From Alphaproteobacteria bacterium (lineage in GTDB: Bacteria; Pseudomonadota; Alphaproteobacteria; UBA8366), in the NCBI GenBank assembly GCA_028281325.1, contig JANQKC010000001.1:1-64000 (forward strand): DNA of 64,000 bases, written 5' to 3'. Positions 1-64,000 of this stretch are shown here, piece by piece. Within the stretch, counting starts at the first letter, position 1. Each line of letters begins with the position of its first letter. The notes beneath the pieces are model-generated. The model had not been told where the DNA came from. It saw only the letters and a list, made by a program, of their open reading frames with translations, and searched no databases. The position numbers were made by a program, and so were the translations under genes.

Positions 1-32
1 CAAGGACGAAAAAAACAAAGGAGGATAAAAGG

Positions 33-69
33 AAAAAAGCCGCCTAAACTAACTCCGGCCAGGAGCGGC
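33..69 (-). terminator. possible intrinsic terminator
   Basis: Read on the minus strand, a GCCGC/GCGGC stem (65-69 with 39-43) is followed directly by six T (38-33). It lies about 80 bases past the stop of the leftward gene that ends at 150, so it could end that transcript. The loop is long and the outer stem is only five base pairs, so this is tentative. Confidence 0.4.
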
Positions 70-149
70 GACTGTCAGGCGAATACCCTATCTGTACACC
101 TGGGCATTGTTGATCAAGTGCGAACTAGATTTGGTCAATAACTCGGGTT

Positions 150-1277
150 CTAGAAAGGAATTTCTAAGTAGAATGCGACGTCCTTTGCGAGGTTCGCATT
201 GATGCTTTGGCCCTTCTGATCCCAATGAGATCGCCAATCATTGATCCGTTTTATGAATAGAACTTTTTCATCGGGTTCTAACTTGTCACCCTCATCAATC
301 AGAAAACGTTCAAGTCTTGCGTGCGTTGGACGAACTTCTTTGTTTAGGCTTTTCATGAAGCAATCAATGAAGCTTCGAATTTGCTTAGACGGAATATGGG
401 AGAATAATTCACCACAGCATTCAATAGTTCTATCGGAAATGTCATTGTTTAGCATTTCCAAAATATAATCTATAATAAAGAATTTATCTTTCTCATTATA
501 ATAAGATAAATTTTTACATAAAAAGAAATTTTCTAAATAATCACGAACATAATCTTCACTGTATTCTTGAATTATATTCGGAACTTTTTCTAAAACTGAA
601 ATTTTTTTCTGTTCTGGTGCGTGATCAAGAATAATACGATAGGCTTTTGCAAGTGCGTCCCTTTTGGCGGTCAATTTGAAAAAATCTGGTGCTTCAATAG
701 GTTCAATAGGGTCCGACAGTCGAAAGAAATTCTCGATTATTAGATGATCAAGAAGTTTTTCAACCTCTTTAGCCGCCATACGGTTAATGAGGTGCGCTGC
801 TACTGCGGCAGCTGCGGTGTCTAGTTCAATCTTCGATATAAATTGGTTTGCCGTAAATCCCTTACTTCGCTCTCGTCGTTGAGAAACTTCCGTTAGGATT
901 ATCTCCAGCAAAGAACTTGCTACGTTCGCAATCTCTGCATTTGGTGTGTCCTTTGAGCGAATCTCTTTACCCGGATGAATGAGATTCCGATAGTCCTTGA
1001 GTACCTCGGCAAGGTTTGCAGTGCGGGATGAGATCACCTTTGCTTTCTTGCAAACGTCGAGAAGTTGTCCAAGTGTCATATTTAGTGGACTGTTCTTTGG
1101 GTCTTTCCCATCATCAATCTCGATCAAATGATCGGTGAGAACAGCTTCGACGATGCTGCCCGCTAGGACGATGGCCGATTTCCATGCGTTTCGCTCTATT
1201 GCTGTATGAAGTTCGCCATAATCACGAACTAGAACGTTCCGAAACGCGTCATCAGAAATGAAATTGAACTTTTCCAT
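150..1277 (-). CDS. AT-rich orphan protein with HEPN-like N-terminal motif
   Basis: The 375-residue protein has no recognised function. The N-terminal third is helical and contains a segment like IVLAGSIVEAVL (about residues 36-47), then the motif DYRNLIHPG with R97 and H101. That pattern recalls HEPN/DUF4145-like RNase-type domains (RNxxH). The remainder is helical and acidic-basic without a motif I know. The reading frame could start at TTG 1289, but ATG 1277 is preferred. Base composition is clearly more AT-rich and codon use differs from rsmD upstream, which lies 77-89 bases away on the same strand, so horizontal acquisition is likely. HEPN proteins often act in defence or toxin modules, but no partner antitoxin or nucleotidyltransferase is visible in the window. 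The left edge is cut off, so a partner could lie outside it. Confidence 0.7.
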   Translation of the reverse strand: MEKFNFISDDAFRNVLVRDYGELHTAIERNAWKSAIVLAGSIVEAVLTDHLIEIDDGKDPKNSPLNMTLGQLLDVCKKAKVISSRTANLAEVLKDYRNLIHPGKEIRSKDTPNAEIANVASSLLEIILTEVSQRRERSKGFTANQFISKIELDTAAAAVAAHLINRMAAKEVEKLLDHLIIENFFRLSDPIEPIEAPDFFKLTAKRDALAKAYRIILDHAPEQKKISVLEKVPNIIQEYSEDYVRDYLENFFLCKNLSYYNEKDKFFIIDYILEMLNNDISDRTIECCGELFSHIPSKQIRSFIDCFMKSLNKEVRPTHARLERFLIDEGDKLEPDEKVLFIKRINDWRSHWDQKGQSINANLAKDVAFYLEIPF

Positions 1278-1366
1278 AATCTTACTCAAGCTGTGGTCAG
1301 CATGATTAGATTAGCAACGATTTATCTGGGATTGCAGGTCCATATTTTAGTTCAAATCTGAATTGA

Positions 1367-1930
1367 TTATTGCTTACGGTATTGAATTAACAGTACCCGC
1401 GCCGCCCCGTAGCGCCGGTCGTCCAGCGTCTCGAACCCGTCGGGCGCGTCGAAACAATCCTTCCTGCCGGTCTCGACGATGCAGAGCGCGCCATCGCCGA
1501 TCCAGCCGGACTCGGTCAGCGCGGCCAGCGCCGGGACCGCCAGGTCTTTGCCATAGGGCGGGTCGAGGAAGACCAGGCCGCACGGCTCGGCGGCGGGCGG
1601 TGGGGCGAGGCAATCCGCCTTCGATAGAACGGCCGCCGCGCCGCAGCCGGACAGGTTCTTCCGAAGCACGGTGATCGACGCCGGTTCCTTCTCCAGGAAA
1701 TACGCCGTCGCCGCGCCGCGGCTGAGCGCTTCGATGCCCATCGCCCCGGTGCCGGCGAAACCGTCGAGGACGACCGCGCCGGGGATCGGCGACCCGCCGC
1801 CCTTGGTATGGCGGCCATGCTCCACGATGTTGAAGATCGCCTCGCGCACCCGGTCGCCGGTCGGGCGGATATCGTTGCCCTCCGGGGCCGTCAGCGGCCG
1901 GCCGCGCCACTTACCGCCGATGACGCGCAT
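1367..1930 (-). CDS. rsmD: 16S rRNA (guanine(966)-N(2))-methyltransferase RsmD
   Basis: This 187-residue cytoplasmic SAM-dependent enzyme methylates G966 of 16S rRNA in the small subunit. The opening [11 protein letters not shown] is the family signature. The SAM-binding loop [11 protein letters not shown] spans about residues 55-65, and the N6/N2-amino methyltransferase motif DPPYG is at 123-127. The length is normal for the family. The start ATG lies inside the end of the pseudouridine synthase gene, giving a 20-base overlap, so the two are probably translationally coupled in one leftward operon. Identification is secure from motifs and length. Confidence 0.95.
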
Positions 1931-2717
1931 GACGGCGGGGCTTGTCGGGTTTCTTGGCGGATCGCGCTTGCGGCTTCAGGCGCGGTTTGCCGGATCGCTC
2001 GCCGAGCTGATCGGCCAGGACGCGCGCCGGCACCGCCTCGACCGCGCCGCGCTTGAGCTGTCCGAGCTGGAAGGGGCCGTAGCTGACGCGGATCAGCCGG
2101 TTCACCGTCCAGCCGAGATGTTCGCAGACGCGCCGGATCTCGCGGTTCTTGCCCTCGCGCAAGGTCATCGTCAGCCAGGCGTTCGCACCCGGCGCGGAAT
2201 CCAGTTCCGCCTGGATCGGACCATAGCGCATGCCGTCGACGGTGATGCCCTGGGCCAGCTTGGCGAGCGCTGCGTCGGTGACCCGGCCGTGCACGCGCAC
2301 CCGGTAGCGCCGCGCCCAGCCCGTCGACGGGTGCTCCAGCTTGCGTTTCAACTCCCCGTCGTTGGTCAGCAGCAGCAATCCTTCCGAAGTCAGGTCGAGC
2401 CGGCCGACCGACATCACGCGGGGCATGTCCGACGGCAGTTTGTCGAACACCGTCGGCCGGCCCTCCGGGTCGCGGTCGGTCGTCACCACGCCGGTCGGCT
2501 TATGGTAGCGCCAGAGCTGCATCGGCGCCGGCCCAGCCAGCGGTGCGCCGTCGACGGTGATTCTCGACGTGCCGGTGACGGTGACCGCGGGCGTCGTCAG
2601 GGTTTTGCCGTCCACGGTGACGCGGCCCGCTTCGATCCAGCGTTCCGCCTCGCGGCGCGAACACAGGCCGGCGCGGGCGATGACCTTGGCTATTCGTTGC
2701 GGTTGTTCGTCGGACAT
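1911..2717 (-). CDS. rluB: rRNA pseudouridine synthase, RluB/RsuA family
   Basis: The 268-residue protein has an N-terminal S4 RNA-binding domain (about residues 8-60, [21 protein letters not shown]) and a RsuA-type catalytic domain with GRLD at 105-108, where Asp108 is the nucleophile. It isomerises a uridine in rRNA, probably 23S U2605 if RluB. The frame stays open far upstream, but the start MSDEQPQ at 2717 is chosen because the S4 domain starts right after it and the extension lacks homology. It is first in an operon with rsmD and diverges from the arsR gene. RluB versus RluF/RsuA assignment is inferred from gene pairing and length. Confidence 0.9.
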
Positions 2718-2785
2718 GATGGCGCGGAATTTAGGCCTCGGGCCATGGCAATGCAAACGATGTGGGCAGGGTCCAGTTGAAATGG

Positions 2786-2846
2786 TTGACAGGTCGCGTT
2801 CGGCATTGTATTTAACAAATCCGTTATTTAAGGAAACAGTTAAATA
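2786..2846 (+). promoter_or_regulatory. sigma70-type promoter with inverted-repeat operator for arsR
   Basis: A near-consensus promoter, TTGACA (2786-2791), 17 bases, TATTTA (2809-2814), precedes the ArsR gene. An exact 8-base inverted repeat, TATTTAAC (2809-2816) and GTTAAATA (2839-2846), begins at the -10 box and ends against the start codon at 2847. A repressor bound there would block transcription, so autoregulation by the ArsR protein is the natural reading. The local AT-richness stands out from the flanks. Confidence 0.75.
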
Positions 2847-3194
2847 ATGCCCGATTCCCTCAGCACCACATTCGCGGCGCTTGCCGATCCGACCCGCCGC
2901 GCCATCCTCGCGCGGCTGTCGTCGGGCGAGGCGTCGGTCACGGAGATCGGAGCGCCCTTCGATATGAGTCTGCCGGCGATTTCCCGGCATCTCAAAGTCT
3001 TGGAGCGCGCCGGCCTGATCGAGCGGGGACGAGAGGCGCAATGGCGGCCTTGCCGCCTGACCGCGGAACCGCTCAAGGATGTCGCCGACTGGATCGAAGG
3101 CTACCGCCGGTTCTGGGAGCACAGCTTCGACCGTCTCGACGATTACCTGAAGGAATTGCAGGGCAAGGATAAACCGCCCGGCGGCAAGCATTAA
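2847..3194 (+). CDS. ArsR-family transcriptional regulator
   Basis: The 115-residue winged-helix repressor opens with the family pattern [20 protein letters not shown], followed by a helix-turn-helix in which [18 protein letters not shown] is the recognition segment (about residues 43-60). There are no paired cysteines of a classical metal site, as usual for members linked to SRPBCC proteins. The SRPBCC gene follows 76 bases downstream, and this pair is a common bacterial arrangement. It is probably autoregulated through the inverted repeat that abuts its start codon. Confidence 0.92.
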
Positions 3195-3270
3195 GGCAAC
3201 CCGTCAAGGACGCTGGCACGGCCCGGCGAAGCCCATTACGATCCGATAGTGCGGAAAGGAAGAACGAACG

Positions 3271-3750
3271 ATGTCTTTGGAAACAAGTGAAGCTACGGAA
3301 ACGCCCGAGCGTGTTCTCGTTCTGAACCGGGTCTTCGACGCGCCGCGCGCGTTGGTCTTCAAGGTCTGGACCGAGCCGGACCATCTGGCGCGCTGGTGGG
3401 GCTGCGAAACCACGGCGGTCACAAACTTTACCGGCGATTTTCGCGTCGGCGGCGCGTTTCATGTGTCGATGCGCTTGGCCGACGGCAGCGATCATCGTCT
3501 GCACGGCGTCTACCGTGAATTCGAGCCGCCCGAACGGCTGTCCTTCACCTGGGCGTGGGAAGACGAGGACGGCAATCCGGGTCATGAAACCTTGGTGACC
3601 GTTACCTTTGCCGACGAAAACGGAAAGACGGCGATGACGCTGCACCAGGCGACCTTCGAGTCCGAGACGATGCGCGACACCCATCACGACGGCTGGAGTG
3701 TCGCCCTCGATCGCCTTGCCGGCCTGCTCGCCGCGATTCCGAACGCCTGA
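3271..3750 (+). CDS. SRPBCC/AHSA1-domain protein
   Basis: The 159-residue protein has the START-like helix-grip fold of the Aha1/CalC group: VFDAPRALVFKVWTEPDHLARWWG near the N-terminus, then FRVGGAFHVSM, ERLSFTWAWED, and a C-terminal helix with HHDGWSVALDRLAGLLA. Such proteins bind small hydrophobic ligands; the ligand here is unknown. It follows the ArsR gene at a distance of 76 bases and is likely co-regulated with it. A purine-rich Shine-Dalgarno (GGAAAGGAAG) precedes ATG 3271. Confidence 0.9.
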   Translation: MSLETSEATETPERVLVLNRVFDAPRALVFKVWTEPDHLARWWGCETTAVTNFTGDFRVGGAFHVSMRLADGSDHRLHGVYREFEPPERLSFTWAWEDEDGNPGHETLVTVTFADENGKTAMTLHQATFESETMRDTHHDGWSVALDRLAGLLAAIPNA

Positions 3751-3766
3751 CCGGAGCCGCCGGACG

Positions 3767-4036
3767 ATGCCCACGATCTCCTTCACCAACCAGTTGGAGC
3801 GGTTCCTGCCCGCGCCGACGGTGGAGGTCGAGGGGACGACCCTGGGGGAGGCGCTCGATGCGGTCTTTGCCGCCAATCCGATGCTGCGGGGATATGTGCT
3901 CGACGATCAGGGCGCGCTGCGGCAGCATGTGGCGGTATTTGTGAACAACGTCGCGGTGGCGGATCGCGCCGGATTGAGTGATCCGGTCGGCCCGACGGAT
4001 GAAATTCACGTCCTCCAGGCATTGACCGGAGGCTGA
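3767..4036 (+). CDS. MoaD/ThiS-family small sulfur-carrier-like protein
   Basis: The 89-residue beta-grasp protein ends in the diglycine LTGG typical of MoaD/ThiS sulfur carriers, which are activated by adenylation and thiocarboxylation at the last glycine. The body has the ubiquitin-like pattern TLGEALDAVFAANPMLRGYVLDDQGALRQHVAVFVNN. No moaE, thiG, E1-like or molybdopterin gene is nearby. Instead it precedes an Asp-box protein by 11 bases. The ATG at 3767 is preferred over upstream in-frame starts because it begins the beta-grasp strand (PTISFTNQL). Its biochemical role here is unknown. Confidence 0.85.
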   Translation: MPTISFTNQLERFLPAPTVEVEGTTLGEALDAVFAANPMLRGYVLDDQGALRQHVAVFVNNVAVADRAGLSDPVGPTDEIHVLQALTGG

Positions 4037-4047
4037 AGGAGCGAGGC

Positions 4048-5133
4048 ATGAGCGACCGACTCTTCGTGGCGACCCGCAAGGGTTTGTTCGAACTTCACCG
4101 GGGCAGCGGGGGCTGGGACATCGTCGACGTCCAATTCCTCGGCGATCCGGTTTCCGCCGTGTTGGCGCATGACGGCATGGTTTATGCTGGGCTCGACCTG
4201 GGACATTTCGGCGCGAAATACTGGCGGCGGGACAGGGTCGGGCAATGGACCGAGTTCCCCGCGCCCGCCTTTCCCGAGAAACCAGCGGATGCCGAGGACG
4301 ACCCGCATCCCTGGACGCTCGGTCGGATCTGGAGTTTCGTGCCCGGCGGCGTCGACGGGCGGCTTTGGGCCGGCACGATGCCGGGCGGGCTGTTCCGCTC
4401 CGACGATGCGGGAGAAAGCTGGTCGCTGAACGAACCGTTCTGGCGTATGCCGGACCGCAAGACATGGATGGGGGTCGCCGGCGGCGAGCAGCCGGGCCTC
4501 AGCACCGTGCTCGTCGATCCCGGTAACCCGGATGACATCCGGGTCGGCGTTTCCTGTGCCGGCGTCTGGGCGAGTACGGACACGGGCCAAACGTGGCGCG
4601 TCATCAACGAGGGCATGGACAACGAATACATGCCCCCGGATCAACGGACCGACCCCGCCGTGCAGGATATTCACCAACTCGCGCATTGCACGGCCCGGCC
4701 CAGCGTCATGTGGTGCCAGCATCACAGCGGCATCTACCGGTCCGAGGATACGGGCGAAAACTGGCAGGCGGTGACCGCGGCGCGCCCGTCCGCATTCGGC
4801 TTCGCCGTCGCGTGCCACCCGCACGACCCGGACACGGCATGGTTCGTCCCAGCCGTGAAGGACGAGAAGCGTATCCCGGTGGACGGCAAGCTCGTCGTAT
4901 CGCGCACCCGGGACGGCGGGAAGAGCTTCGATGTGTTGACCAACGGTCTGCCGCAGCGGCATGTCTATGACCTGGTCTATCGCCATGCGTTGACCGTCGA
5001 CGAAACCGGCGACCGGCTCGCCTTCGGGTCCACCAGCGGCGGGCTTTGGATCACGGAGGATGGCGGCGACAGTTGGTCAACGATCGATGCCCGGTTGCCG
5101 CCGGTCGCCGCCGTTCGCTTCGCACCCGCTTGA
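4048..5133 (+). CDS. Asp-box (BNR/sialidase-like) beta-propeller protein
   Basis: The 361-residue protein has no signal peptide and starts MSDRLFVATRKGLF. It contains repeated Asp-box motifs (SxDxGxxW/F): SDDAGESW, STDTGQTW, SEDTGENW, TRDGGKSF and TEDGGDSW, spread over the length. This indicates a six- or seven-bladed beta-propeller like BNR/YCF48/sialidase folds. It need not be a sialidase, since the catalytic Arg triad of sialidases is not evident. It lies 11 bases after the MoaD-like gene and forms a two-gene unit with it. The function is unknown and appears cytoplasmic. Confidence 0.85.
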   Translation: MSDRLFVATRKGLFELHRGSGGWDIVDVQFLGDPVSAVLAHDGMVYAGLDLGHFGAKYWRRDRVGQWTEFPAPAFPEKPADAEDDPHPWTLGRIWSFVPGGVDGRLWAGTMPGGLFRSDDAGESWSLNEPFWRMPDRKTWMGVAGGEQPGLSTVLVDPGNPDDIRVGVSCAGVWASTDTGQTWRVINEGMDNEYMPPDQRTDPAVQDIHQLAHCTARPSVMWCQHHSGIYRSEDTGENWQAVTAARPSAFGFAVACHPHDPDTAWFVPAVKDEKRIPVDGKLVVSRTRDGGKSFDVLTNGLPQRHVYDLVYRHALTVDETGDRLAFGSTSGGLWITEDGGDSWSTIDARLPPVAAVRFAPA

Positions 5134-5164
5134 CGCCGCGCCGCCGGCCGGGGCACGGTGCGGC

Positions 5165-5623
5165 ATGGCGCAGTCCGAATATTCCTTTATGGCGCTGGCG
5201 TTGCGCGAGGCGGAAGCCGCGGCGTCGCGCGGCGAGGTGCCCGTCGGCGCGGTGATCGTCGACCCCGACGGCGGTGAAATCCTCGCCCGCGCAGGCAACC
5301 GCGTCGAGGCGTTGAACGACCCGACGGCGCATGCCGAAATCCTGGCGATCCGCAAGGCCGCGGCCGCGGCCGGCGCGCCGCGTCTCGACGGTTTCGATCT
5401 TTACGTCACCTTGGAACCCTGCGCGATGTGCGCCGCCGCGATCGCGCATGCGCGCATCCGGCGGCTCTATTTCGGGGCCTATGACCCGAAGGGCGGCGGG
5501 GTCGAGCACGGACCGAAATTCTTTCAACAGCCGACCTGTCATCACGCGCCCGAGGTGTATGGCGGGTTGGAGGAAAGCCGGGCCGGCGAGCTGCTGTTGC
5601 GGTTCTTCCGGGACCGGCGGTAG
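5165..5623 (+). CDS. tadA: tRNA adenosine(34) deaminase TadA
   Basis: The 152-residue zinc deaminase converts A34 of tRNA-Arg(ACG) to inosine. The zinc/catalytic motifs are present: HAE at 56-58 (Glu58 proton shuttle) and PCAMC at 85-89. The C-terminal EHGPKFFQQPTCHH segment is also typical. The start ATG 5165 fits the family length; the frame is open further upstream without homology. It follows the Asp-box gene by 31 bases. Confidence 0.94.
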   Translation: MAQSEYSFMALALREAEAAASRGEVPVGAVIVDPDGGEILARAGNRVEALNDPTAHAEILAIRKAAAAAGAPRLDGFDLYVTLEPCAMCAAAIAHARIRRLYFGAYDPKGGGVEHGPKFFQQPTCHHAPEVYGGLEESRAGELLLRFFRDRR

Positions 5624-5733
5624 GGGGATGCGCACCCACACGACGCTTCACAGTTTCGTGCAAGGGGATAGCGTTTCTCCGCCAGATGTCTTATCGGGGT
5701 AGTGTGGTTGGGGTGACAACAGAGGGTACGCAG

Positions 5734-6366
5734 ATGTCCGATGCGCCGGTTCGAATCACGGTTTTCCGCTGGGCGGGATCCTGGGGGCCGTTCAAGGTCA
5801 ACATTCCCTGCGGCGAATGTTCGCTCACGCTCGATGTTATCCAGGACACGATCGATACGGAACTCGACGGCGTGCCGGTCGAGCTCGACATACGCGAATG
5901 GTTGTCCGAATGGTGGAAACCGCTGCTCAAGGGCGGCTGGCATGCGCCGATCGTCCTGGTCAACGGTAAGATCGTCAGCCAGGGAGCCGCGCTCAACCGG
6001 GGCCTGCTGACCCAGGCGGTGATCGAGGCGCATGCGGACCGCGCGCCGATGGAGGGCAACCACGTTTTCGGCAAGGAGACCTGCCCCCATTGCACCCGGG
6101 CCAAGGCGTATCTGGAAGAGGCGAAGATCGACTACGTCTATCACGACGTCATCAAGGAGCCGAGCGGCCTCTACGCCATGCTGGCGCGCGTGAAGCCGAT
6201 CATCGGACCCAAGACGCCGGTCACCGTGCCGCAGATCTGGATCAACGGGCTTTACGTGGGCGGCGCGGACGACCTGTCGAAAATCGTGCGTCGCGACGTG
6301 GAGCCGAACCCGGACCGCGGGCAATGCTCCATCTCGCCGGGCAGCCTCTCGGACGCCGCGGACTAG
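5734..6366 (+). CDS. tandem thioredoxin-fold protein with C-terminal glutaredoxin domain
   Basis: The 210-residue protein carries two thioredoxin-like halves. The first has a CGEC dithiol (residues 26-29) and a HAPIVLVNGK strand (70-79) that resembles the cis-Pro region. The second is a glutaredoxin domain with CPHC (117-120), TVPQIWINGLYVGG (164-177) and the cis-proline at 166. Either half could exchange thiol-disulfide with protein or glutathione. An extra Cys lies at 198. A longer reading frame from 5686 is open, but ATG 5734 follows an AGAGGG purine stretch. It converges with purD. The fusion is less usual than single-domain GrxC, and its partner is unknown. Confidence 0.82.
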   Translation: MSDAPVRITVFRWAGSWGPFKVNIPCGECSLTLDVIQDTIDTELDGVPVELDIREWLSEWWKPLLKGGWHAPIVLVNGKIVSQGAALNRGLLTQAVIEAHADRAPMEGNHVFGKETCPHCTRAKAYLEEAKIDYVYHDVIKEPSGLYAMLARVKPIIGPKTPVTVPQIWINGLYVGGADDLSKIVRRDVEPNPDRGQCSISPGSLSDAAD

Positions 6367-6385
6367 CGCAGCGGCATTCTAAGCT

Positions 6386-7666
6386 TCAAGACTTGCGGCC
6401 AATCGCCCGCCAGCCGATGTCGCGGCGGCAGAAGCCTTGCGGCCAGTCGATGCGGTTGATCGCGGCATAGGCGCGCTGTTGCGCCTCGGCGACAGTGCCG
6501 CCGAGGGCGGTCACGTTCAGGACCCGGCCGCCGATGGCGGTCAGGGTGCCGCTGTCGTCGCGGGCGGTGCCGGCATGAAAGACCTTGACCGAGTCGTCCG
6601 ACTCCGCCGCCTCGACGCCGCGAATCGCGGTGCCCTTGTCGTAGGAGCCGGGGTAGCCTTCGGCGGCGAGCACCACCGTCAGCGCCGTCTCGTCGTACCA
6701 GCGCAGGTCGAAGGTCTCCAGCACGCCGTCGCAGGCGGCGACCAGGGCCGGCAGCAGGTCGGACTTCAGCCGCATCATCAGGACCTGGCATTCCGGGTCG
6801 CCGAAACGGGCATTGTATTCGATCAGTTTCGGGCCGTCGTCGGTGATCATCAGGCCCGCATAGAGGATGCCGGTATAGGGCCGTCCCTCGGCCTTCATCG
6901 CCGCCACCGTGCGGCGGATCACGGTCTCGTCGATGTCCGCCGCCAGCGCCTCGGTCATCACCGGCGCGGGACTGTAAGCGCCCATCCCGCCCGTGTTTGG
7001 GCCGGTGTCGCCGTCATAGGCCGCCTTGTGGTCCTGGGCCGCGGCGAGGGTGAGGGCGTGCGCGCCGTCGCAGATTGCGAAGACGCTGACTTCCTCCCCG
7101 GCAAGACACTCCTCGACGACGATTTCCGCGCCCGCCTCGCCGAAGCGGTTGCCCTGTAGCGCATCCTCGGCGGCGGCGAGGGCTTCGTCGACGGTCTGCG
7201 CGACGGTGACGCCCTTGCCGGCGGCCAACCCGTCGGCCTTGATGACGATCGGCGCGCCTTGCTCCTCGATATAGGCGCGGGCGTCGCCGAGATCGGTGAA
7301 CCGGCGGTAGGCCCCGGTCGGGATGTCGTATTTCGCGCAGAGGTCCTTGGTGTAGCCTTTCGACCCTTCCAACTCGGCGGCGGCGGCGGTCGGGCCGAAC
7401 GCCTTGATGCCCGCCTCGGTCAACTGGTCGACGAGGCCGAGCACCAGCGGCGCTTCCGGGCCGACGACGACCAAGTCGATGGCGTTGTCGCAGGCGAATC
7501 GGACGAGGCCTTCGACGTCCTCCGCGCCGATATCGAGGCATTCCGCCTCCTCGGCGATGCCGGCGTTGCCGGGCGCGCAGTAGAGCGTGTCGCAGAGCGG
7601 AGAGGCCGCAATCGCCCAGCACAGCGCGTGTTCCCGCCCGCCCGACCCGACCACCAGAATCTTCAT
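6386..7666 (-). CDS. purD: phosphoribosylamine--glycine ligase PurD
   Basis: The 426-residue ATP-grasp enzyme makes glycinamide ribonucleotide from phosphoribosylamine, glycine and ATP, the second step of de novo purine synthesis. The signature [14 protein letters not shown] (about residues 5-18) starts the N-domain. The ATP-grasp region ([31 protein letters not shown]) and the GDPECQ motif near the C-terminal third are intact. ATG 7666 is chosen at the family N-terminus; an upstream extension in frame lacks homology. It diverges from xseA across 61 bases. Confidence 0.96.
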
Positions 7667-7684
7667 GCTTACCCTCGCGGAATT

Positions 7685-7713
7685 TTGCCTTAGCTTTTGC
7701 CCATTCTTATCAT
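7685..7713 (+). promoter_or_regulatory. candidate promoter for xseA
   Basis: TTGCCT (7685-7690) and TATCAT (7708-7713) are separated by 17 bases, giving an expected start of transcription about 8-10 bases before the xseA ATG at 7728. The leader would be very short. The site lies in the 61-base divergent region between purD and xseA. Confidence 0.5.
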
Positions 7714-7727
7714 AGGGTACGCTGCAG

Positions 7728-9257
7728 ATGAGCGATAAATCACCCGATCTGGCCACGAATCTTCCCGAATTCTCGGTCTCCGAGCTGTCGCGGGCGCTGA
7801 AGCGCACCGTGGAGGACACCTATCCCTACGTGCGTGTGCGCGGCGAGTTGTCCGGCTTCAAGCGGGCGGCGTCCGGGCATCTCTATATGACGCTGAAGGA
7901 CGAGAACGCGGTGCTCGACGCGGTGTGCTGGCGCGGCACCGCGGGGCGGCTGTCGGTCGCGCCGGAAGACGGCCTGGAGGTCATCTGCACCGGCAAGCTG
8001 ACCACCTATCCCGGCCGGTCGAAATACCAGATCGTCGTCGAGCAGATGGAGATGGCGGGCGAGGGCGCGCTGCTCAAGCTGCTCGAGGACCGGCGCAAGA
8101 AACTCGCCGCCGAGGGGTTGTTCGACGACTCGCGGAAACGCGAGCTGCCCTTCCTGCCGGAAGTGATCGGCGTGGTGACCTCGCCGACCGGCGCGGTCAT
8201 CCGCGACATCCTTCACCGGTTGAGCGACCGCTTCCCGCGCCATGTGCTGCTGTGGCCGGTGCTGGTGCAGGGCGATGGCGCGGCGGATCAGGTGACGGCG
8301 GCGATCGAAGGGTTCAACGCGATCGACCCCGGCGGCCCCGTGCCGCGCCCGGATCTGATCATCGTCGCGCGCGGCGGCGGCAGCCTGGAGGACTTGTGGG
8401 CCTTCAACGAAGAGAATGTGGTCCGCGCCGCGGCGGCGTCGGATATCCCGCTGATCTCCGCCGTCGGCCACGAGACCGACACCACGCTGATCGACTTCGC
8501 GTCCGACCGCCGCGCGCCGACCCCCACCGCCGCCGCCGAGATGGCGGTGCCGGTGCGGGCGGAGCTGCAGGCGAGCGTGTTGGACAGCGAGCGCCGGATG
8601 ATCGCGGCGATGCACCGCATGGTCGACGACCGCCGGCTCCGGGTCGAAGGGTTGGCGCGTGGGTTGCCCGATCTCGACGGTCTGATCGGCACGCAGCAAC
8701 AACGGCTCGACGGCGAGGACGAACGGCTCCGCAACGCCATGCAGGGCCTGCTGCGCGACCGGGATCGGCAGGTGGCCCATTGGGCGGCGCAGATCAAGCC
8801 GCCGCAACAAATCCTGTCCGAGACCGAAGCGAAGGTTACGCGGAGCGCCGAAGATCTGGTCGCGGCGATGAGGCGGTTTTGGGAAGGAAAGACAGTTGCA
8901 CGCGATCGTGTTTCCGATCGCTTCGGTCCGACCTTGCCGGCCCGGTATGCGGATATGTCGGAGCAGAAACTCGATTCTGTCGGCGCGTTGCTGGAGAGTC
9001 TGTCTTTCCGGCGGGTGCTCGACCGCGGCTATGCCGTGGTGCGCGATCCCGACGGCAAAGCGGTGATGACGGCGGCGACGCTGCAGGCGGGCGACTCGGT
9101 TCTGGTCGAGTTTTCCGACGGCCGTGTCGGGGCCGATGTCACCGAAACCGACATGCCGCCCGATCCGGTGAAGAAACCGACCCCCCGGAAACCGAAAGCC
9201 AAGGCGCGGACGACCGACAAGGCCAAGACGGATGGCCGGCAAGGATCGCTTCTATGA
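7728..9257 (+). CDS. xseA: exodeoxyribonuclease VII large subunit
   Basis: The 509-residue protein matches XseA: N-terminal OB-fold with [31 protein letters not shown] (residues about 16-46), then the catalytic region with [17 protein letters not shown], a long coiled region, and a basic C-terminal tail rich in Lys, Pro and Thr. With XseB it forms the exonuclease that degrades single-stranded DNA in both directions; xseB is not in this window. The ATG of the M23 peptidase gene overlaps its stop (ATGA, 9254-9257), so the two are translationally coupled. Confidence 0.95.
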
Positions 9258-10108
9258 TCCGGATACTCGCGTTTCTGTTGCTGATTGCTGCCGGCGCCCC
9301 CGTATCGGCGGGCACCCTGACCCTCGACGGCCGGATGGTTCAGGGCGGCATGGTCGTCGGGCGGACCGATCCGGGGACCGTGGTGACATTCCAGGGCAAG
9401 CCGATCCGGGTTTCCCCGGAGGGCGTCTTCGTCATCGGCTTCCACCGCGACGCGAAACCGGCGGCGTCGGTCGAACTCCAATTCCCGGATGGAAGCCGTC
9501 GCGTCGAAACGCTCGCCGTCGAACCACGCACATACAAGATTCAGCGCATCGACGGCTTGCCGCCCAGGATGGTGACGCCGCCGAAAGACGTGCTCGACCG
9601 GATCAAGCGCGAGAACCGGCTGATCAAGAAGGCGCGGACCGAGGACAGCGCGGTGCCGCACTTCCTGCGGGGCTGGCAATGGCCGGCAAAGGGGCGGATC
9701 AGCGGGGTCTACGGCAGCCAGCGGATTCTCAACGGCAAGCCGCGTCGCCCGCATTACGGCATCGATATCGCCGCGCCGGCGGGCACGCCGATCGTGGCGC
9801 CGTCCGATGGCGTCGTGCGGTTGGCGGAGACCGATCTCTATTACACCGGCGGCACGATCATCCTCGACCACGGACACGGCCTGAGTTCCGCCTTCCTGCA
9901 TATGCAGCGGGTCATGGTGACGCCGGGGCAATTCGTCAAGCAGGGGGATAAGATCGGCACCTTGGGATCGACCGGCCGGTCGACCGGGCCGCATCTCGAC
10001 TGGCGGATCAACCTGTTCGATGCGCGGCTCGACCCGCAGCTTCTGGTGCCGCCGATGACGCCGCCGAAGAAAAATCCGAAAAAGAGCGGCAAGCCCGCGA
10101 AACCCTGA
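9254..10108 (+). CDS. secreted M23-family peptidase (LytM-like)
   Basis: The 284-residue protein has a signal peptide (residues 1-19, cleavage near VSA-G), a small beta domain, and a C-terminal M23 domain with HYGID (H167, D171), H216 and GPHLDW (H247). It probably cleaves or scaffolds peptidoglycan in the periplasm. The usual HxH pair reads HLD, so the last zinc ligand is Asp rather than His, a variant to note. The C-terminal tail is Lys/Pro-rich. ATG 9254 overlaps the xseA stop by four bases. Confidence 0.88.
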   Translation: MIRILAFLLLIAAGAPVSAGTLTLDGRMVQGGMVVGRTDPGTVVTFQGKPIRVSPEGVFVIGFHRDAKPAASVELQFPDGSRRVETLAVEPRTYKIQRIDGLPPRMVTPPKDVLDRIKRENRLIKKARTEDSAVPHFLRGWQWPAKGRISGVYGSQRILNGKPRRPHYGIDIAAPAGTPIVAPSDGVVRLAETDLYYTGGTIILDHGHGLSSAFLHMQRVMVTPGQFVKQGDKIGTLGSTGRSTGPHLDWRINLFDARLDPQLLVPPMTPPKKNPKKSGKPAKP

Positions 10109-10117
10109 GCGCCGCGC

Positions 10118-11080
10118 TTAGCCAAGCCGGTCGAGCAGCGCGTCGAGCGCCGCGTCGTCTCGCCAGCGGATCGTGATCGGCAACGTGGCGAAGCGGTCGC
10201 GCACGACGTCGGGCAGGCGCACCCAATCTTTCTCCGTCGTCACCGGCAGCGCGTCGAGCATGGCCGCCTTGTCGAGCAACCAGCCGATCTGCGCCGGATT
10301 GAAGATATGATGATCGGCAAAGGATCGCGTTCCGGCGATCGTGCACCCGACCGCTTCCAGCGTGGCGTAGAATTTCTCCGGCCGGGCGATCCCGGCGAAG
10401 GCGAAGACGGTCTTGCCGGTCAGGTGGTCGGTGTCGGCCGGCACGATGTCGGCGTGCAGTACCGGCAGACCGGACGGCAGAACCTCTCGAATTCCCGCCT
10501 CGTCTTCGCCTAGCAGGATGGCCGCGTCCGCACGGGCGATGCCGTCCGCATACGGTTCGCGTAACGGCCCTGCCGGCATCACCCGGCGGTTGCCGAGCCC
10601 GTAGCGGCCGTCGATGACGATCACGGACAGGTCCTTTCGAAGCGATGGGTTTTGGAACCCATCGTCCATGACGACCACATCCGCCCCGTAATGCGCGGCC
10701 GCCGCGCCGCCGGATGGCCGGTGCCGCGCGATCCAACAGGGCGCCGTGCGCGCCAGCAGCAAGGCTTCGTCGCCGGCGTGTTCGGCCCGGTGTCGCGTCG
10801 GGTCGACCCGGGTCGGACCCGTTATGGTGCCGCCGTAGCCTCGGCTCAGGAAATGCGGCGTCGCGCCACGCGCGATCAGCCGGTCGGCGATGGCGATCGC
10901 CACAGGCGTCTTGCCGGCGCCGCCGGCGACCAGATTGCCGACGCAGAGGACGGGCGCCTTGACGCGGCGCGTCTTTTTGATGGCGCGGCGCATCCGGCCG
11001 GCCGCGGTCACGCCGTGCGACAAAGGCGACAGTAAGCGCGCCATCAGACCGTCATGTTGCCAGAATTTCGGCGCCTTCAT
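10118..11080 (-). CDS. lpxK: tetraacyldisaccharide 4'-kinase LpxK
   Basis: The 320-residue inner-membrane-associated kinase phosphorylates the 4' position of the lipid A disaccharide to give lipid IVA. The family start KAPKFWQHDGL, the P-loop NLVAGGAGKTP (residues 49-59) and DDGFQNPSL are present. It overlaps the waaA stop by four bases (ATGA at 11080-11077), so it is the last gene of the leftward lipid A operon and is converged upon by the M23 gene with a 9-base gap. The start at 11080 is set by this overlap. Confidence 0.94.
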   Translation of the reverse strand: MKAPKFWQHDGLMARLLSPLSHGVTAAGRMRRAIKKTRRVKAPVLCVGNLVAGGAGKTPVAIAIADRLIARGATPHFLSRGYGGTITGPTRVDPTRHRAEHAGDEALLLARTAPCWIARHRPSGGAAAAHYGADVVVMDDGFQNPSLRKDLSVIVIDGRYGLGNRRVMPAGPLREPYADGIARADAAILLGEDEAGIREVLPSGLPVLHADIVPADTDHLTGKTVFAFAGIARPEKFYATLEAVGCTIAGTRSFADHHIFNPAQIGWLLDKAAMLDALPVTTEKDWVRLPDVVRDRFATLPITIRWRDDAALDALLDRLG

Positions 11081-12360
11081 GATACGGGTCCGCCGAGGCG
11101 GTCGAGGTACGGGGTTAGCCGCTCGCAAACGCGGTCGATGACGCCGGCATGCCGGTCCGCGACGGATTTAGCCGCGGCGGCCAGGGCCGTTCGGCGTTCC
11201 GCGTCCTGCAGCAATTGTCCCACGGCGTCCGCCAGCGCTTCGCCGTCCGCGCATTGGAGGGCGCCGCCGGCCTGCGCCATCTCGTCGGCGACGGCTTGGG
11301 TCTTCTTCATGTCCGGGCCGTGCAGGATCGCGCAGCCGAGTTGGGCCGGCTCCATCAGGTTATGGCCGCCGACTTCGCCGAAGCTGCCGCCGATCATCGC
11401 GACCGGCGCCACCCGGTAGAGCAGGCCGAGTTCGCCCATGGTGTCGGCGAGATAGATATCGTGATCGTCGGCCGGAAGCTCGCCGGCGGACCGGCGCGCG
11501 ATGCGGAACCCACGGCCGCGAAGTGTCGCCGCAATCGCATCGGCGCGGGCCGGGTGCCGGGGCGCGATCATCGTCAGCAGGGAGGGATGGTCCGCGCGCA
11601 GCGCGCTGTGGACATCCGCCGCAATGGCCTCTTCGCCGTCATGGGTGCTGGCCGCAAGCCAGACGGTCCGATCCGCGACGACGGATTGTAACGCGGACAG
11701 ATCGGCCGCGTCGGCGGCCAAGGGCAAGGCGGAGTATTTCAGGTTGCCGACGCAGTCCACCGTGGCCGGGCCGAGCGCTCGGAACCATTCCGCCTGTTCG
11801 TCGCTCTGCGCCAGGATCAGGTCGAAGCTGCCGAGCAAAGCGCCGGCGAATCCCGAGGCGCGGCGCCAGCGCGCAAAGGAACGCGGCGACAGGCGGGCGT
11901 TGATCAGCGCGGCGGGGATGCCGTGGCGGCCAATCGCCGTCAACAGATTCGGCCAAAGCTCGGACTCCATCCAAAGCGCGGCATCGGGTTTCCAATGTTC
12001 GAAAAAGTGGTCCACCCAGGCGGGACAATCCATCGGCGCGAATTGGTGAAAGCTGCCCTTTGGCAGCCGGGTTTCCATGAGTTGGGCGGAGGTCACGGTG
12101 CCGGTCGTGACCAGCACGGAAGTGCCGGGCCGTTCCGTCGTCAGCCGGTCGACCAGGGCGAGGGCGGACTGCGATTCGCCGACGCTGGCCGCGTGCAGCC
12201 AAATCAGCGGGCCGTCCGGGCGCGGCCGGGAGGCGATACCGCGTCGTTCGTCGAGCCGGACCGGATCTTCCTTGCCCTGATGGAGTCGACGGCGCAGTAA
12301 CCGGTTGAGCACCGGGGCGGCGAGCGCGGAGGTCATCCGATATGCGGGAAGGGCAACCAT
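11077..12360 (-). CDS. waaA: 3-deoxy-D-manno-octulosonic acid transferase
   Basis: The 427-residue GT30-like glycosyltransferase transfers Kdo to lipid IVA at the inner membrane. LHAASVGESQSALAL lies near residues 55-69, and the C-terminal NDP-sugar-type region with MIGGSFGEVGGHNLMEPAQLG is intact. An N-terminal hydrophobic segment probably anchors it. It sits between the DUF374 acyltransferase gene (4-base gap) and lpxK (4-base overlap). The number of Kdo residues it adds cannot be told from sequence here. Confidence 0.94.
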   Translation of the reverse strand: MVALPAYRMTSALAAPVLNRLLRRRLHQGKEDPVRLDERRGIASRPRPDGPLIWLHAASVGESQSALALVDRLTTERPGTSVLVTTGTVTSAQLMETRLPKGSFHQFAPMDCPAWVDHFFEHWKPDAALWMESELWPNLLTAIGRHGIPAALINARLSPRSFARWRRASGFAGALLGSFDLILAQSDEQAEWFRALGPATVDCVGNLKYSALPLAADAADLSALQSVVADRTVWLAASTHDGEEAIAADVHSALRADHPSLLTMIAPRHPARADAIAATLRGRGFRIARRSAGELPADDHDIYLADTMGELGLLYRVAPVAMIGGSFGEVGGHNLMEPAQLGCAILHGPDMKKTQAVADEMAQAGGALQCADGEALADAVGQLLQDAERRTALAAAAKSVADRHAGVIDRVCERLTPYLDRLGGPVS

Positions 12361-12364
12361 GGTG

Positions 12365-13075
12365 TCAGGACCGGATTCCGGTTTCCGCCGGCGCGATATG
12401 CGGCTGGTTGACCATATCGTCCGCCTGATTCGTCAGGTCGGTCAAGCGGCGTTCGACTTCCGCGCGTTTCGCCTCCATGGCGGTGTCATCCGCGTCGGCC
12501 GGCACCGCGATCGCGTCGCCCCACAGGAACTGGCCGCGGGAAAAGAGCAGCGGCAGGATAAACCGATCCCAACTGCCGAAGACATGCCGGGGGCGCGCCG
12601 AATAGGTCAGCGGAAATATCGGTGCGTTCGTCATACGGGCCAGTTGGACGATTCCGAGGCTGGCGCGCATCCGGGGGCCGCGCGGGCCGTCCGGCGTGAT
12701 CCCGACCGCGCCGCCCTCGCGCAGGACGCGGCGCAACTTCAAGAGCGCTTCCGCGCCGCCTTTCCGGGTCGACCCCGCGATCGTTCGCATGCCGAAATGC
12801 GCCATGGTTTTCGAGATGAGCTGCCCGTCGCCATGGCTTGAGATCAAGACATGCATTTTGCCCCGATGCCGCCAGCCGCAAGGCATCATGAACAGGCGGC
12901 CGTGCCACGCGGCGATGATCAACGGTTTTCCTTGTTCGAACAACTGGTTCGCGGGCTCCTCGCCTGTCATCCGCCAACGGCCGGTGAGCCAGACCAGGCG
13001 GATATACTGCGCCGCGATCCAGCACAGGATTCGCTGTACCGCGGGCCGCTTGAAGATTTGCTTGAGCTGCCGCAA
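12365..13075 (-). CDS. DUF374 lysophospholipid acyltransferase-like protein
   Basis: The 236-residue protein belongs to the DUF374 group: WHGRLFMMP near residue 58, SSHGDGQLISKTMAHFG near 79, and GITPDGPRGPRM near 125-136. These correspond to the acyltransferase HxxxxD-like and PEG-like positions. In this context it probably acylates lipid A or another glycolipid at the inner membrane. The start codon is TTG at 13075, directly after the stop of the ABC transporter gene and without an obvious Shine-Dalgarno, so translational coupling is likely. Confidence 0.85.
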   Translation of the reverse strand: MRQLKQIFKRPAVQRILCWIAAQYIRLVWLTGRWRMTGEEPANQLFEQGKPLIIAAWHGRLFMMPCGWRHRGKMHVLISSHGDGQLISKTMAHFGMRTIAGSTRKGGAEALLKLRRVLREGGAVGITPDGPRGPRMRASLGIVQLARMTNAPIFPLTYSARPRHVFGSWDRFILPLLFSRGQFLWGDAIAVPADADDTAMEAKRAEVERRLTDLTNQADDMVNQPHIAPAETGIRS

Positions 13076-13078
13076 CGA

Positions 13079-14896
13079 TCACGCTTGCGCCGCCCGGGCT
13101 TTGGCCGGGCCGGCCTCGCCCAGGGTCATGCTGTCTTCGAATTGCATTTGGCACAGGCGGGCGTAGACGCCGCCACGCGATAACAGCTCCTGATGCGTGC
13201 CGCTGTCGACGACCCGCCCCTGGTCGAGCACGTAGATGACATCCGCGTTGACGACGGTCGATAGGCGATGGGCGATGACCAAGGTGGTGCGGCCTTTCAT
13301 CAGGCGCGTCAGGGCGGTTTGAACCTGTCGCTCGGATTCGGAATCGAGCGCCGATGTCGCCTCATCCAAAAGCAATATCGGGGCGTTCCGCAGCATCGCC
13401 CGGGCAATCGCCAGCCGTTGCCGTTGACCGCCCGACACCCGCATGCCGCGTTCGCCGATGACCGTATCGTAGCCGTCGGGCAGTTGTTCGATGAAGTCAT
13501 GCGCCGCGGCGGCCTTGGCGGCGTCGATTACCTCCGCCGCGCCAGCGGATGGGCGGCCGTAGAGGATGTTGGCGCGCACCGTATCGTTAAACAGCGTCAC
13601 TTCCTGGCTGACCAGCGCGATGGACCCGCGCAGCGACGCGAGCGACGTGTCGCGGACATCCTGCCCGTCGATCGTTACCGTGCCCGACTTGGGATCGAAG
13701 AAGCGGAGGATCAAGTTGAGGATCGTCGACTTGCCGGCCCCGGACGGTCCGACCAACGCGACGGTCTTGCCCGGTGGCGCGTCGATGGTGACGCCGTGCA
13801 GCGCGATCTTCTGGTCGTCATAGGAGAACTGAACGTCATCCAGCAGCACATGGCCGTCGGTGATCTGCAACGGCGTTGCGTCGTCCGCATCGGCGATGTC
13901 CGGGCGATAGTCGATGACCGCGTAGACCCGTTCCAGCGCGGCCAGCCCGTGCTGCAGGTTTGCGTTCAAGTTCGCCAGGCTGCGCAGCGGTTGGTAGGAC
14001 GCCGCCATGGCGACGAAGAAGGTCATGAACTGGCCGATCGTCGTGCCGCCTTGGCTGACCTGATATCCGCCCCACGCCAGGACGAAGGCGATGGCGACGC
14101 CGGCCAGGCTTTCCATGATCGGATAGGATCGTGACCGGGTCCGGCCGGCCTTGAATTGCAGCGCGTAGACGCGCTCGAAGACCGTGTTGGCGCGGACGCG
14201 TTCGTAATCCTCCATGCCGTAGGCTTTGACCTGCCGGAAACCCTTGAAAACTTCGTCCAGGAAGCCGGTCACCTCGCCCAGCGAGATCTGCGTGTTCTTG
14301 GACAACCGCCGGATGCGCCGCCCAATGTAGAGGATCGGGAACACGCTGATCGGCAGAATGACCAGGGCGATCGCGGCCATCTGCCAATTGGTATGGATCA
14401 TCACGCCGCCGAGCACGATGATGGTCAGCAAATCGCGGCCGAAACCGGTGAAGGTCTTCACGGTCGCGTCGCGCGTGTAGTTCACGTCGTTCAGGAAGCG
14501 TGAGATCAGCTTGCCGGTCGAATCGTCGTGCAGGTATTTCATGTCGGCGTTGATCAGCCGGCCGAACATTTCGTTCTGCATCATGACGTTCACGCGCAGC
14601 CCCAGCTTCTGCATCATCACGGCCTGACCGTAGCTGGCGAAGCCTTTGGCGACCGACACGGCGAGGAACGCCAACGGCAAGATGAAGATGAGCGAATCGT
14701 CGCCTTCGACGAGGACTTTGTCCAGGGCGGGCTGGATAAGCTTGGCCTGCGTTCCGGTCGCCAGTGCGACGAGGATCATGCAGCTGACGCCTACGGCGAT
14801 CTTGCCGACGTGGTGGCGCAGATAGTCGCGGAACAGTCGGCGAATGAGGTCTTTCGCCGACGATTCGAACTGGAATTTCTTACCCTTGCGCGTCAC
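13079..14896 (-). CDS. MsbA-like ABC transporter (fused membrane and ATPase domains)
   Basis: The roughly 605-residue half-transporter has an N-terminal six-helix membrane domain and a C-terminal nucleotide-binding domain with Walker A GPSGAGKST, signature SGGQRQRLAIARA and Walker B ILLLDEATSALD. In this operon with waaA, lpxK and a DUF374 gene, flipping of lipid A across the inner membrane is the likely role. The start is GTG 14896, six bases after GAGGAG; the frame also allows TTG 14899. It is the first recognisable gene of the leftward operon. Confidence 0.9.
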   Translation of the reverse strand: MTRKGKKFQFESSAKDLIRRLFRDYLRHHVGKIAVGVSCMILVALATGTQAKLIQPALDKVLVEGDDSLIFILPLAFLAVSVAKGFASYGQAVMMQKLGLRVNVMMQNEMFGRLINADMKYLHDDSTGKLISRFLNDVNYTRDATVKTFTGFGRDLLTIIVLGGVMIHTNWQMAAIALVILPISVFPILYIGRRIRRLSKNTQISLGEVTGFLDEVFKGFRQVKAYGMEDYERVRANTVFERVYALQFKAGRTRSRSYPIMESLAGVAIAFVLAWGGYQVSQGGTTIGQFMTFFVAMAASYQPLRSLANLNANLQHGLAALERVYAVIDYRPDIADADDATPLQITDGHVLLDDVQFSYDDQKIALHGVTIDAPPGKTVALVGPSGAGKSTILNLILRFFDPKSGTVTIDGQDVRDTSLASLRGSIALVSQEVTLFNDTVRANILYGRPSAGAAEVIDAAKAAAAHDFIEQLPDGYDTVIGERGMRVSGGQRQRLAIARAMLRNAPILLLDEATSALDSESERQVQTALTRLMKGRTTLVIAHRLSTVVNADVIYVLDQGRVVDSGTHQELLSRGGVYARLCQMQFEDSMTLGEAGPAKARAAQA

Positions 14897-14998
14897 CAAC
14901 GACTCCTCGCTGTGTGCGGCAGAGGTATAGCATGAGGGGGTAGATCGACAAACCGCTGTTATGCGGGCGGTTGCGCCGATTGTCGCCGCGGGCTCAAC

Positions 14999-15472
14999 CT
15001 ATTTTTGAGCAGGTGCGGCACGTTGCCTGTTCAAGCAGGCTTCGTAGAGTTGCTGACGGTATCTCTGGGCATCCGCACGCGCGAAATCCTTGAAAACGCG
15101 GCTTTCGCCGCCGCGGAAGTTGCCCGACATGACGTCGAATTCACGTTGCATCTGTCGGGCGGCGGTGTGGTCGGCATATTCGCGGCACGATGACACGTTC
15201 GGCGGCGGGCCCGCCTGACTGGCTGCTGGCGCCGGGCGCGGCGAATGCTTCGTGCGCTGCGGCCACGAACAGCCGGCGACCACGATGGATACCCCTATCG
15301 CCGCTGCCCAGAACGCAACGTTCAGTCGATCCTTTTGAAGTCGAGGTGTAATAGCCAGTCCCCAGTCCCGAAATTTCACCCGCCGTCGATGTAATGTGGG
15401 CCCTTGCGCGACGCTCGGCAAGCCCGGAACCGCCTGAATTGGTGACAAGAATGCGACCTTTCGCCTCGTCAT
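14999..15472 (-). CDS. small putative lipoprotein, start uncertain
   Basis: The frame gives up to 157 residues. A hydrophobic stretch AAAIGVSIVVAGC ends in a lipobox-like VAGC, followed by a Pro/Ala-rich linker and a charged C-terminal domain containing SSCREYADHTAARQMQREF and a second cysteine near the end. If the lipobox is used, the true start must lie close upstream (a GTG about 38 residues before the Cys, or a CTG after an AAAAGGA), since the ATG at 15472, although preceded by GGAAAGG, would give a very long leader. Function is unknown; it faces a divergent lipoprotein gene. Confidence 0.6.
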   Translation of the reverse strand: MTRRKVAFLSPIQAVPGLPSVAQGPTLHRRRVKFRDWGLAITPRLQKDRLNVAFWAAAIGVSIVVAGCSWPQRTKHSPRPAPAASQAGPPPNVSSCREYADHTAARQMQREFDVMSGNFRGGESRVFKDFARADAQRYRQQLYEACLNRQRAAPAQK

Positions 15473-15612
15473 GATCGCGGCCTTTCCGTGATCCGTACTT
15501 AACCATTTAATAATGCGCGGGTTTTATGTTTACGGTGCCTCCGCGCGACAAGGTGGAGGGTTTTGGACGCCATGGGTACCAGGGTCCGTTTCTGCGCAAG
15601 GAATGTCATCGG

Positions 15613-16083
15613 ATGAAAAGAGTCTTGTGTCTGTTCGCCCTGGCGCTGGTCATTTCGTCCTGCGCCGTGACCGACCGCAGGAATAAACTGGCCGTCGCCA
15701 CGGTGACCGGCGGGGTTGCCGGCGCTTTCGTCGGCTGGACGGTTTTCGGCCCTGGCGGTTCCGGTATTCTCGGATCGCTCGTGGTGGGCGGCTTGGGCGC
15801 GGGGGCGGGGTATCTGGCGACCGATACGCTGTTGCCGCGCGAACGCGAATCCTTCCACCGCGCGACCTATCACAGCCTGCAAGGCACGCCGGAAGGCCAG
15901 TCGACCCACTGGAAGAGCAAGGATTCCGGTACGACCGCCAGAATCACGCCGCTGCGCAGTTTTCGCACCAAGGACGGTAAGCTTTGCCGAGAGTTCGTGG
16001 TTGATTTCACGATCGGCAAGTCCCGTGACTCGGTCAAGCGCGTCGCTTGCCGCGGCGTCGACGGGTCTTGGCAAACCATTTGA
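15613..16083 (+). CDS. surface-antigen-like lipoprotein with glycine zipper
   Basis: The 156-residue protein begins with a lipoprotein signal: MKRVLCLFALALVISSC with the lipobox Cys at residue 17. A glycine-zipper region follows (VTGGVAGAFVGWTVFGPGG and GGLGAGAGYLATD), then a C-terminal domain like that of the RT0821/Lpp0805 rickettsial-type surface antigen family (KLCREFVVDFTIG, RVACRGVDGSW). It is likely an outer-membrane lipoprotein. AAGGA at about 15599 fits the ATG at 15613; the longer upstream frame is ignored. Confidence 0.82.
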   Translation: MKRVLCLFALALVISSCAVTDRRNKLAVATVTGGVAGAFVGWTVFGPGGSGILGSLVVGGLGAGAGYLATDTLLPRERESFHRATYHSLQGTPEGQSTHWKSKDSGTTARITPLRSFRTKDGKLCREFVVDFTIGKSRDSVKRVACRGVDGSWQTI

Positions 16084-16107
16084 AGCCACCGAGTCCGCAA
16101 GGGCGAT

Positions 16108-16137
16108 AAAAAAAGGGCCGCGCTCGAAGCACGGCCC
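16108..16137 (-). terminator. intrinsic terminator of the small RNA
   Basis: On the minus strand the GGGCCG/CGGCCC stem (16137-16132 with 16120-16115) closes over a GTGCTTCGAGCG-type loop and runs straight into seven T (16114-16108). It is the strongest intrinsic terminator seen in the window and forms the 3' end of the small RNA. It could also stop read-through from the sox operon. Confidence 0.85.
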
Positions 16138-16189
16138 AAGTCTAGGGAGGAAACGCCCAAGAAGTGCGGCAAGGTAAGATTTACCTTGC
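16108..16189 (-). ncRNA. MmgR/alpha-r8-like small regulatory RNA
   Basis: About 82 bases on the minus strand fold as three parts. First is a perfect 9-bp 5' hairpin, GCAAGGTAA and TTACCTTGC around a 3-base loop (16169-16189). Next comes an unpaired stretch containing UUUCCUCCCU (16153-16144), which is complementary to a Shine-Dalgarno sequence. Last is a strong terminator. This order and the exact UUUCCUCCCU match what I recall of the alphaproteobacterial alpha-r8 family, whose Sinorhizobium member MmgR (about 77 nt) limits phasin/PHB granule production. The family assignment is from memory and not from a covariance-model search. The gene lies alone downstream of soxG. The 5' end is inferred from the hairpin and could differ by some bases. 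Confidence 0.65.
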
Positions 16190-16228
16190 AATGCAACATG
16201 AACTTGGACGACTCATGTTGCAACGCAA
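16186..16228 (-). promoter_or_regulatory. paired TTGCA-n-TGCAA palindromes at the small RNA promoter
   Basis: TTGCA-A-TGCAA (16186-16196) and TTGCA-A-CGCAA (16218-16228) start exactly 32 bases apart, about three helix turns. A third imperfect copy lies at 16321-16330. GCAACATGA (16193-16201) and TCATGTTGC (16213-16221) also form a perfect 9-base inverted repeat. Read on the minus strand, TTGCAA and CATGTT are 17 bases apart and could be -35 and -10 boxes of the small RNA. A dimeric regulator is expected to bind; PhaR-like regulators of polyhydroxyalkanoate genes recognise similar TGC/GCA-rich sites, but that link is inference. Confidence 0.55.
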
Positions 16229-16357
16229 TATATGGCAAAGCATGCCCAAATATTCAAGGTCAATCGGCGTAAAATCGGGGGATAACTTGTCGCACCCGCG
16301 CATGGCTGGGTTGCAGTTGCTGCATTGCAACAGAGCCTTGAGGGATTCGCGCCGGAT

Positions 16358-17062
16358 TCAACCGCGCGTTTCGCGCAAGGCCCGCAAGGCCGACCGGCCT
16401 GCCAAGCCGCCGAGATATTCGTCCATGGCATCGACCAGAACATCCCATAAATAGAGCGCCGAGGCGCTGTCGGCCAGGATATGGAAGGTGGGAACGTTGC
16501 CGTGGTCCTGCCGGACGATCTGCGCCGAGAGTCGCGCGAGGGACGTTTGCGCCACGGCGAGATCTTCGAATCGGCCGATCCGCAGGTCCACGCCGCAAAG
16601 CTTTTGCAGACAAGCGGGTGCCTTGCCCCCGCATAACACGAACCAGACATGGCTATCGCGACGCGGGACCGGATAGCAGCCGCCGGCGGGAGGGCGGTTC
16701 TCGAGGCGGCTGACGGTGTTGTCCCGGCTGTCGATGTCGCCGAGGATTGTCACCTCGGTGTCCGCCAACCGGATGGCCAACGCGCCGTCGGTTTGCCGCT
16801 CCGCGCGGTTGTTCCGGGCCGGTATCGTGACGGCCTGCCGGGACAGCCATTCGAGTGTCTGCGGCCCTTTGAAGCCGATGCGCGGCAAGGGCGACAAGTC
16901 GATGAGCGCCATGCGGGACGGCAGGCCGCCGCGTCCCGGATAACCGTCGGCGATGGCGGTATCGCCGCAATCGGCGAAGACCGCGCCGGCGTCGCGCAAA
17001 CGGCGATACACGAAGCTGCGGCGGGAGTATTGCGTCGGGTCGACCGGCACGGCGCTGCTCAT
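16358..17062 (-). CDS. soxG: sarcosine oxidase gamma subunit
   Basis: The 234-residue protein matches SoxG-type subunits, which share the aminomethyltransferase (GcvT-like) fold and complete the heterotetramer. Conserved-looking segments include MALIDLSPLPRIGFKGPQTLEWLSRQAV and LADSASALYLWDVLVDAMDEYLGGL. ATG 17062 overlaps the soxA stop by four bases (ATGA), so it is the last gene of soxBDAG. SoxG is the least conserved subunit and the call leans on operon position. Confidence 0.85.
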   Translation of the reverse strand: MSSAVPVDPTQYSRRSFVYRRLRDAGAVFADCGDTAIADGYPGRGGLPSRMALIDLSPLPRIGFKGPQTLEWLSRQAVTIPARNNRAERQTDGALAIRLADTEVTILGDIDSRDNTVSRLENRPPAGGCYPVPRRDSHVWFVLCGGKAPACLQKLCGVDLRIGRFEDLAVAQTSLARLSAQIVRQDHGNVPTFHILADSASALYLWDVLVDAMDEYLGGLAGRSALRALRETRG

Positions 17063-19950
17063 CCTGCCTGCCGCCTGTTCTCTGGGTCGTAGAAGGGCAA
17101 CGCGGCCACCGTTCCTTGGATATAGCGTCCCATCGGCCCCTTGATCAGGATCGGCATGCCCGGTTCCGCCCGGTCGGGCGCGGTATAGGCCATGCCGATC
17201 GGTTGGCCCAGTGTTGGCGACCGGACAATCGAGGTGACGCGGCCGACGATGTCCTCGCCCTTGAAGACCAAATGGCATTCTTCCGGCAACACGGCGGTTT
17301 GCGGCGGAAGCGTGAAGCCCACGAGCACCCGTTCGAGGCCGCGCGCCATTTGAATGTCGATCGCCCGTTTCCCGACGAAGAACGGCTTGCGCTTGCCGAT
17401 CGCCCACCCCATGCCGGCCTCGTGAGGATGGGTCAGGCCGTCGGTGTCCTGGCCGATGATGATATGGCCTTTTTCGAGCCGCAGGATTCGCTGTGCCTCG
17501 ACGCCGAACGGCCGGCAATGGTAGGGCCGGCCCGCGTCGGTCAAGGCGTCCCACAGCGCTTCGCCGTAGCCAGCCGGCACGTGGATTTCGTATCCCAACT
17601 CTCCGACAAAGCCGACCCGCATGATCCGCGCGGGCATGCCGGCGACCGACGCCTCGCCGACCGCCATGTAAGGGAAGCCAGCGGCGGACAGGTCGATGCC
17701 CTCGCAAAGCGGTCCCAGAACCTTGCGCGATTGCGGTCCGGCGATGTTCACCGCGGCGAAGGCGCCGGTCATGTTCGCGATGTCGACCTCAAGACGCCAT
17801 TGCGCGTTCCATTGGAGCATCGACCGGTAGACGCCGTCCGAATTGCCCGTCGTGGCGGTGACGTAGAAATGATCCTGGGCCATGCGGCAAGCGACGCCGT
17901 CGTCCATGACCGTGCCGGTCATGTCGCACATCAACGCGTAGCGTCCCCGGCCGACCGGTTGTTTCGTATAATCCATCGTGTACAGCCGGTTTAGGAACTC
18001 GACGACATCCGGCCCCCGCAGATCGATTCCGCCCAGCGTGGAGACGTCGATCAGTCCGACGCCGTTACGGACCGCGCGGGCTTCGGCGATGGCGGCTTCC
18101 GATAGGTTCGAGCCATAACCGACCGGCCGGAGCCAGTTTCCGGCGACCATCATGCCGGCGCCCGCTTCGAGGTGGCGGTCGTGCATCGGGGTCTTGCGGA
18201 CCGGATCGAAGCCGCGGCCGGCGAGCTGGCCGATCTTCTCCGGAAAGGCCGGCGGCCGGTTCGTCCAACCTTGAGACTCCTGGATCGCTTGCCCGGTTTC
18301 GCGGCAGAGCAGCCGGAGGGCGTTGGTGACCGACTGCCGTCCCTGGCTGGGACCCATGCCGACCGTCGAAAAGCGTTTCAGCAGTTCGATATGGTCGAAT
18401 CCTTCGGCGATGCTGTTGCGGATGTCCTCGGGCGTCAGATCCTCGTCGAAATCGACGAAGGCCTTGCCGTCGCCGGTTTCCGAACAGGGGAAGGGGGCGC
18501 TGACCGATAGTTGCGCCGCATCCGTCTTCGCAGTCGGTTCGCCGTGGCTGCCGGCGGCTCGCCGTCCGGTATGGCGGCCGTGCGCGATGGCGTCATCGGT
18601 GTTCCAAATGCCGGCGAGAGCGCCGGTGGCGTGTATCGTTGGCGGCAGGTCGGCGACCGTGAAGCTGTTCGCGGTCTCGTCATAGGTCACGGCCGCGCCG
18701 GCATGGGCTGCGAGTGATGCCGCCGGTGCCCATCCCACCGCCATGCAGAGCAGGTCGCAGGCGATATGGCGTCGTGCCGGCGTCGCCATGTCGTCCTTCT
18801 CGGCAGGGACGAGATCGACTCCCGCGAGATGATGCCCGCCGGCGTTGGCAATCGCGCGGTCGACCGTAAAGCCTTGCAGGATCGGATATCGGCGCGATAC
18901 CGCTTCCTCCACCCGGGAATCGGGCGCGGCCGCCGTGCGCAGGTCGACGATCGCCTGGACGGTGACGCCGGCCTCGGCGAGATCAAGCGCCACGCCGTAG
19001 CCGTCGCCGTTGACCGTGACGACCACGGCATGCCGGCCGGGCCGGACCGCATAGAGCCACAGCAGCCGCTGCGCCGCCGATCCCATCATGATCCCCGGCA
19101 AATCGTTATTCGCGAACACCATCGGCTGTTCGATCGCGCCGGTCGCCAGGACGACCTGTTCCGCCCGCAGCTTGATCAGCCGGTTGCCGGTGACGACGGC
19201 GAGAAGATTGTCGTCGAAAAGGCCGGTGCAGGTGGCGTCGGTCAGGATAGTTATGCGGTCTTCGACGGCGGCGAGATCCTCGGCGAGGGCGCCGGCGAGG
19301 TCGACGCCCCGCGTCGCCCGGGCGTCGACCCGGGCGTGGTTGAGGGCGCCCCCGAGGATCGGTTGGCGTTCGATCAGCACGACCTGCCGGCCGGCGCGCG
19401 CGGCTTCAATGGCGGCGGCCACCCCGGCCGCCCCCGCGCCGACGACGGCGACCTCGGCAAAGGCGTATTCCTTATCGTAATAACGGCCGCGGACGGCTTC
19501 GTTGACTGTCCCGAGCCCGGCCCGCGCGCGGATGCGTTTCTCCCAGAAGTCCCAGATTCCCCGGGGCTTGTGGAAGGCGCGATAGTAAAAGCCGACGGGC
19601 AGGAACTTGGCGATACGCTCGATCCATTGCCCGCCGTCGCTGCGCAGGCTGCCGGTGTAGTGCTGCCCGGTGACGGCAAGGCCGTCGCTGATCCTGTGGA
19701 GGTCGGCCAGGACATTGGGCTCGTCGGGCAACTGCACCAGCGTGTTCGCGTCGTCGCCGGCCATGCTGAGGATACCGCGCGGGCGATGATATTTGAACGA
19801 CCGGGACAGCAGCCAGATATCGTTCGCGGCCAGCGCGCTGGCGATGGTGTCGCCGGCATAGCCTTCGATCGGTTGACCTTCGAAGCTGAACCGGATGGAC
19901 CGGTCGCGGTCGAGCAGGAGTCCATATGGCGGCGCCAAGCGGGCGGTCAT
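17059..19950 (-). CDS. soxA: sarcosine oxidase alpha subunit
   Basis: The 963-residue subunit has three parts: an N-terminal ferredoxin-like segment (EGQPIEGYAGDTIASAL), a dinucleotide-binding domain with VVGAGAAGVAAAIEAARAG, and a C-terminal aminomethyltransferase-like half with folate-type features (RFVGELGYEIHVPAGYG, GVEAQRILRLEKGHIIIGQ). The complex oxidatively demethylates sarcosine to glycine, passing the methyl group to tetrahydrofolate. The upstream frame is open, but ATG 19950 overlaps the soxD stop (ATGA), fixing the start. Confidence 0.94.
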   Translation of the reverse strand: MTARLAPPYGLLLDRDRSIRFSFEGQPIEGYAGDTIASALAANDIWLLSRSFKYHRPRGILSMAGDDANTLVQLPDEPNVLADLHRISDGLAVTGQHYTGSLRSDGGQWIERIAKFLPVGFYYRAFHKPRGIWDFWEKRIRARAGLGTVNEAVRGRYYDKEYAFAEVAVVGAGAAGVAAAIEAARAGRQVVLIERQPILGGALNHARVDARATRGVDLAGALAEDLAAVEDRITILTDATCTGLFDDNLLAVVTGNRLIKLRAEQVVLATGAIEQPMVFANNDLPGIMMGSAAQRLLWLYAVRPGRHAVVVTVNGDGYGVALDLAEAGVTVQAIVDLRTAAAPDSRVEEAVSRRYPILQGFTVDRAIANAGGHHLAGVDLVPAEKDDMATPARRHIACDLLCMAVGWAPAASLAAHAGAAVTYDETANSFTVADLPPTIHATGALAGIWNTDDAIAHGRHTGRRAAGSHGEPTAKTDAAQLSVSAPFPCSETGDGKAFVDFDEDLTPEDIRNSIAEGFDHIELLKRFSTVGMGPSQGRQSVTNALRLLCRETGQAIQESQGWTNRPPAFPEKIGQLAGRGFDPVRKTPMHDRHLEAGAGMMVAGNWLRPVGYGSNLSEAAIAEARAVRNGVGLIDVSTLGGIDLRGPDVVEFLNRLYTMDYTKQPVGRGRYALMCDMTGTVMDDGVACRMAQDHFYVTATTGNSDGVYRSMLQWNAQWRLEVDIANMTGAFAAVNIAGPQSRKVLGPLCEGIDLSAAGFPYMAVGEASVAGMPARIMRVGFVGELGYEIHVPAGYGEALWDALTDAGRPYHCRPFGVEAQRILRLEKGHIIIGQDTDGLTHPHEAGMGWAIGKRKPFFVGKRAIDIQMARGLERVLVGFTLPPQTAVLPEECHLVFKGEDIVGRVTSIVRSPTLGQPIGMAYTAPDRAEPGMPILIKGPMGRYIQGTVAALPFYDPENRRQAG

Positions 19951-20216
19951 GCGTCCCCCGTTCGCTCGGGCGCGCCGGGGGCATAGGTGCGCAGGATGTC
20001 GTCGGTTCGGGTGTCGCGTTCGGCGATGAACCAATACCCGCTGGCGACATGCATCCACCATTCGCGCACCACCGCGGCGGCGTTGTCTTCGAGGAAGACA
20101 TAGTCGGCCCAGGCGGCGTCCGGCGCGTCGACGGCGGGCATATCCTGGACCGGGCCGCCATAGACGAATTCCTGGATATTGCGGGGGCCGTTCAACGGGC
20201 AGTTAAGGATCTTCAT
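19947..20216 (-). CDS. soxD: sarcosine oxidase delta subunit, zinc site incomplete
   Basis: The 89-residue protein matches SoxD in length, order and motifs: CPLNGPRNIQEFVYGG at the start, WADYVFLEDNAAAVVREWWMH in the middle and TRTDDILRTY at the end. Classical SoxD has CPxCGPR at the N-terminus and a histidine/cysteine-bearing C-terminal segment that bind zinc; here the second Cys is replaced (CPLN) and the HGC-like segment reads HVASG. The zinc site is therefore probably lost. ATG 20216 is chosen over an upstream in-frame ATG. Confidence 0.85.
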   Translation of the reverse strand: MKILNCPLNGPRNIQEFVYGGPVQDMPAVDAPDAAWADYVFLEDNAAAVVREWWMHVASGYWFIAERDTRTDDILRTYAPGAPERTGDA

Positions 20217-20226
20217 CGCAATCGCC

Positions 20227-21468
20227 CTAATGCCCGACCGAGGCCGCGCCCTTTTCACCGACTTGGCTAAAGGTTTCGAAGCGGCCGATGCGAAAGGGGT
20301 GGAGCAGGTCCGGCTGGCGATTGTTCGCGATGCACTCGGCCATGCGGAAGCCGGCGACCGGCGTCGCCTTGAACCCCCAGGTGCCCCAGCCCGAGTCGAT
20401 GTAGTAGCCGCCGATCGGCGTCATGCCCATCACGGGCGAGAAATCCGGGGTCATGTCGGCCATGCCGGCCCATTGCCGGTTCACGCGCACTTCGGACAGG
20501 AAGGGAAAGAGTTCGAGGATATGCGCCATCAGCCCTTCCTTGAAGTCGAGCGTCGAGCGCGTGGAGTAGAGCGGGTAGGGATCGGTCGCGCCGCCCATGA
20601 CCAACTCGCCACGTGTCGTCTGCCAGATATACGTATGCAGGCTGCCGGACACGATGATCGGATCGAGGAAGGGTTTCAGCGGGACCGACACGCAGGCCTG
20701 TAACGGGATCGTCTTGATCGGCAGCTTCAGCCCGGCCATCCTGGCGACCAGCGAGGACGCGCCCGCGACCGCCTGAAGGACCTGGCCGCATTCGATCGCG
20801 CCGCGCGTCGTCTCCACGCCGGTGACCCGGCCGCCTTGCACATGGATGCCGGTCACCTCCGTATGCTGATGGATTTCGACGCCGTGTCGCGCCGCCCCTT
20901 CGGCATAGCCCCAGGCGACGGCGTCATGCCGCGCGGTCGCGCCGGGCGGGTGATGCAGCGCGCCGAGGATCGGATAGCGGACGTTCTTCGAAAGGTCGAG
21001 TTGCGGACAAAGTCGCGCGATTTCGTCGGGATAGATCAGGTCGGAGTCGACGCCGAGATGCTTGTTCACTTCGGCGCGCCAGCGGGCCGTGCGCAGCGCG
21101 CCGTCGGTATGCGCGAGAGTCAGATGTCCGCGCGTCGAATACAGAATGTTGAGATCGAATTCGTCGGACAGGCCGCGCCAAAGGTCCATCGACTCTTTGT
21201 AGAAAGCGACGCCTTCGGGGGTCAGGTAATTGGCGCGGATGATCGCGGTGTTGCGGGCGGTGTTGCCGCCGCCGAGATATCCCTTGTCGAGAACCGCGAC
21301 ATTGGTGATGCCGTATCGTGTGGCAAGATAATAGGCGGTGGCCAAGCCATGGCCGCCGGCGCCGATGATGACCACATCGTATCGCGATTTGAGATCATGC
21401 TGTCGCGGCAGGATACGGCGGGCCGGATAGGTTTTCGTCAACCCGAATTTCAGTAGTCCGAACGGCAT
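20227..21468 (-). CDS. soxB: sarcosine oxidase beta subunit
   Basis: The 413-residue flavoprotein subunit has a Rossmann FAD site VVIIGAGGHGLATAYYLA (about residues 32-49), the segment GATARHDAVAWGYA that contains the histidine expected to bind FMN covalently in this family, and a C-terminal GGYYIDSGWGTWGFK. It oxidises sarcosine. It opens the leftward soxBDAG operon and diverges from the cupredoxin-like gene over a 272-base intergenic region. Confidence 0.94.
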   Translation of the reverse strand: MPFGLLKFGLTKTYPARRILPRQHDLKSRYDVVIIGAGGHGLATAYYLATRYGITNVAVLDKGYLGGGNTARNTAIIRANYLTPEGVAFYKESMDLWRGLSDEFDLNILYSTRGHLTLAHTDGALRTARWRAEVNKHLGVDSDLIYPDEIARLCPQLDLSKNVRYPILGALHHPPGATARHDAVAWGYAEGAARHGVEIHQHTEVTGIHVQGGRVTGVETTRGAIECGQVLQAVAGASSLVARMAGLKLPIKTIPLQACVSVPLKPFLDPIIVSGSLHTYIWQTTRGELVMGGATDPYPLYSTRSTLDFKEGLMAHILELFPFLSEVRVNRQWAGMADMTPDFSPVMGMTPIGGYYIDSGWGTWGFKATPVAGFRMAECIANNRQPDLLHPFRIGRFETFSQVGEKGAASVGH

Positions 21469-21534
21469 CGACGCGACCGGATCTTATTTTGTTAGGGGCG
21501 CGCGCTGCACCCCCGATTCTCCCCTGCCAACGAC

Positions 21535-21562
21535 CCTATAGCGCTTGCCGCCAGCGATGCAA
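21535..21562 (-). promoter_or_regulatory. candidate promoter for soxBDAG
   Basis: On the minus strand TTGCAT (21562-21557) and TATAGG (21540-21535) are 16 bases apart, about 67 bases before the soxB start. The rest of the 272-base divergent region (21469-21740) is AT-rich on the right and probably holds the promoter of the rightward cupredoxin-like gene, for example TTTACA near 21609, but no firm site can be fixed. Confidence 0.4.
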
Positions 21563-21740
21563 TATCCTTTTCATTTCCGGGGGATGGTGGCAGTCGGCGG
21601 TGACGCCTTTACAAAAACTTTAAGCTTTCATTATTCGCGCGTTATATGTTTTTGGGATACTCACGCAATGGTGTCTTGCACGCTTTAACAATTCTAAATT
21701 TTTATGGACCTGATTGTTTCATAGTGAGAAAGGTTTACCG

Positions 21741-22229
21741 ATGATCGGCATCAAGCAATCCGCCTTTACTCTTGGCCTGGCCGGCATCGCCGTTTTGGCG
21801 GCGACGTCCGTCGCCCGCGCGGCCGAGCCGACCGTGATCAACCTGACGCAGGTCGGGTGTCAATTCGTCGAATCCGAGAACGGCGTCGATCATAAATACG
21901 CGCCGAAGAAGGCCGACGACTGCAACGCGATCAACGCCAAGTCGGGCGCCGAGCGATTGGCGAAGGCCAAGACGCTTGAGTTGAAGCCCGGAAAGTACAT
22001 CTTCCGTGTGACGAACAAGAACGTTCCCTATTCCTTGGGCTTCTGGGTCCGCGAGCACGACTATGATTGGAAGAATCCGCTGCACAAGCTGAACAAGACC
22101 AGCGTGTCCGGCGGTGGCCTCGACACCGGGACGACGAAGGATTATGTGGTCGAGTTGAAGCCGGGCAAGTATCTTTATTCCTGTCCGTTAAATCCGACCC
22201 CGGACTACAATCTGGTCGTCAAAGGCTAG
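21741..22229 (+). CDS. secreted cupredoxin-like protein without a full copper site
   Basis: The 162-residue protein has a Sec signal peptide (cleavage near ARA-A, residues 25-28). The mature beta-rich domain ends in LKPGKYLYSCPLNPTPDYNLVVKG, which parallels the C-terminal Cys loop of plastocyanin-type cupredoxins. However, only Cys148 is kept: the loop lacks the usual His and Met, and the first His position in VTNKNVPYSLGF is not His. It may bind metal differently (HDYDW at 106-110 is a candidate) or not at all. Cys40 and Cys61 could form a disulfide. GAGAAAGG precedes ATG 21741. Confidence 0.7.
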   Translation: MIGIKQSAFTLGLAGIAVLAATSVARAAEPTVINLTQVGCQFVESENGVDHKYAPKKADDCNAINAKSGAERLAKAKTLELKPGKYIFRVTNKNVPYSLGFWVREHDYDWKNPLHKLNKTSVSGGGLDTGTTKDYVVELKPGKYLYSCPLNPTPDYNLVVKG

Positions 22230-22302
22230 ACGCCGGCCCGGTCTCCCGCGAGGCCGCGGCGTATCGAGAGGAAACGGGGTCGTCTTTCATTAGAGGTGCA
22301 CC

Positions 22303-23535
22303 GTGGAAAACCTGACGATCGATGGCCGGCGGCTGTGGGACAGCCTGATGACGATGGCGGAAATCGGCGCCACCCAAAAGGGTGGCGTCTGCCGTTTGGC
22401 GCTGACCGATCTCGATAAGCAATCGCGCGATCTTTTCATCGAATGGTGCGAATCCGCCGGCTGCCGCGTTTCGGTCGACGCGATGGGAAACATCTTCGCC
22501 CGCCGGCCGGGCCGCAACGACGACCTGCCGCCGGTCGTGACCGGCAGCCATTTGGACAGCCAGCCGACCGGCGGCAAGTTCGACGGCGCTTATGGCGTGC
22601 TCGCCGGGCTTGAGGTCATCCGGTCGCTCAACGACGCCAGCGTGGAGACCGAGGCGCCAGTCGAAGTCGCCGTCTGGACCAACGAGGAAGGGTCGCGCTT
22701 CGCCCCGGCGATGATGGGGTCCGGCGTGTTCGCCGGACTATTCGACCTGGACGACATTCACGCCACGACCGACGTGGATGGCGCGACGCTCGGCGATGAG
22801 CTGACGCGGATCGGCTACAAGGGCGACGGTTGCGGCGACCGGCCGGTCGGCGCGTATTTCGAGGCGCATATCGAACAGGGACCGATCCTCGAGGCCGAGG
22901 AAAAGACCATCGGCGTGGTCACCGGCGCGCAGGGGCAGCGCTGGTACGAGGTCACCTTCACCGGGATGGAGGCGCATGCCGGCCCGACGCCGATGGCGCG
23001 GCGGCGCGATGCGCTGTTGGGCGCGTCGCGGCTGGTCGATGCGGTCAACCGGTTGGGACACGAATTCCAGCCGGACGCCTGCGCCACGGTCGGCATGATG
23101 CAGGTGCGGCCGAACAGCCGGAACGTCATCCCGGGCGAGGTCTTCCTTACGATCGATCTGCGCCACCCGGTCGACGACCGCTTAACCGCGATGGATGTGG
23201 CGTTGCGCGAGCACGCGGCGGCAATCGCCGAGGAAGCGAAGCTCGACATGGCCTTCGACCAGATTTTGCATTTCGAGGCGACGCCCTTCGACCCCGCGTG
23301 CGTCGACGCGGTGCGTAACGGCGCCGAGCGATTCGGCTATGCCCATCGCGACATCGTCAGCGGGGCGGGGCATGACGCGGTCTATGTCGCCAAGGTCGCG
23401 CCGAGCGGCATGATCTTCGTGCCCTGCGAAGACGGCATCAGCCACAACGAAATCGAAAATGCGACCGCGGAAGACCTGGCCGCCGGTTGCCAGGTCCTGT
23501 TGCACGCGATGCTGGAGAAGGCGGGCGCCCGCTAG
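22303..23535 (+). CDS. M20-family amidohydrolase (N-carbamoyl-amino-acid hydrolase / allantoate amidohydrolase type)
   Basis: The 410-residue protein has the dinuclear metal residues of the M20 group: GSHLDSQPTGGKFDG (H83, D94) and WTNEEGSRFAP (E128/E129), plus a dimerisation domain with EAHIEQGPILE and MEAHAGPTPM. These features place it among hyuC/beta-ureidopropionase/allantoate amidohydrolase enzymes that remove carbamoyl or ureido groups. Exact substrate cannot be set. The start codon is GTG 22303 behind AGAGG. Its stop overlaps that of ctaA within a CTAG tetranucleotide. Confidence 0.9.
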   Translation: MENLTIDGRRLWDSLMTMAEIGATQKGGVCRLALTDLDKQSRDLFIEWCESAGCRVSVDAMGNIFARRPGRNDDLPPVVTGSHLDSQPTGGKFDGAYGVLAGLEVIRSLNDASVETEAPVEVAVWTNEEGSRFAPAMMGSGVFAGLFDLDDIHATTDVDGATLGDELTRIGYKGDGCGDRPVGAYFEAHIEQGPILEAEEKTIGVVTGAQGQRWYEVTFTGMEAHAGPTPMARRRDALLGASRLVDAVNRLGHEFQPDACATVGMMQVRPNSRNVIPGEVFLTIDLRHPVDDRLTAMDVALREHAAAIAEEAKLDMAFDQILHFEATPFDPACVDAVRNGAERFGYAHRDIVSGAGHDAVYVAKVAPSGMIFVPCEDGISHNEIENATAEDLAAGCQVLLHAMLEKAGAR

Positions 23536-24632
23536 CGTGGCTCGGCGGACGCGGCCGGATTGCGGTGGACGGTGTGAACGGCCCATACGGCAAGGCAGAT
23601 GAGCGCGATCGCGCCGCCTTGGTGGGCAACCGCGAGCGTTATCGGCACCACGAACAAGAGGGTCGAGACGCCGAGCGCGACCTGAACGAAAACCATGACA
23701 GCGAGCAGGTCGAAAGGCCGCCGCGTCCTTCCCCGCAGGCCGTGCCGCCACGCCGCCATCCACACGAACAGCACAGCCAATACCGACGCATAGGCGAGCA
23801 GCCGGTGATTGAACTGAACGGCAGCGACATTCTCGAACAGATTGAGCCGCCAGGGCGTCAGGTCGCCGTATTCCTCGGGAATGATCTGCCCGTTCATATA
23901 GGGCCAATCGTTATAGGCATAACCGGCGTTCAGCCCGGCGACCAATCCGCCGGACAGCGCGGTCGTGAAGATCAACAGCAGGAGGCCGACGGAATAGCGC
24001 CGGAGCTGCGGTGATGCCGGCCGTGCCGTGGCACGGTAATCCAGGAGACCGAGAAGCACCCACAGCATCGCGCCGAGAATGACAAAGGCCAACCCGAGGT
24101 GCACGGTCAGGCGGTATTGACTGACGTCGGCGCGGTCCACCAGGCCGCTCTTCACCATCCACCAACCGATCACCCCTTGCGCGCCGCCCAGCAGGAACAG
24201 CACGAACAGCCGCAGCGCGAGCGGTTTGGTGAGATAGCCGCGCAGCGCGAACCAGATCAGCGGCAGTCCGAATGCGATGCCGATCAGGCGCCCCCACAGC
24301 CGGTGGATATACTCCCACCAGAAGATCGTCTTGAACTCGGCGAGGCTCATGCCGGCGTTTTCGAGTTGGTACTCCGAGGTATTGCGGTAAAGGTCGAAGA
24401 CGCGCCCCCATTCGGCCTCCGATATCGGCGGGAAGGCGCCGATCAGCGGCCGCCACTCGACCATCGAGAGGCCGGACTCGGTCAGCCGGGTGATCGCGCC
24501 GATCAGCATCATCGCCACGACCATGCCGCAGCAGACGATCAGCCAGATCACGATGGCGCGGTTCTTCTCCGCCATGCGCTGCGTGCCGTGAATGGGCTTT
24601 ATCGGGATGTCTTCGTTCGAAAGCTCGGCCAT
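23532..24632 (-). CDS. ctaA: heme A synthase (COX15/CtaA type)
   Basis: The 366-residue polytopic membrane protein converts heme O to heme A for cytochrome c oxidase. About eight transmembrane helices alternate with heme-binding histidine segments: EYIHRLWGR, TVHLGLAF, NHRLLAY and VAHQGGAI. The length suits the alphaproteobacterial/mitochondrial COX15 branch rather than the shorter Bacillus CtaA. It is convergent with the M20 gene, sharing a 4-base overlap of stop codons. Cytochrome oxidase subunit genes are not in the window. Confidence 0.94.
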   Translation of the reverse strand: MAELSNEDIPIKPIHGTQRMAEKNRAIVIWLIVCCGMVVAMMLIGAITRLTESGLSMVEWRPLIGAFPPISEAEWGRVFDLYRNTSEYQLENAGMSLAEFKTIFWWEYIHRLWGRLIGIAFGLPLIWFALRGYLTKPLALRLFVLFLLGGAQGVIGWWMVKSGLVDRADVSQYRLTVHLGLAFVILGAMLWVLLGLLDYRATARPASPQLRRYSVGLLLLIFTTALSGGLVAGLNAGYAYNDWPYMNGQIIPEEYGDLTPWRLNLFENVAAVQFNHRLLAYASVLAVLFVWMAAWRHGLRGRTRRPFDLLAVMVFVQVALGVSTLLFVVPITLAVAHQGGAIALICLAVWAVHTVHRNPAASAEPR

Positions 24633-24725
24633 TCGCGGACTATCGTGAACATGGCTAGAAATTGCCAGCGGTCATTTCGCCGCAAGCGGATATCCGGTCG
24701 CCCGGATTGCGCTATGGCGTCCCGA

Positions 24726-25754
24726 CTAGCGGGTCACTTCCCAGGTGTGCCCGCTATGCAGAAGCTCGGCCATCGGAACCGCCTTGTTCTGGGCCTTGGC
24801 GGCGTCGACCTGGTTGTAGACGGCGTCGGTGAATTCGGGGCCTTCTTCGCAATAGATCACGCCGAGCGCGACCGGGAACTCCGGTGGCTGCATGTGGGCA
24901 ACCAAGGTCGCCAACGGCTTGTTGGTTTCGTCGTGGATCAAGACGTCGGATTCCTCGACGCCGTTTTCGCCGAGCGTGACCACTTCGAGTTTCTGAAGTT
25001 CCGCGTTCAGACGAATGCCTTTCTCGCTGTCCTGGCCGAACAGCATCGGCTTGCCGTGCTCGACATGGACCTGCGTGTCCGCCGCGATCTTGCGGTCGGT
25101 GAAATGCGAAAAGGCGCCGTCGTTGTAGACGATGCAATTCTGGAAAATCTCGATGAAGGACGCGCCCTTGTGTGCGTGCGCGCGTTTGAGGACGACCGGC
25201 AGATGCTTCTGCAGCGTATCGACCGACCGCGCAACGAAACGGGCACCCGACCCGAGGGCGAACTCGGTGGCCGAGACCGGCTGGTCGACCGAGCCCATCG
25301 GCGTCGACGGCGACCGTGTGCCCGTCTTCGACGTTGGGGAGTATTGGCCCTTGGTCAGGCCGTAAATCTCGTTGTTGAACAGCAGTACGTTGACGTCGAC
25401 GTTGCGGCGCAGCACGTGCAGCGTGTGATTGCCGCCGATTGACAAGCAGTCGCCGTCGCCGGTGACGACCCAGACGTCGAGTTCCGGGTTGGTCAACTTG
25501 ACGCCGGTGGCGATCGCGGGTGCGCGGCCGTGAATCGTATGGAACCCGTATGTGGCCATGTAATAGGGAAAGCGTGCGGCGCAGCCGATGCCCGACACGA
25601 ACACGGTGTTTTCCCGTGGCGTTCCGATCTCGGCCAGCGCGTTACGCACGCCCTTGATGATTGCGTAATCGCCGCAACCGGGGCACCAGCGGACTTCCTG
25701 GTCCGACGTGAGGTCTTTTGCCGTCAGTTTTTCGGGCGTTTGAACGACTGTCAT
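24726..25754 (-). CDS. korB: 2-oxoacid (2-oxoglutarate) ferredoxin oxidoreductase beta subunit
   Basis: The 342-residue thiamine-diphosphate subunit has WCPGCGDYAIIKGVR near residues 23-37 and the TPP-binding motif GDGDCLSIGGNH followed by NNEIYGLTKGQ. With KorA it forms the CoA- and ferredoxin-dependent oxidoreductase that converts 2-oxoglutarate to succinyl-CoA. It lies one base after the korA stop, on the same strand. The exact 2-oxoacid is inferred from family resemblance, since pyruvate-type members are similar. Confidence 0.92.
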   Translation of the reverse strand: MTVVQTPEKLTAKDLTSDQEVRWCPGCGDYAIIKGVRNALAEIGTPRENTVFVSGIGCAARFPYYMATYGFHTIHGRAPAIATGVKLTNPELDVWVVTGDGDCLSIGGNHTLHVLRRNVDVNVLLFNNEIYGLTKGQYSPTSKTGTRSPSTPMGSVDQPVSATEFALGSGARFVARSVDTLQKHLPVVLKRAHAHKGASFIEIFQNCIVYNDGAFSHFTDRKIAADTQVHVEHGKPMLFGQDSEKGIRLNAELQKLEVVTLGENGVEESDVLIHDETNKPLATLVAHMQPPEFPVALGVIYCEEGPEFTDAVYNQVDAAKAQNKAVPMAELLHSGHTWEVTR

Positions 25755-25755
25755 G

Positions 25756-27624
25756 TCAGGCCTCCAATTGTTCGTGGATCGCCGCTTCGATGGTGGAAAT
25801 CTTGAAGGGTTGGCCGTTGACCTGGTTCAGACCGATCGCCGGCAGGAGATACTCGGCCCGCAACACGGTCCGCAGTTGGCCGTTGTTCATTTCGGGCACC
25901 AGGATGCGCTCATACTTTCCGAGCAAGTCGCCGAGGTTGGCCGGCATCGGCCAGATATGGCGGAGATGGATGTGCGATACGTCGCATCCGTCCGCCCGCA
26001 TATTGCTGACCGCCCGGGAAATCGGTCCGTAGGTCGAGCCCCAGCCGACGACCGCCAGCTTGCCGCCCTCCGCACCGTCTTCGACCGTCTGCGGCGGAAT
26101 GTCGTTGGCGATGCCGTTGATCTTCGCCGCCCGCGTGTCGGTCATTTTCTGGTGGTTCTCGGCGTCGTAGGAGATGTGTCCGCTGTCATAGGATTTCTCG
26201 ATGCCGCCGATCCGGTGTTCCAGGTCAGGCGTGCCGGGTTTAACCCAGGGCCGCGAAAGAGTCTCGGGATCGCGCTTGAAGGGATGGAAACCCTCCGTAT
26301 CGGTATGGAATTTCACCGGGAAGGGCGGGTAGTCGGCCATGTTGGGAATTTTCCACGGCTCCGCCGCGTTCACGATATAACCGTCGGACAGCACAATCAC
26401 CGGCGTCATGTATTTCGTCGCAAGACGGACGGCTTCGATCCCTACCTCGAAACAGTCCGCCGGGGAGCGCGCCGCCAAAACCACGAGCGGGCTGTCCGCG
26501 TTGCGGCCGTACACCGATTGATACAGGTCGGACTGTTCGGTCTTCGTCGGCAGGCCGGTCGATGGGCCGGCGCGCTGCGAATTCACGATGATCAGCGGCA
26601 GCTCGGTCGAGATGGCCAAGCCGATCGCCTCGCCTTTCAACGCGACGCCGGGACCGGAACTCGACGTGACGCCAATGGCGCCGGTATAGGAGGCGCCGAT
26701 CGCGGAACATGCCGCCGCAATCTCGTCCTCGGCTTGGAACGTCACCACGTCGTGATGCTTCAGCCGCGCCAAGGCGTGCAGCAGCGACGAGGCCGGCGTG
26801 ATGGGGTAGGAGCAGAACATCAGTTTGAGGTCGGCCAACTGCGATCCGGCCAACAAGCCCCAGGCCATGGCGTCGGTGCCGGTGATGTTGCGGTAGACGC
26901 CCGGCTCCAATTCGGCCGGCGGCACCACATAGCTGCTGATCTCGCCGGGCATCTCCGCCGTCTCGGCGAAGGCGTGGCCGGCGTTGAGCGCGGCGATGTT
27001 GGCCTCCGCGATCTCGGGCCGGCTCGCGAACTTCTTGTTGAGCCAATCGATCGTCGGCGTGCGGTCGCGGCCGTACAGCCAATAGACCAGGCCGAGCGTC
27101 CAGAAATTCTTGCAGCGCAGTCCCTCTTTCGACGTCAACCCGAACGGTTTGACCGATTCAAGCGTCAGTTTGGAGATATCGATCTTCAGCGGGCGGTACT
27201 TATCCAGCGTGTCGTCTTCCAGCGGGTTGTTTTCGAAACCCGCCTTGTCGAGATTGCGCGCCGTGAAGGTGCCGGAATCGACGATGATCAGGCCGCCGGA
27301 ATGGATGTCTTTGAGGTTGACCTTCAGCGCGGCGGGATTGAACGCGACCAGCACGTCGGGTTCGTCGCCCGCGGTCGCGATGGACTGCGCGCCGAAATTG
27401 ATCTGAAAGGCCGATACGCCGAAGGTCGTGCCGGCGGGCGCTCGAATCTCGGCGGGGAAGTCCGGAAAGGTTGCGAGGTCGTTGCCGGCCAATGCCGTCG
27501 TGTCGGTGAACTGGCTGCCGGTGATCTGCACGCCGTCGCCTGAATCGCCGGCGAAGCGGATGATGACGGAATCGACATGCGCGCGTTCGGCGCGTTGCGG
27601 TTCCTCTGCGGTTACAGCTGCCAT
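25756..27624 (-). CDS. korA: 2-oxoacid ferredoxin oxidoreductase alpha subunit (fused gamma-alpha)
   Basis: The 622-residue protein begins with the gamma domain (RFAGDSGDGVQITGSQFTD, about residues 23-41) and continues into the alpha domain (AMAWGLLAGSQLADLKLMFCSYPITPASSLLH, YTGAIGVTSSSGPGVALKGEAIGLA). This fusion is typical of alphaproteobacterial and actinobacterial KorA. It binds CoA and contacts the TPP subunit. A GGGAGGG Shine-Dalgarno precedes ATG 27624. It is the first gene of korAB, with a candidate promoter at 27679-27706. Confidence 0.93.
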   Translation of the reverse strand: MAAVTAEEPQRAERAHVDSVIIRFAGDSGDGVQITGSQFTDTTALAGNDLATFPDFPAEIRAPAGTTFGVSAFQINFGAQSIATAGDEPDVLVAFNPAALKVNLKDIHSGGLIIVDSGTFTARNLDKAGFENNPLEDDTLDKYRPLKIDISKLTLESVKPFGLTSKEGLRCKNFWTLGLVYWLYGRDRTPTIDWLNKKFASRPEIAEANIAALNAGHAFAETAEMPGEISSYVVPPAELEPGVYRNITGTDAMAWGLLAGSQLADLKLMFCSYPITPASSLLHALARLKHHDVVTFQAEDEIAAACSAIGASYTGAIGVTSSSGPGVALKGEAIGLAISTELPLIIVNSQRAGPSTGLPTKTEQSDLYQSVYGRNADSPLVVLAARSPADCFEVGIEAVRLATKYMTPVIVLSDGYIVNAAEPWKIPNMADYPPFPVKFHTDTEGFHPFKRDPETLSRPWVKPGTPDLEHRIGGIEKSYDSGHISYDAENHQKMTDTRAAKINGIANDIPPQTVEDGAEGGKLAVVGWGSTYGPISRAVSNMRADGCDVSHIHLRHIWPMPANLGDLLGKYERILVPEMNNGQLRTVLRAEYLLPAIGLNQVNGQPFKISTIEAAIHEQLEA

Positions 27625-27937
27625 TCTTGTTAAACCCTCCCTGGGATCTCGAGGCTCTTCGACCGGTTCCGCAAGTCAACTGTAGCATCTCAGGCGCGGA
27701 TGCCAAATCACAGTATCGCGCGTCTGTCGACCCGATGAGAAGGGGTTTTCAGGAACATGCGTACTAGTCGGAGCGTATCGGGTTGTTGCCGCTTCTGGCT
27801 AAGACTCCAGTCCGCGAATACCCATGGATGAAAACGATCTCTTCGAGGTCGACCGTAACTTATGCTTTTTCGATGCGTTGTCCAGTATCGGGGGACACAT
27901 GACACGGGAGAGGGTGGTCTGGCTCGCGAGCCGCGCC
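27625..27937. other. intergenic region upstream of korA
   Basis: This 313-base gap between korA and the upstream ferredoxin-NADP reductase gene (both leftward) holds the korA Shine-Dalgarno, a candidate korA promoter (27679-27706), and a perfect 12-base palindrome GGCTCGCGAGCC (27921-27932) just past the reductase stop, which may slow read-through but has no T-run. An open frame across the region has no coding character. Nothing else is recognised. Confidence 0.5.
27679..27706 (-). promoter_or_regulatory. candidate promoter for korAB
   Basis: On the minus strand TTGGCA (27706-27701) and TACAGT (27684-27679) are 16 bases apart, roughly 55 bases upstream of the korA start codon. The match is fair rather than strong. 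Confidence 0.45.
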
Positions 27938-29242
27938 CTATTCGTCGAGAGCCGCTAGCATCTCGTCGATGCTGCTGAACTTTCGCCGCGGTGCGCCGGG
28001 GCTGGCGTTGGCGATTTCCGCTTCTTCGATCCGTTTCCAGTCCGGATAGGTGACCCAGCGGACATTGCGCTCGCCCAACAGCGATTCGAGCCGGCGTCGA
28101 CCGGCTTTTCCGGTGTCTTCGATCTCCGCCAGGATCCGCTGCGCGGCGTGATCGCCGTCGTGTTTGTTGGTGCCGATAACGCCGGTGGGGCCGCGCTTGA
28201 TCCATCCGACCGCGTAGACGCCGTCGCTGATGCGGCCCTCCTCATGGATGACGACGCCGCCCTCCTCATCGAAGGGGACGCCCGGGAAGGGCGCGCCGTA
28301 ATAGCCGATGGCCGGAATCACCAGGCCGCAGGCAATTTCGATGAATTCGCCGGTGCCGACGGCCCGGCCGTCCTGAACGGCCGTGCGCTCCATCTTGACC
28401 GCTTCGACGCGGTCGCCGCCGAGGATTTCGACCGGGTTCGTGTAGAAGGCGAAATGCAGCCGTTTGGGCTTGCCTTCCGGCGACATCTCGGCGAACTCGC
28501 GCAGCGTCGCCAGGTTACGCTCTCGCAGGCGTCGGTCGCGGTCGTCGAAGTCGCCGGTGATCTCGTCGGGAAGCTGCGCCGGATCGACGATCGGGGCGCA
28601 CTGCGCCAATTGTCCCAACTCGCGCAGTTCCACATTGGTGAACTTCGCCTCGACCGGCCCGCGCCGGCCGCACATGTAGATGTCCGTCAGCGGCGATTTG
28701 TGGATTGCCTCGGCGGCGTAGTCGGTGAGGTCGGTCGTCGACATTTCCCCCGGCGTTTTCGCCAGGACGCGCGCGCAGTCGACCGCCACGTTGCCGTTGC
28801 CCACGACAACGGCGGTCTGAATGTCGAGATCGGGGTTCAGGTCGCGAAAATCCGGATGGCCGTTGTACCAGCCGACGAAGGATGCCGAGCCGATAACGCC
28901 CTTCTTGTCCTCGCCGGGAATGCCGAGGCGCCGGTCGAGCGGCGATCCGACCGCCAGGACGACCGCATCGTATAGGTCGGATAATTCGTCGACGGTGACG
29001 TCACGGCCGACCTCCACGTTTCCGAAATATTGAACGGCCTCGTTCAGCGCCGATTTTTCGTAGGCGCGCCAGACATTCTTGGTTTTTTGGTGATCCGGCG
29101 CGACGCCACCCCGGATTAAACCGAACGGCGTCGGTAGTCGCTCGATAACGTCGATTTGACACTCGACGCCTGCTTTCAGCAGGGCCGCAACCGTGTAGAA
29201 ACCACTCGGTCCCGACCCGATAACCGCCACTTTCAAGGGCAT
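27938..29242 (-). CDS. ferredoxin--NADP+ reductase, adrenodoxin-reductase type
   Basis: The 434-residue flavoprotein has an N-terminal FAD motif AVIGSGPSGFYTVAALL (residues 6-22), the family segment LPTPFGLIRGGVAPDHQKTKN, an NADP-binding VVVGNGNVAVDCARVL and a C-terminal VGWIKRGPTGVIGTNKHDG. It matches FprA/adrenodoxin reductase enzymes that move electrons between NADP(H) and ferredoxin. Lying upstream of korAB on the same strand, it could couple ferredoxin reduced by KorAB to NADPH formation; that coupling is inference. GGGAGGA precedes the start. Confidence 0.9.
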   Translation of the reverse strand: MPLKVAVIGSGPSGFYTVAALLKAGVECQIDVIERLPTPFGLIRGGVAPDHQKTKNVWRAYEKSALNEAVQYFGNVEVGRDVTVDELSDLYDAVVLAVGSPLDRRLGIPGEDKKGVIGSASFVGWYNGHPDFRDLNPDLDIQTAVVVGNGNVAVDCARVLAKTPGEMSTTDLTDYAAEAIHKSPLTDIYMCGRRGPVEAKFTNVELRELGQLAQCAPIVDPAQLPDEITGDFDDRDRRLRERNLATLREFAEMSPEGKPKRLHFAFYTNPVEILGGDRVEAVKMERTAVQDGRAVGTGEFIEIACGLVIPAIGYYGAPFPGVPFDEEGGVVIHEEGRISDGVYAVGWIKRGPTGVIGTNKHDGDHAAQRILAEIEDTGKAGRRRLESLLGERNVRWVTYPDWKRIEEAEIANASPGAPRRKFSSIDEMLAALDE

Positions 29243-29325
29243 CGCCGCCCAATCCTCCCTTGGCGTTTTTTATTTTATCGCGAAAGCCTAATGTAAAGCG
29301 CAACGGGACGCAAAGTGTGGCTTAC

Positions 29326-29589
29326 TCAGTGCAGGTACCCGGCATCGCCGACATGCAGGAGGTCGGCCGGCTTGATGATCCGGCTCCCCGCGACCTTCAC
29401 CGAATGGATCGGGCCATCGATATTGTGCTGCCAGAAGATCAGGAACTCCGTCAGTTTCGGGTATCGGGGCGCAAGGTCCATGAATTGCCAGACAAAGCTT
29501 TGCAGCAGGTCCGGATGATCCGGCATGTGGTACAGAATTTCGGCCGTGGTCAGCCGGGATCCTTTGAGTTGTTCGCTGAGTGTCGCCAT
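29326..29589 (-). CDS. usg: Usg-like protein
   Basis: The 87-residue protein is recognised as the alphaproteobacterial Usg family by LTTAEILYHMPDHPDLLQSFVWQ and APRYPKLTEFLIFWQHNIDGPIHSVKVA. Its biochemical function is not known; the name comes from its place near tryptophan genes in other species, which are absent here. The start at 29589 is within a longer GC-shadow frame. It lies 83 bases upstream of the ferredoxin reductase gene and may share its transcript. Confidence 0.88.
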   Translation of the reverse strand: MATLSEQLKGSRLTTAEILYHMPDHPDLLQSFVWQFMDLAPRYPKLTEFLIFWQHNIDGPIHSVKVAGSRIIKPADLLHVGDAGYLH

Positions 29590-29828
29590 GGATTTCTCCG
29601 ATGTATTGAACGCTCTCGTCCCCTGTTTGAAAGTCTGACGCAGAGTATTGTTTTGGGGCAACCCTAAAATTTTCATTAAATTCAATTGTTTGGCAGCCGT
29701 TGTCGGGGAGTGCTGATAGCCCTTCCGGATGTCTTTCGCCGTATCGCGCTGGTATTGGCGTGTCGCTCCGGCATATAACGTCGATCGGTTCAGCCTGCCT
29801 GCGGACCAGGGTGTAGAGGGACAAAGCA

Positions 29829-30323
29829 ATGGCGGACGACAATAGGCCGGATCACGACGGCGAGCGCCATCCGGCCGCGCGAAACACGGGCTTCCTGTTG
29901 TGGCAAGCGGTAAACCGTTGGCAACGGGTGCAGAAACGGGCGCTCGCGCCCTTCGGTCTGACGCCGGTGCAGTTTCTTCTCCTGGCCGGCGTACGCGAGT
30001 TGGACGCCGCCGGCGGGCCGCCGACGCAGGCGGTTTTGGCCCGCCATTGCCGCACCGATCCCATGATGACATCGCAGGTTCTTCGGACCTTGGAGAAGGA
30101 CCAATTAGTGACGCGTCAGGTCCATGACGGCGACGGGCGGGCCATGGTCGTCGAGGTGACCGCGGCGGGGCGGTCGGTGGCGGCGGCGGCGGCCGATGCC
30201 GTCGACCATGCCGAGGATGCCTTCTTCGCCGCGCTGGGGCCTAACGTGTCCGCCTTCGGCGACGCCTTGACGCTGCTGACCGGCGAGCGGCCGCGGCGTC
30301 GCGTGCGGGCGGGGCGCGCCTAG
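29829..30323 (+). CDS. MarR-family transcriptional regulator
   Basis: The 164-residue winged-helix protein has the MarR layout: FGLTPVQFLLLAGV (about residues 42-55), a recognition helix region TQAVLARHCRTDPMMTSQVLRTLEKDQLVTRQ (66-97) and the wing DGDGRAMVVEVTAAGR. A variable N-terminal tail and an Arg-rich C-terminus are present. It is followed after 122 bases by a TPP enzyme gene on the same strand, a likely target. Ligand unknown. Confidence 0.9.
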   Translation: MADDNRPDHDGERHPAARNTGFLLWQAVNRWQRVQKRALAPFGLTPVQFLLLAGVRELDAAGGPPTQAVLARHCRTDPMMTSQVLRTLEKDQLVTRQVHDGDGRAMVVEVTAAGRSVAAAAADAVDHAEDAFFAALGPNVSAFGDALTLLTGERPRRRVRAGRA

Positions 30324-30445
30324 GGAGGCGGCCGGCCGCGCCGAATCGCCTAACCCCTCCATCCGGGTTAAGCTGTCATTCGGATGGCCGCAATGGCCCT
30401 TCCCGCCGCCTGTTCGAAAGTCCCAATTCAATTCGGAGAAACGCC

Positions 30446-32107
30446 ATGTCCCGCACCGCTGCCCAACTTCTTGCCGCCACGTTGGAAAGCCATGATGTCG
30501 ATATCGCTTATTGCGTGCCCGGTGAGAGCTATCTCGCGGTGACCGATGCGCTGATCGATCTTCCCTCGATCAAGCTGGTCGTGTGCCGGCATGAAGGCGG
30601 CGCGGGGTTCATGGCGCTGGCCGACGCCCGGGCGCGCGGCCGACCCGGCGTCTGCTTCATCAGCCGGGGTCCCGGTGCGACCAACGCTTCGATCGCCATC
30701 CATACCGCCTATCACGACGCCATTCCCGCCGTCTTTTTCATCGGGCAGGTGGAGCGGTTCGAGAAGGGCCGGTTGGCGTTGCAGGAAATGAACTATTCCA
30801 AGACGTTTTCCGATACGGCGAAAGCGGTGATCGAGGTGGACGACGGCGAGTATCTGTCCGAAGCGGCCGCGCGCGCCTTCCATATCGCGCGGTCGGGAAC
30901 GCCGGGACCGGTGGTCGTGACCCTGGCCGAGGACATGCTGGACGATACGGTCGAGGCGCCGGTCCTATCGCCCCGGCCGGCGGTCCGGATGGCGCCGCAT
31001 GCCGACGACGTCGCCCGCGTCGCCGAGCTTCTGGGCAAGGCCGAACGACCGCTGGTGATCGCGGGCGGGTTGGTGCAGGGCGACGAAGCGCTCGCCGACC
31101 TCACCAAATTCGCCGAGAGCTACGACCTCCCGGTGTCGCCGAGCCATCGTCGGGCGCATGTCTTCGACAGCTATCATCCGAACTACGGCGGATATCTCGG
31201 CAATCGCACGCCGGGTCCGCTGATCGACCTGATGAAACAGTCGGACCTGCTGCTCGTCCTCGGCGAACGGCTCGGCCCGTCGGTCAGCCAGAGCTACACC
31301 TTCCCGACGGCCCCGACGCCGCAGATGCCGATGGTCCATGTCTGGCCGGACTCGGGGGAAATCGGCCGGGTGTGGCAGCCCACCGTCGGGATCGCCGCCG
31401 ACCCCGAACATTTTCTCAAGGCGATGCTCGACGCCGGTTCGCCCGGCTCGCCGGAAGGCCGCGGCCAATGGATCGGCCGGCTCAACAAGGTCCACCGCGA
31501 CCTCACCACGTGGGAGCCGGAATCGGCGAATGACGGCGTGGTGCTGGGCGGCGTGATCGCGGCGATCAACGAGCGCATGGACGCGGACGCCGTGGTCACC
31601 AGCGACGCCGGGAATTTCAGCAGTTGGCTGCACCGGTATCTCTACTTCCGTCAGAGCAATATCTTCCTGGGGTATCAGGTCGGCGGCATGGGCGGCGGCG
31701 TGCCGTCCGGCGTGGCCGCGGGACTCTGCACGCCGGGCCGGCAGATCATCACCTTCGTCGGCGACGGCGGATTCATGATGACAGGCAACGAATTCGCGAC
31801 CGCCGTGCAATACGACGTGCCGATCAAGGTGTTCGTCGCCAACAACAGCAGTTACGGCACCATCCGCATGCATCAGGAAGGCCGCTATCCCGGCCGCGTT
31901 TCGTCTACTGCATTGAAGAATCCGGATTTCGCCAAGCTCGGCGAGGCCCATGGCGCGCTCGGCCTGAAGATCGAGAATGACGGCGACGTGGAGCCCGTGG
32001 TGGCGGAGGCGCTGGCGCATCAAGGGCCGGTCTTGGTCGACGTGCGCACGAGCCTGAATTATCTCAGCGCCTATCGGAAGCTCGATGAAATGCCGGCCTA
32101 TCGGTAG
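30446..32107 (+). CDS. thiamine-diphosphate-dependent enzyme of the acetolactate synthase-like group
   Basis: The 553-residue protein shows the TPP-enzyme order: PYR domain with the catalytic glutamate in CRHEGGAGFMA (E50), a central domain, and the PP domain with GDGGFMMTGNEFATA and NNSSYGTIRMHQE. It could be an acetolactate synthase-like decarboxylase or carboligase; the substrate cannot be read. No regulatory small subunit lies nearby, which argues against a biosynthetic IlvB. It follows the MarR gene. A hairpin (32119-32150) sits after its stop. Confidence 0.85.
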   Translation: MSRTAAQLLAATLESHDVDIAYCVPGESYLAVTDALIDLPSIKLVVCRHEGGAGFMALADARARGRPGVCFISRGPGATNASIAIHTAYHDAIPAVFFIGQVERFEKGRLALQEMNYSKTFSDTAKAVIEVDDGEYLSEAAARAFHIARSGTPGPVVVTLAEDMLDDTVEAPVLSPRPAVRMAPHADDVARVAELLGKAERPLVIAGGLVQGDEALADLTKFAESYDLPVSPSHRRAHVFDSYHPNYGGYLGNRTPGPLIDLMKQSDLLLVLGERLGPSVSQSYTFPTAPTPQMPMVHVWPDSGEIGRVWQPTVGIAADPEHFLKAMLDAGSPGSPEGRGQWIGRLNKVHRDLTTWEPESANDGVVLGGVIAAINERMDADAVVTSDAGNFSSWLHRYLYFRQSNIFLGYQVGGMGGGVPSGVAAGLCTPGRQIITFVGDGGFMMTGNEFATAVQYDVPIKVFVANNSSYGTIRMHQEGRYPGRVSSTALKNPDFAKLGEAHGALGLKIENDGDVEPVVAEALAHQGPVLVDVRTSLNYLSAYRKLDEMPAYR

Positions 32108-32118
32108 GCATACGGAAA

Positions 32119-32150
32119 CCGCCACGCCCGGGAAAAGCGTGGCGTGGCGG
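32119..32150. terminator. hairpin between convergent genes
   Basis: CCGCCACGCC (32119-32128) pairs perfectly with GGCGTGGCGG (32141-32150), a 10-bp GC stem with a 12-base loop, 11 bases after the TPP-enzyme stop and 32 bases before the leftward YHS stop. No long T-run follows on either strand, so it may act as a weak or Rho-aided bidirectional terminator. Confidence 0.5.
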
Positions 32151-32181
32151 CAACCGGTTTAGACGCGGGTGACCGCCGTCG

Positions 32182-32652
32182 CTACGAACTGAGCACGCCG
32201 GGCCAATTGGCGTCTGCCTGGTTGATGTAGCCTGCCGTGTCCTTGAGCCACCTCTTCCGCACGCCGAGCGAGTAGTTGAGATAGAGCTTGTCGTCGATGA
32301 TCGTCCATGCTTCCGGAACGATCGACTTGGTCTTGCCTTTTGCGATGGCAAAGGCGCAATAGCCGCCGTATTGCGGGGCGTAGCGCATCGGGTTCGCGGC
32401 GAACTTGTCGCGGTTTTCCGCCGACGCAAACAGCCATTTCGCGCCCTTCCATTCATGCGAAAAGTCGCTTTTGCCGTCGACCGGCCCGTTGCCGGCGAAG
32501 TAGGCCACCGTGTCGGCGCCGCGAATGGCCAGGCCATCGGCGGAAAAAACCGGCGCCGATCCGGCCCGCGCGGGTAGGGCCGCGAAGGTTGCGAGCCCGG
32601 AGACGAGGCCAACGGTGCCGATGAGAGCGGAACGGCGGGTAATCTGTGTCAT
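32182..32652 (-). CDS. secreted YHS-domain protein with twin-arginine signal
   Basis: The 156-residue protein begins TRRSALIGTVGLVSGLATFAALPARA, a probable twin-arginine or Sec signal with cleavage near ARA-G. The mature part holds a YHS-like domain: IRGADTVAYFAGNGPVDGK, WKGAKWLFASAENRDKFAANPMRYAPQYGGYCAFA. YHS domains bind metal; here the role and partner are unknown. Export by Tat would fit prior folding with a metal. It is convergent with the TPP-enzyme gene. Confidence 0.85.
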   Translation of the reverse strand: MTQITRRSALIGTVGLVSGLATFAALPARAGSAPVFSADGLAIRGADTVAYFAGNGPVDGKSDFSHEWKGAKWLFASAENRDKFAANPMRYAPQYGGYCAFAIAKGKTKSIVPEAWTIIDDKLYLNYSLGVRKRWLKDTAGYINQADANWPGVLSS

Positions 32653-32903
32653 GGGAAGTATCCTGCCTAGTTAATCGTGGGTACCCAGGACAAGATGTGT
32701 ATGCCGCGCCGGATGCCAAGACGCCTCACCGCCTGTTGACCGGCCGCGAGCGTTCCGTGACTCACCCGGATTGACGGCCCGCCGGCGCAACTGGGCCAAA
32801 GAGCCGAAGACGCATGCCTGCCGACACGCTTTCGGTGTGTCCTGCGTCACTGGCTTCCATCCATGGCGGGAGCCTGCCGGTTTATCGGTAACTGGATTGC
32901 CTG

Positions 32904-33392
32904 TCAGGACAGGTGCAGCTTCATGCCTTCATGGCTGGCGTTGAAGCCGAGCGATTCATAGAAGCGGTGAGCGTCGGGGCGGGTCTTGTCGGCGGTGAGT
33001 TGGACCATATGACAGCCCTTTTCCTTCGCCCGGTCGATCGCCCACTCGAACAGGATGCGGCCGATGCCGGCGCTGCGCATCGTGCTGTCGACGCGTACGC
33101 CCTCGATCAGCGCGCGGACCCCGCCTTGATAGGTCAGGTTCGGGATCAGCGTAAGTTGAAGGGTGCCGATGATTTGACCATCGCGTTCCGCGACGACCAC
33201 TTCGTTGTTGGGATCGCCGTCGATTGCATCGAAGGCGGCGTAATAGACATTCGGCAGCGGATCCGCGTAGCATTCGCGCTTGCTGCCGAGATGATCGTTC
33301 GCCAGCAGGCGGATGATCGTCGGCAGGTCGTCGCGGCGCGCGGCGCGGATAGCGATATCCCGTGCTGCCGTCTCGTTTCCCGGCTCCGTCAT
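32904..33392 (-). CDS. GNAT-family N-acetyltransferase
   Basis: The 162-residue protein has the acetyl-CoA-binding pattern VDSTMRSAGIGRILFEWAIDRAKEKGC (about residues 110-136, Q/RxxGxG/A as RSAGIG) and a C-terminal RPDAHRFYESLGFNASHEG, typical of GNAT motifs A and B. Substrate is unknown. ATG 33392 is preferred over the further open frame. A divergent 251-base region to the left (32653-32903) showed nothing recognisable. It lies 22 bases downstream of the TerB-like gene on the same strand. Confidence 0.88.
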   Translation of the reverse strand: MTEPGNETAARDIAIRAARRDDLPTIIRLLANDHLGSKRECYADPLPNVYYAAFDAIDGDPNNEVVVAERDGQIIGTLQLTLIPNLTYQGGVRALIEGVRVDSTMRSAGIGRILFEWAIDRAKEKGCHMVQLTADKTRPDAHRFYESLGFNASHEGMKLHLS

Positions 33393-33414
33393 GCTGTCGT
33401 GTCCTCGCCGTTGC

Positions 33415-33831
33415 CTATCCCGCGGTGAAGCGCGCCCGGGCGCTGCGTTCGAGGGCGGCCGCGACAAGGCGATCCACGCCCAGATGATGCCGGATCATTT
33501 CCAGCAGGCGCATTTCTTCCGGTTCGATCTGCCGATCCGCCGCGGCGACTTCCACGGCCAGCGCATAGGCGGTCTCCCGCAGGTTTTCCGGCAAGGTATC
33601 GGCCACGATGTCCAGCGCCGCTTCGAGGCCTTCCTCGGCGGACAGGATTTCGGCGCAGGTGCTCGTCGTCTCCGGGAGCAGGTCGACGTCGTACTCGTCG
33701 AACACCGGCAACCGTTTCACGATATGCCCGATCAGGGACAGTTCGATATCCTTCATTTCGCGGTCCGCCGCCGAGACCATGACCATCGTATAAATGAGGG
33801 CGGCATGCGTGCTGACCAGCTTGGTTTCCAT
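33415..33831 (-). CDS. TerB-family (tellurite-resistance-like) protein
   Basis: The 138-residue all-helical protein matches the TerB domain: IYTMVMVSAADREMKDIELSLIGHIVKRLP with the acidic metal-binding pattern AADxEMKxxE, and a repeat AVEVAAADRQIEPEEMRLLEMIRHHLG. Such proteins sit under membrane-linked stress systems; a tellurite role is not shown here. It precedes the GNAT gene by 22 bases. Confidence 0.85.
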   Translation of the reverse strand: METKLVSTHAALIYTMVMVSAADREMKDIELSLIGHIVKRLPVFDEYDVDLLPETTSTCAEILSAEEGLEAALDIVADTLPENLRETAYALAVEVAAADRQIEPEEMRLLEMIRHHLGVDRLVAAALERSARARFTAG

Positions 33832-33918
33832 CTGTCGTGCTTCCTTGTCGCCACTGGTGAATTCCGGCGGACTTTGACGGGGAGTCGCCGCAAACTCAAG
33901 TCCTTGTTGAAGGGGTCT

Positions 33919-36681
33919 TCACCGTTGACCGTCGTCCGGATCTGGTCCGAAAAAACCGCGGCAGACGGCGACTGCGTCGGCGAGCCCGCAGCGCTCGATC
34001 TCGACGCCGTTCGGAAATGCGCCGCCCAGCCGCGACGGCATCATCGGGTCCAACAGGACGAAGACGCCGCGGTCGTCGGCGCGCCGGACAAGCCGTCCAT
34101 AGGCCTGCTTGATCCGCAGCCGCGTCAGCATGTCGTCGTATTTGCGGGTGCCGAACGCCTTCCGCCGCGCGCGGTGCAGGATGGTCGGGCGCGGCCAGGG
34201 CACCCGGTCGAAGACGATGAGCCGCAGGCTCGATCCCGGCACGTCCACGCCGTCGCGTACCGCGTCCGTCCCCAGCAGGCAGGAATCGATCTCGGCGCGG
34301 AAGATATCGACCAGTGTCGGCAGGTTCAGGCGGTCCACATGTTGCGCGTAAAGCGGCAGGCCGGCGGCGTCCATCGGTTCGGCCAATCGGCCGTGCACGG
34401 CGCGCAGCCGGCTGATCGCGGTGAACAGGCCGAGCGCCCCGCCGCCCGCGGCGAGGAACAGCTCCCGATAGGCGGACGCCACCTGCGCCATATCGTCCTT
34501 GCGGACGTCGGTGACGACGAGAACCCGCGTCAACGCGGCATAGTCGAAGGGCGACGCCACCTCGGCCCGCACCGAGCCCGGCAGATGAACCGCGCCGGTC
34601 CGGCTTTCCGCCGATAGCCAGTCCGCCTCGGCATCGCCGGACCCGTCGCGCAGCGTCGCCGAGGTGACCAGGACGCCATGCGCGGGCTTGGCCACCGTCT
34701 CCGCGAAGGGGACCGTAGGGTCGACCCAGTGGCGGCGCATGCCGACATCGACGTCGCGGCCGTCGAACCGGTCGACGGCGAACCAGTCGACGAACTCTTC
34801 CGGATGTTCCTGCGCCAAAGCCGCCAGCATATGACGCCACGCGCGCAGGAGGTTTTCGGCTCGGTATTCGAGCGACTGATTGATCGCCTCGATCCGATTG
34901 CGCGTGTTGGTGTCCAGGTCGTCGGCTTCCTCGTCCAGGCGTTTCTGCAGGATGCCGCGCAGCCGGTTGATCGGCTGTTCCAGCCGCCGCAGGGCAGCTT
35001 CGAGGGCCGCCGCGCCGTCCAGAACCTCAGGAGCCGGGTCGTCGGTTTCCGCTTCCAGGTCGAACGGGCTGCGCGCGTCGTTGGCCCGGGCGTACACATG
35101 CGTGCGCACCGCGGCGAAGAAGGCCTCGGCCGGCCCACGCGGTGCGCCGTCGCCGAGCCGGGCATGCCATCCGGCGTCGGGCAGGGACCCCGCCGCCGAC
35201 AGGATATCCTCCAACGCCGCAGGGCCGTCCTTGGCTTCACCCAACAGATCTTCGACCCGCTGCTTCAGGCCGCGCCCGCGTCGCCGGCTGCGACCCTCCG
35301 CGCCGCGCAGCCAACGGCGCAGCTCCGCGGTTTCCTGTCCCGTCAGATGCGCGGCGAAGGCGCTGTCGGCCGCATCGAAGACGTGGTGACCTTCGTCGAA
35401 AACGAAGCGTGTGGGCCGTGCGCCGTTCTCGCCCATGCCGCGCGCCATACGGGTCATCACAAGCGCATGGTTGGCGATCACCAGGTCGGCGCGGCGCGAT
35501 TTGCGGATGCCGCGTTCGATGAAGCATCGGCTGTAGTGGTCGCAGGCCGAATAGATGCATTCGCCGCGATGATCGGTCAGTGCGAGCGTGCGCCGCGTGC
35601 CCAGCAGGTCGACCAGCCAGGACGGAAAATCGCCGCCGGTGACGCTGCCGTCCCGGCTATGCGCCGCCCAACGCGCCATCAGGCCGAGGGCGATGGCATC
35701 GTGCTGGCGTACCGCGGCGCCGCGCACCGCGTCCTGCATGTTGAGCAGGCAGAGATAATTCTCCCGTCCCTTGCGCACCACGATCCGGTTGGATTTGACG
35801 CGCGGGTCCGGGTAGAGCCGGTCGAGTTCCTGATCGATCTGGTGCTGTAGGTTCCGCGTGTAGGTCGAGATCCAGACCGGGGCTTCGTTCTTCTCCGCCC
35901 AGACGCTGGCCGGCGCGAGATACCCCAGTGTCTTGCCGACACCGGTGCCGGCTTCGGCCAACACGAAATGGGGCTCGCCCGGCGTGTCGCGTGGGACGAA
36001 GGCGCCCGTGGCGGCGGATGCATAGTCGGCCTGGCTGGGCCGCTCTTCCGAGTCGGCGTCGAGCAGGTCGGCCAATCGGGCGCGTGCTTCCGCCGGGTCG
36101 ACCGCGGCGCTGCCGGGCGGCGGTGGCGGCGCATGCTCGCTCCATTCCGGGATCTCGCGCCAGACCTCCAGGCCGCTCGCGGGCGCCCACATCTTTTCGT
36201 CGGGCTCCACGTTCAGCGCGCGCAGCACGGGCGCGCCCCAGGACCATCCGCCCCGCATCATCGCCTGCGCCACGCGCCGGGCCGGGCGGCCGGCGCTTTC
36301 TTCCGACAATTCGGACAGCAGGCGGATCGCCGCGCGGCGCAAGATCAGGACCGCGGCCGCAAGGTTGGGCGGACCGTCCGCGCCGCCCTCCAGGGCGAGC
36401 GCGTCGGCGAGACCGCGCGGCGTCGGCACGCAGAAGGCGGCCGGGCGCACGAAAGCGAACAGCTCCAACAGATCGTAAGCGGGAAAGGGATCGATGCCGA
36501 GCCGCCGCGCGGTCGCCGGACCGTGGCACAAAAGGGGCGGTCCGTCGGCGGCGACGCGTTTCGCCGCTTCCTTTCGCGAGAGAGATTCGACCTCGCCGTC
36601 CGCACTGAGCCAGGCGGCGCTTGTCAGGCCGACGGCGAGAATGGGGGCGTCGGGCAGGTATATGGCGGAGGCGGACGGCAT
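33919..36681 (-). CDS. ATP-dependent DNA helicase, DinG/XPD-like
   Basis: The 920-residue superfamily 2 helicase has Walker A EAGTGVGKT (residues 243-251), a DEGHH box (FVFDEGHHVFDAA) and an iron-sulfur cysteine cluster region (CIYSACDHYSRC), plus motif VI-like RLIVFDRVPWPRP and QAYGRLVRR. The extra roughly 230-residue N-terminal part may be a degenerate nuclease-like domain but shows no clear catalytic set. The protein likely unwinds damaged or structured DNA. ATG 36681 is the only sound start. Confidence 0.9.
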   Translation of the reverse strand: MPSASAIYLPDAPILAVGLTSAAWLSADGEVESLSRKEAAKRVAADGPPLLCHGPATARRLGIDPFPAYDLLELFAFVRPAAFCVPTPRGLADALALEGGADGPPNLAAAVLILRRAAIRLLSELSEESAGRPARRVAQAMMRGGWSWGAPVLRALNVEPDEKMWAPASGLEVWREIPEWSEHAPPPPPGSAAVDPAEARARLADLLDADSEERPSQADYASAATGAFVPRDTPGEPHFVLAEAGTGVGKTLGYLAPASVWAEKNEAPVWISTYTRNLQHQIDQELDRLYPDPRVKSNRIVVRKGRENYLCLLNMQDAVRGAAVRQHDAIALGLMARWAAHSRDGSVTGGDFPSWLVDLLGTRRTLALTDHRGECIYSACDHYSRCFIERGIRKSRRADLVIANHALVMTRMARGMGENGARPTRFVFDEGHHVFDAADSAFAAHLTGQETAELRRWLRGAEGRSRRRGRGLKQRVEDLLGEAKDGPAALEDILSAAGSLPDAGWHARLGDGAPRGPAEAFFAAVRTHVYARANDARSPFDLEAETDDPAPEVLDGAAALEAALRRLEQPINRLRGILQKRLDEEADDLDTNTRNRIEAINQSLEYRAENLLRAWRHMLAALAQEHPEEFVDWFAVDRFDGRDVDVGMRRHWVDPTVPFAETVAKPAHGVLVTSATLRDGSGDAEADWLSAESRTGAVHLPGSVRAEVASPFDYAALTRVLVVTDVRKDDMAQVASAYRELFLAAGGGALGLFTAISRLRAVHGRLAEPMDAAGLPLYAQHVDRLNLPTLVDIFRAEIDSCLLGTDAVRDGVDVPGSSLRLIVFDRVPWPRPTILHRARRKAFGTRKYDDMLTRLRIKQAYGRLVRRADDRGVFVLLDPMMPSRLGGAFPNGVEIERCGLADAVAVCRGFFGPDPDDGQR

Positions 36682-36743
36682 TGTCGGCGCATCATACCCG
36701 CGCGATGGCGGCGAGGCGATGCACCTGTGTCCCTAAGAGGCGC

Positions 36744-39700
36744 TTATCCCGCCGCCGTGACGTCGCGCGTCGGAATCCGGAACAACAAGGTGTAGACAAC
36801 AGGCACGAAGCCGAGCGTGAAAATCGTGGCGAAGATCAATCCGAAGGCGATGACGCTCGCCATGCCGTAGAACAGCGCGCCGCCGAACAGGATCAGCGGC
36901 ACCAAGCCGAGAACGGTTGTCAGCGTGGTCATCAGGATCGGCCGTAGCCGCGCCAGACAGGCTGTCACCACCGCGTCGAGGGGTTCGCGCCCTTCGGCTT
37001 CCTCGGTTTGGATGCGGTCGATCAGCACGATGCCGTTATTGATGAGAATGCCGGCCAGACTGAAGAAGCCCAGCAGCACCATGAACCCGTAGGGCGCTTG
37101 CATGACGATCAGGCCGACGGTGCCGCCGATCAGGATGAGCGGGATGGTCGCCAGGATGATCGCGGCCTTGCGGAAGGAGTTGAACTGCCCGATCAACAAG
37201 ATGACGATGCCGGCGAGGGCCATCGGCAGCAGGCCGAAGAGTTTCTCGTTCGCCTCGGCTTGGTCTTCCACCTCGCCGCCGACTTCCCACCGGGTGCCGG
37301 CCGGCAGATCGAGTTTTTCCAGCGTCGGCATCACGGCGGCGAGCAATTGGGGCGCGGGAAGGCCCGGGTTGCGCGCTTCTACGGTGAGGGTCCGTTGCTG
37401 GTCGCGCCGTTTGATGCGGCCGAACCGCCATTCGCCGCGAACGGCGGCGACCTGACCCAGGGAGACGAAACTGTTCGATGCCGCTGAATAGATCTGCACC
37501 CGTTGCAGCCCGGAAAGCGAGAAGCGCAGGCTGTCGTCCCCGCGCACGACGATCGGGATGATCTTGTCGCCTTCGCGGTAGTCGCTGACGGTCACGCCGG
37601 CAAAGGTGGCGTTCAGGGAATTGGCGACATCCGTTGACGACACGTTTGCGCGCCGCGCCCGCACCTGATCCACCTCGACGATCAGTTTAAGGGTCTTGTT
37701 TTCCCAGTCATGTTTGATGCCCACCGAGCCGGGCATGGCGTGGAAGGCCTTCACCAATCGTTCGGCGCGATCCGCCAATATGTCGCTGTCGGGGCCGATC
37801 AATCGAATTTGCACCATGCCCGGTTCGGTCGAGCCGAACCACATGCGCTTCGCGTCGGCCCGGGCGGCGGGTAGATTTTCATCCAAAAACGCGTTGATCC
37901 GATCGATCATCGGGCCGACGTCGTCGACTGTCCGCGTATTGACCATGACGAAGGCGCGGTGCGGGTCCGGGTCGACCGGCGCCAGGGCGAGGAAGAAACG
38001 CGGCCCGCCGTATCCGACATAGGCCGTGTTGCTGGTGACTTCAGGATTGGCGTCCTTGTCCGACAGCCATCGGGTCAGCGTCCGCATCTCGGTTTCGGTC
38101 TCACGGATATCGGTGCCGGCTTCGAAGTCGAGATAAACGAGCAACTGGTTCCGGTCGCCGAGCGGGAAGAACTCGGTCTTCACCGTGCCCAACAACATCA
38201 CCGACAACACCAGACCGCCGAACAGGCCCGCCAGAAACGTGATTCGCCAGCGCAACAGCAACCCGAGGACGCGCCGGTAGGCGACGTAGAGCGGCGTGCC
38301 GTAAGACGCGGTTTCCCCGTCCGATTCCGATGTTTCGGACACTTTCATGAACCAGGCGCACATCGCTGGCGTCACGGTCATCGACAACAGCCAGGATACC
38401 AGCAGCAGGATCACCACGACCTGCGCCAGCGACCGCACATAGTCGCCGGAATTGCCTTCGAGCAGCATCATCGGGAGGAAGGCGAAGATCGTCGTCAACG
38501 ATGATGTCAGCAGCGGGATCGCGAGTGATCCGGCGGCTTCGGCCGCCGCGCGCATCCGCTCGACGCCGCGTTCCATCCGGACGCGGATGTCTTCCGCGAC
38601 GACGATGCCGTTATCGACGAGCAGGCCGAGGGCGATGATCATCGCGGCGATGGACATGCGCTGCAGCTCGATCTCGAAGAATCTCATCGCGATGATGCCG
38701 AGCAGCATTGTCAGCGGGACGAAGAAGCCGACGATCAACCCCGTGCGTAATCCAAGGAAAACCATGACCACGACCAACACGATCACCAGCGTCTGGTAGA
38801 CGTTCGACACGGCCCCTTGAACCGCTTCTTCGATCAGGTCGGGTTGGAAGGTGGCGTAGTCGAGCACGTAGCCGATGGGAAGATCGTTCTCGATCTCCTC
38901 CAGCATCGCGGTGAGGCGTTCGCCGAATTCCAGGTTGTTCGTTCCTTCGACCGTCGACACCGACAGGATGATGGCGGGCCGGTCGTTGTGAAAGGACGGC
39001 ATTTCAGGCGGATCGGCGTAGCTGCGGCGGATATCCACGACTTCGTCGAGCCGGAGTACGCGGTCCGAATTCGGAATGCGAAAGACCACGGCGCGGAGTT
39101 CGTCGATGGATTTCAAGTTGCCGGAAGGTTCCAGCAGCACGGCGCGGCCGTCGGCGACGATTTCGCCGCCCGGCTCGATGATGTTCTGCAGCCGTAACGC
39201 GCCGAAGACTTCCTGCGGTGAGACGCCGAGTTGCGACAGCTTCGTCGGCGTCGCCTCGAGGTAAATGCGCTCGTCCTGTACGCCGAGGATTTGCACCTTT
39301 CGGATACCCTTGAGCGTGTAGAGCCGGTCGCGCGTGTCCCGCGCAACGTCGCGCATTTCGGCCAGCGAGAAGCCATCCGACCACAAGGCTACCGTCGCCA
39401 CCGCGGTCAGGCCGACCTCGTCGTCGACGAACGGGCCTTGGGTGCCGTCCGGGAGGTCCGTCTTGACGTCATCCGCCTTGTTGCGAATGTCCTGAAAAAC
39501 CGCGTCCAAATCGGTCACCCAATCGTGGATCGTCAGTTCCAGTTTCACCGAACCGGTTTTCGAGGTGGATTTGATCTCGTCGATCTCGGCGATTTCCCGC
39601 ATCGCCGCTTCGAGCGGTTCGGTAATCAAATCTTCAACACGCTCGGCGGACATGCCGGGAAAAGCGGCGGTCACGTTGGCGTTGCGGATGGTGATGGTGG

Positions 39701-39812
39701 GGTCCTCGGCGCTCGGATAGGACAGATAGGTCGTCACCCCGAGGGTAACGATAATCAACACCGCGACGACGGTGATGCGCGAGTTGCGAAGGGCGATCTG
39801 GGCGAGGTTCAT
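36744..39812 (-). CDS. RND efflux transporter permease (AcrB/MdtBC-like)
   Basis: The 1022-residue inner-membrane pump starts MNLAQIALRNSRITVVAVLIIVTLGVTTYL and carries the two-fold repeat of RND proteins: two large periplasmic loops and two bundles of helices, with LLVDNGIVVAEDIRVRMERG and SLAGILINNGIVLIDRIQTEE in the equivalent helices. It exports drugs or other hydrophobics with the periplasmic adaptor encoded 33 bases upstream. No outer-membrane TolC-like gene is in the window. Substrate unknown. Confidence 0.93.
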   Translation of the reverse strand: MNLAQIALRNSRITVVAVLIIVTLGVTTYLSYPSAEDPTITIRNANVTAAFPGMSAERVEDLITEPLEAAMREIAEIDEIKSTSKTGSVKLELTIHDWVTDLDAVFQDIRNKADDVKTDLPDGTQGPFVDDEVGLTAVATVALWSDGFSLAEMRDVARDTRDRLYTLKGIRKVQILGVQDERIYLEATPTKLSQLGVSPQEVFGALRLQNIIEPGGEIVADGRAVLLEPSGNLKSIDELRAVVFRIPNSDRVLRLDEVVDIRRSYADPPEMPSFHNDRPAIILSVSTVEGTNNLEFGERLTAMLEEIENDLPIGYVLDYATFQPDLIEEAVQGAVSNVYQTLVIVLVVVMVFLGLRTGLIVGFFVPLTMLLGIIAMRFFEIELQRMSIAAMIIALGLLVDNGIVVAEDIRVRMERGVERMRAAAEAAGSLAIPLLTSSLTTIFAFLPMMLLEGNSGDYVRSLAQVVVILLLVSWLLSMTVTPAMCAWFMKVSETSESDGETASYGTPLYVAYRRVLGLLLRWRITFLAGLFGGLVLSVMLLGTVKTEFFPLGDRNQLLVYLDFEAGTDIRETETEMRTLTRWLSDKDANPEVTSNTAYVGYGGPRFFLALAPVDPDPHRAFVMVNTRTVDDVGPMIDRINAFLDENLPAARADAKRMWFGSTEPGMVQIRLIGPDSDILADRAERLVKAFHAMPGSVGIKHDWENKTLKLIVEVDQVRARRANVSSTDVANSLNATFAGVTVSDYREGDKIIPIVVRGDDSLRFSLSGLQRVQIYSAASNSFVSLGQVAAVRGEWRFGRIKRRDQQRTLTVEARNPGLPAPQLLAAVMPTLEKLDLPAGTRWEVGGEVEDQAEANEKLFGLLPMALAGIVILLIGQFNSFRKAAIILATIPLILIGGTVGLIVMQAPYGFMVLLGFFSLAGILINNGIVLIDRIQTEEAEGREPLDAVVTACLARLRPILMTTLTTVLGLVPLILFGGALFYGMASVIAFGLIFATIFTLGFVPVVYTLLFRIPTRDVTAAG

Positions 39813-39845
39813 GGTTCTATCTCCCGCGTGCGGTTGCCGCGACGC

Positions 39846-40937
39846 CTATTGACCCAGCAATTTCACTTTTTGGCCGTCACGCAGGAAACTGACACCGGCT
39901 GCGGCGATGATGTCGCCGGCATTCACGCCGTCGGTGATCTCGATGAAATTGTCCCGCCCTTTGACGCCGGTGATGGCGGTCTTGCGCACCGCGCCGCTCG
40001 CCGAATCGAACTTGAAGACATAGCCGTTCGCGGTGCCGTCGCCGGGCGCGATCGCGACCAGCGGGACCAGGAATCCGCGCTTGCCGTTCGTGCCGGCAAA
40101 GGGAACGCTGACCTCCGCCGCCATGCCCGGCAGAATCTCGGGCGGGCCATCCAGGATCGACGCGGTAATGTCGACCGCGTTGGCGCTGCCTGCCGCGGTG
40201 CCGATCTCGGTGATGCGGCCGCTGCAGCCGCAACCCGCGATCGTGGAGATTTCGACCGTTACCGGCAGCCCGATCGTCAACTGGCCGACCGCGGAATCGG
40301 GAATCGACAGATCGACTTCGAGCGCGCCTTCCGAGTTGATCTGGAACACCGCCGTGCCACGCGAGGTTTCGGTGAAAGGATCGACGTTGCGGGACGCGAT
40401 GACGCCACCGAAGGGTGCGGTGAGGCGGGTGTTCGCGAGATCGCGTTCCGCCGTCCCGAGCCGCGACCGCGCCAGGTTCAGCTCGCCCTCCGCCGCGTCA
40501 TGGGCGGCGATGGCCTGATCGAGCGCCGCCTTGGCGACCCAGCCCTTGGTGAACAGTTGGCGTTGCCGGTCGAGGTCGACCTTCTTGTTGTCGCGGGTCG
40601 CCTTGGCGGTGGCGAGTTGCGATTGCGCCGCCTGCACGTCGAGTTCGAACGGTTTCGGGTCTAAGGTTGCGAGCACCTGGCCGGGCGTGACGCGGACGCC
40701 TTGCTTGACGGTCACGGTCTGCACCGTGCCGGAGACCGCGAAACTGAGCGCCGACGTATCTGAGGCCGCGACGGTGCCCGAATACCGGCGCACCACGGCG
40801 CCCGCCGGTTCGGTCACGATGTAAGGTTTGATGGCGCGGATGCGTTCGGCTGTGTCCGGAGGGGACGGCTCCTCGCATCCGGCGAGTGCGAGGGCGGCGG
40901 TCAAGGAGGCGATGATGCGAGTGAACCGGACAGGCAT
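39846..40937 (-). CDS. RND efflux periplasmic adaptor (membrane fusion protein)
   Basis: The 363-residue lipoprotein has a signal ending ALALAGC (lipobox), then the adaptor order: biotinyl-lipoyl segment GTVQTVTVKQGVRVTPGQVLATLDP, a helical hairpin (ELDVQAAQSQLATAKATRDNKKVDLDRQRQL) and LTAPFGGVIASRNV. An unusual AGCGCSG cysteine pair is in the barrel part (about residues 230-236). The start ATG 40937 is favoured. It is the first gene of the leftward two-gene pump operon. No regulator abuts it; a gap of 347 bases lies upstream. Confidence 0.9.
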   Translation of the reverse strand: MPVRFTRIIASLTAALALAGCEEPSPPDTAERIRAIKPYIVTEPAGAVVRRYSGTVAASDTSALSFAVSGTVQTVTVKQGVRVTPGQVLATLDPKPFELDVQAAQSQLATAKATRDNKKVDLDRQRQLFTKGWVAKAALDQAIAAHDAAEGELNLARSRLGTAERDLANTRLTAPFGGVIASRNVDPFTETSRGTAVFQINSEGALEVDLSIPDSAVGQLTIGLPVTVEISTIAGCGCSGRITEIGTAAGSANAVDITASILDGPPEILPGMAAEVSVPFAGTNGKRGFLVPLVAIAPGDGTANGYVFKFDSASGAVRKTAITGVKGRDNFIEITDGVNAGDIIAAAGVSFLRDGQKVKLLGQ

Positions 40938-41284
40938 GTTATTCTCCGTCAGGATGCATAGAGGGGTGAGCCCTGAGCAATCATTCATCATTCATGCAAT
41001 CGCCCTTATTGTTATGAGCGATGCGCGGCGAGTGTGCCCGTATCCTTGCCCGCTGTATAGGTGCCAGCTGTCGCATCAAAGAGCATCCCTCCGGATTACG
41101 GATTCATGCCGCGGCCACTCGGTTGGATCATGGGCGTCGGCCGTGAAAATCGCTGGCATTTGAGGTCGGTCCGCTCATTGTTGCTGCAGGCAAAATAATA
41201 TGTTGCGGATTTTGTCCATTCTCCTTTTGACTTGAAAGGATCAAGGTTCCGGTCAGACCCGCAATTCGAAGAGGGACAAATGAC
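40938..41284. other. intergenic region, mostly featureless
   Basis: This 347-base gap separates the divergent adaptor and VOC genes. It has two short tandem ATTCATC repeats (about 40982-40996) and a direct AT-rich stretch near 41190-41240. No convincing promoter, riboswitch or ORF was found. Promoters of both flanking genes must lie in it. Confidence 0.5.
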
Positions 41285-41692
41285 ATGACGCAGACATCGG
41301 TCACCCAGGGCGCGCATCACGTCGGCCTAACCGTCCCTGATCTGGACGCGGCCAAGACATTCTTCACCGATCTGTTGGGGTTCGATCTCGTCCGCGAGGT
41401 GCCGGAGTATCCCGCCGCTTTCGTCAGCGACGGCACGCTGCTGATCACCTTGTGGCGCGCCGCAGACCCGGACACCTGCACGCCGTTCGACCGCAAGAGG
41501 GTCGTCGGCTTGCATCACCTGGCGTTGAAGGTGGACGGCAAGGGCCTCGACGATATCTACGGCCGGCTCAAGGGCGCGGTCGGGGTCGAGATCGAGTTCG
41601 CGCCGGAAGCCCTGCGCGACGGGCCGACGCGGCACATGATGTGCACGATCCCGGGTGGCATCCGGATGGAGTTCATCGCGCCCGAGGGCTAG
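41285..41692 (+). CDS. VOC-family (glyoxalase/bleomycin-resistance-like) protein
   Basis: The 135-residue protein has the vicinal-oxygen-chelate fold: GAHHVGLTVPDLDAAKTFFTDLLGFDLV near the start (His ligands), LHHLALKVDG in the middle and FAPEALRDGPTRHMMCTIPGGIRMEFIAPEG with the final Glu ligand. It could be a glyoxalase-like isomerase or dioxygenase. Substrate is unknown. It converges with the ArsR-like gene (12-base gap). Confidence 0.87.
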   Translation: MTQTSVTQGAHHVGLTVPDLDAAKTFFTDLLGFDLVREVPEYPAAFVSDGTLLITLWRAADPDTCTPFDRKRVVGLHHLALKVDGKGLDDIYGRLKGAVGVEIEFAPEALRDGPTRHMMCTIPGGIRMEFIAPEG

Positions 41693-41704
41693 ACTCGGCG
41701 CTGC

Positions 41705-42415
41705 CTAGGACGCGCTGATCCGAAGACCGAAAACGTCGCGGAACACCCGCTCGCCCTTGCGGGTGACGGCGACGGCGCGCGTATCGCCGACCCGACGGAT
41801 CCAGCCGTCGTCGAAGCCGCGGGCGCAGAGGGCCGCGCCGATGGATCCCGCGAGATGCGGACGGCGTTCGCTCCAATCCAGGCAGGGCCGGCACAACACG
41901 CGGGCGCGTGGGCCGCGCGCCGCCGAGAGTGACGCCACGTCGATTCCGATCCTGTCGAACAACGCGATGCCGGATTCGGTCACCAGCCCGCCGTCGTCGC
42001 TGAGTTCCACATGGCCGCTGGCGGAAAGGCCGTCCGCCAACGCAACGCCGAGCCGTCCGGCGAGATGGTCGTAACAGGTGCGTCCCGCGCGCAAGGCTTC
42101 GTCGCGCGGCCCGGTGCGCGGCGGCTGCAGAACGTCCAGGGTCGACGCGACCTGCATGATGCTCTCCATCATCCGGGCGACCTCGGGCGAGGCGAGGCGG
42201 TGATAGCGGTGCCGTCCCTGCTTCGTGACCGCCACCAGCCCACCCGCCGCCATGCGGGCCAAGTGGCCGCTCGCCGTTTGCGGGGTGATGCCCGCGGCCC
42301 GCGACAGTTCGGTGGCGGTCAAGGCCCGGCCGTCCATCAGCGCATGCAGCATGGCGGCGCGGGTCGGGTCTCCCGCGAGTGCCGCGACTTCCGCGAATTT
42401 GGCGTTGCTGGGCAT
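41705..42415 (-). CDS. ArsR-type helix-turn-helix regulator with long C-terminal domain
   Basis: The 236-residue protein has an N-terminal winged helix (EVAALAGDPTRAAMLHALMDGRALTATELSRAAGITPQTASGHLARM, about residues 8-54) and a roughly 140-residue effector-like domain with SARGPRARVLCRPCLDWSERRPHLAGSIGAALC, whose CRPC cysteines may bind metal. This longer architecture is a recognised ArsR subgroup. It diverges from the MFS gene, its likely target. The operator might be the near-palindrome TCGATATCTCGA (42427-42438). Confidence 0.88.
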   Translation of the reverse strand: MPSNAKFAEVAALAGDPTRAAMLHALMDGRALTATELSRAAGITPQTASGHLARMAAGGLVAVTKQGRHRYHRLASPEVARMMESIMQVASTLDVLQPPRTGPRDEALRAGRTCYDHLAGRLGVALADGLSASGHVELSDDGGLVTESGIALFDRIGIDVASLSAARGPRARVLCRPCLDWSERRPHLAGSIGAALCARGFDDGWIRRVGDTRAVAVTRKGERVFRDVFGLRISAS

Positions 42416-42544
42416 CGTCGATCTCCTCGATATCTCGAAACAGCGTATCACCCGCCGATGCGCGATGCTTCGGTCCCGACCGTAGCATTTTCCGGTCATA
42501 ACTCGGCAGGGTCCCCTCCGCAACAGCGAACGGCGGGTGGATCG

Positions 42545-43810
42545 ATGGCCAATTGTTCTCCGGCAGGACGGGGCGGTTTCTTCGGGTGGCGCGTGGTCGG
42601 CGCTGCCTTCGTGTTGGGCTTTTTCGGATGGGGCGTCGCCTTCTACGGGCCGCCGGTCTTCCTCAGCGTTATCCGCGAGGCCCGGGGTTGGCCTATTCCC
42701 CTGATCTCGACGGCGGTGACGGCGCATTTCCTGATCGGCGCGGTGGTCGGAGGGAATCTGCCGCGGCTGCATGCCCGCTTCGGCGCGGCGGTGATGACGA
42801 AGACCGGCGTCTTGTGCATGGCCTTGGGAGTCTTGGGCTGGGCGTCGGCGGACGCGCCGTGGCGGTTGTTCGCGGCGGCGGTGTTCACCGGCGTCGGCTG
42901 GGGCACGATGAGCGCCGCGGCGCTCAACGCCTTCGTGTCGCCCTGGTTCGTACGCGGGCGGCCGGCCGCGCTCGGCATGGCCTATAACGGCGGCAGCGTC
43001 GGCGGGATCGTGTTCTCGCCGCTCTGGGTGGCGGCCATCGCCTGGCTCGGATTTCCGGTGACGGCGGTCGCGGTCGGGACCGTCATGGCGGTGACGATCT
43101 GGCTGTTGACCGACCTCGTGTTGTCCAAGACGCCGGCATCGATGGGGGTGCGTCCCGACGGCGACGCGTCCGATGTGACCGAGACGCCATTTCCGCAATC
43201 GTCTACCCCCTCGTTAACGGGATCGCTGCTCTGGCGCGACCGCAGGTTCCAGACGCTGGCCGCTGGGATGGCGCTGGGGCTGATCGCGCAGATCGGGCTG
43301 ATCGCGCATCTCTATTCCTTGCTGGCGCCGGCGCTCGGCAAACAGGCGGCCGGGCTTGCGATGGGCTCGATCACGGTAATGGCGATCGGCGGGCGGATGA
43401 TTCTGGGGTGGGCGATCACGCCCCGGACCGACCGGCGGCTCGCCGCCTGCTGCGGATACGCGGCGCAGCTGGCCGGGTCCATCGTCTTTCTCTACGCCGC
43501 CGGAACGGATGTGCCGCTGCTGCTGCTCGGCATCGCCTTGTTCGGTATCGGCTTCGGCAATGCGACGTCGCTGCCGCCGCTGATCGCCCAGGTCGAGTTC
43601 GACCGTCGCGACGTGCCGCGCGCCGTCGCGCTGATCGTGGCGATCGCGCAGGGCAGCTTCGCCTTCGCACCGGCAGTCTTCAGCCTGATCCGAGAGATCA
43701 CGCCGGCGGCCGAGAGCGCCGCGCCGGGCGCGTCGCCGCTGCTGTTCGCGACGGCGGCGGGCATTCAGGGACTCGCCATCGTGGCCTTCCTGGCGGGGCG
43801 GGGCCGTTAG
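42545..43810 (+). CDS. major facilitator superfamily transporter
   Basis: The 421-residue protein has about 12 transmembrane helices in two bundles, with the cytoplasmic loop RLHARFGAAVMTK and internal PRTDRRLAACCG between them. The start MANCSPAGRGGFFGWRVVGAAFVLGFFGWGVAF at 42545 fits family length. It is divergent from the ArsR-like regulator (129 bases), which probably controls it. Substrate unknown. Confidence 0.9.
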   Translation: MANCSPAGRGGFFGWRVVGAAFVLGFFGWGVAFYGPPVFLSVIREARGWPIPLISTAVTAHFLIGAVVGGNLPRLHARFGAAVMTKTGVLCMALGVLGWASADAPWRLFAAAVFTGVGWGTMSAAALNAFVSPWFVRGRPAALGMAYNGGSVGGIVFSPLWVAAIAWLGFPVTAVAVGTVMAVTIWLLTDLVLSKTPASMGVRPDGDASDVTETPFPQSSTPSLTGSLLWRDRRFQTLAAGMALGLIAQIGLIAHLYSLLAPALGKQAAGLAMGSITVMAIGGRMILGWAITPRTDRRLAACCGYAAQLAGSIVFLYAAGTDVPLLLLGIALFGIGFGNATSLPPLIAQVEFDRRDVPRAVALIVAIAQGSFAFAPAVFSLIREITPAAESAAPGASPLLFATAAGIQGLAIVAFLAGRGR

Positions 43811-43899
43811 GCGGATTCCACGGCTTTGCATCTGGTTGACGGCCCGGGCCGCCGAGCCTAGGTTGCCGCTGACTCACCGATCCGGTTGTGGAGTGCGAC

Positions 43900-45486
43900 G
43901 TGTCCGATATCCGAGAATTGGCGGAAAACGCAAAGGCTTGGCCCTTTCAGGAAGCGCGCCGCGTGCTCAAGCGCATCGGCGGCAAGACGCCGGAAAAGGG
44001 CTATGTGCTGTTCCAAACCGGCTATGGCCCGTCCGGGCTCCCGCATATCGGCACCTTCGGCGAGGTCTTGCGCACGACCATGGTGCGGCAGGCGTTTCAG
44101 CGCCTCTCGGACATCCCGACGCGGCTGTTCGCTTTTTCCGACGATATGGACGGCATGCGCAAGGTGCCCGACAACATCCCGAACAAGGAATTGCTGGAGC
44201 CGCATCTTCACAAGCCGCTGACCGCGGTACCCGACCCATTCGGCACGCATGAGGGTTTCGCGCAGCACAACAACGCGCGGCTCTGCGCCTTCCTCGACGA
44301 ATTCGGCTTCGATTACGAATTCGTCAGCGCGACCGAATGCTACACCTCCGGACGGTTCGACGACGCGCTCCGCCGCATGCTCGAAGTGTACGACGATGTG
44401 ATGAAGATCATGCTGCCGACGCTCGGCGAGGAACGGCGCAAGACCTACAGCCCCTTCCTGCCGGTCTGCCCGGAAACCGGCCATGTGCTGCAGGTGCCAG
44501 TGATCGAGACGAACCCGGATGCGGGGACGATCGTCTACCAGCGCGACGACGGCGAGAAGATCGAGACGCCGGTCACCGGCGGGGCCTGCAAGCTGCAATG
44601 GAAGCCGGATTGGGCGATGCGCTGGTGCGCGCTCGGCGTCGACTACGAGATGTCGGGCAAGGACCTGATCGATTCGGTGCAGCAGTCGAGCAAGATCTGC
44701 CGCGCCCTCGGCGCCCGGCCGCCCGAGAGCTACACCTACGAATTGTTCCTGGACGAGAACGGCCAGAAGATTTCCAAGTCGATCGGCAACGGCCTGACCA
44801 TCGAGGAATGGCTGCGCTATGCGCCGAACGAAAGCCTGGCGCTGTTCATGTACGGCAAGCCGAAGGCGGCGAAGCGGCTCTATTTCGACGTGATCCCGCG
44901 CAACGTGGACGACTACCTGACCTTCCTGGCGCGGTTCGACGGCGAGGAAGACGCGAAGAAGCTGGAGAACCCGGTATGGCATATCCACAACGGCACCGCG
45001 CCCGAGGGCGACGCGCCGCTGAGCTTCGCCGTGCTGCTGAATCTGGCGAGCGTCTGCAATACCGAGGACAAGGCCGTGCTGTGGGGCTTCATCAGCCGCT
45101 ACGTCCCGTCCGCGACGCCGGAGAGCCAGCCGTTGCTCGACGAGCTGGTCGGCTATGCGATCCGCTACTATACCGATTTCGTGAAGCCGGCGAAGAACTA
45201 CCGCGCGCCGAGCGACACCGAACGCGCGGCGTTGGAGGATCTGGCGGGCGCGCTCGACGGGCTAGGCGATGGGGCCACGGCCGAGGATATCCAGAACCAA
45301 GTCTATGAGATCGGCAAGCGCTTCGACTTCGAGCCGCTGCGCGATTGGTTCAAGGCGCTGTACGAAATCCTGCTGGGGCAGGAGCAGGGGCCGCGCATGG
45401 GTTCCTTCGTCGCGCTCTACGGCGTGCCGGAAACCACCGCCCTGATCCGTCGCGCGCTGGCGGGCGAGGACCTGTCTGCGGCGTAG
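43900..45486 (+). CDS. lysK: class I lysyl-tRNA synthetase
   Basis: The 528-residue enzyme attaches lysine to tRNA-Lys. It is the class I form: the HIGH-type motif HIGT at residues 49-52 ([13 protein letters not shown]) and the KMSKS-type motif KISKSIGNG. Class I LysRS is typical of archaea and of alphaproteobacteria, so it helps place the organism. GTG 43900 is preferred; GTG 43888 is also in frame. Conserved lysine-binding and catalytic segments look complete, so it is likely functional. Confidence 0.93.
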
Positions 45487-45534
45487 GCTCTTTAATGAGA
45501 GAAGCGCCTAGTTTCCGCTACACGATAGGTCCGG

Positions 45535-46161
45535 CTATTTGCGACGGTTCTTGAACCAAAGAATAAAACTTATCAGCCATTCAGAAACGTCCAAATCTCG
45601 AAGTCGTTTGACGTTGCCTTTCTCTTTTCTGTCATCAAGGGCAGCATCGGAATGGTCGCGCGTTAGGGCAGTTTCCATAGATTGCTCGGCGTCTTCGGCG
45701 AGCCATTCGCTATCAGGAAGAAGACGGGAGAAATTTCTTTGTGCTCGGTGGCAAATGCGTTCGATGCGGCCACGAATTGGTTCTTCATAACCGAATCCCA
45801 ATCGGCAAAGTCTTGCATGCTGGGCTTCATGCACCAAAACCGAGGCGATCATTTCGCTAGTGGTCGTTTCGTCGATGACAAATTCATCGTCGATCAACAC
45901 CATATCGTTTTGTATTAAGAAGCAGGCAGCGCTTCCTGGATAGGCTGAAACTAATATCGAAGCTACGTCAGCATGAATCTGTGTAAGCGTCCTCGGCGCG
46001 TATTGACCTATCAAGTCCAACGCTTTTTCTATTCGCTCGAAAGCGAGTTGCTTCTCCTCATCCATCGTCAGTGGATCTACGCCGACCAAGACGCCTTTAA
46101 GCTTTCGCTTCGCTGCGAAGCGAAAGACGAATCGTTTCATCTTGTGGAAACGTATAAACAC
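45535..46161 (-). CDS. putative zinc-metallopeptidase-like protein with HEAQH motif
   Basis: The 208-residue protein has HEAQH (residues 111-115), the HExxH zinc motif, in a helix, followed by an acidic GYEEPIRGRIERICHRAQ that could supply the third ligand. A hydrophobic N-terminal segment and a C-terminal SEWLISFILWFKNRRK (possible membrane or amphipathic helix) flank it. Codon use and base composition are more AT-rich than in the neighbours. It lies downstream of, and on the same strand as, the S24 repressor, an order that resembles repressor plus ImmA/IrrE-type pairs. Start could be GTG 46161 or ATG 46140. Function is inferred from the motif only. Confidence 0.6.
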   Translation of the reverse strand: MFIRFHKMKRFVFRFAAKRKLKGVLVGVDPLTMDEEKQLAFERIEKALDLIGQYAPRTLTQIHADVASILVSAYPGSAACFLIQNDMVLIDDEFVIDETTTSEMIASVLVHEAQHARLCRLGFGYEEPIRGRIERICHRAQRNFSRLLPDSEWLAEDAEQSMETALTRDHSDAALDDRKEKGNVKRLRDLDVSEWLISFILWFKNRRK

Positions 46162-46247
46162 GGAGACTGATCAACTCATCAACTTTGCCGCACCGGTTTT
46201 GTGCCGTAACACCCGAACGGAACGCATCGCTGGTGAGTATCCGCGGC

Positions 46248-46880
46248 CTACTGGCTGGCCCAGATGATGCGGGCGATCCAGTCGATGTCTTCCACGCCGA
46301 GTTCCAGCCCGCCATGTAGCGGGTTGAAGGAGACCAGATGGACATGTTCGGCGGTCTGCCGGCTGAGTTGTTTCGCCAGGATTTCGCCCGCCTTGGTCTT
46401 CACCACCACGCGGTCGCCGCGCCGGATGCTGGCGCTGGGCGAGACGACGATCACGTCGCCGTCGCGGTAGACCGGCTCCATGCTGTCGCCGGAGATTTCC
46501 AGCGCATAGGCGTTGGGGTCGCCGACATTCGGGAAGTCCACCGAATCCCAACCCATGCCGGTCGGATAACCCGCGTCGTCGAAAAAGCCGCTGCGGCCCG
46601 CCTGCGCATAGCCGATGACCGGGATGCGCTGCATCACGCCGCCTTCCGAACCTTCGTGCATCAACGCCACGAAATGGCCCAGGCTCTTGTTCGTCGCTTC
46701 CAGGACCTTCGCGATGCTTTCGGTCGTCGGCCACCGAGGTTTGCCGTTGCGGGCGATCCGTTTGCTCTTGTTGAAGCTCGTCGGGTCGAGCCCCGCGCGG
46801 CGCGCCAACGCCGATGCCGAGAGGCCATTCTCAGTCGCTAATCTGTCGATTGCGCGCCAAACATCCTGATGCCGAAGCAT
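46248..46880 (-). CDS. S24-family self-cleaving type transcriptional repressor (XRE/LexA-like)
   Basis: The 210-residue protein has an N-terminal helix-turn-helix (NGLSASALARRAGLDPTSFNKSKR, residues 18-41) and a C-terminal S24 peptidase domain with catalytic GDSMEP (Ser133) and ILAKQL (Lys170). YAQAGRSG (91-98) holds an Ala-Gly bond at the expected self-cleavage site. Such repressors are autocleaved upon RecA activation or related signals, and control phage or damage-response genes. The GGAG at 46891-46894 suits ATG 46880. Three TTTTAGG/CCTAAAA half-sites lie upstream. No other phage genes are seen. Confidence 0.88.
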   Translation of the reverse strand: MLRHQDVWRAIDRLATENGLSASALARRAGLDPTSFNKSKRIARNGKPRWPTTESIAKVLEATNKSLGHFVALMHEGSEGGVMQRIPVIGYAQAGRSGFFDDAGYPTGMGWDSVDFPNVGDPNAYALEISGDSMEPVYRDGDVIVVSPSASIRRGDRVVVKTKAGEILAKQLSRQTAEHVHLVSFNPLHGGLELGVEDIDWIARIIWASQ

Positions 46881-46939
46881 GACAGCCGTACTCCACCATT
46901 TGTTATTATTCGACGTTGGGCGGAGTATAATCGGGGTGA

Positions 46940-46976
46940 TTTTAGGATAAAAGACCTAAAAATATCGCATTTTAGG
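46940..46976 (-). promoter_or_regulatory. three-half-site operator upstream of the S24 repressor
   Basis: TTTTAGG (46940-46946), CCTAAAA (46955-46961) and TTTTAGG (46970-46976) start exactly 15 bases apart in alternating orientation. The last sits inside a perfect GCATTTT/AAAATGC inverted repeat. This AT-rich block lies 60 bases before the repressor start; a perfect TATAAT on the plus strand lies at 46926-46931 and TATACT on the minus strand overlaps it. It is the natural site for autoregulation by the S24 repressor. Confidence 0.65.
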
Positions 46977-47019
46977 AAAATGCTACCTATTAACTATAGA
47001 ATCCGGGGAGTCGCCCGGA

Positions 47020-48624
47020 TTACCGTGCATAGGCCACACCGCCCCCGCCGCGCGGATCCGCGCCGCCTTGCCAGGTTCCGTCCCGGACCGTGATGACATG
47101 ACCCCGCGACATCACCGGATCGAAGCTGAGGACGCTTTGTTTCACCGTGTGGCCGAGCGACTCCAGATCCCGGCAGACCGACCCCTGGACCCGCGCCTCG
47201 GCGTGGACCGCGGCCCCTTCGCAGTGGATTCGCGGCACCGTGACCGCCTCGACCGGCGACATGCCGAAGTCGACGATGTTGAGGATGGTCTGCAGCACGG
47301 CGCTGATGATGACGCTGCCGCCGGGCGCGCCGACGATGATTACCGGTTTGCCGTCGCGGTAGACGATGGTGGGCACCATGCCGGTCGTCCGCGCCTTGCC
47401 GGGAGCCATCGAATTGCGCGTTCCCGGGAAGGGATCGAACAGCTTCATCGAGTTGTTGTAGACGAAGCCGAGGCCGGGCGTGATTACGCCCGATCCGGTG
47501 CCCAATGTATGGGTGCAGGACACCGCGTTGCCCGCCTCGTCGTAGACCGACAGATGCGTGGTGCAGGACGGCGGCTCCGCCTTGTCGGTGCTGGGGAAGT
47601 CGCCGGCCTTGATGACCTCGGCCCAATGCGCGGCCCGGTCCTTCGACAGCAGCAGGTCGGTCGGCACCTCGGTGAAATCCGGATCGCCGAGATGTTCGTT
47701 GCGGTCCACATGCGCCGCGGCCATCGCCCGCGCCACCAGGTCCAGATGCTCGGCGGAGCCGTGGTCGAGCGCGCCCAGGTCGAAGTGATCCAGAATCTGC
47801 AACATCTCGATCAGCGTGGCGCCGCTGCCCGGCGGCGGGTTGGACGAAATCGTGTAGCCGCGGTAGCTGCCGGTGACCGGCTCGTGGACCTTGGGCGCGT
47901 AGTCGGCCAGATCGCGGGCGGTGACGAAGGAGCCGTTGGCCTCCAGGTCGGCGGCGATCCGCTGTCCCAGTTTGCCGCGGTAGAACTCGTCCGCGCCGCC
48001 CGCGCCGATCGCGTCCAGCGTGTCGGCCATGTCCGGGTTGCGGTGCAATTCGCCGACGGCATAGAGACGACCTTCCGGATGCAGATGGACCGCCTTGCAA
48101 GCCTCGGTCGCCGAGACGCGCATCATGCCGTCGGGCACGCCCGCCATCATTTTCCGCGACAGGAACTCATGCGCGTAGGGCGGCATCGCCAGTCCGTCGC
48201 GCGCCATCTTGGCCGCCGGGGCGAGCAGGTCGCGCCAGGGGCGGCTGCACAGGCGGTCATGCGCCTCGGCGAAGCCCGCCACGGTGCCCGGCGTCAGGAT
48301 CGAGGTGTAGCCCAGCTCGCTGCGGTAGTCGTCGAACAGGGTGTAGCCGGAGATTTCCGTCCGGCCCTTGCTGTCCGCGGCCCACATGTCGGGGACGACC
48401 TTCGCGCCGGCGCGGGCGTGGAAGTCGATCATGCCGTGCTCGCCGGTCTCGGCCCGGTAGTATTGCAGGGTGCCCATCCCGCCGAGACCGCACATGAACG
48501 GGTCGGCGACCATCTGTGCGAAGGCGGTGGCGATGGCCGCGTCGAAGGCGGTGCCGCCCTGCGACAGGATTTCGACGCCGACATCGGCGGCGCGCGGTTG
48601 CGGACAGACGACAACGCCTTTCAT
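47020..48624 (-). CDS. ggt: gamma-glutamyltransferase
   Basis: The 534-residue N-terminal-nucleophile hydrolase transfers or hydrolyses gamma-glutamyl groups of glutathione and similar compounds. The likely self-processing threonine lies in SCTTHLSVYDEAGNAVSCTHTLG, and the C-terminal VPRIHCEG segment is intact. The start MKGVVVCPQPRAADVGVEILSQGG lacks a clear signal peptide, so it may be cytoplasmic, unlike periplasmic GGT; that is unusual for the family. It is last in the operon with M81 and amidase genes (28-base gap). Confidence 0.9.
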   Translation of the reverse strand: MKGVVVCPQPRAADVGVEILSQGGTAFDAAIATAFAQMVADPFMCGLGGMGTLQYYRAETGEHGMIDFHARAGAKVVPDMWAADSKGRTEISGYTLFDDYRSELGYTSILTPGTVAGFAEAHDRLCSRPWRDLLAPAAKMARDGLAMPPYAHEFLSRKMMAGVPDGMMRVSATEACKAVHLHPEGRLYAVGELHRNPDMADTLDAIGAGGADEFYRGKLGQRIAADLEANGSFVTARDLADYAPKVHEPVTGSYRGYTISSNPPPGSGATLIEMLQILDHFDLGALDHGSAEHLDLVARAMAAAHVDRNEHLGDPDFTEVPTDLLLSKDRAAHWAEVIKAGDFPSTDKAEPPSCTTHLSVYDEAGNAVSCTHTLGTGSGVITPGLGFVYNNSMKLFDPFPGTRNSMAPGKARTTGMVPTIVYRDGKPVIIVGAPGGSVIISAVLQTILNIVDFGMSPVEAVTVPRIHCEGAAVHAEARVQGSVCRDLESLGHTVKQSVLSFDPVMSRGHVITVRDGTWQGGADPRGGGGVAYAR

Positions 48625-48652
48625 GGCACGTTCCTCTCTTTTTTGTTTCGGT

Positions 48653-50152
48653 CTAGGCCGGTTCGAATTCCGGCCCGAGCGGTTCGAGCCGGACGCCGGC
48701 CCGCAGGTACTGATACGGATACTCCCGCGCATCGACGATATGACCGCCGGGCGCGAGGACGACGATGACCTCTTCGGCGATCGGTTCGAAATCGGCGCGG
48801 AAATGGCAGGTGCTTTTCACGGCGACGATCTTCTGTTCGGACGGTTCGATACCGACATGGCGGAAGATTTCCTGATCATGCGCCTGCATGCGTTTGCTGG
48901 CGACCACGACCGACACGCCGCCGATCCGCAGCAGCGCCGTCTTGCCGACCGCCGCGACACGCCCACCGACGCAGGGACCGGTGCAGGTGAAGGCGCCGTC
49001 GCCGAGTTTCACGACCTCGAAGGTGCCGGGGAAGGGTTTGACGCCGGGAATCGGCGTTCGTCCCCCGAGGTCGATGGTAATCTCGGCCCCTTCGCCCGCG
49101 GCATGCGCGGCGGCGGCGGCTTCCGCATCGGTCAGCAGGCCAAGCACGGCGTCTTGCGCCTCGTTCCGGACCAGCGCTTCGAGCAAGCCGGTGGTATCGG
49201 CGCTGCCGCCGCAGCCGGGATTGTCCTGCGTGTCGGCGATCACGACCGGTTTGCTCGCTGTCGCGGCGATTTCCATTGCGCGCTGCACGCCGTCGTCCGG
49301 CGTCAGCATCGGTTGCGCAAACGCTTCCTCGAGACTGGCGACATAACCGGTCAGTTCGTCCGCGGCCTTGTCGACCGCCGCCTGGTCGTAGCCATGCGCG
49401 ATTACGCTCGGGCCGCAATGATGCAGGTCCGACGGCGGAAAGCCCGCGCCGTAGCACAGGTCGAGTACGTCGCCGCCTTCGCCCTGGGCGGAACGGGCGA
49501 CGATGCCTTTCGACGGCTCGACCATCGTGCACTGGAAATTCAGCGGGATCAGGAAGGGCAGATCGCGGAAGGCGCGCGCCGTCGGTTGGCCGCGCTTCAG
49601 CACGGATTCCAGAATGCGCGCGGCGCGGGCGCCGGTTTCCGGCCGGTCGATATGCGGATAGGTGTAGTAGATCGCCATGCCGTCGGTCAGGTCGGCCATC
49701 TGCGGTGTCAGGTTGACATGGTAGTCGAGGCTGATGACGACCGGAACGTCCGGTCCGACCGCGGCGCGCACCCGGCGCAGCAGCTCGCCTTCGGAATCCT
49801 CGAAATCCTCGGAACACATCGCGCCGTGCAGGTCGAAATAGACCGCGTCCACCGGCATCGCCTGGGACAGTCGGCCGACGATTTCGCCGGCGATCCGTTC
49901 GAAGGCGTCGCGCGTGACATAACCGCCCGCGCCGCCGCCGGCCCACAGCAGGGGCACGATTTCATGCTCGCTGCCGATCGTTTCGAGAAATCCGGAAATG
50001 GAAAAACTCTTGCCGGGCATGATTTCCAGCACGTCGCCGCCGCGGTTCAGCTTCGGGCGGTCGCCGATATCGGCGAAGCCGGCATAGTCGGTGCGGGTCG
50101 GCATAAAGCAGTTGGTCTCGTGCTGGAAACCGCCGATCGCGATGCGTGCCAT
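48653..50152 (-). CDS. M81-family metallopeptidase-like protein (MlrC)
   Basis: The 499-residue protein starts MARIAIGGFQHETNCFMPTRT and has VYFDLHGAMCSEDFEDSEGELLRRVR and ISLDYHVNLTP, which match the DUF1485/MlrC family. MlrC helps break down microcystin peptides in Sphingomonas; in other bacteria the substrate is unknown and hydrolysis of small amides is likely. It sits between the amidase and GGT genes (33- and 28-base gaps), pointing to a shared pathway for amide/peptide compounds. Confidence 0.87.
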   Translation of the reverse strand: MARIAIGGFQHETNCFMPTRTDYAGFADIGDRPKLNRGGDVLEIMPGKSFSISGFLETIGSEHEIVPLLWAGGGAGGYVTRDAFERIAGEIVGRLSQAMPVDAVYFDLHGAMCSEDFEDSEGELLRRVRAAVGPDVPVVISLDYHVNLTPQMADLTDGMAIYYTYPHIDRPETGARAARILESVLKRGQPTARAFRDLPFLIPLNFQCTMVEPSKGIVARSAQGEGGDVLDLCYGAGFPPSDLHHCGPSVIAHGYDQAAVDKAADELTGYVASLEEAFAQPMLTPDDGVQRAMEIAATASKPVVIADTQDNPGCGGSADTTGLLEALVRNEAQDAVLGLLTDAEAAAAAHAAGEGAEITIDLGGRTPIPGVKPFPGTFEVVKLGDGAFTCTGPCVGGRVAAVGKTALLRIGGVSVVVASKRMQAHDQEIFRHVGIEPSEQKIVAVKSTCHFRADFEPIAEEVIVVLAPGGHIVDAREYPYQYLRAGVRLEPLGPEFEPA

Positions 50153-50185
50153 GGTGTCTTTCCTTTCGTTCTGTCGGGGCGTGGG

Positions 50186-51604
50186 TCAGTCGCGGCAGAG
50201 CGGCGGCGCGCCGAGCCGTTCCCGCGCCGTGCCGAGCGTGCGTTCGAAGGCGCAGGCGATCGCGAGCGCGTGTTCGTCCTCGCCATAGGGTGCGACGATC
50301 TGCAACCCGACGGGCATGCCCGCATCGTCCAGAGCGACGGGCAGCGACACGCCGCAGAGCCGCAGCAGGTTTATCGGCGCGGTGTTGCGCAGCATCCCCA
50401 TGTTGGCGTTCATATACGGCTCGCCCGGCTTCGCGTCTTCCAGATCGGGTGGGGTGATCGCCACGGTCGGCGTGAGCACCACATCGACCGGCGCCATCAG
50501 CTCCGTGGTTTCGGCGGTCAGCCGTTCGACCTGCTGCTTGCGGATGAGGTAGTCGCTGGCGGGGATCGCTTCCATGCGTTCGAAGCGGGCCGCGACATTC
50601 GGGTCGAGCGTGGCCTTGCGGTCTGCCATCTCGCTGTTGATGAAGGCGGTGAATTCCGGCGCAGCGAGGCCGCCGCGCTTGAAGATTTCATGCGACGCGG
50701 CAACGGTCGGCAGGTCGAGGCTGACCGCCGTCATGCCGGCGTTCTCCAATTCCGCGATGACGTCGCGCACCGCTTGCGCGACCGATGCGTCGGCGTCGTC
50801 GAAGAACCAGTCGCACACGCCGACGCGGATGTCGGCGGTTTCCAGGTCCCGCAAGCGGTCGAGGAAGGCCAGCGGATGCTCGTCGATCAGCGGATCGATC
50901 GTCGCGAACGCGATCGCGGCGTCGGCGGCGCTGCGCGTCAGCACACCCGCCGTATCGAGCGATGGGCTGAGCGGCACGATGCCGTCGAGCGACCAGCGAT
51001 GCATGCTCGTCTTGACCCCGACGGTGCCGGTCACCGACGCGGGGACGCGAACCGATCCCGCCGTGTCGCTGCCGAGGGCGGCGACCGCGGTGCCGGCCCA
51101 CAGGCTCACCCCGGCGCCCGAACTGGACCCGCCGGGCGCGCGATGGCGGTCCGCGTCCCACGGGTTGCGTGGCGTGCCCCAATGCGGGTTGGACCCGACG
51201 CCGCCGAAGGCGAACTCGACCGTATGCGTCTTGCCGGTGATCGTGGCGAGCCCCTGCCGCAGCGACATTATCACCGGGCCTTCGCGTTCCCACTTGGGCG
51301 GCATTTGGTTCGGTGTGCCCGCGAAGGTGGGGTAACCGGCGACGCCGTAGAGGTCCTTGACCGAGACCGGCAGTCCCTGCATCGGGCCGAAATCCATCTC
51401 GGCGGCGAAGGCGGCGTCGGCGACCTCGGCTTGCGCGCGCAACGCCTCCGGCTCCCAGGTCTTGTAGATATTCAGCGCCTCGCCATACGCCGCGTAGTTT
51501 TCGATGGCGCGCTCAGCCAGACCGACGGCGGTTACTCGCCCGGCGCGCAGGTCTGCCTGCAGGTCTTCGATGGATCGTGCGCTCAACTCGGACGTCGCCG
51601 TCAC
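50186..51604 (-). CDS. amidase signature family protein
   Basis: The 472-residue hydrolase has the Ser-cisSer-Lys triad of the amidase signature: PVSVKDLYG (Lys), GGSSSGAGVSL (Ser) and GSDTAGSVRVPA (nucleophile Ser). It cleaves an amide; the substrate is unknown. GTG 51604 is chosen because AAGGGAG lies seven bases before it; an ATG at 51691 is also in frame. It is first in a leftward operon with M81 and ggt genes. Confidence 0.9.
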   Translation of the reverse strand: MTATSELSARSIEDLQADLRAGRVTAVGLAERAIENYAAYGEALNIYKTWEPEALRAQAEVADAAFAAEMDFGPMQGLPVSVKDLYGVAGYPTFAGTPNQMPPKWEREGPVIMSLRQGLATITGKTHTVEFAFGGVGSNPHWGTPRNPWDADRHRAPGGSSSGAGVSLWAGTAVAALGSDTAGSVRVPASVTGTVGVKTSMHRWSLDGIVPLSPSLDTAGVLTRSAADAAIAFATIDPLIDEHPLAFLDRLRDLETADIRVGVCDWFFDDADASVAQAVRDVIAELENAGMTAVSLDLPTVAASHEIFKRGGLAAPEFTAFINSEMADRKATLDPNVAARFERMEAIPASDYLIRKQQVERLTAETTELMAPVDVVLTPTVAITPPDLEDAKPGEPYMNANMGMLRNTAPINLLRLCGVSLPVALDDAGMPVGLQIVAPYGEDEHALAIACAFERTLGTARERLGAPPLCRD

Positions 51605-51799
51605 AGCATGGCTCCCTTCTGCTGCAGTCGTCTTGGTGCGTATGGTGCGGATGTCGCCGAGGGGTCGACCGGATTCCTCGGACGCCGGCATTCTTGGTTA
51701 GGCAATAACTAAATCACAGCGGTTCGCGCCCGTCCATTCCGGTCATCGGATGCGCAGATGACTTGTTCGGCACGGTAGCCTTCGGATAGGGTCTGCCCC

Positions 51800-52135
51800 A
51801 TGTCACGTATTTATCACCTTGTGCGCAGCGCGGATTGGGATGCGACGGCCGATGCCTACCATGGCAGCGCCGAGGACACCCGTGACGGGTTCCTGCATTT
51901 CTCCACCGCCGCGCAGATTGTCGACAGCGCGGCGAAGCATCGCCGCGGCGAACGCGATCTGCTGCTGATCGCGGTCGACGGCGATCGGTTGGGCGACGCG
52001 CTGAAGTGGGAGAAATCGCGCGGCGGAAAACTGTTCCCGCATCTTTATGGGCCGTTGCCGTTGGCGGCGGTCGCGTGGACGCGGCCCTTGCCGTTGGGCG
52101 ACGACGGCCTGCATCAATTCCCGGCGCTGGATTGA
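51800..52135 (+). CDS. DUF952 protein
   Basis: The 111-residue protein fits DUF952: IYHLVRSADW at the start, DGFLHFSTAAQ near residue 29 and GKLFPHLYGPLP near residue 76. These proteins are small beta-barrel-like and of unknown function. It is followed after 3 bases by pyrD on the same strand, so it forms a transcription unit with it. The first ATG at 51800 agrees with the family. Confidence 0.88.
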   Translation: MSRIYHLVRSADWDATADAYHGSAEDTRDGFLHFSTAAQIVDSAAKHRRGERDLLLIAVDGDRLGDALKWEKSRGGKLFPHLYGPLPLAAVAWTRPLPLGDDGLHQFPALD

Positions 52136-52138
52136 CGG

Positions 52139-53188
52139 ATGGATCTGTCCCGCGCCGTTTTTCCGCTGCTGCGCCGGCTCGATCCGGAGCGCGCCCACAA
52201 TCTGACGATTTGGGCGCTGCGCAACGGGTTCGGGCCCGAACGCGAGGCCGAACACGATCCACGCCTGCATCAATCGCTTTGGGGGCTTCATTTTCCCAAC
52301 CCGGTCGGCATCAGCGCAGGGTTCGACAAGAATGCCGAGGTTTTCGATCCGCTGTTGCGCGCCGGCTTCGGATTCGTCGAGGTCGGCACCGTGACGCCGC
52401 GGCCGCAGTCGGGTAACCCGAAGCCGCGCCTGTTCCGGTTGCGCGAAGACGATGCCCTGATCAACCGCATGGGCTTCAACAACGACGGCCTCGACCCGGT
52501 GATCGCGCGGCTGTCGAACCGGCGGGGCGGGGTGGTCGGCGTCAACATCGGCATCAACAAGGACTGCACCGACGCGGCGCGCGATTACGCGCTTGCCGCT
52601 GGACGGTTGGCGCCCTTGGCCGATTACCTGGTCGTCAATGTGTCGTCGCCGAACACGCCGGGGCTGCGCGCCTTACAGGATAAGGCGGCGTTGCAGCGCT
52701 TGGTCCACCGGGTCCAGATCGCGTTGCAGGATTCCGTGCCCAAGCCGCCGCCGTTGCTGGTCAAGATCGCGCCCGACCTGACCGACGAAGACGAGCAGGA
52801 CATTGCCGACGTGGCGGTGACGCTCAAGCTCCAAGGGCTGATCGTGAGCAACACGACGATCGATCGGGATGTCGGGTTGACGTCGCCGCATGGCGGCGAG
52901 GGGGGCGGGCTGAGCGGCCGCCCGTTGTTCGAACGGTCGACGGCCTTGTTGGGCCGGATGTATCGGCTGACCGCAGGCACATTGCCGATCATCGGCGTCG
53001 GCGGCATCTGCACGGCGCAGGACGCCTACGCCAAGATCCGGGCCGGCGCGTCCCTGGTGCAACTCTACTCCGCGCTCGCGCTGCACGGGCCGACATTGCT
53101 GCCGGAGATCCTCGACGGACTAAGCGCGTTGCTGGCGGCCGACGGTTTCGAGACGGTCGCCGATGCGGTGGGATCGGCGCACCGGTAA
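52139..53188 (+). CDS. pyrD: dihydroorotate dehydrogenase (quinone), class 2
   Basis: The 349-residue membrane-associated flavoprotein oxidises dihydroorotate in pyrimidine synthesis with quinone as acceptor. Class 2 features are the N-terminal LDPERAHNLTIWALRNGF helix and NVSSPNTPGLR with the catalytic serine. The C-terminal IIGVGGICTAQDAYAKIRAGASLVQLYSAL loop binds the FMN phosphate. It begins 3 bases after the DUF952 gene. Confidence 0.94.
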   Translation: MDLSRAVFPLLRRLDPERAHNLTIWALRNGFGPEREAEHDPRLHQSLWGLHFPNPVGISAGFDKNAEVFDPLLRAGFGFVEVGTVTPRPQSGNPKPRLFRLREDDALINRMGFNNDGLDPVIARLSNRRGGVVGVNIGINKDCTDAARDYALAAGRLAPLADYLVVNVSSPNTPGLRALQDKAALQRLVHRVQIALQDSVPKPPPLLVKIAPDLTDEDEQDIADVAVTLKLQGLIVSNTTIDRDVGLTSPHGGEGGGLSGRPLFERSTALLGRMYRLTAGTLPIIGVGGICTAQDAYAKIRAGASLVQLYSALALHGPTLLPEILDGLSALLAADGFETVADAVGSAHR

Positions 53189-53276
53189 AGGCAATTCGCC
53201 AGGCTTGTGCCGCATTTACGGGACGCGTAGGCTGCGTCACCGGTTGATACTGCCCGGTAGAGCGACCGGGGCTTGA

Positions 53277-54572
53277 ATGTCGCGCATGCTGCAGACTCTT
53301 TACTTCGCCTGTTACGCCGTGGCGGCGATCGCCATCGCATTCGCCGTGCCGCGGTATCTTCCCGATGCCGGAACCTTATCGGCGCTGTTAAGCGGCGCGG
53401 TGGTGTTTCTCGCCGGTGCGCTGGCGCACGAGTTCGCTGTGCGGCGGCATAATGCCTCCCGCGATCTGCACCGGCTGATCCTGCTGCATCGCGCCCATGT
53501 GCGGCTACGCGACGATTTCGAGCAACTCGTGACTGTCGTCTCGGACTACGCGGAGGCGGTCGATACCGAAGGACGCGCCGATCCGACGAAGAACGCGGAG
53601 GTGTCGGCGACACCGGTTGCCATCGCGGAGTCCGTGCGTGCGCCGATGCCGCGCGGGCCTGCCGCTATGTCGCCGCAGGAGGAAACACCCGACGGCCTCG
53701 CGGCCGAGGTGAAGATACTGCACGACTTGGTGCAGCGCCTCTACGAAAGTCCTGACGCGCTTGATGGCGGGCCGCGGCGGATCGAGAATCCGAAGGTCGA
53801 CCTTGTCCGTGATGCGTTGCGTCAGAACCGGTTCGATCTCTATGGCCGGCCGATCGTGACCCTGCCGCAGCGGAAACAGCGATTTTTCGATTGCGTTCCG
53901 CATGTGCTGTCGCCCGAGGGCGTGCCCGTCCCGCCGGACCGCTATGCCGATGCGGTGCGCGAGCAAGGGTTGGCCACGGCGTTCGAGAACATGTTGCTTT
54001 TCCGGTCGGTCCAACGCATTCATGCCTTACGGTCGGATGATCCGACGGTCGGATACCTCTGCCACGCGACCCCGCGCAGCCTGTCGGACCGCGGGTTCAT
54101 CGCGGACCTTCTCGCCTATCATCGGGAGGACGGGTCGTCGGGGGGACTGGCGATCGGCGTGACCGAGAAGGATCTGGTCGATTTGGACGAGGATGCCCTG
54201 GAATCGCTGGACCGTATCGCCCGCGCGGGCGTGCCGTTGTGTTTGCGTCGTCCGAAGAAGCTGGATATGGACGCGGCCCGGCTGCACGAGCATGGCTTCC
54301 GGATGGTCCAGGTCGACGCATCGGTCCTGATGGCGGCGGTGCCGCATGAACTTGAAGCGGAACGCATGCGACTGCTCAAACGGGCGATGGACCGGGCCGA
54401 GATAGATCTGATCGTCGAACGGATCGACGACGAGCAGAAACTCGTTGAACTGCTCGACTTCAACATCGATTTCGGTCTCGGTTCCTTGTTCGGCGAGGTT
54501 CAAAAGCTTGAAAGCGCGGCGGAGGCCGGCGCCGACAACCCGGTTGCGCGAAATGCCGCCGATGGCGCGTGA
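53277..54572 (+). CDS. membrane-anchored degenerate EAL-domain protein (TipF-like architecture)
   Basis: The 431-residue protein has two N-terminal transmembrane helices (about 6-25 and 33-52), a charged coiled linker (55-90), a disordered segment, and a C-terminal EAL-type domain starting near FDLYGRPIVTLPQRK (187-200). The signature E-x-L is not present at the expected place (FFDCVPHVLSPEG), nor are the other metal-binding acidic residues convincing. Hydrolysis of cyclic di-GMP is therefore unlikely and a binding or scaffold role is more plausible. The layout resembles TipF, a polarity/flagellar factor of Caulobacter; that is inference from architecture only. Confidence 0.75.
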   Translation: MSRMLQTLYFACYAVAAIAIAFAVPRYLPDAGTLSALLSGAVVFLAGALAHEFAVRRHNASRDLHRLILLHRAHVRLRDDFEQLVTVVSDYAEAVDTEGRADPTKNAEVSATPVAIAESVRAPMPRGPAAMSPQEETPDGLAAEVKILHDLVQRLYESPDALDGGPRRIENPKVDLVRDALRQNRFDLYGRPIVTLPQRKQRFFDCVPHVLSPEGVPVPPDRYADAVREQGLATAFENMLLFRSVQRIHALRSDDPTVGYLCHATPRSLSDRGFIADLLAYHREDGSSGGLAIGVTEKDLVDLDEDALESLDRIARAGVPLCLRRPKKLDMDAARLHEHGFRMVQVDASVLMAAVPHELEAERMRLLKRAMDRAEIDLIVERIDDEQKLVELLDFNIDFGLGSLFGEVQKLESAAEAGADNPVARNAADGA

Positions 54573-54629
54573 CGCCGCCGGCGCTTGGCGGGTATATAGG
54601 GCGCGCAACGACCTCGGAGCCGACACACC

Positions 54630-55496
54630 GTGACCCCTATTCGATTCCTGGACGGCATTCGCACGATTGCCGACGACTACGATCTGTTCCTGCTCGACCA
54701 ATGGGGCGTGCTGCATAACGGCGAGACGCTGCACGACGGCGCGCGTGCGGCGATGCAGGCGTTGCGCGAGGCGGGCAAGCGGATCGTCCTGATATCGAAC
54801 TCCTCGAAGCGGTCGGACGCCTCCGTGGCCAACCTGGAAAGGATGGGGATCGAGCGCGCGCTATACGATTCGGTGATCACGTCCGGCGAGATTGCCTGGC
54901 AAGCGATGAAGGCCGGCGACGATCCCTACTACGCGAGCCTTGGCAAGCGCTGCCTCATGTCCACCTGGGGTGGCGACAACAGTTTCCTGGAGGGCCAGGA
55001 TCTTGAAGAAGTTGACTTATTGGACGATGCCGAGTTCGTTCTGTTGTCCGGGACCAGCGGCGCGGATGCCAGCATTTATGACGAGATGTTGCGGGCGGCG
55101 GCCGCCCGTAACCTGCCGATGCTGTGTCTGAACCGCGACATGGTGAGCGTCGATCCGAACGGCCGGTTGATCGATTGTTCGGGCAAGGTGGCGCAACGGT
55201 ATGAAAGCTTCGGCGGCAAGGTTCGCTATCACGGCAAGCCCGGCCGGGACATCTATGAGGCCTGCCTCGCCGAAGCGCCCGGTACGCGGAAGCCCATCGC
55301 GGTGGGTGATTCGCTACAGCATGACATCGCCGGGGCGGCGGGCATGGGCATCGATTCGATCTTCGTGACAGCGGGCATTCACCGTTTCGATCTGGGCGTC
55401 GCCGACGGCGGATGCCCGGATGCCGACGCGGTGGCGCGGGTGGCGCGGGAGTACGGCGTGACGCCGACCTTCACGATGCCGTCCTTCATCTGGTAG
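54630..55496 (+). CDS. HAD-superfamily class IIA hydrolase (TIGR01459-type)
   Basis: The 288-residue protein has the HAD nucleophile motif DQWGVLHNGETLHDGA (Asp19 region, W-G variant of DxDG/DxWG), motif II VLISNSSKRSD and a C-terminal AVGDSLQHDIAGAAGMGIDSIFV. It matches the alphaproteobacterial TIGR01459 group of NagD-like phosphatases. Substrate unknown. Start codon is GTG 54630. It is 57 bases downstream of the EAL-like gene and may share its transcript. Confidence 0.9.
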   Translation: MTPIRFLDGIRTIADDYDLFLLDQWGVLHNGETLHDGARAAMQALREAGKRIVLISNSSKRSDASVANLERMGIERALYDSVITSGEIAWQAMKAGDDPYYASLGKRCLMSTWGGDNSFLEGQDLEEVDLLDDAEFVLLSGTSGADASIYDEMLRAAAARNLPMLCLNRDMVSVDPNGRLIDCSGKVAQRYESFGGKVRYHGKPGRDIYEACLAEAPGTRKPIAVGDSLQHDIAGAAGMGIDSIFVTAGIHRFDLGVADGGCPDADAVARVAREYGVTPTFTMPSFIW

Positions 55497-55517
55497 CGGG
55501 ACCGCTATCCGTCCCTA

Positions 55518-56714
55518 TCAACCGTTGGCGGCGATCGGGTTGCCGCCGGTGATTTCCGTGACGGCGTCGGCGAGACGCTCGTAGTCCGACATCTCGTTAT
55601 ACAGGTAGGCCGACAGCCGGACCCAGAGCCGCCCGTTGAACGGCATGATATACACCTCGATCCGATAATCGCCGCGCAGGGTCTGGCGCAGATCGGCGGC
55701 GGCCGCAGCGGTTGCGGGCCCATCGACCGGCAAGGCGACGGTCGCCATGCTGCTGAACATCTCCACCGGTGCGCCGGCTTGGCTACCCCAGCGGTCGCGC
55801 AACAGCCCGGCCGCGCGTTGCGCGAGGTCATGCGTATAGGTCGGGAGCTTTTCCCCGCCGAGGGTGCCGCGGTGGCGCAGCGCTTCGGGCACGGCGAGCC
55901 ACCCGCTGAAATCCCGCGTGCCGGGCCAATCGAAGGCTTCGGTGAAACCGTCGCCGAACCGATTGCTGATCGCGGTGGGACGGATCAGGCCTTGCCGGTC
56001 CGGATGCACCCACAGGAATCCGGTCCCCTGCGGTGCGCCGAGCCAGTTATGGCAGCTTCCGGCATACCAGCCGACGCCCTGCCGGCCGAGTTCTTCCAAT
56101 CTGACCGGAACGTTACCCGGCCCATGGGTGCCGTCGATGAGCACGGCGACGCCACGTTCGGCGCAGCGGGCCGCGATCCGTTCGATCGGCATGACGAGGG
56201 CCGTCTCATGCGTGACATGATCCAGCATCACCAGTCGCGTTCGTGGCGACATGGCGCCGACGACGGCGGAAACGATGTCGTTCTCGGTACGCACGGGAAA
56301 GGGTACGTCGGCGAAAATCAGCCGGGCCCCGGCGCGTTCGCAAACGAAATCCAGGGTGCGTCGGGCGGAGATGTACAGATGGTTGGTCGCCACCACCTCG
56401 TCGCCGGGCATCAGAACCAGCGACCGAAGCACCGCATTGATGCCGGCGGTGACATTATTGACGAAGACCAGATCGTCACCCTTGCCGTCAAGATGCGTGG
56501 CGAGTTGCTCGGCGCTTTCCCGCAAGACCGTCGGCAATTGCCGTTCGAAAAATGCGGTCGGATTGGCCGCGGTTTGATCGCGCCAGCGGCGTGCGGCTTC
56601 CTCCACCGGCTTGGCGGGGGCGCCGAACGCGCCATGGTTCAAATAGGTGATGCCTGGCTCGAATTGCCATAGGTCGCGCAGGGTATGACCGTATGTCGGC
56701 ACGGGGTTGCGCAC
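55518..56714 (-). CDS. class V aminotransferase-like protein lacking the PLP lysine
   Basis: The 398-residue protein has the isopenicillin-N epimerase-like layout: YLNHGAFGAPAKPV near residue 24, DHVTHETALVMPI near 165, LIDGTHGPG near 192 and a C-terminal pyridoxal-type domain. The family motif CHKWL, whose Lys holds PLP, reads GSCHNWLGAPQG here (Asn223, codon AAC). The substitution argues against normal aminotransferase chemistry; it may be inactive or moonlight. The start codon is GTG 56714. The gene is leftward and diverges from nothing within 190 bases. Confidence 0.83.
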   Translation of the reverse strand: MRNPVPTYGHTLRDLWQFEPGITYLNHGAFGAPAKPVEEAARRWRDQTAANPTAFFERQLPTVLRESAEQLATHLDGKGDDLVFVNNVTAGINAVLRSLVLMPGDEVVATNHLYISARRTLDFVCERAGARLIFADVPFPVRTENDIVSAVVGAMSPRTRLVMLDHVTHETALVMPIERIAARCAERGVAVLIDGTHGPGNVPVRLEELGRQGVGWYAGSCHNWLGAPQGTGFLWVHPDRQGLIRPTAISNRFGDGFTEAFDWPGTRDFSGWLAVPEALRHRGTLGGEKLPTYTHDLAQRAAGLLRDRWGSQAGAPVEMFSSMATVALPVDGPATAAAAADLRQTLRGDYRIEVYIMPFNGRLWVRLSAYLYNEMSDYERLADAVTEITGGNPIAANG

Positions 56715-56906
56715 CGGCCTGCTCCTTCTGCGAATTCTTGATATTTTTTTGTAGTTTCTGCCGGAGAAGGCAGGCCGTCAAGCATATCGACGGATCACAA
56801 GGAATTGTAACTCGGCCGCGCTCGGCTGCTCCCTGTTGGGATGCGCCGGCGCGATGCCAGATACCGGTCTGCGCAACGATTAACGGCATTTCAACCGACG
56901 CCGGCG

Positions 56907-58151
<1,245 letters not shown>

Positions 58152-58175
58152 TCAGAAAACTGCCGCCTTGGCGTC

Positions 58176-58200
58176 AAAAAGCCCGCCATCGGGCGGGCTT
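58176..58200 (-). terminator. intrinsic terminator after rpmB
   Basis: AGCCCGCC (58180-58187) and GGCGGGCT (58192-58199) form an 8-bp stem around ATCG; read on the minus strand it ends in TTTTT (58180-58176). It lies 28 bases past the rpmB stop. The plus strand also ends in TTT, so it might work weakly both ways. Confidence 0.8.
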
Positions 58201-58227
58201 TCTCGCGTTGGCCAATCTTGTCGACCG

Positions 58228-58518
58228 TTACGCGGCCTTGGCGATCTTCCGCTGAATCCGCCGTTTCAGGCGCATCGCCTCCGGCGGCAGTTTGCGGTTC
58301 GGCGTGCCGAGCAGATAGGCGTCCAGGCCGCCCTTGAATTCGATCGTCCGGATCGTCTTCGGCGTGATGCGCAACCGCACCATTTCGCCCAAGGCGTCGC
58401 TCAACAGCGAGGTATTCTGCAGATTCGGGAGAAACCGGCGTTTCGTCCGATTCTTCGCGTGGCTGACGTTATTCCCGGTCATCGGGCCGGTGCCCGAAAT
58501 CATACAGCGGCGTGCCAT
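58228..58518 (-). CDS. rpmB: 50S ribosomal protein L28
   Basis: The 96-residue basic protein starts [33 protein letters not shown], the L28 signature, and is rich in Lys and Arg. It is part of the large ribosomal subunit. ATG 58518 is the proper start; the frame runs further up without homology. It has its own promoter (58620-58648) and terminator. Confidence 0.97.
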
Positions 58519-58619
58519 GAGCCTAATCCACTTCGCCAAACGGTTGATACGATAATACTTGATCCCGAACGTCAAAAGCGTCCGGCGCCGGATCCGTCAT
58601 GCGGTGCCGACCGGCGGGT

Positions 58620-58648
58620 CTTGTATGGCAGAGCGGGCGGCGCGTCAA
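58620..58648 (-). promoter_or_regulatory. promoter of rpmB
   Basis: On the minus strand TTGACG (58648-58643) and TACAAG (58625-58620) are 17 bases apart, a pattern of strong alphaproteobacterial ribosomal/tRNA promoters. It leaves a leader of about 95 bases before ATG 58518. Confidence 0.7.
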
Positions 58649-58693
58649 GGTGCAACGGCCGGAAATGTCGCTTATCCGGGGCGCGGCATCCGG

Positions 58694-59131
58694 CTATTGC
58701 CCCGTCGGCCCGGCGCTCGTTGGTTCTGCCCCGGGGCCGAGGGGCTGGCCGTAGCTGAACTCGACGAAGTTGCCGTCCGGATCCTTCAAACCGCAATAGT
58801 AGCCGACCGGATAGGGTTCCTGCCGGGGTTCCCATTCGAGGCAGCCGTCGACCCGTGCCCGGTCGGCCAGCCGGTCCACGGCGTCGCGGCTTTCCACCGC
58901 GAACCCGAGGTGGCCGAAGTCGTTTTCCGCCGGAACGCGGTCGGGTCCGCCGGAGAGCAGGACGAAGATGAACTCCTGCTCCCGGCCCGGCTCGGCCATC
59001 CAAACGACGTGGGATCCGGCCGGGTCGCGCCGTTCGTGCGTTACGGTCATGCCGCAGTATTGCCGGTAGAAATCGACGCAGGCGTCCAGATCCCGCACAT
59101 GCAGCGCGATATGGGTCAGGGTCGTCGTCAT
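58694..59131 (-). CDS. VOC-family glyoxalase-like protein
   Basis: The 145-residue protein has the VOC fold: LTHIALHVRDLDACVDFYRQYCGM near the start, NDFGHLGFAVESRDAVDRLA in the middle and GYYCGLKDPDGNFVEFSYGQ at the end, with metal-binding His and Glu positions in place. It may be a glyoxalase-like enzyme. It follows the Lrp/AsnC gene by 31 bases on the same strand, so it is probably under that regulator. ATG 59131 is chosen. Confidence 0.88.
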   Translation of the reverse strand: MTTTLTHIALHVRDLDACVDFYRQYCGMTVTHERRDPAGSHVVWMAEPGREQEFIFVLLSGGPDRVPAENDFGHLGFAVESRDAVDRLADRARVDGCLEWEPRQEPYPVGYYCGLKDPDGNFVEFSYGQPLGPGAEPTSAGPTGQ

Positions 59132-59162
59132 GACGCGGGCTCCAGGCCGTGGGTCGCGAATT

Positions 59163-59624
59163 CTACGGTACGGCGGCGGCGTATAGCGCGATGGGTTTGT
59201 TCTCGGCGACCGTGGACAGCACCACCGACGACACCGTCTCGCCATGCTCGCGAAAACGCTCGATCGTCGCTTCCAGCCCCGGCATGGCGTCGGCGGTCAC
59301 CTTGACCAGGAAGCAATCCTCCCCGGTCACGTGATGGCATTCCAGCACGGCCGGTAGGTCGTGGGCAAGGCGCTGAACCGCCTTGAACTTGTCGGTGGTG
59401 CAGCGGACGCGCAGAAAGGCGGTGATCGGCAAACCGGCGGCCGCCCGGTCGATCTGACCGCGATAGCCCGTCAGGACGCCGGCCTCTTCCAGACGGCGCA
59501 CCCGGTCCGCCACGGCCGGTTGCGAGAGGCCGACCCGGCGCCCGAGCGCCCGAAAGGACAATCGGGCGTCTTCTTGCAGGCAAGCCAGCAGTTTGCAGTC
59601 GATAGAATCTATATTGCCTTTCAT
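59163..59624 (-). CDS. Lrp/AsnC-family transcriptional regulator
   Basis: The 153-residue protein has an N-terminal helix-turn-helix (IDCKLLACLQEDARLSFRALGRRVGLSQPAVADRVRRLEEAGVLTGY, about residues 7-52) and a C-terminal RAM ligand-binding domain (VLECHHVTGEDCFLVKVTAD). It probably senses an amino acid. It leads a two-gene leftward unit with the VOC gene. The upstream AT-rich stretch holds TCATTTG/CAAATGA repeats, fitting autoregulation. Confidence 0.92.
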   Translation of the reverse strand: MKGNIDSIDCKLLACLQEDARLSFRALGRRVGLSQPAVADRVRRLEEAGVLTGYRGQIDRAAAGLPITAFLRVRCTTDKFKAVQRLAHDLPAVLECHHVTGEDCFLVKVTADAMPGLEATIERFREHGETVSSVVLSTVAENKPIALYAAAVP

Positions 59625-59720
59625 TTGGAATATTAAATACGAAAATAATTTCAAATGAAAAGATATTTATCGAAATAAAACTATATGAAAACCGAATACT
59701 CTTTGAATATACCATTTGAT
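59621..59720 (-). promoter_or_regulatory. AT-rich Lrp promoter region with TCATTTG half-sites
   Basis: TCATTTG (59621-59627) and CAAATGA (59652-59658) form an exact inverted repeat, and TTTCA-TT-TGAAA lies inside (around 59650-59661 on the plus strand). Another CATTTGA is near 59713. The whole stretch is far more AT-rich than its surroundings, as usual for Lrp-type operators. Exact promoter boxes are not fixed. Confidence 0.5.
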
Positions 59721-59785
59721 AAGTTATTCGCGTTTTCACGCTTTAGATGTTAGGGAGAGGGGGATTGCCGCCGTGGCGGCGGCGG

Positions 59786-62700
59786 TCAGTCGCCGATCGG
59801 GTCGCGGCCGATCGCGCGGCAGACCAATAGATACAGCTTGCCGACGTCGCCGGTCATGAAGGTGGAATGCAGTACGTTTTCCGGATCGACCGCTTGCGAT
59901 TCCTTCAGCAACCGCTCGAAATAGTCGATGTAGCGGATGACGTAGCGCCGCATCTCCTCGTCGTTGCGCACCTTATCGGTGATCTGCGAGACGAGATTGG
60001 ACTGCCGGCCGCGCAGCAGGGCGCGGGTGAAGATGCCGCGCTCGCCGCGGACATAGCGTTTCCAGTCGGCGTCGGGAATTTCGCTGTTCAACAGGCGCGT
60101 CAGGTCGATCGACGTGGAGTGCAGATCCTCGACGATATGGCGCGCGGTCTGAAGGAACAGATCGCGCCGCCCGTCCTCGTCGCGTTTCTTCAGGCTTTCC
60201 GCTTGCTCGGCGGCGTCGGCGGATGCCTGCGTCAGCATCACGGCCTGCCGGTCGAATTCGCGGCTGGCGTCCCGGGCCTTCGCCGAAACTGACTCCATCG
60301 TGTCGTTCAGCTCGCGGCCATGTTGCGTCACGGTCTGTTTGATCGCTTCCATTTCGCGCTTGGCGTCGTCCGTCGTGCTGAGCAGCTTGTCGGCCTGGCG
60401 TGACAGCGCGTCGCCGGCGTCGCGGATGCGATGGTTCGCCGCCTCGCTGGCGTTGTCCAACTCCTTCGTCTGGTTGCGGAACCCTTCGGCAAGGCTGCTC
60501 AAGCGGGACGCGACGCTGTCCGCGGATTGGGAAAGATTCCCGACCTGCTGTCCGAAGGCGCCGCCGATGAGTTGCAGCCGCTCCGCCGCTTCCCGCGCGG
60601 CGGTCGACAGGGCCTCGGATTCGGCATTGAGAGCCTCGCGGTTGTCGTTGATCTGCATCCCGGCGCGGACCGAGGCGCTGGTCAATTGCTCGGTCTGCTG
60701 CTCGAACTTGGCGCTGAGGTCGTCGATCAGCGTCAACGCGTCGCGCATCGCGGCTTTCATTTCGTTCGATTCGGTCGCGAAGACGCTGCCGGCCGAGGAA
60801 ATCCGCGCATTCACCGTTTCGGCGGCCGACAGCAGGGCCGCGACCTGCGCCTTCAGGATCGACTCCATCTCGCTGGCGCGAAGCTTGGAGTCGTCGCTCG
60901 ACTGCTTCAAGGATTCGGCATGTCGCGCGACCTGGGTTTCCACGTCGGTGGCGCGTTGCGCCAGCAGGTCGGCCAGTTCCTGCATCGTTGCCGTGTCCGC
61001 GCTCAGCAATTCGCGAATGCGGCCGGCTTCCTGGCTGGCCTTCTCCGTCGCGTCGGTCAGGCCTTCCGTGTGGTCGGTGACCAACTCGCGGATGTTGCGC
61101 ACCTGTTTGGCGGCATGATCCGAGGCGTCGCGCAGGCTGCGGCTTTGCTTCTCCATCAACTCGGCGATCGAATCGGCGTTGGCCGCCGACCAATCCGCCG
61201 CCTCGCGGAGCGATGTGGCCTGGGCATGAAGCGAGTCGGCCATTGCCTGCGCCTTGTCGATGGCCGGATCGATGACGTCGCCGATTTCCCGCGAGCCTTC
61301 CTGCATCGACGCCCGGATCTGCGCGGTGCGCGCCGCCAGGATGCTCTCGACTTCCATGGCTTGCTGTTCGGCCCTCTCGGACGCCGAATTCAGGTGGTCG
61401 GTTTGCCGGCGCAAGGCCTCGCCGATCGCATCGGTGCGCGCGGCGACCAGATCGGTCGATTTTCCGAGATGTTCGCTCTGCTCGCGCAGGGTCTGGCTCA
61501 TCTGTTCCAGGCGTTCGGTCGCGCTGGCCGACGCCGTGGACAATTCGGCCGATTGCCGCCGCGACACGTCCTCGACCGCGTTGACCTGCAGCGCGACCTC
61601 CTCGGCAATGCTGGAGAGTTGCTTGCCTTGATCCTCCAGCGCTTGGCGGATGCTGTCCGCATGCAGGCCAGTGCGTTCGGTGATGTTGGATAGGTTTTCG
61701 GCCTGCTCGCGCATGCCGTAGGTGAGTGTGTTGATCCGCTCCATCGTCTCGTCGACCGCGTTGTTCAGCGTGTTGGCTTGCGACATCACCGCGGAATCGA
61801 GACGATCCGCCAACTCGGCCGATTGTTTGTCGATCGCCGATTCGATCTCCTTGGCGTGGTTCGTCGCGGAGTCGAGCAGGCGCTCTAGGTCCATCGCCTG
61901 TTTCTGCAAACCCGCATCTAACGTTTCGGTAATGGACACGGTCCGGCGGGTCAGGCCTTCCGCCATCCGTTCGACGCGGTCGCCGGCCCGTTCGGTCATC
62001 GTGCCGACGGCGTTCGCGTGATCGTCGAAAGCACGTTCCAGGCGTTCCGACACCTTGCCGCTATGCTCGCGCATGGCGTTGATGACCTCGATGGCCTTGG
62101 TCGTGACCGATTCGCCCATATCGCCCAGGCTGTCGATCCCGCTTTGCAGGTGGGACTGTATCTCCTGGCTCCGCTCGTCGGCGCTGTTGGCGGCGTTCTC
62201 AAGGTTTTCGGTATATCTCTTGAACAGGTCCGACATATCGCGCGCTTGGTCGGCCGCGCGGTCGGAGGCGCTGGTAAGGTCGGCCGCCTGCAACCGAAGC
62301 ACGGCGTTGATCTCGTCCGTATGCTGCAAGGCCCGCGTGGTGACCTCTTCGAGATTGGCCGCGTCGGTGCCCAGGTCTTCGCCGATCGCCTTGCGTTTTT
62401 CCTCCAGGCGGCCGGCCAGGCCGTCGATCGTGCCGAGTTGGTCGGTCAACGCGCCGCCGATGCCCGAGAGTTCGGCCGCAACCTTGTTCGATGCATCCCC
62501 CAGCGCGCCCACCTGCCGTTCCAACGACTCGGAGAGATTCTGTAGTTGCGCGGCCGCCTTATCGCTTGCGCGGGTCAATTCCTCGGACTGGCGTTTCAGC
62601 GACTCCGAGATATCGTGAATGCGGGTTTCGGCCTCTTCGGACGGATAGGTCAGCAATTCGTATTGGCGTTGCAGCGTCTCGGTATATTGGCGGATTTCGT

Positions 62701-62992
62701 AGCTGCGCCGGAAGAAGGCGACGACGATCCAGAGGATCGCGATCGGCAGTGTCGCGCCCGCGATCATCGCGCCGATTTCATGCGGCAGCATGCGGGCGGT
62801 GAGATCCCAGCCGAGCACGTTGTTGACATACAGCAGGCAAAGCCCGACCCACAACGCGGACGCGGCGACGGCGCCAACCAGCAACGCGCGCGCGACCGAG
62901 CGCGTTCGGGCCATTTCTTGCCGGATATCCGCTTCGTTAGGCCCCGACGCGTGCCGACCGGCGCGCGGCAGTTGAGTGACTTTGGCGACCAT
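59786..62992 (-). CDS. 1068-residue membrane-anchored coiled-coil protein
   Basis: The protein has two N-terminal transmembrane helices (about 35-57 and 73-94) and then some 850 residues of irregular heptad-type coiled coil with recurring phrases such as LRRQTDHLNSASERAEQQAME, LREQSEHL and SASERADQ. It ends in a compact conserved-looking domain (about 950-1068, VRGERGIFTRALLRGRQSNLVSQITDKVRNDEEM). The topology with a large cytoplasmic coil resembles polarity/scaffold proteins. It recalls TipN of Caulobacter but sequence identity has not been tested. Function unknown. It diverges from upp. Confidence 0.8.
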   Translation of the reverse strand: MVAKVTQLPRAGRHASGPNEADIRQEMARTRSVARALLVGAVAASALWVGLCLLYVNNVLGWDLTARMLPHEIGAMIAGATLPIAILWIVVAFFRRSYEIRQYTETLQRQYELLTYPSEEAETRIHDISESLKRQSEELTRASDKAAAQLQNLSESLERQVGALGDASNKVAAELSGIGGALTDQLGTIDGLAGRLEEKRKAIGEDLGTDAANLEEVTTRALQHTDEINAVLRLQAADLTSASDRAADQARDMSDLFKRYTENLENAANSADERSQEIQSHLQSGIDSLGDMGESVTTKAIEVINAMREHSGKVSERLERAFDDHANAVGTMTERAGDRVERMAEGLTRRTVSITETLDAGLQKQAMDLERLLDSATNHAKEIESAIDKQSAELADRLDSAVMSQANTLNNAVDETMERINTLTYGMREQAENLSNITERTGLHADSIRQALEDQGKQLSSIAEEVALQVNAVEDVSRRQSAELSTASASATERLEQMSQTLREQSEHLGKSTDLVAARTDAIGEALRRQTDHLNSASERAEQQAMEVESILAARTAQIRASMQEGSREIGDVIDPAIDKAQAMADSLHAQATSLREAADWSAANADSIAELMEKQSRSLRDASDHAAKQVRNIRELVTDHTEGLTDATEKASQEAGRIRELLSADTATMQELADLLAQRATDVETQVARHAESLKQSSDDSKLRASEMESILKAQVAALLSAAETVNARISSAGSVFATESNEMKAAMRDALTLIDDLSAKFEQQTEQLTSASVRAGMQINDNREALNAESEALSTAAREAAERLQLIGGAFGQQVGNLSQSADSVASRLSSLAEGFRNQTKELDNASEAANHRIRDAGDALSRQADKLLSTTDDAKREMEAIKQTVTQHGRELNDTMESVSAKARDASREFDRQAVMLTQASADAAEQAESLKKRDEDGRRDLFLQTARHIVEDLHSTSIDLTRLLNSEIPDADWKRYVRGERGIFTRALLRGRQSNLVSQITDKVRNDEEMRRYVIRYIDYFERLLKESQAVDPENVLHSTFMTGDVGKLYLLVCRAIGRDPIGD

Positions 62993-63117
62993 TCTTCAGC
63001 TTATGCCAAACGCTACTGCTTGTGCAGTCGCAATCCTGATTATGTAACGGTTCTTGCGCGGCGGAGTCGAATCGCAATTTGCGTAAATTCCTAGATTTCG
63101 AACCTGTGTTGCATCGC

Positions 63118-63146
63118 TTGGAATGCACCCGGCGCGCCGGTATGAT
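63118..63146 (+). promoter_or_regulatory. candidate promoter of upp
   Basis: TTGGAA (63118-63123) and TATGAT (63141-63146) are 17 bases apart, about 35 bases before the upp start. A further CGCAA-T-TTGCG near-palindrome lies at 63073-63083 in the same divergent region (62993-63180) and could be an operator. Confidence 0.55.
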
Positions 63147-63180
63147 CGCGGCCCATCACAGACGGGGTGTCGGACGACCA

Positions 63181-63831
63181 ATGCGTAAAATTCCAAACTT
63201 CGAAAACCTGTTCGTACTCGACCATCCGTTGATTCAACACAAACTGACGCTGATGCGACGCGGCGACACGCCGACCGGATTGTTCCGCCAGCTCTTGCGG
63301 GAAATCGCCTTGTTGATGGGCTATGAACTCACCCGGCCGTTGCCGTTGACCACGGAACGCGTCACGACACCGGTGGCGGAGATGGAGGCGCCGGTTCTGT
63401 CGGGCCGGAAACCGGCCATCGTTTCGATCCTGCGCGCCGGTTTGGGCATGGCCGAGGGCCTGCACGAGTTGCTGCCCAACGCCCGCGAAGGGCATATCGG
63501 ACTGTACCGCGATCCCGACACGCACGAGCCGGTCGACTATTACGTCAAGCTGCCAACGTCGGTGGGCCGGCTCTGCATTCTGGTCGACCCGATGTTGGCC
63601 ACCGGCAATTCGGCCGTCCGCGCGGTCGACGTGTTGAATGAACACGGGTATGCCGATCAGAACATCCGCTTCATGGCGTTGGTCGCGGCGCCGGAGGGGG
63701 TCCGGATTTTCGAGAAGGCTCACCCCAACGTGCAAATCTACACGGCCGCATTGGACGAAAAATTGAACGATAAGGCGTATATCGTGCCGGGCCTCGGCGA
63801 CGCGGGCGACCGGCTGTTCGGGACGAAATAG
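63181..63831 (+). CDS. upp: uracil phosphoribosyltransferase
   Basis: The 216-residue salvage enzyme converts uracil and PRPP to UMP. It has [13 protein letters not shown] near the N-terminus, [14 protein letters not shown], and the PRPP-binding loop [19 protein letters not shown] (about residues 136-153). The start [11 protein letters not shown] at 63181 is favoured over upstream in-frame ATG since the family begins there. It is 13 bases before a DUF2937 gene, probably co-transcribed. Confidence 0.94.
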
Positions 63832-63843
63832 CCCGAGGCCGCG

Positions 63844-64000
63844 ATGCGACGAGCCGCCTTCCTGATGTTCGGCCTTCTCGGCGCGGCGGTGTTGTCGCAG
63901 TTCCCTGAGTTTTTTCAGCAATACACGCAACGCCTCGGCGGACGGCTCGATGAGGTAAAGATTCAGGTCGCGGCGCTGGAACAGCGGGCGGCGTTGAGTG
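63844..64000 (+). CDS. DUF2937-family membrane protein, truncated by window edge
   Basis: Only the first 52 residues are visible. They start with a hydrophobic helix (AAFLMFGLLGAAVLSQ) and continue into FPEFFQQYTQRLGGRLDEVKIQVAALEQRA, the typical DUF2937 opening. Function is unknown. It follows upp by 12 bases. The 3' part is outside the window. Confidence 0.75.
   Translation, partial: MRRAAFLMFGLLGAAVLSQFPEFFQQYTQRLGGRLDEVKIQVAALEQRAALS

Follow-up and report, generated by a model that had tools for sequence, protein, structure and literature searches.

MmgR of Sinorhizobium meliloti is a small RNA of 77 nt that restrains the levels of PHB and phasin, directly or indirectly (PMC8401924). Repression of its gene by AniA (PhaR), a protein that senses plastic-like storage granules, is attributed to Ceizel Borella 2018, as cited in PMC12542648, and gel-shift experiments demonstrate the binding of His6-PhaR to the S. 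meliloti mmgR promoter (PMC12542648, Table 3, Fig 5). The PhaR/AniA motif of this organism, YGCRNYGCR, describes an operator common to phasin and mmgR (PMC12542648). The same RNA family, RF00519, formerly named suhB in Rfam and now mmgR, includes the alpha-r8 RNAs SisA-D of Caulobacter crescentus, and for SisA the same core decamer has been shown to base-pair (PMC12559287).

The locus described here lies on the minus strand of a 64-kb window, by which is meant the whole stretch of DNA that was analysed. Its RNA shares with S. meliloti MmgR the core GCGUUUCCUCCCUAGACUU, an anti-Shine-Dalgarno decamer, a terminator and a PhaR/AniA-type promoter operator, and with SisA-D the family and the 10-mer pairing core (PMC12559287). 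At about 115 nt, the predicted RNA is longer than the 77-nt S. meliloti MmgR (PMC8401924), and while the S. meliloti dyad is reported between the -35 and -10 elements (PMC8401924; site in PMC12542648), here one operator covers the predicted start, a second is intragenic and a third lies upstream. C. crescentus possesses four paralogues for which no shared promoter motif is reported (PMC12559287), whereas the genome of the window bears one strong copy with PhaR-like operators. The neighbourhood also departs from the usual alpha-r8 position beside an N-formylglutamate amidohydrolase gene (PMC12559287). One flank of mmgR holds a small frame (15526-16083, plus strand) with a weak match to PF16998, the 17 kDa outer membrane antigen (E 9e-6, narrowly short of the cut-off), and the other flank holds a sarcosine-oxidase-like minus-strand operon, with sarcosine oxidase A3 and GCV_T domains in the frame 17059-20061.

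Identity of the small RNA gene

A search of the whole window gave a match to RF00519 (MmgR/alpha-r8) at 16100-16174 on the minus strand, covering model positions 1-77 of 77 with 64.5 bits (E 5e-11). This exceeds the gathering score of 41 bits by 23 bits, and it is the sole Rfam match within the window. The decamer UUUCCUCCCU (16144-16153) between a hairpin and the terminator, and the Rho-independent terminator with its U tail (16108-16137), are features of the family that are both found at the locus. A sequence-only reading of this DNA had described the minus-strand hairpin at 16169-16189, the decamer and the terminator, all of which are present as claimed, and had taken them for the alpha-r8 pattern. 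This assignment is borne out by the strong covariance-model match, and in relatives the homologues are kept with the same operator architecture. The presence of an unannotated MmgR/alpha-r8 small RNA gene is thus confirmed at the level of sequence.

A possible second MmgR copy in the same genome (C26:89113) was rejected, as it scores a sub-threshold 30 bits, bears no operator and resembles a different RNA. The latter is a short RNA candidate, ACGTCTCCCAGACGTGAAGCCTCCCTGTT followed by a terminator (L235, 1501-1577, minus strand; C26:89113-89189), that is common to L247, L248 and L249, loci in genomes from two other families of the order, and it matches no Rfam family at its gathering score.

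Predicted promoter, transcript and operators

The best-scoring promoter pair at the locus has a 17-bp spacer between its -35 and -10 elements, the spacing also chosen by the promoter scan in 121 of 154 mmgR loci, and it predicts a start near 16222, good to a few bases. A start at this place, inside the operator designated O1, implies an RNA of about 115 nt. The features of the locus are as follows:

16108-16222, minus strand: predicted MmgR/alpha-r8 transcript, about 115 nt (RF00519 match; promoter conserved in relatives)
16252-16257, minus strand: predicted -35 element TTGAAT (promoter scan)
16229-16234, minus strand: predicted -10 element CATATA (CATATT or CATATA at the equivalent place in relatives)
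16192-16222, minus strand: hairpin 1, 5'-terminal stem-loop from +1, its 5' arm being the right half of O1 (alignment of 19 relatives)
16169-16189, minus strand: hairpin 2, GCAAGGUAAAUCUUACCUUGC, previously called a perfect 5' hairpin (fold)
16144-16153, minus strand: anti-Shine-Dalgarno decamer UUUCCUCCCU, the alpha-r8 core (sequence)
16108-16137, minus strand: Rho-independent terminator GGGCCGUGCUUCGAGCGCGGCCC-U7 (sequence and fold)
16218-16228, no strand assigned: O1, PhaR-like palindrome TTGCAACGCAA that overlaps the start as predicted, centre -1 (full 21-bp motif; same position in relatives)
16186-16196, no strand assigned: O2, perfect palindrome TTGCAATGCAA lying within the predicted transcript, centre +31 (motif and conservation)
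16320-16330, no strand assigned: O3, upstream site CTGCATTGCAA, centre -103 (motif and relatives)

An extent of about 82 bases, with a start at about 16189, had been put forward earlier; the promoter instead places the start near 16222 and adds a 5'-terminal hairpin to a longer RNA. When starts are predicted from promoters in the same way in Mesorhizobium/Phyllobacterium-type loci, RNAs of 78-85 nt result, near the 77 nt of S. meliloti MmgR (PMC8401924). Against dinucleotide shuffles, the fold has a z of -4.5 for a 106-nt stretch and of -6.8 for the predicted 115-nt transcript. The centroid of the 106-nt fold leaves the decamer unpaired, as previously said, whereas the 115-nt fold places it in a weak structure of a few base pairs, so that the description holds approximately.

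Hairpin 1 is supported by covariation. In an alignment of 19 relatives from the order, 89.9% of cells are paired, double-sided changes occupy 17 cells compared to 7.3 in shuffles, and the covariation score of 0.310 (0.196 in shuffles) is reached by 0 of 500 shuffles, counts that do not amount to probabilities because the 19 sequences are related. Pairing falls to 56% or less if the partner is slid by 1-3 columns, and the length of the loop varies among relatives, as would be expected of an RNA stem more than of a DNA dyad. Where promoter and operator are both good (101 loci), a hairpin begins at +1 in 99%, compared to 57% of shuffles.

With respect to the operators, O2 is a perfect TTGCAnTGCAA and O1 carries one mismatch to it. 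The full 21-bp PhaR motif of S. meliloti is found nowhere else in the window than at O1 (0.38 matches expected); O2 and O3 fit its 9-bp core. With up to one mismatch allowed, TTGCAnTGCAA occurs six times in the window compared to 1.2 expected, a number reached in 0 of 100 shuffles, and three of the six fall within 145 bp. Genome-wide the pattern shows no enrichment (77 matches, compared to 102 of the reversed control pattern), and reliance is therefore placed on position and conservation. The same three sites with the same spacings are found in the same-genus relative G001, 13 of 19 long-form relatives retain the right half-site of O2, and most relatives from the order have a distal O3-like site at about -55 to -123. 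A fixed looping geometry for O3 was rejected, since relatives differ in its spacing (about 54 to 123 bp) and no helical phasing can be claimed. The two palindromes known from the sequence-only reading do lie 32 bp apart from centre to centre, and their proposed PhaR-like nature agrees with the published motif YGCRNYGCR as well as with the full-length match of O1. Their placement at the promoter was correct for the upstream palindrome, which overlaps the start, but the second lies in the transcribed region, and the third site at 16320-16330 had been missed.

These data bear on three other explanations of the locus. It is scarcely credible that the RNA is another alpha-proteobacterial anti-Shine-Dalgarno RNA, such as SorY, SorX or similar, instead of MmgR; the SorY and SorX models do match weakly, at 35.3 and 25.2 bits, but these scores are far under their own gathering scores of 111 and 46.6, whereas RF00519 stands well over its own. 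An RNA beginning near 16189, of about 82 nt and with both near palindromes serving as upstream DNA only, is unlikely. Its length would be nearer to the 77-nt S. meliloti RNA (PMC8401924), and a processed form could begin at this place, but the best-scoring promoter pair, which is kept in relatives, predicts 16222, and the hairpin that covaries, 16192-16222, begins at +1.

A little less probable still is a true MmgR RNA in which the palindromes at 16186-16196 and 16218-16228 represent the footprint of an RNA hairpin and not PhaR operators. Base pairing in hairpin 1 constrains a portion of each palindrome, and in some relatives (L015, L019 and L023) the second palindrome is degraded with the stem kept. 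However, conservation extends beyond the stem to the left half-site of O1 and the right half-site of O2, O3 lies outside the transcript altogether, the same motif is present at phaP, phaR and phaC, and at many loci the operator sits between the -35 and -10 elements, where no RNA is made. The locus is very probably a small RNA gene of the MmgR/alpha-r8 family that PhaR represses.

PhaR and its putative operators in the genome and across the class

The genome of the window encodes a PhaR bearing both PhaR domains, PF07879 and PF05233 (C15:145579). Its phasin gene phaP (L032) has three operators upstream, phaR has the same operator motif upstream, and phaC has one operator-type site about 100 bp upstream. 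As in the S. meliloti PhaR/AniA regulon, the motif YGCRNYGCR thus marks both phasin and mmgR, and in contrast to that regulon the motif occurs here at phaR and ahead of phaC as well. Among relatives, all 27 phasin upstream regions tested contain the operator (61 sites). The phaR gene (L393) is divergent from a second PhaC-like gene and from a frame of 156 aa whose likeness to PhaE is one of position only, and two PhaR-type sites lie between phaR and these divergent frames.

The operator is found upstream of 135 of 154 mmgR loci, with 254 sites compared to 57 in shuffles, and at 79 of 99 loci in a class-wide sample; about 12-20% of mmgR loci are without it. Operator centres peak at -21/-20 and at -1/0 of the predicted start in the 154 loci, and the same two peaks are seen in the class sample of 99. 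In the class sample, the operator accompanies mmgR at 78 of 94 loci where phaR is detected and at 2 of 8 where it is not (Fisher p = 0.001, ignoring phylogeny). G192 and G216 have the operator and no PhaR was found in them; both assemblies are fragmented, and genus or family mates have PhaR. Co-occurrence of mmgR and phaR in the 59 nearest relatives (38/4/9/8, p = 0.003) is partly confounded by genome completeness. Three genomes of the same order, G029, G032 and G036 (L240, L241 and L242), carry mmgR within about 5 kb of phaR. Three features are seemingly undescribed in the open literature, namely where the operator preferentially sits across the class, its overlap in sequence with the +1 hairpin, and the arrangement of three sites in this order; subscription papers on alpha-r8 phylogeny may hold some of them.

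Predicted targets and the proposed circuit

In the genome of the window, perfect 10-nt complements of the decamer precede an ATG at six distinct sites, compared to 1 for the reversed pattern, and five of the six have a plausible gene. These encode a ketopantoate-reductase-like protein, a short-chain dehydrogenase, a TctC binding protein, a molybdopterin oxidoreductase and a TAXI-type binding protein. The match is kept in G001 for the TctC and TAXI genes, and in six relatives solute-binding proteins make up about half of the plausible decamer-matched genes. Such genes are a lead and not proof, because strong ribosome-binding sites resemble the same sequence. Direct targeting of phasin mRNA was rejected, the pairing of phasin leaders with the RNA core being weak and showing no excess over shuffles (mean z +0.29, with some start codons misassigned); the pairing energies are -19.3 kcal/mol for phaP, -28.2 for tctC and -23.8 for the TAXI gene. 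The targets at this locus are more likely to be uptake genes, for TctC and TAXI solute-binding proteins, than phasin mRNA, and any effect of MmgR on phasin and PHB may be indirect, as is left open for S. meliloti (PMC8401924).

Elements resembling the MmgR core also occur near phasin genes. The phasin 3' UTR in G030, G027 and G024 (L237, L238 and L251) contains a conserved CTTCTTCGG-CATGTCCTCCCTTGTCCGGAG-like element and a terminator, scoring about 30 bits with the MmgR model, possibly a 3'UTR-derived anti-Shine-Dalgarno RNA. G005, a genome without a strong mmgR match, carries the exact MmgR core GCGTTTCCTCCCT on the minus strand of its phasin locus (L078), within the loop of a hairpin that resembles a terminator and lies downstream of phasin.

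In the circuit proposed here, scarcity of the storage polymer would leave PhaR free to occupy O1 over the start and block the sigma-70-type promoter, perhaps assisted by O2 and O3, which may act cooperatively or by looping. Once PHB forms, the granules would draw PhaR away, and repression would be lifted from mmgR as well as from phaP and further PHB genes that have this operator. The RNA, in all likelihood acting together with Hfq, would then cover the ribosome-binding sites of its targets through UUUCCUCCCU. Such a link between small RNA and granule control was marked as inference in the sequence-only reading and was in fact already known, as repression of mmgR by PhaR has been published for Sinorhizobium; the motif found here matches it.

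PhaR control of MmgR, previously shown in one rhizobium, is suggested by this promoter evidence to be a general trait of PhaR-carrying Alphaproteobacteria, which would connect the sensing of granules with an anti-Shine-Dalgarno RNA in many lineages not yet studied, and the locus yields exact predictions of start site, operators and targets. A broader joint reading is more tentative, and its chances are put somewhat below even: that across the Alphaproteobacteria the downstream half of the PhaR operator, once transcribed, often doubles as the 5' arm of the +1 hairpin, that in the window's order three operators form a switch, and that its outputs are solute-uptake genes and not phasin mRNA. If this is true, a single sequence would bind the repressor as DNA and structure the 5' end of the transcript as RNA, the 3' arm of the hairpin would in the window's order also be part of a second, intragenic operator, and MmgR would act as a granule-sensing brake on carbon import.
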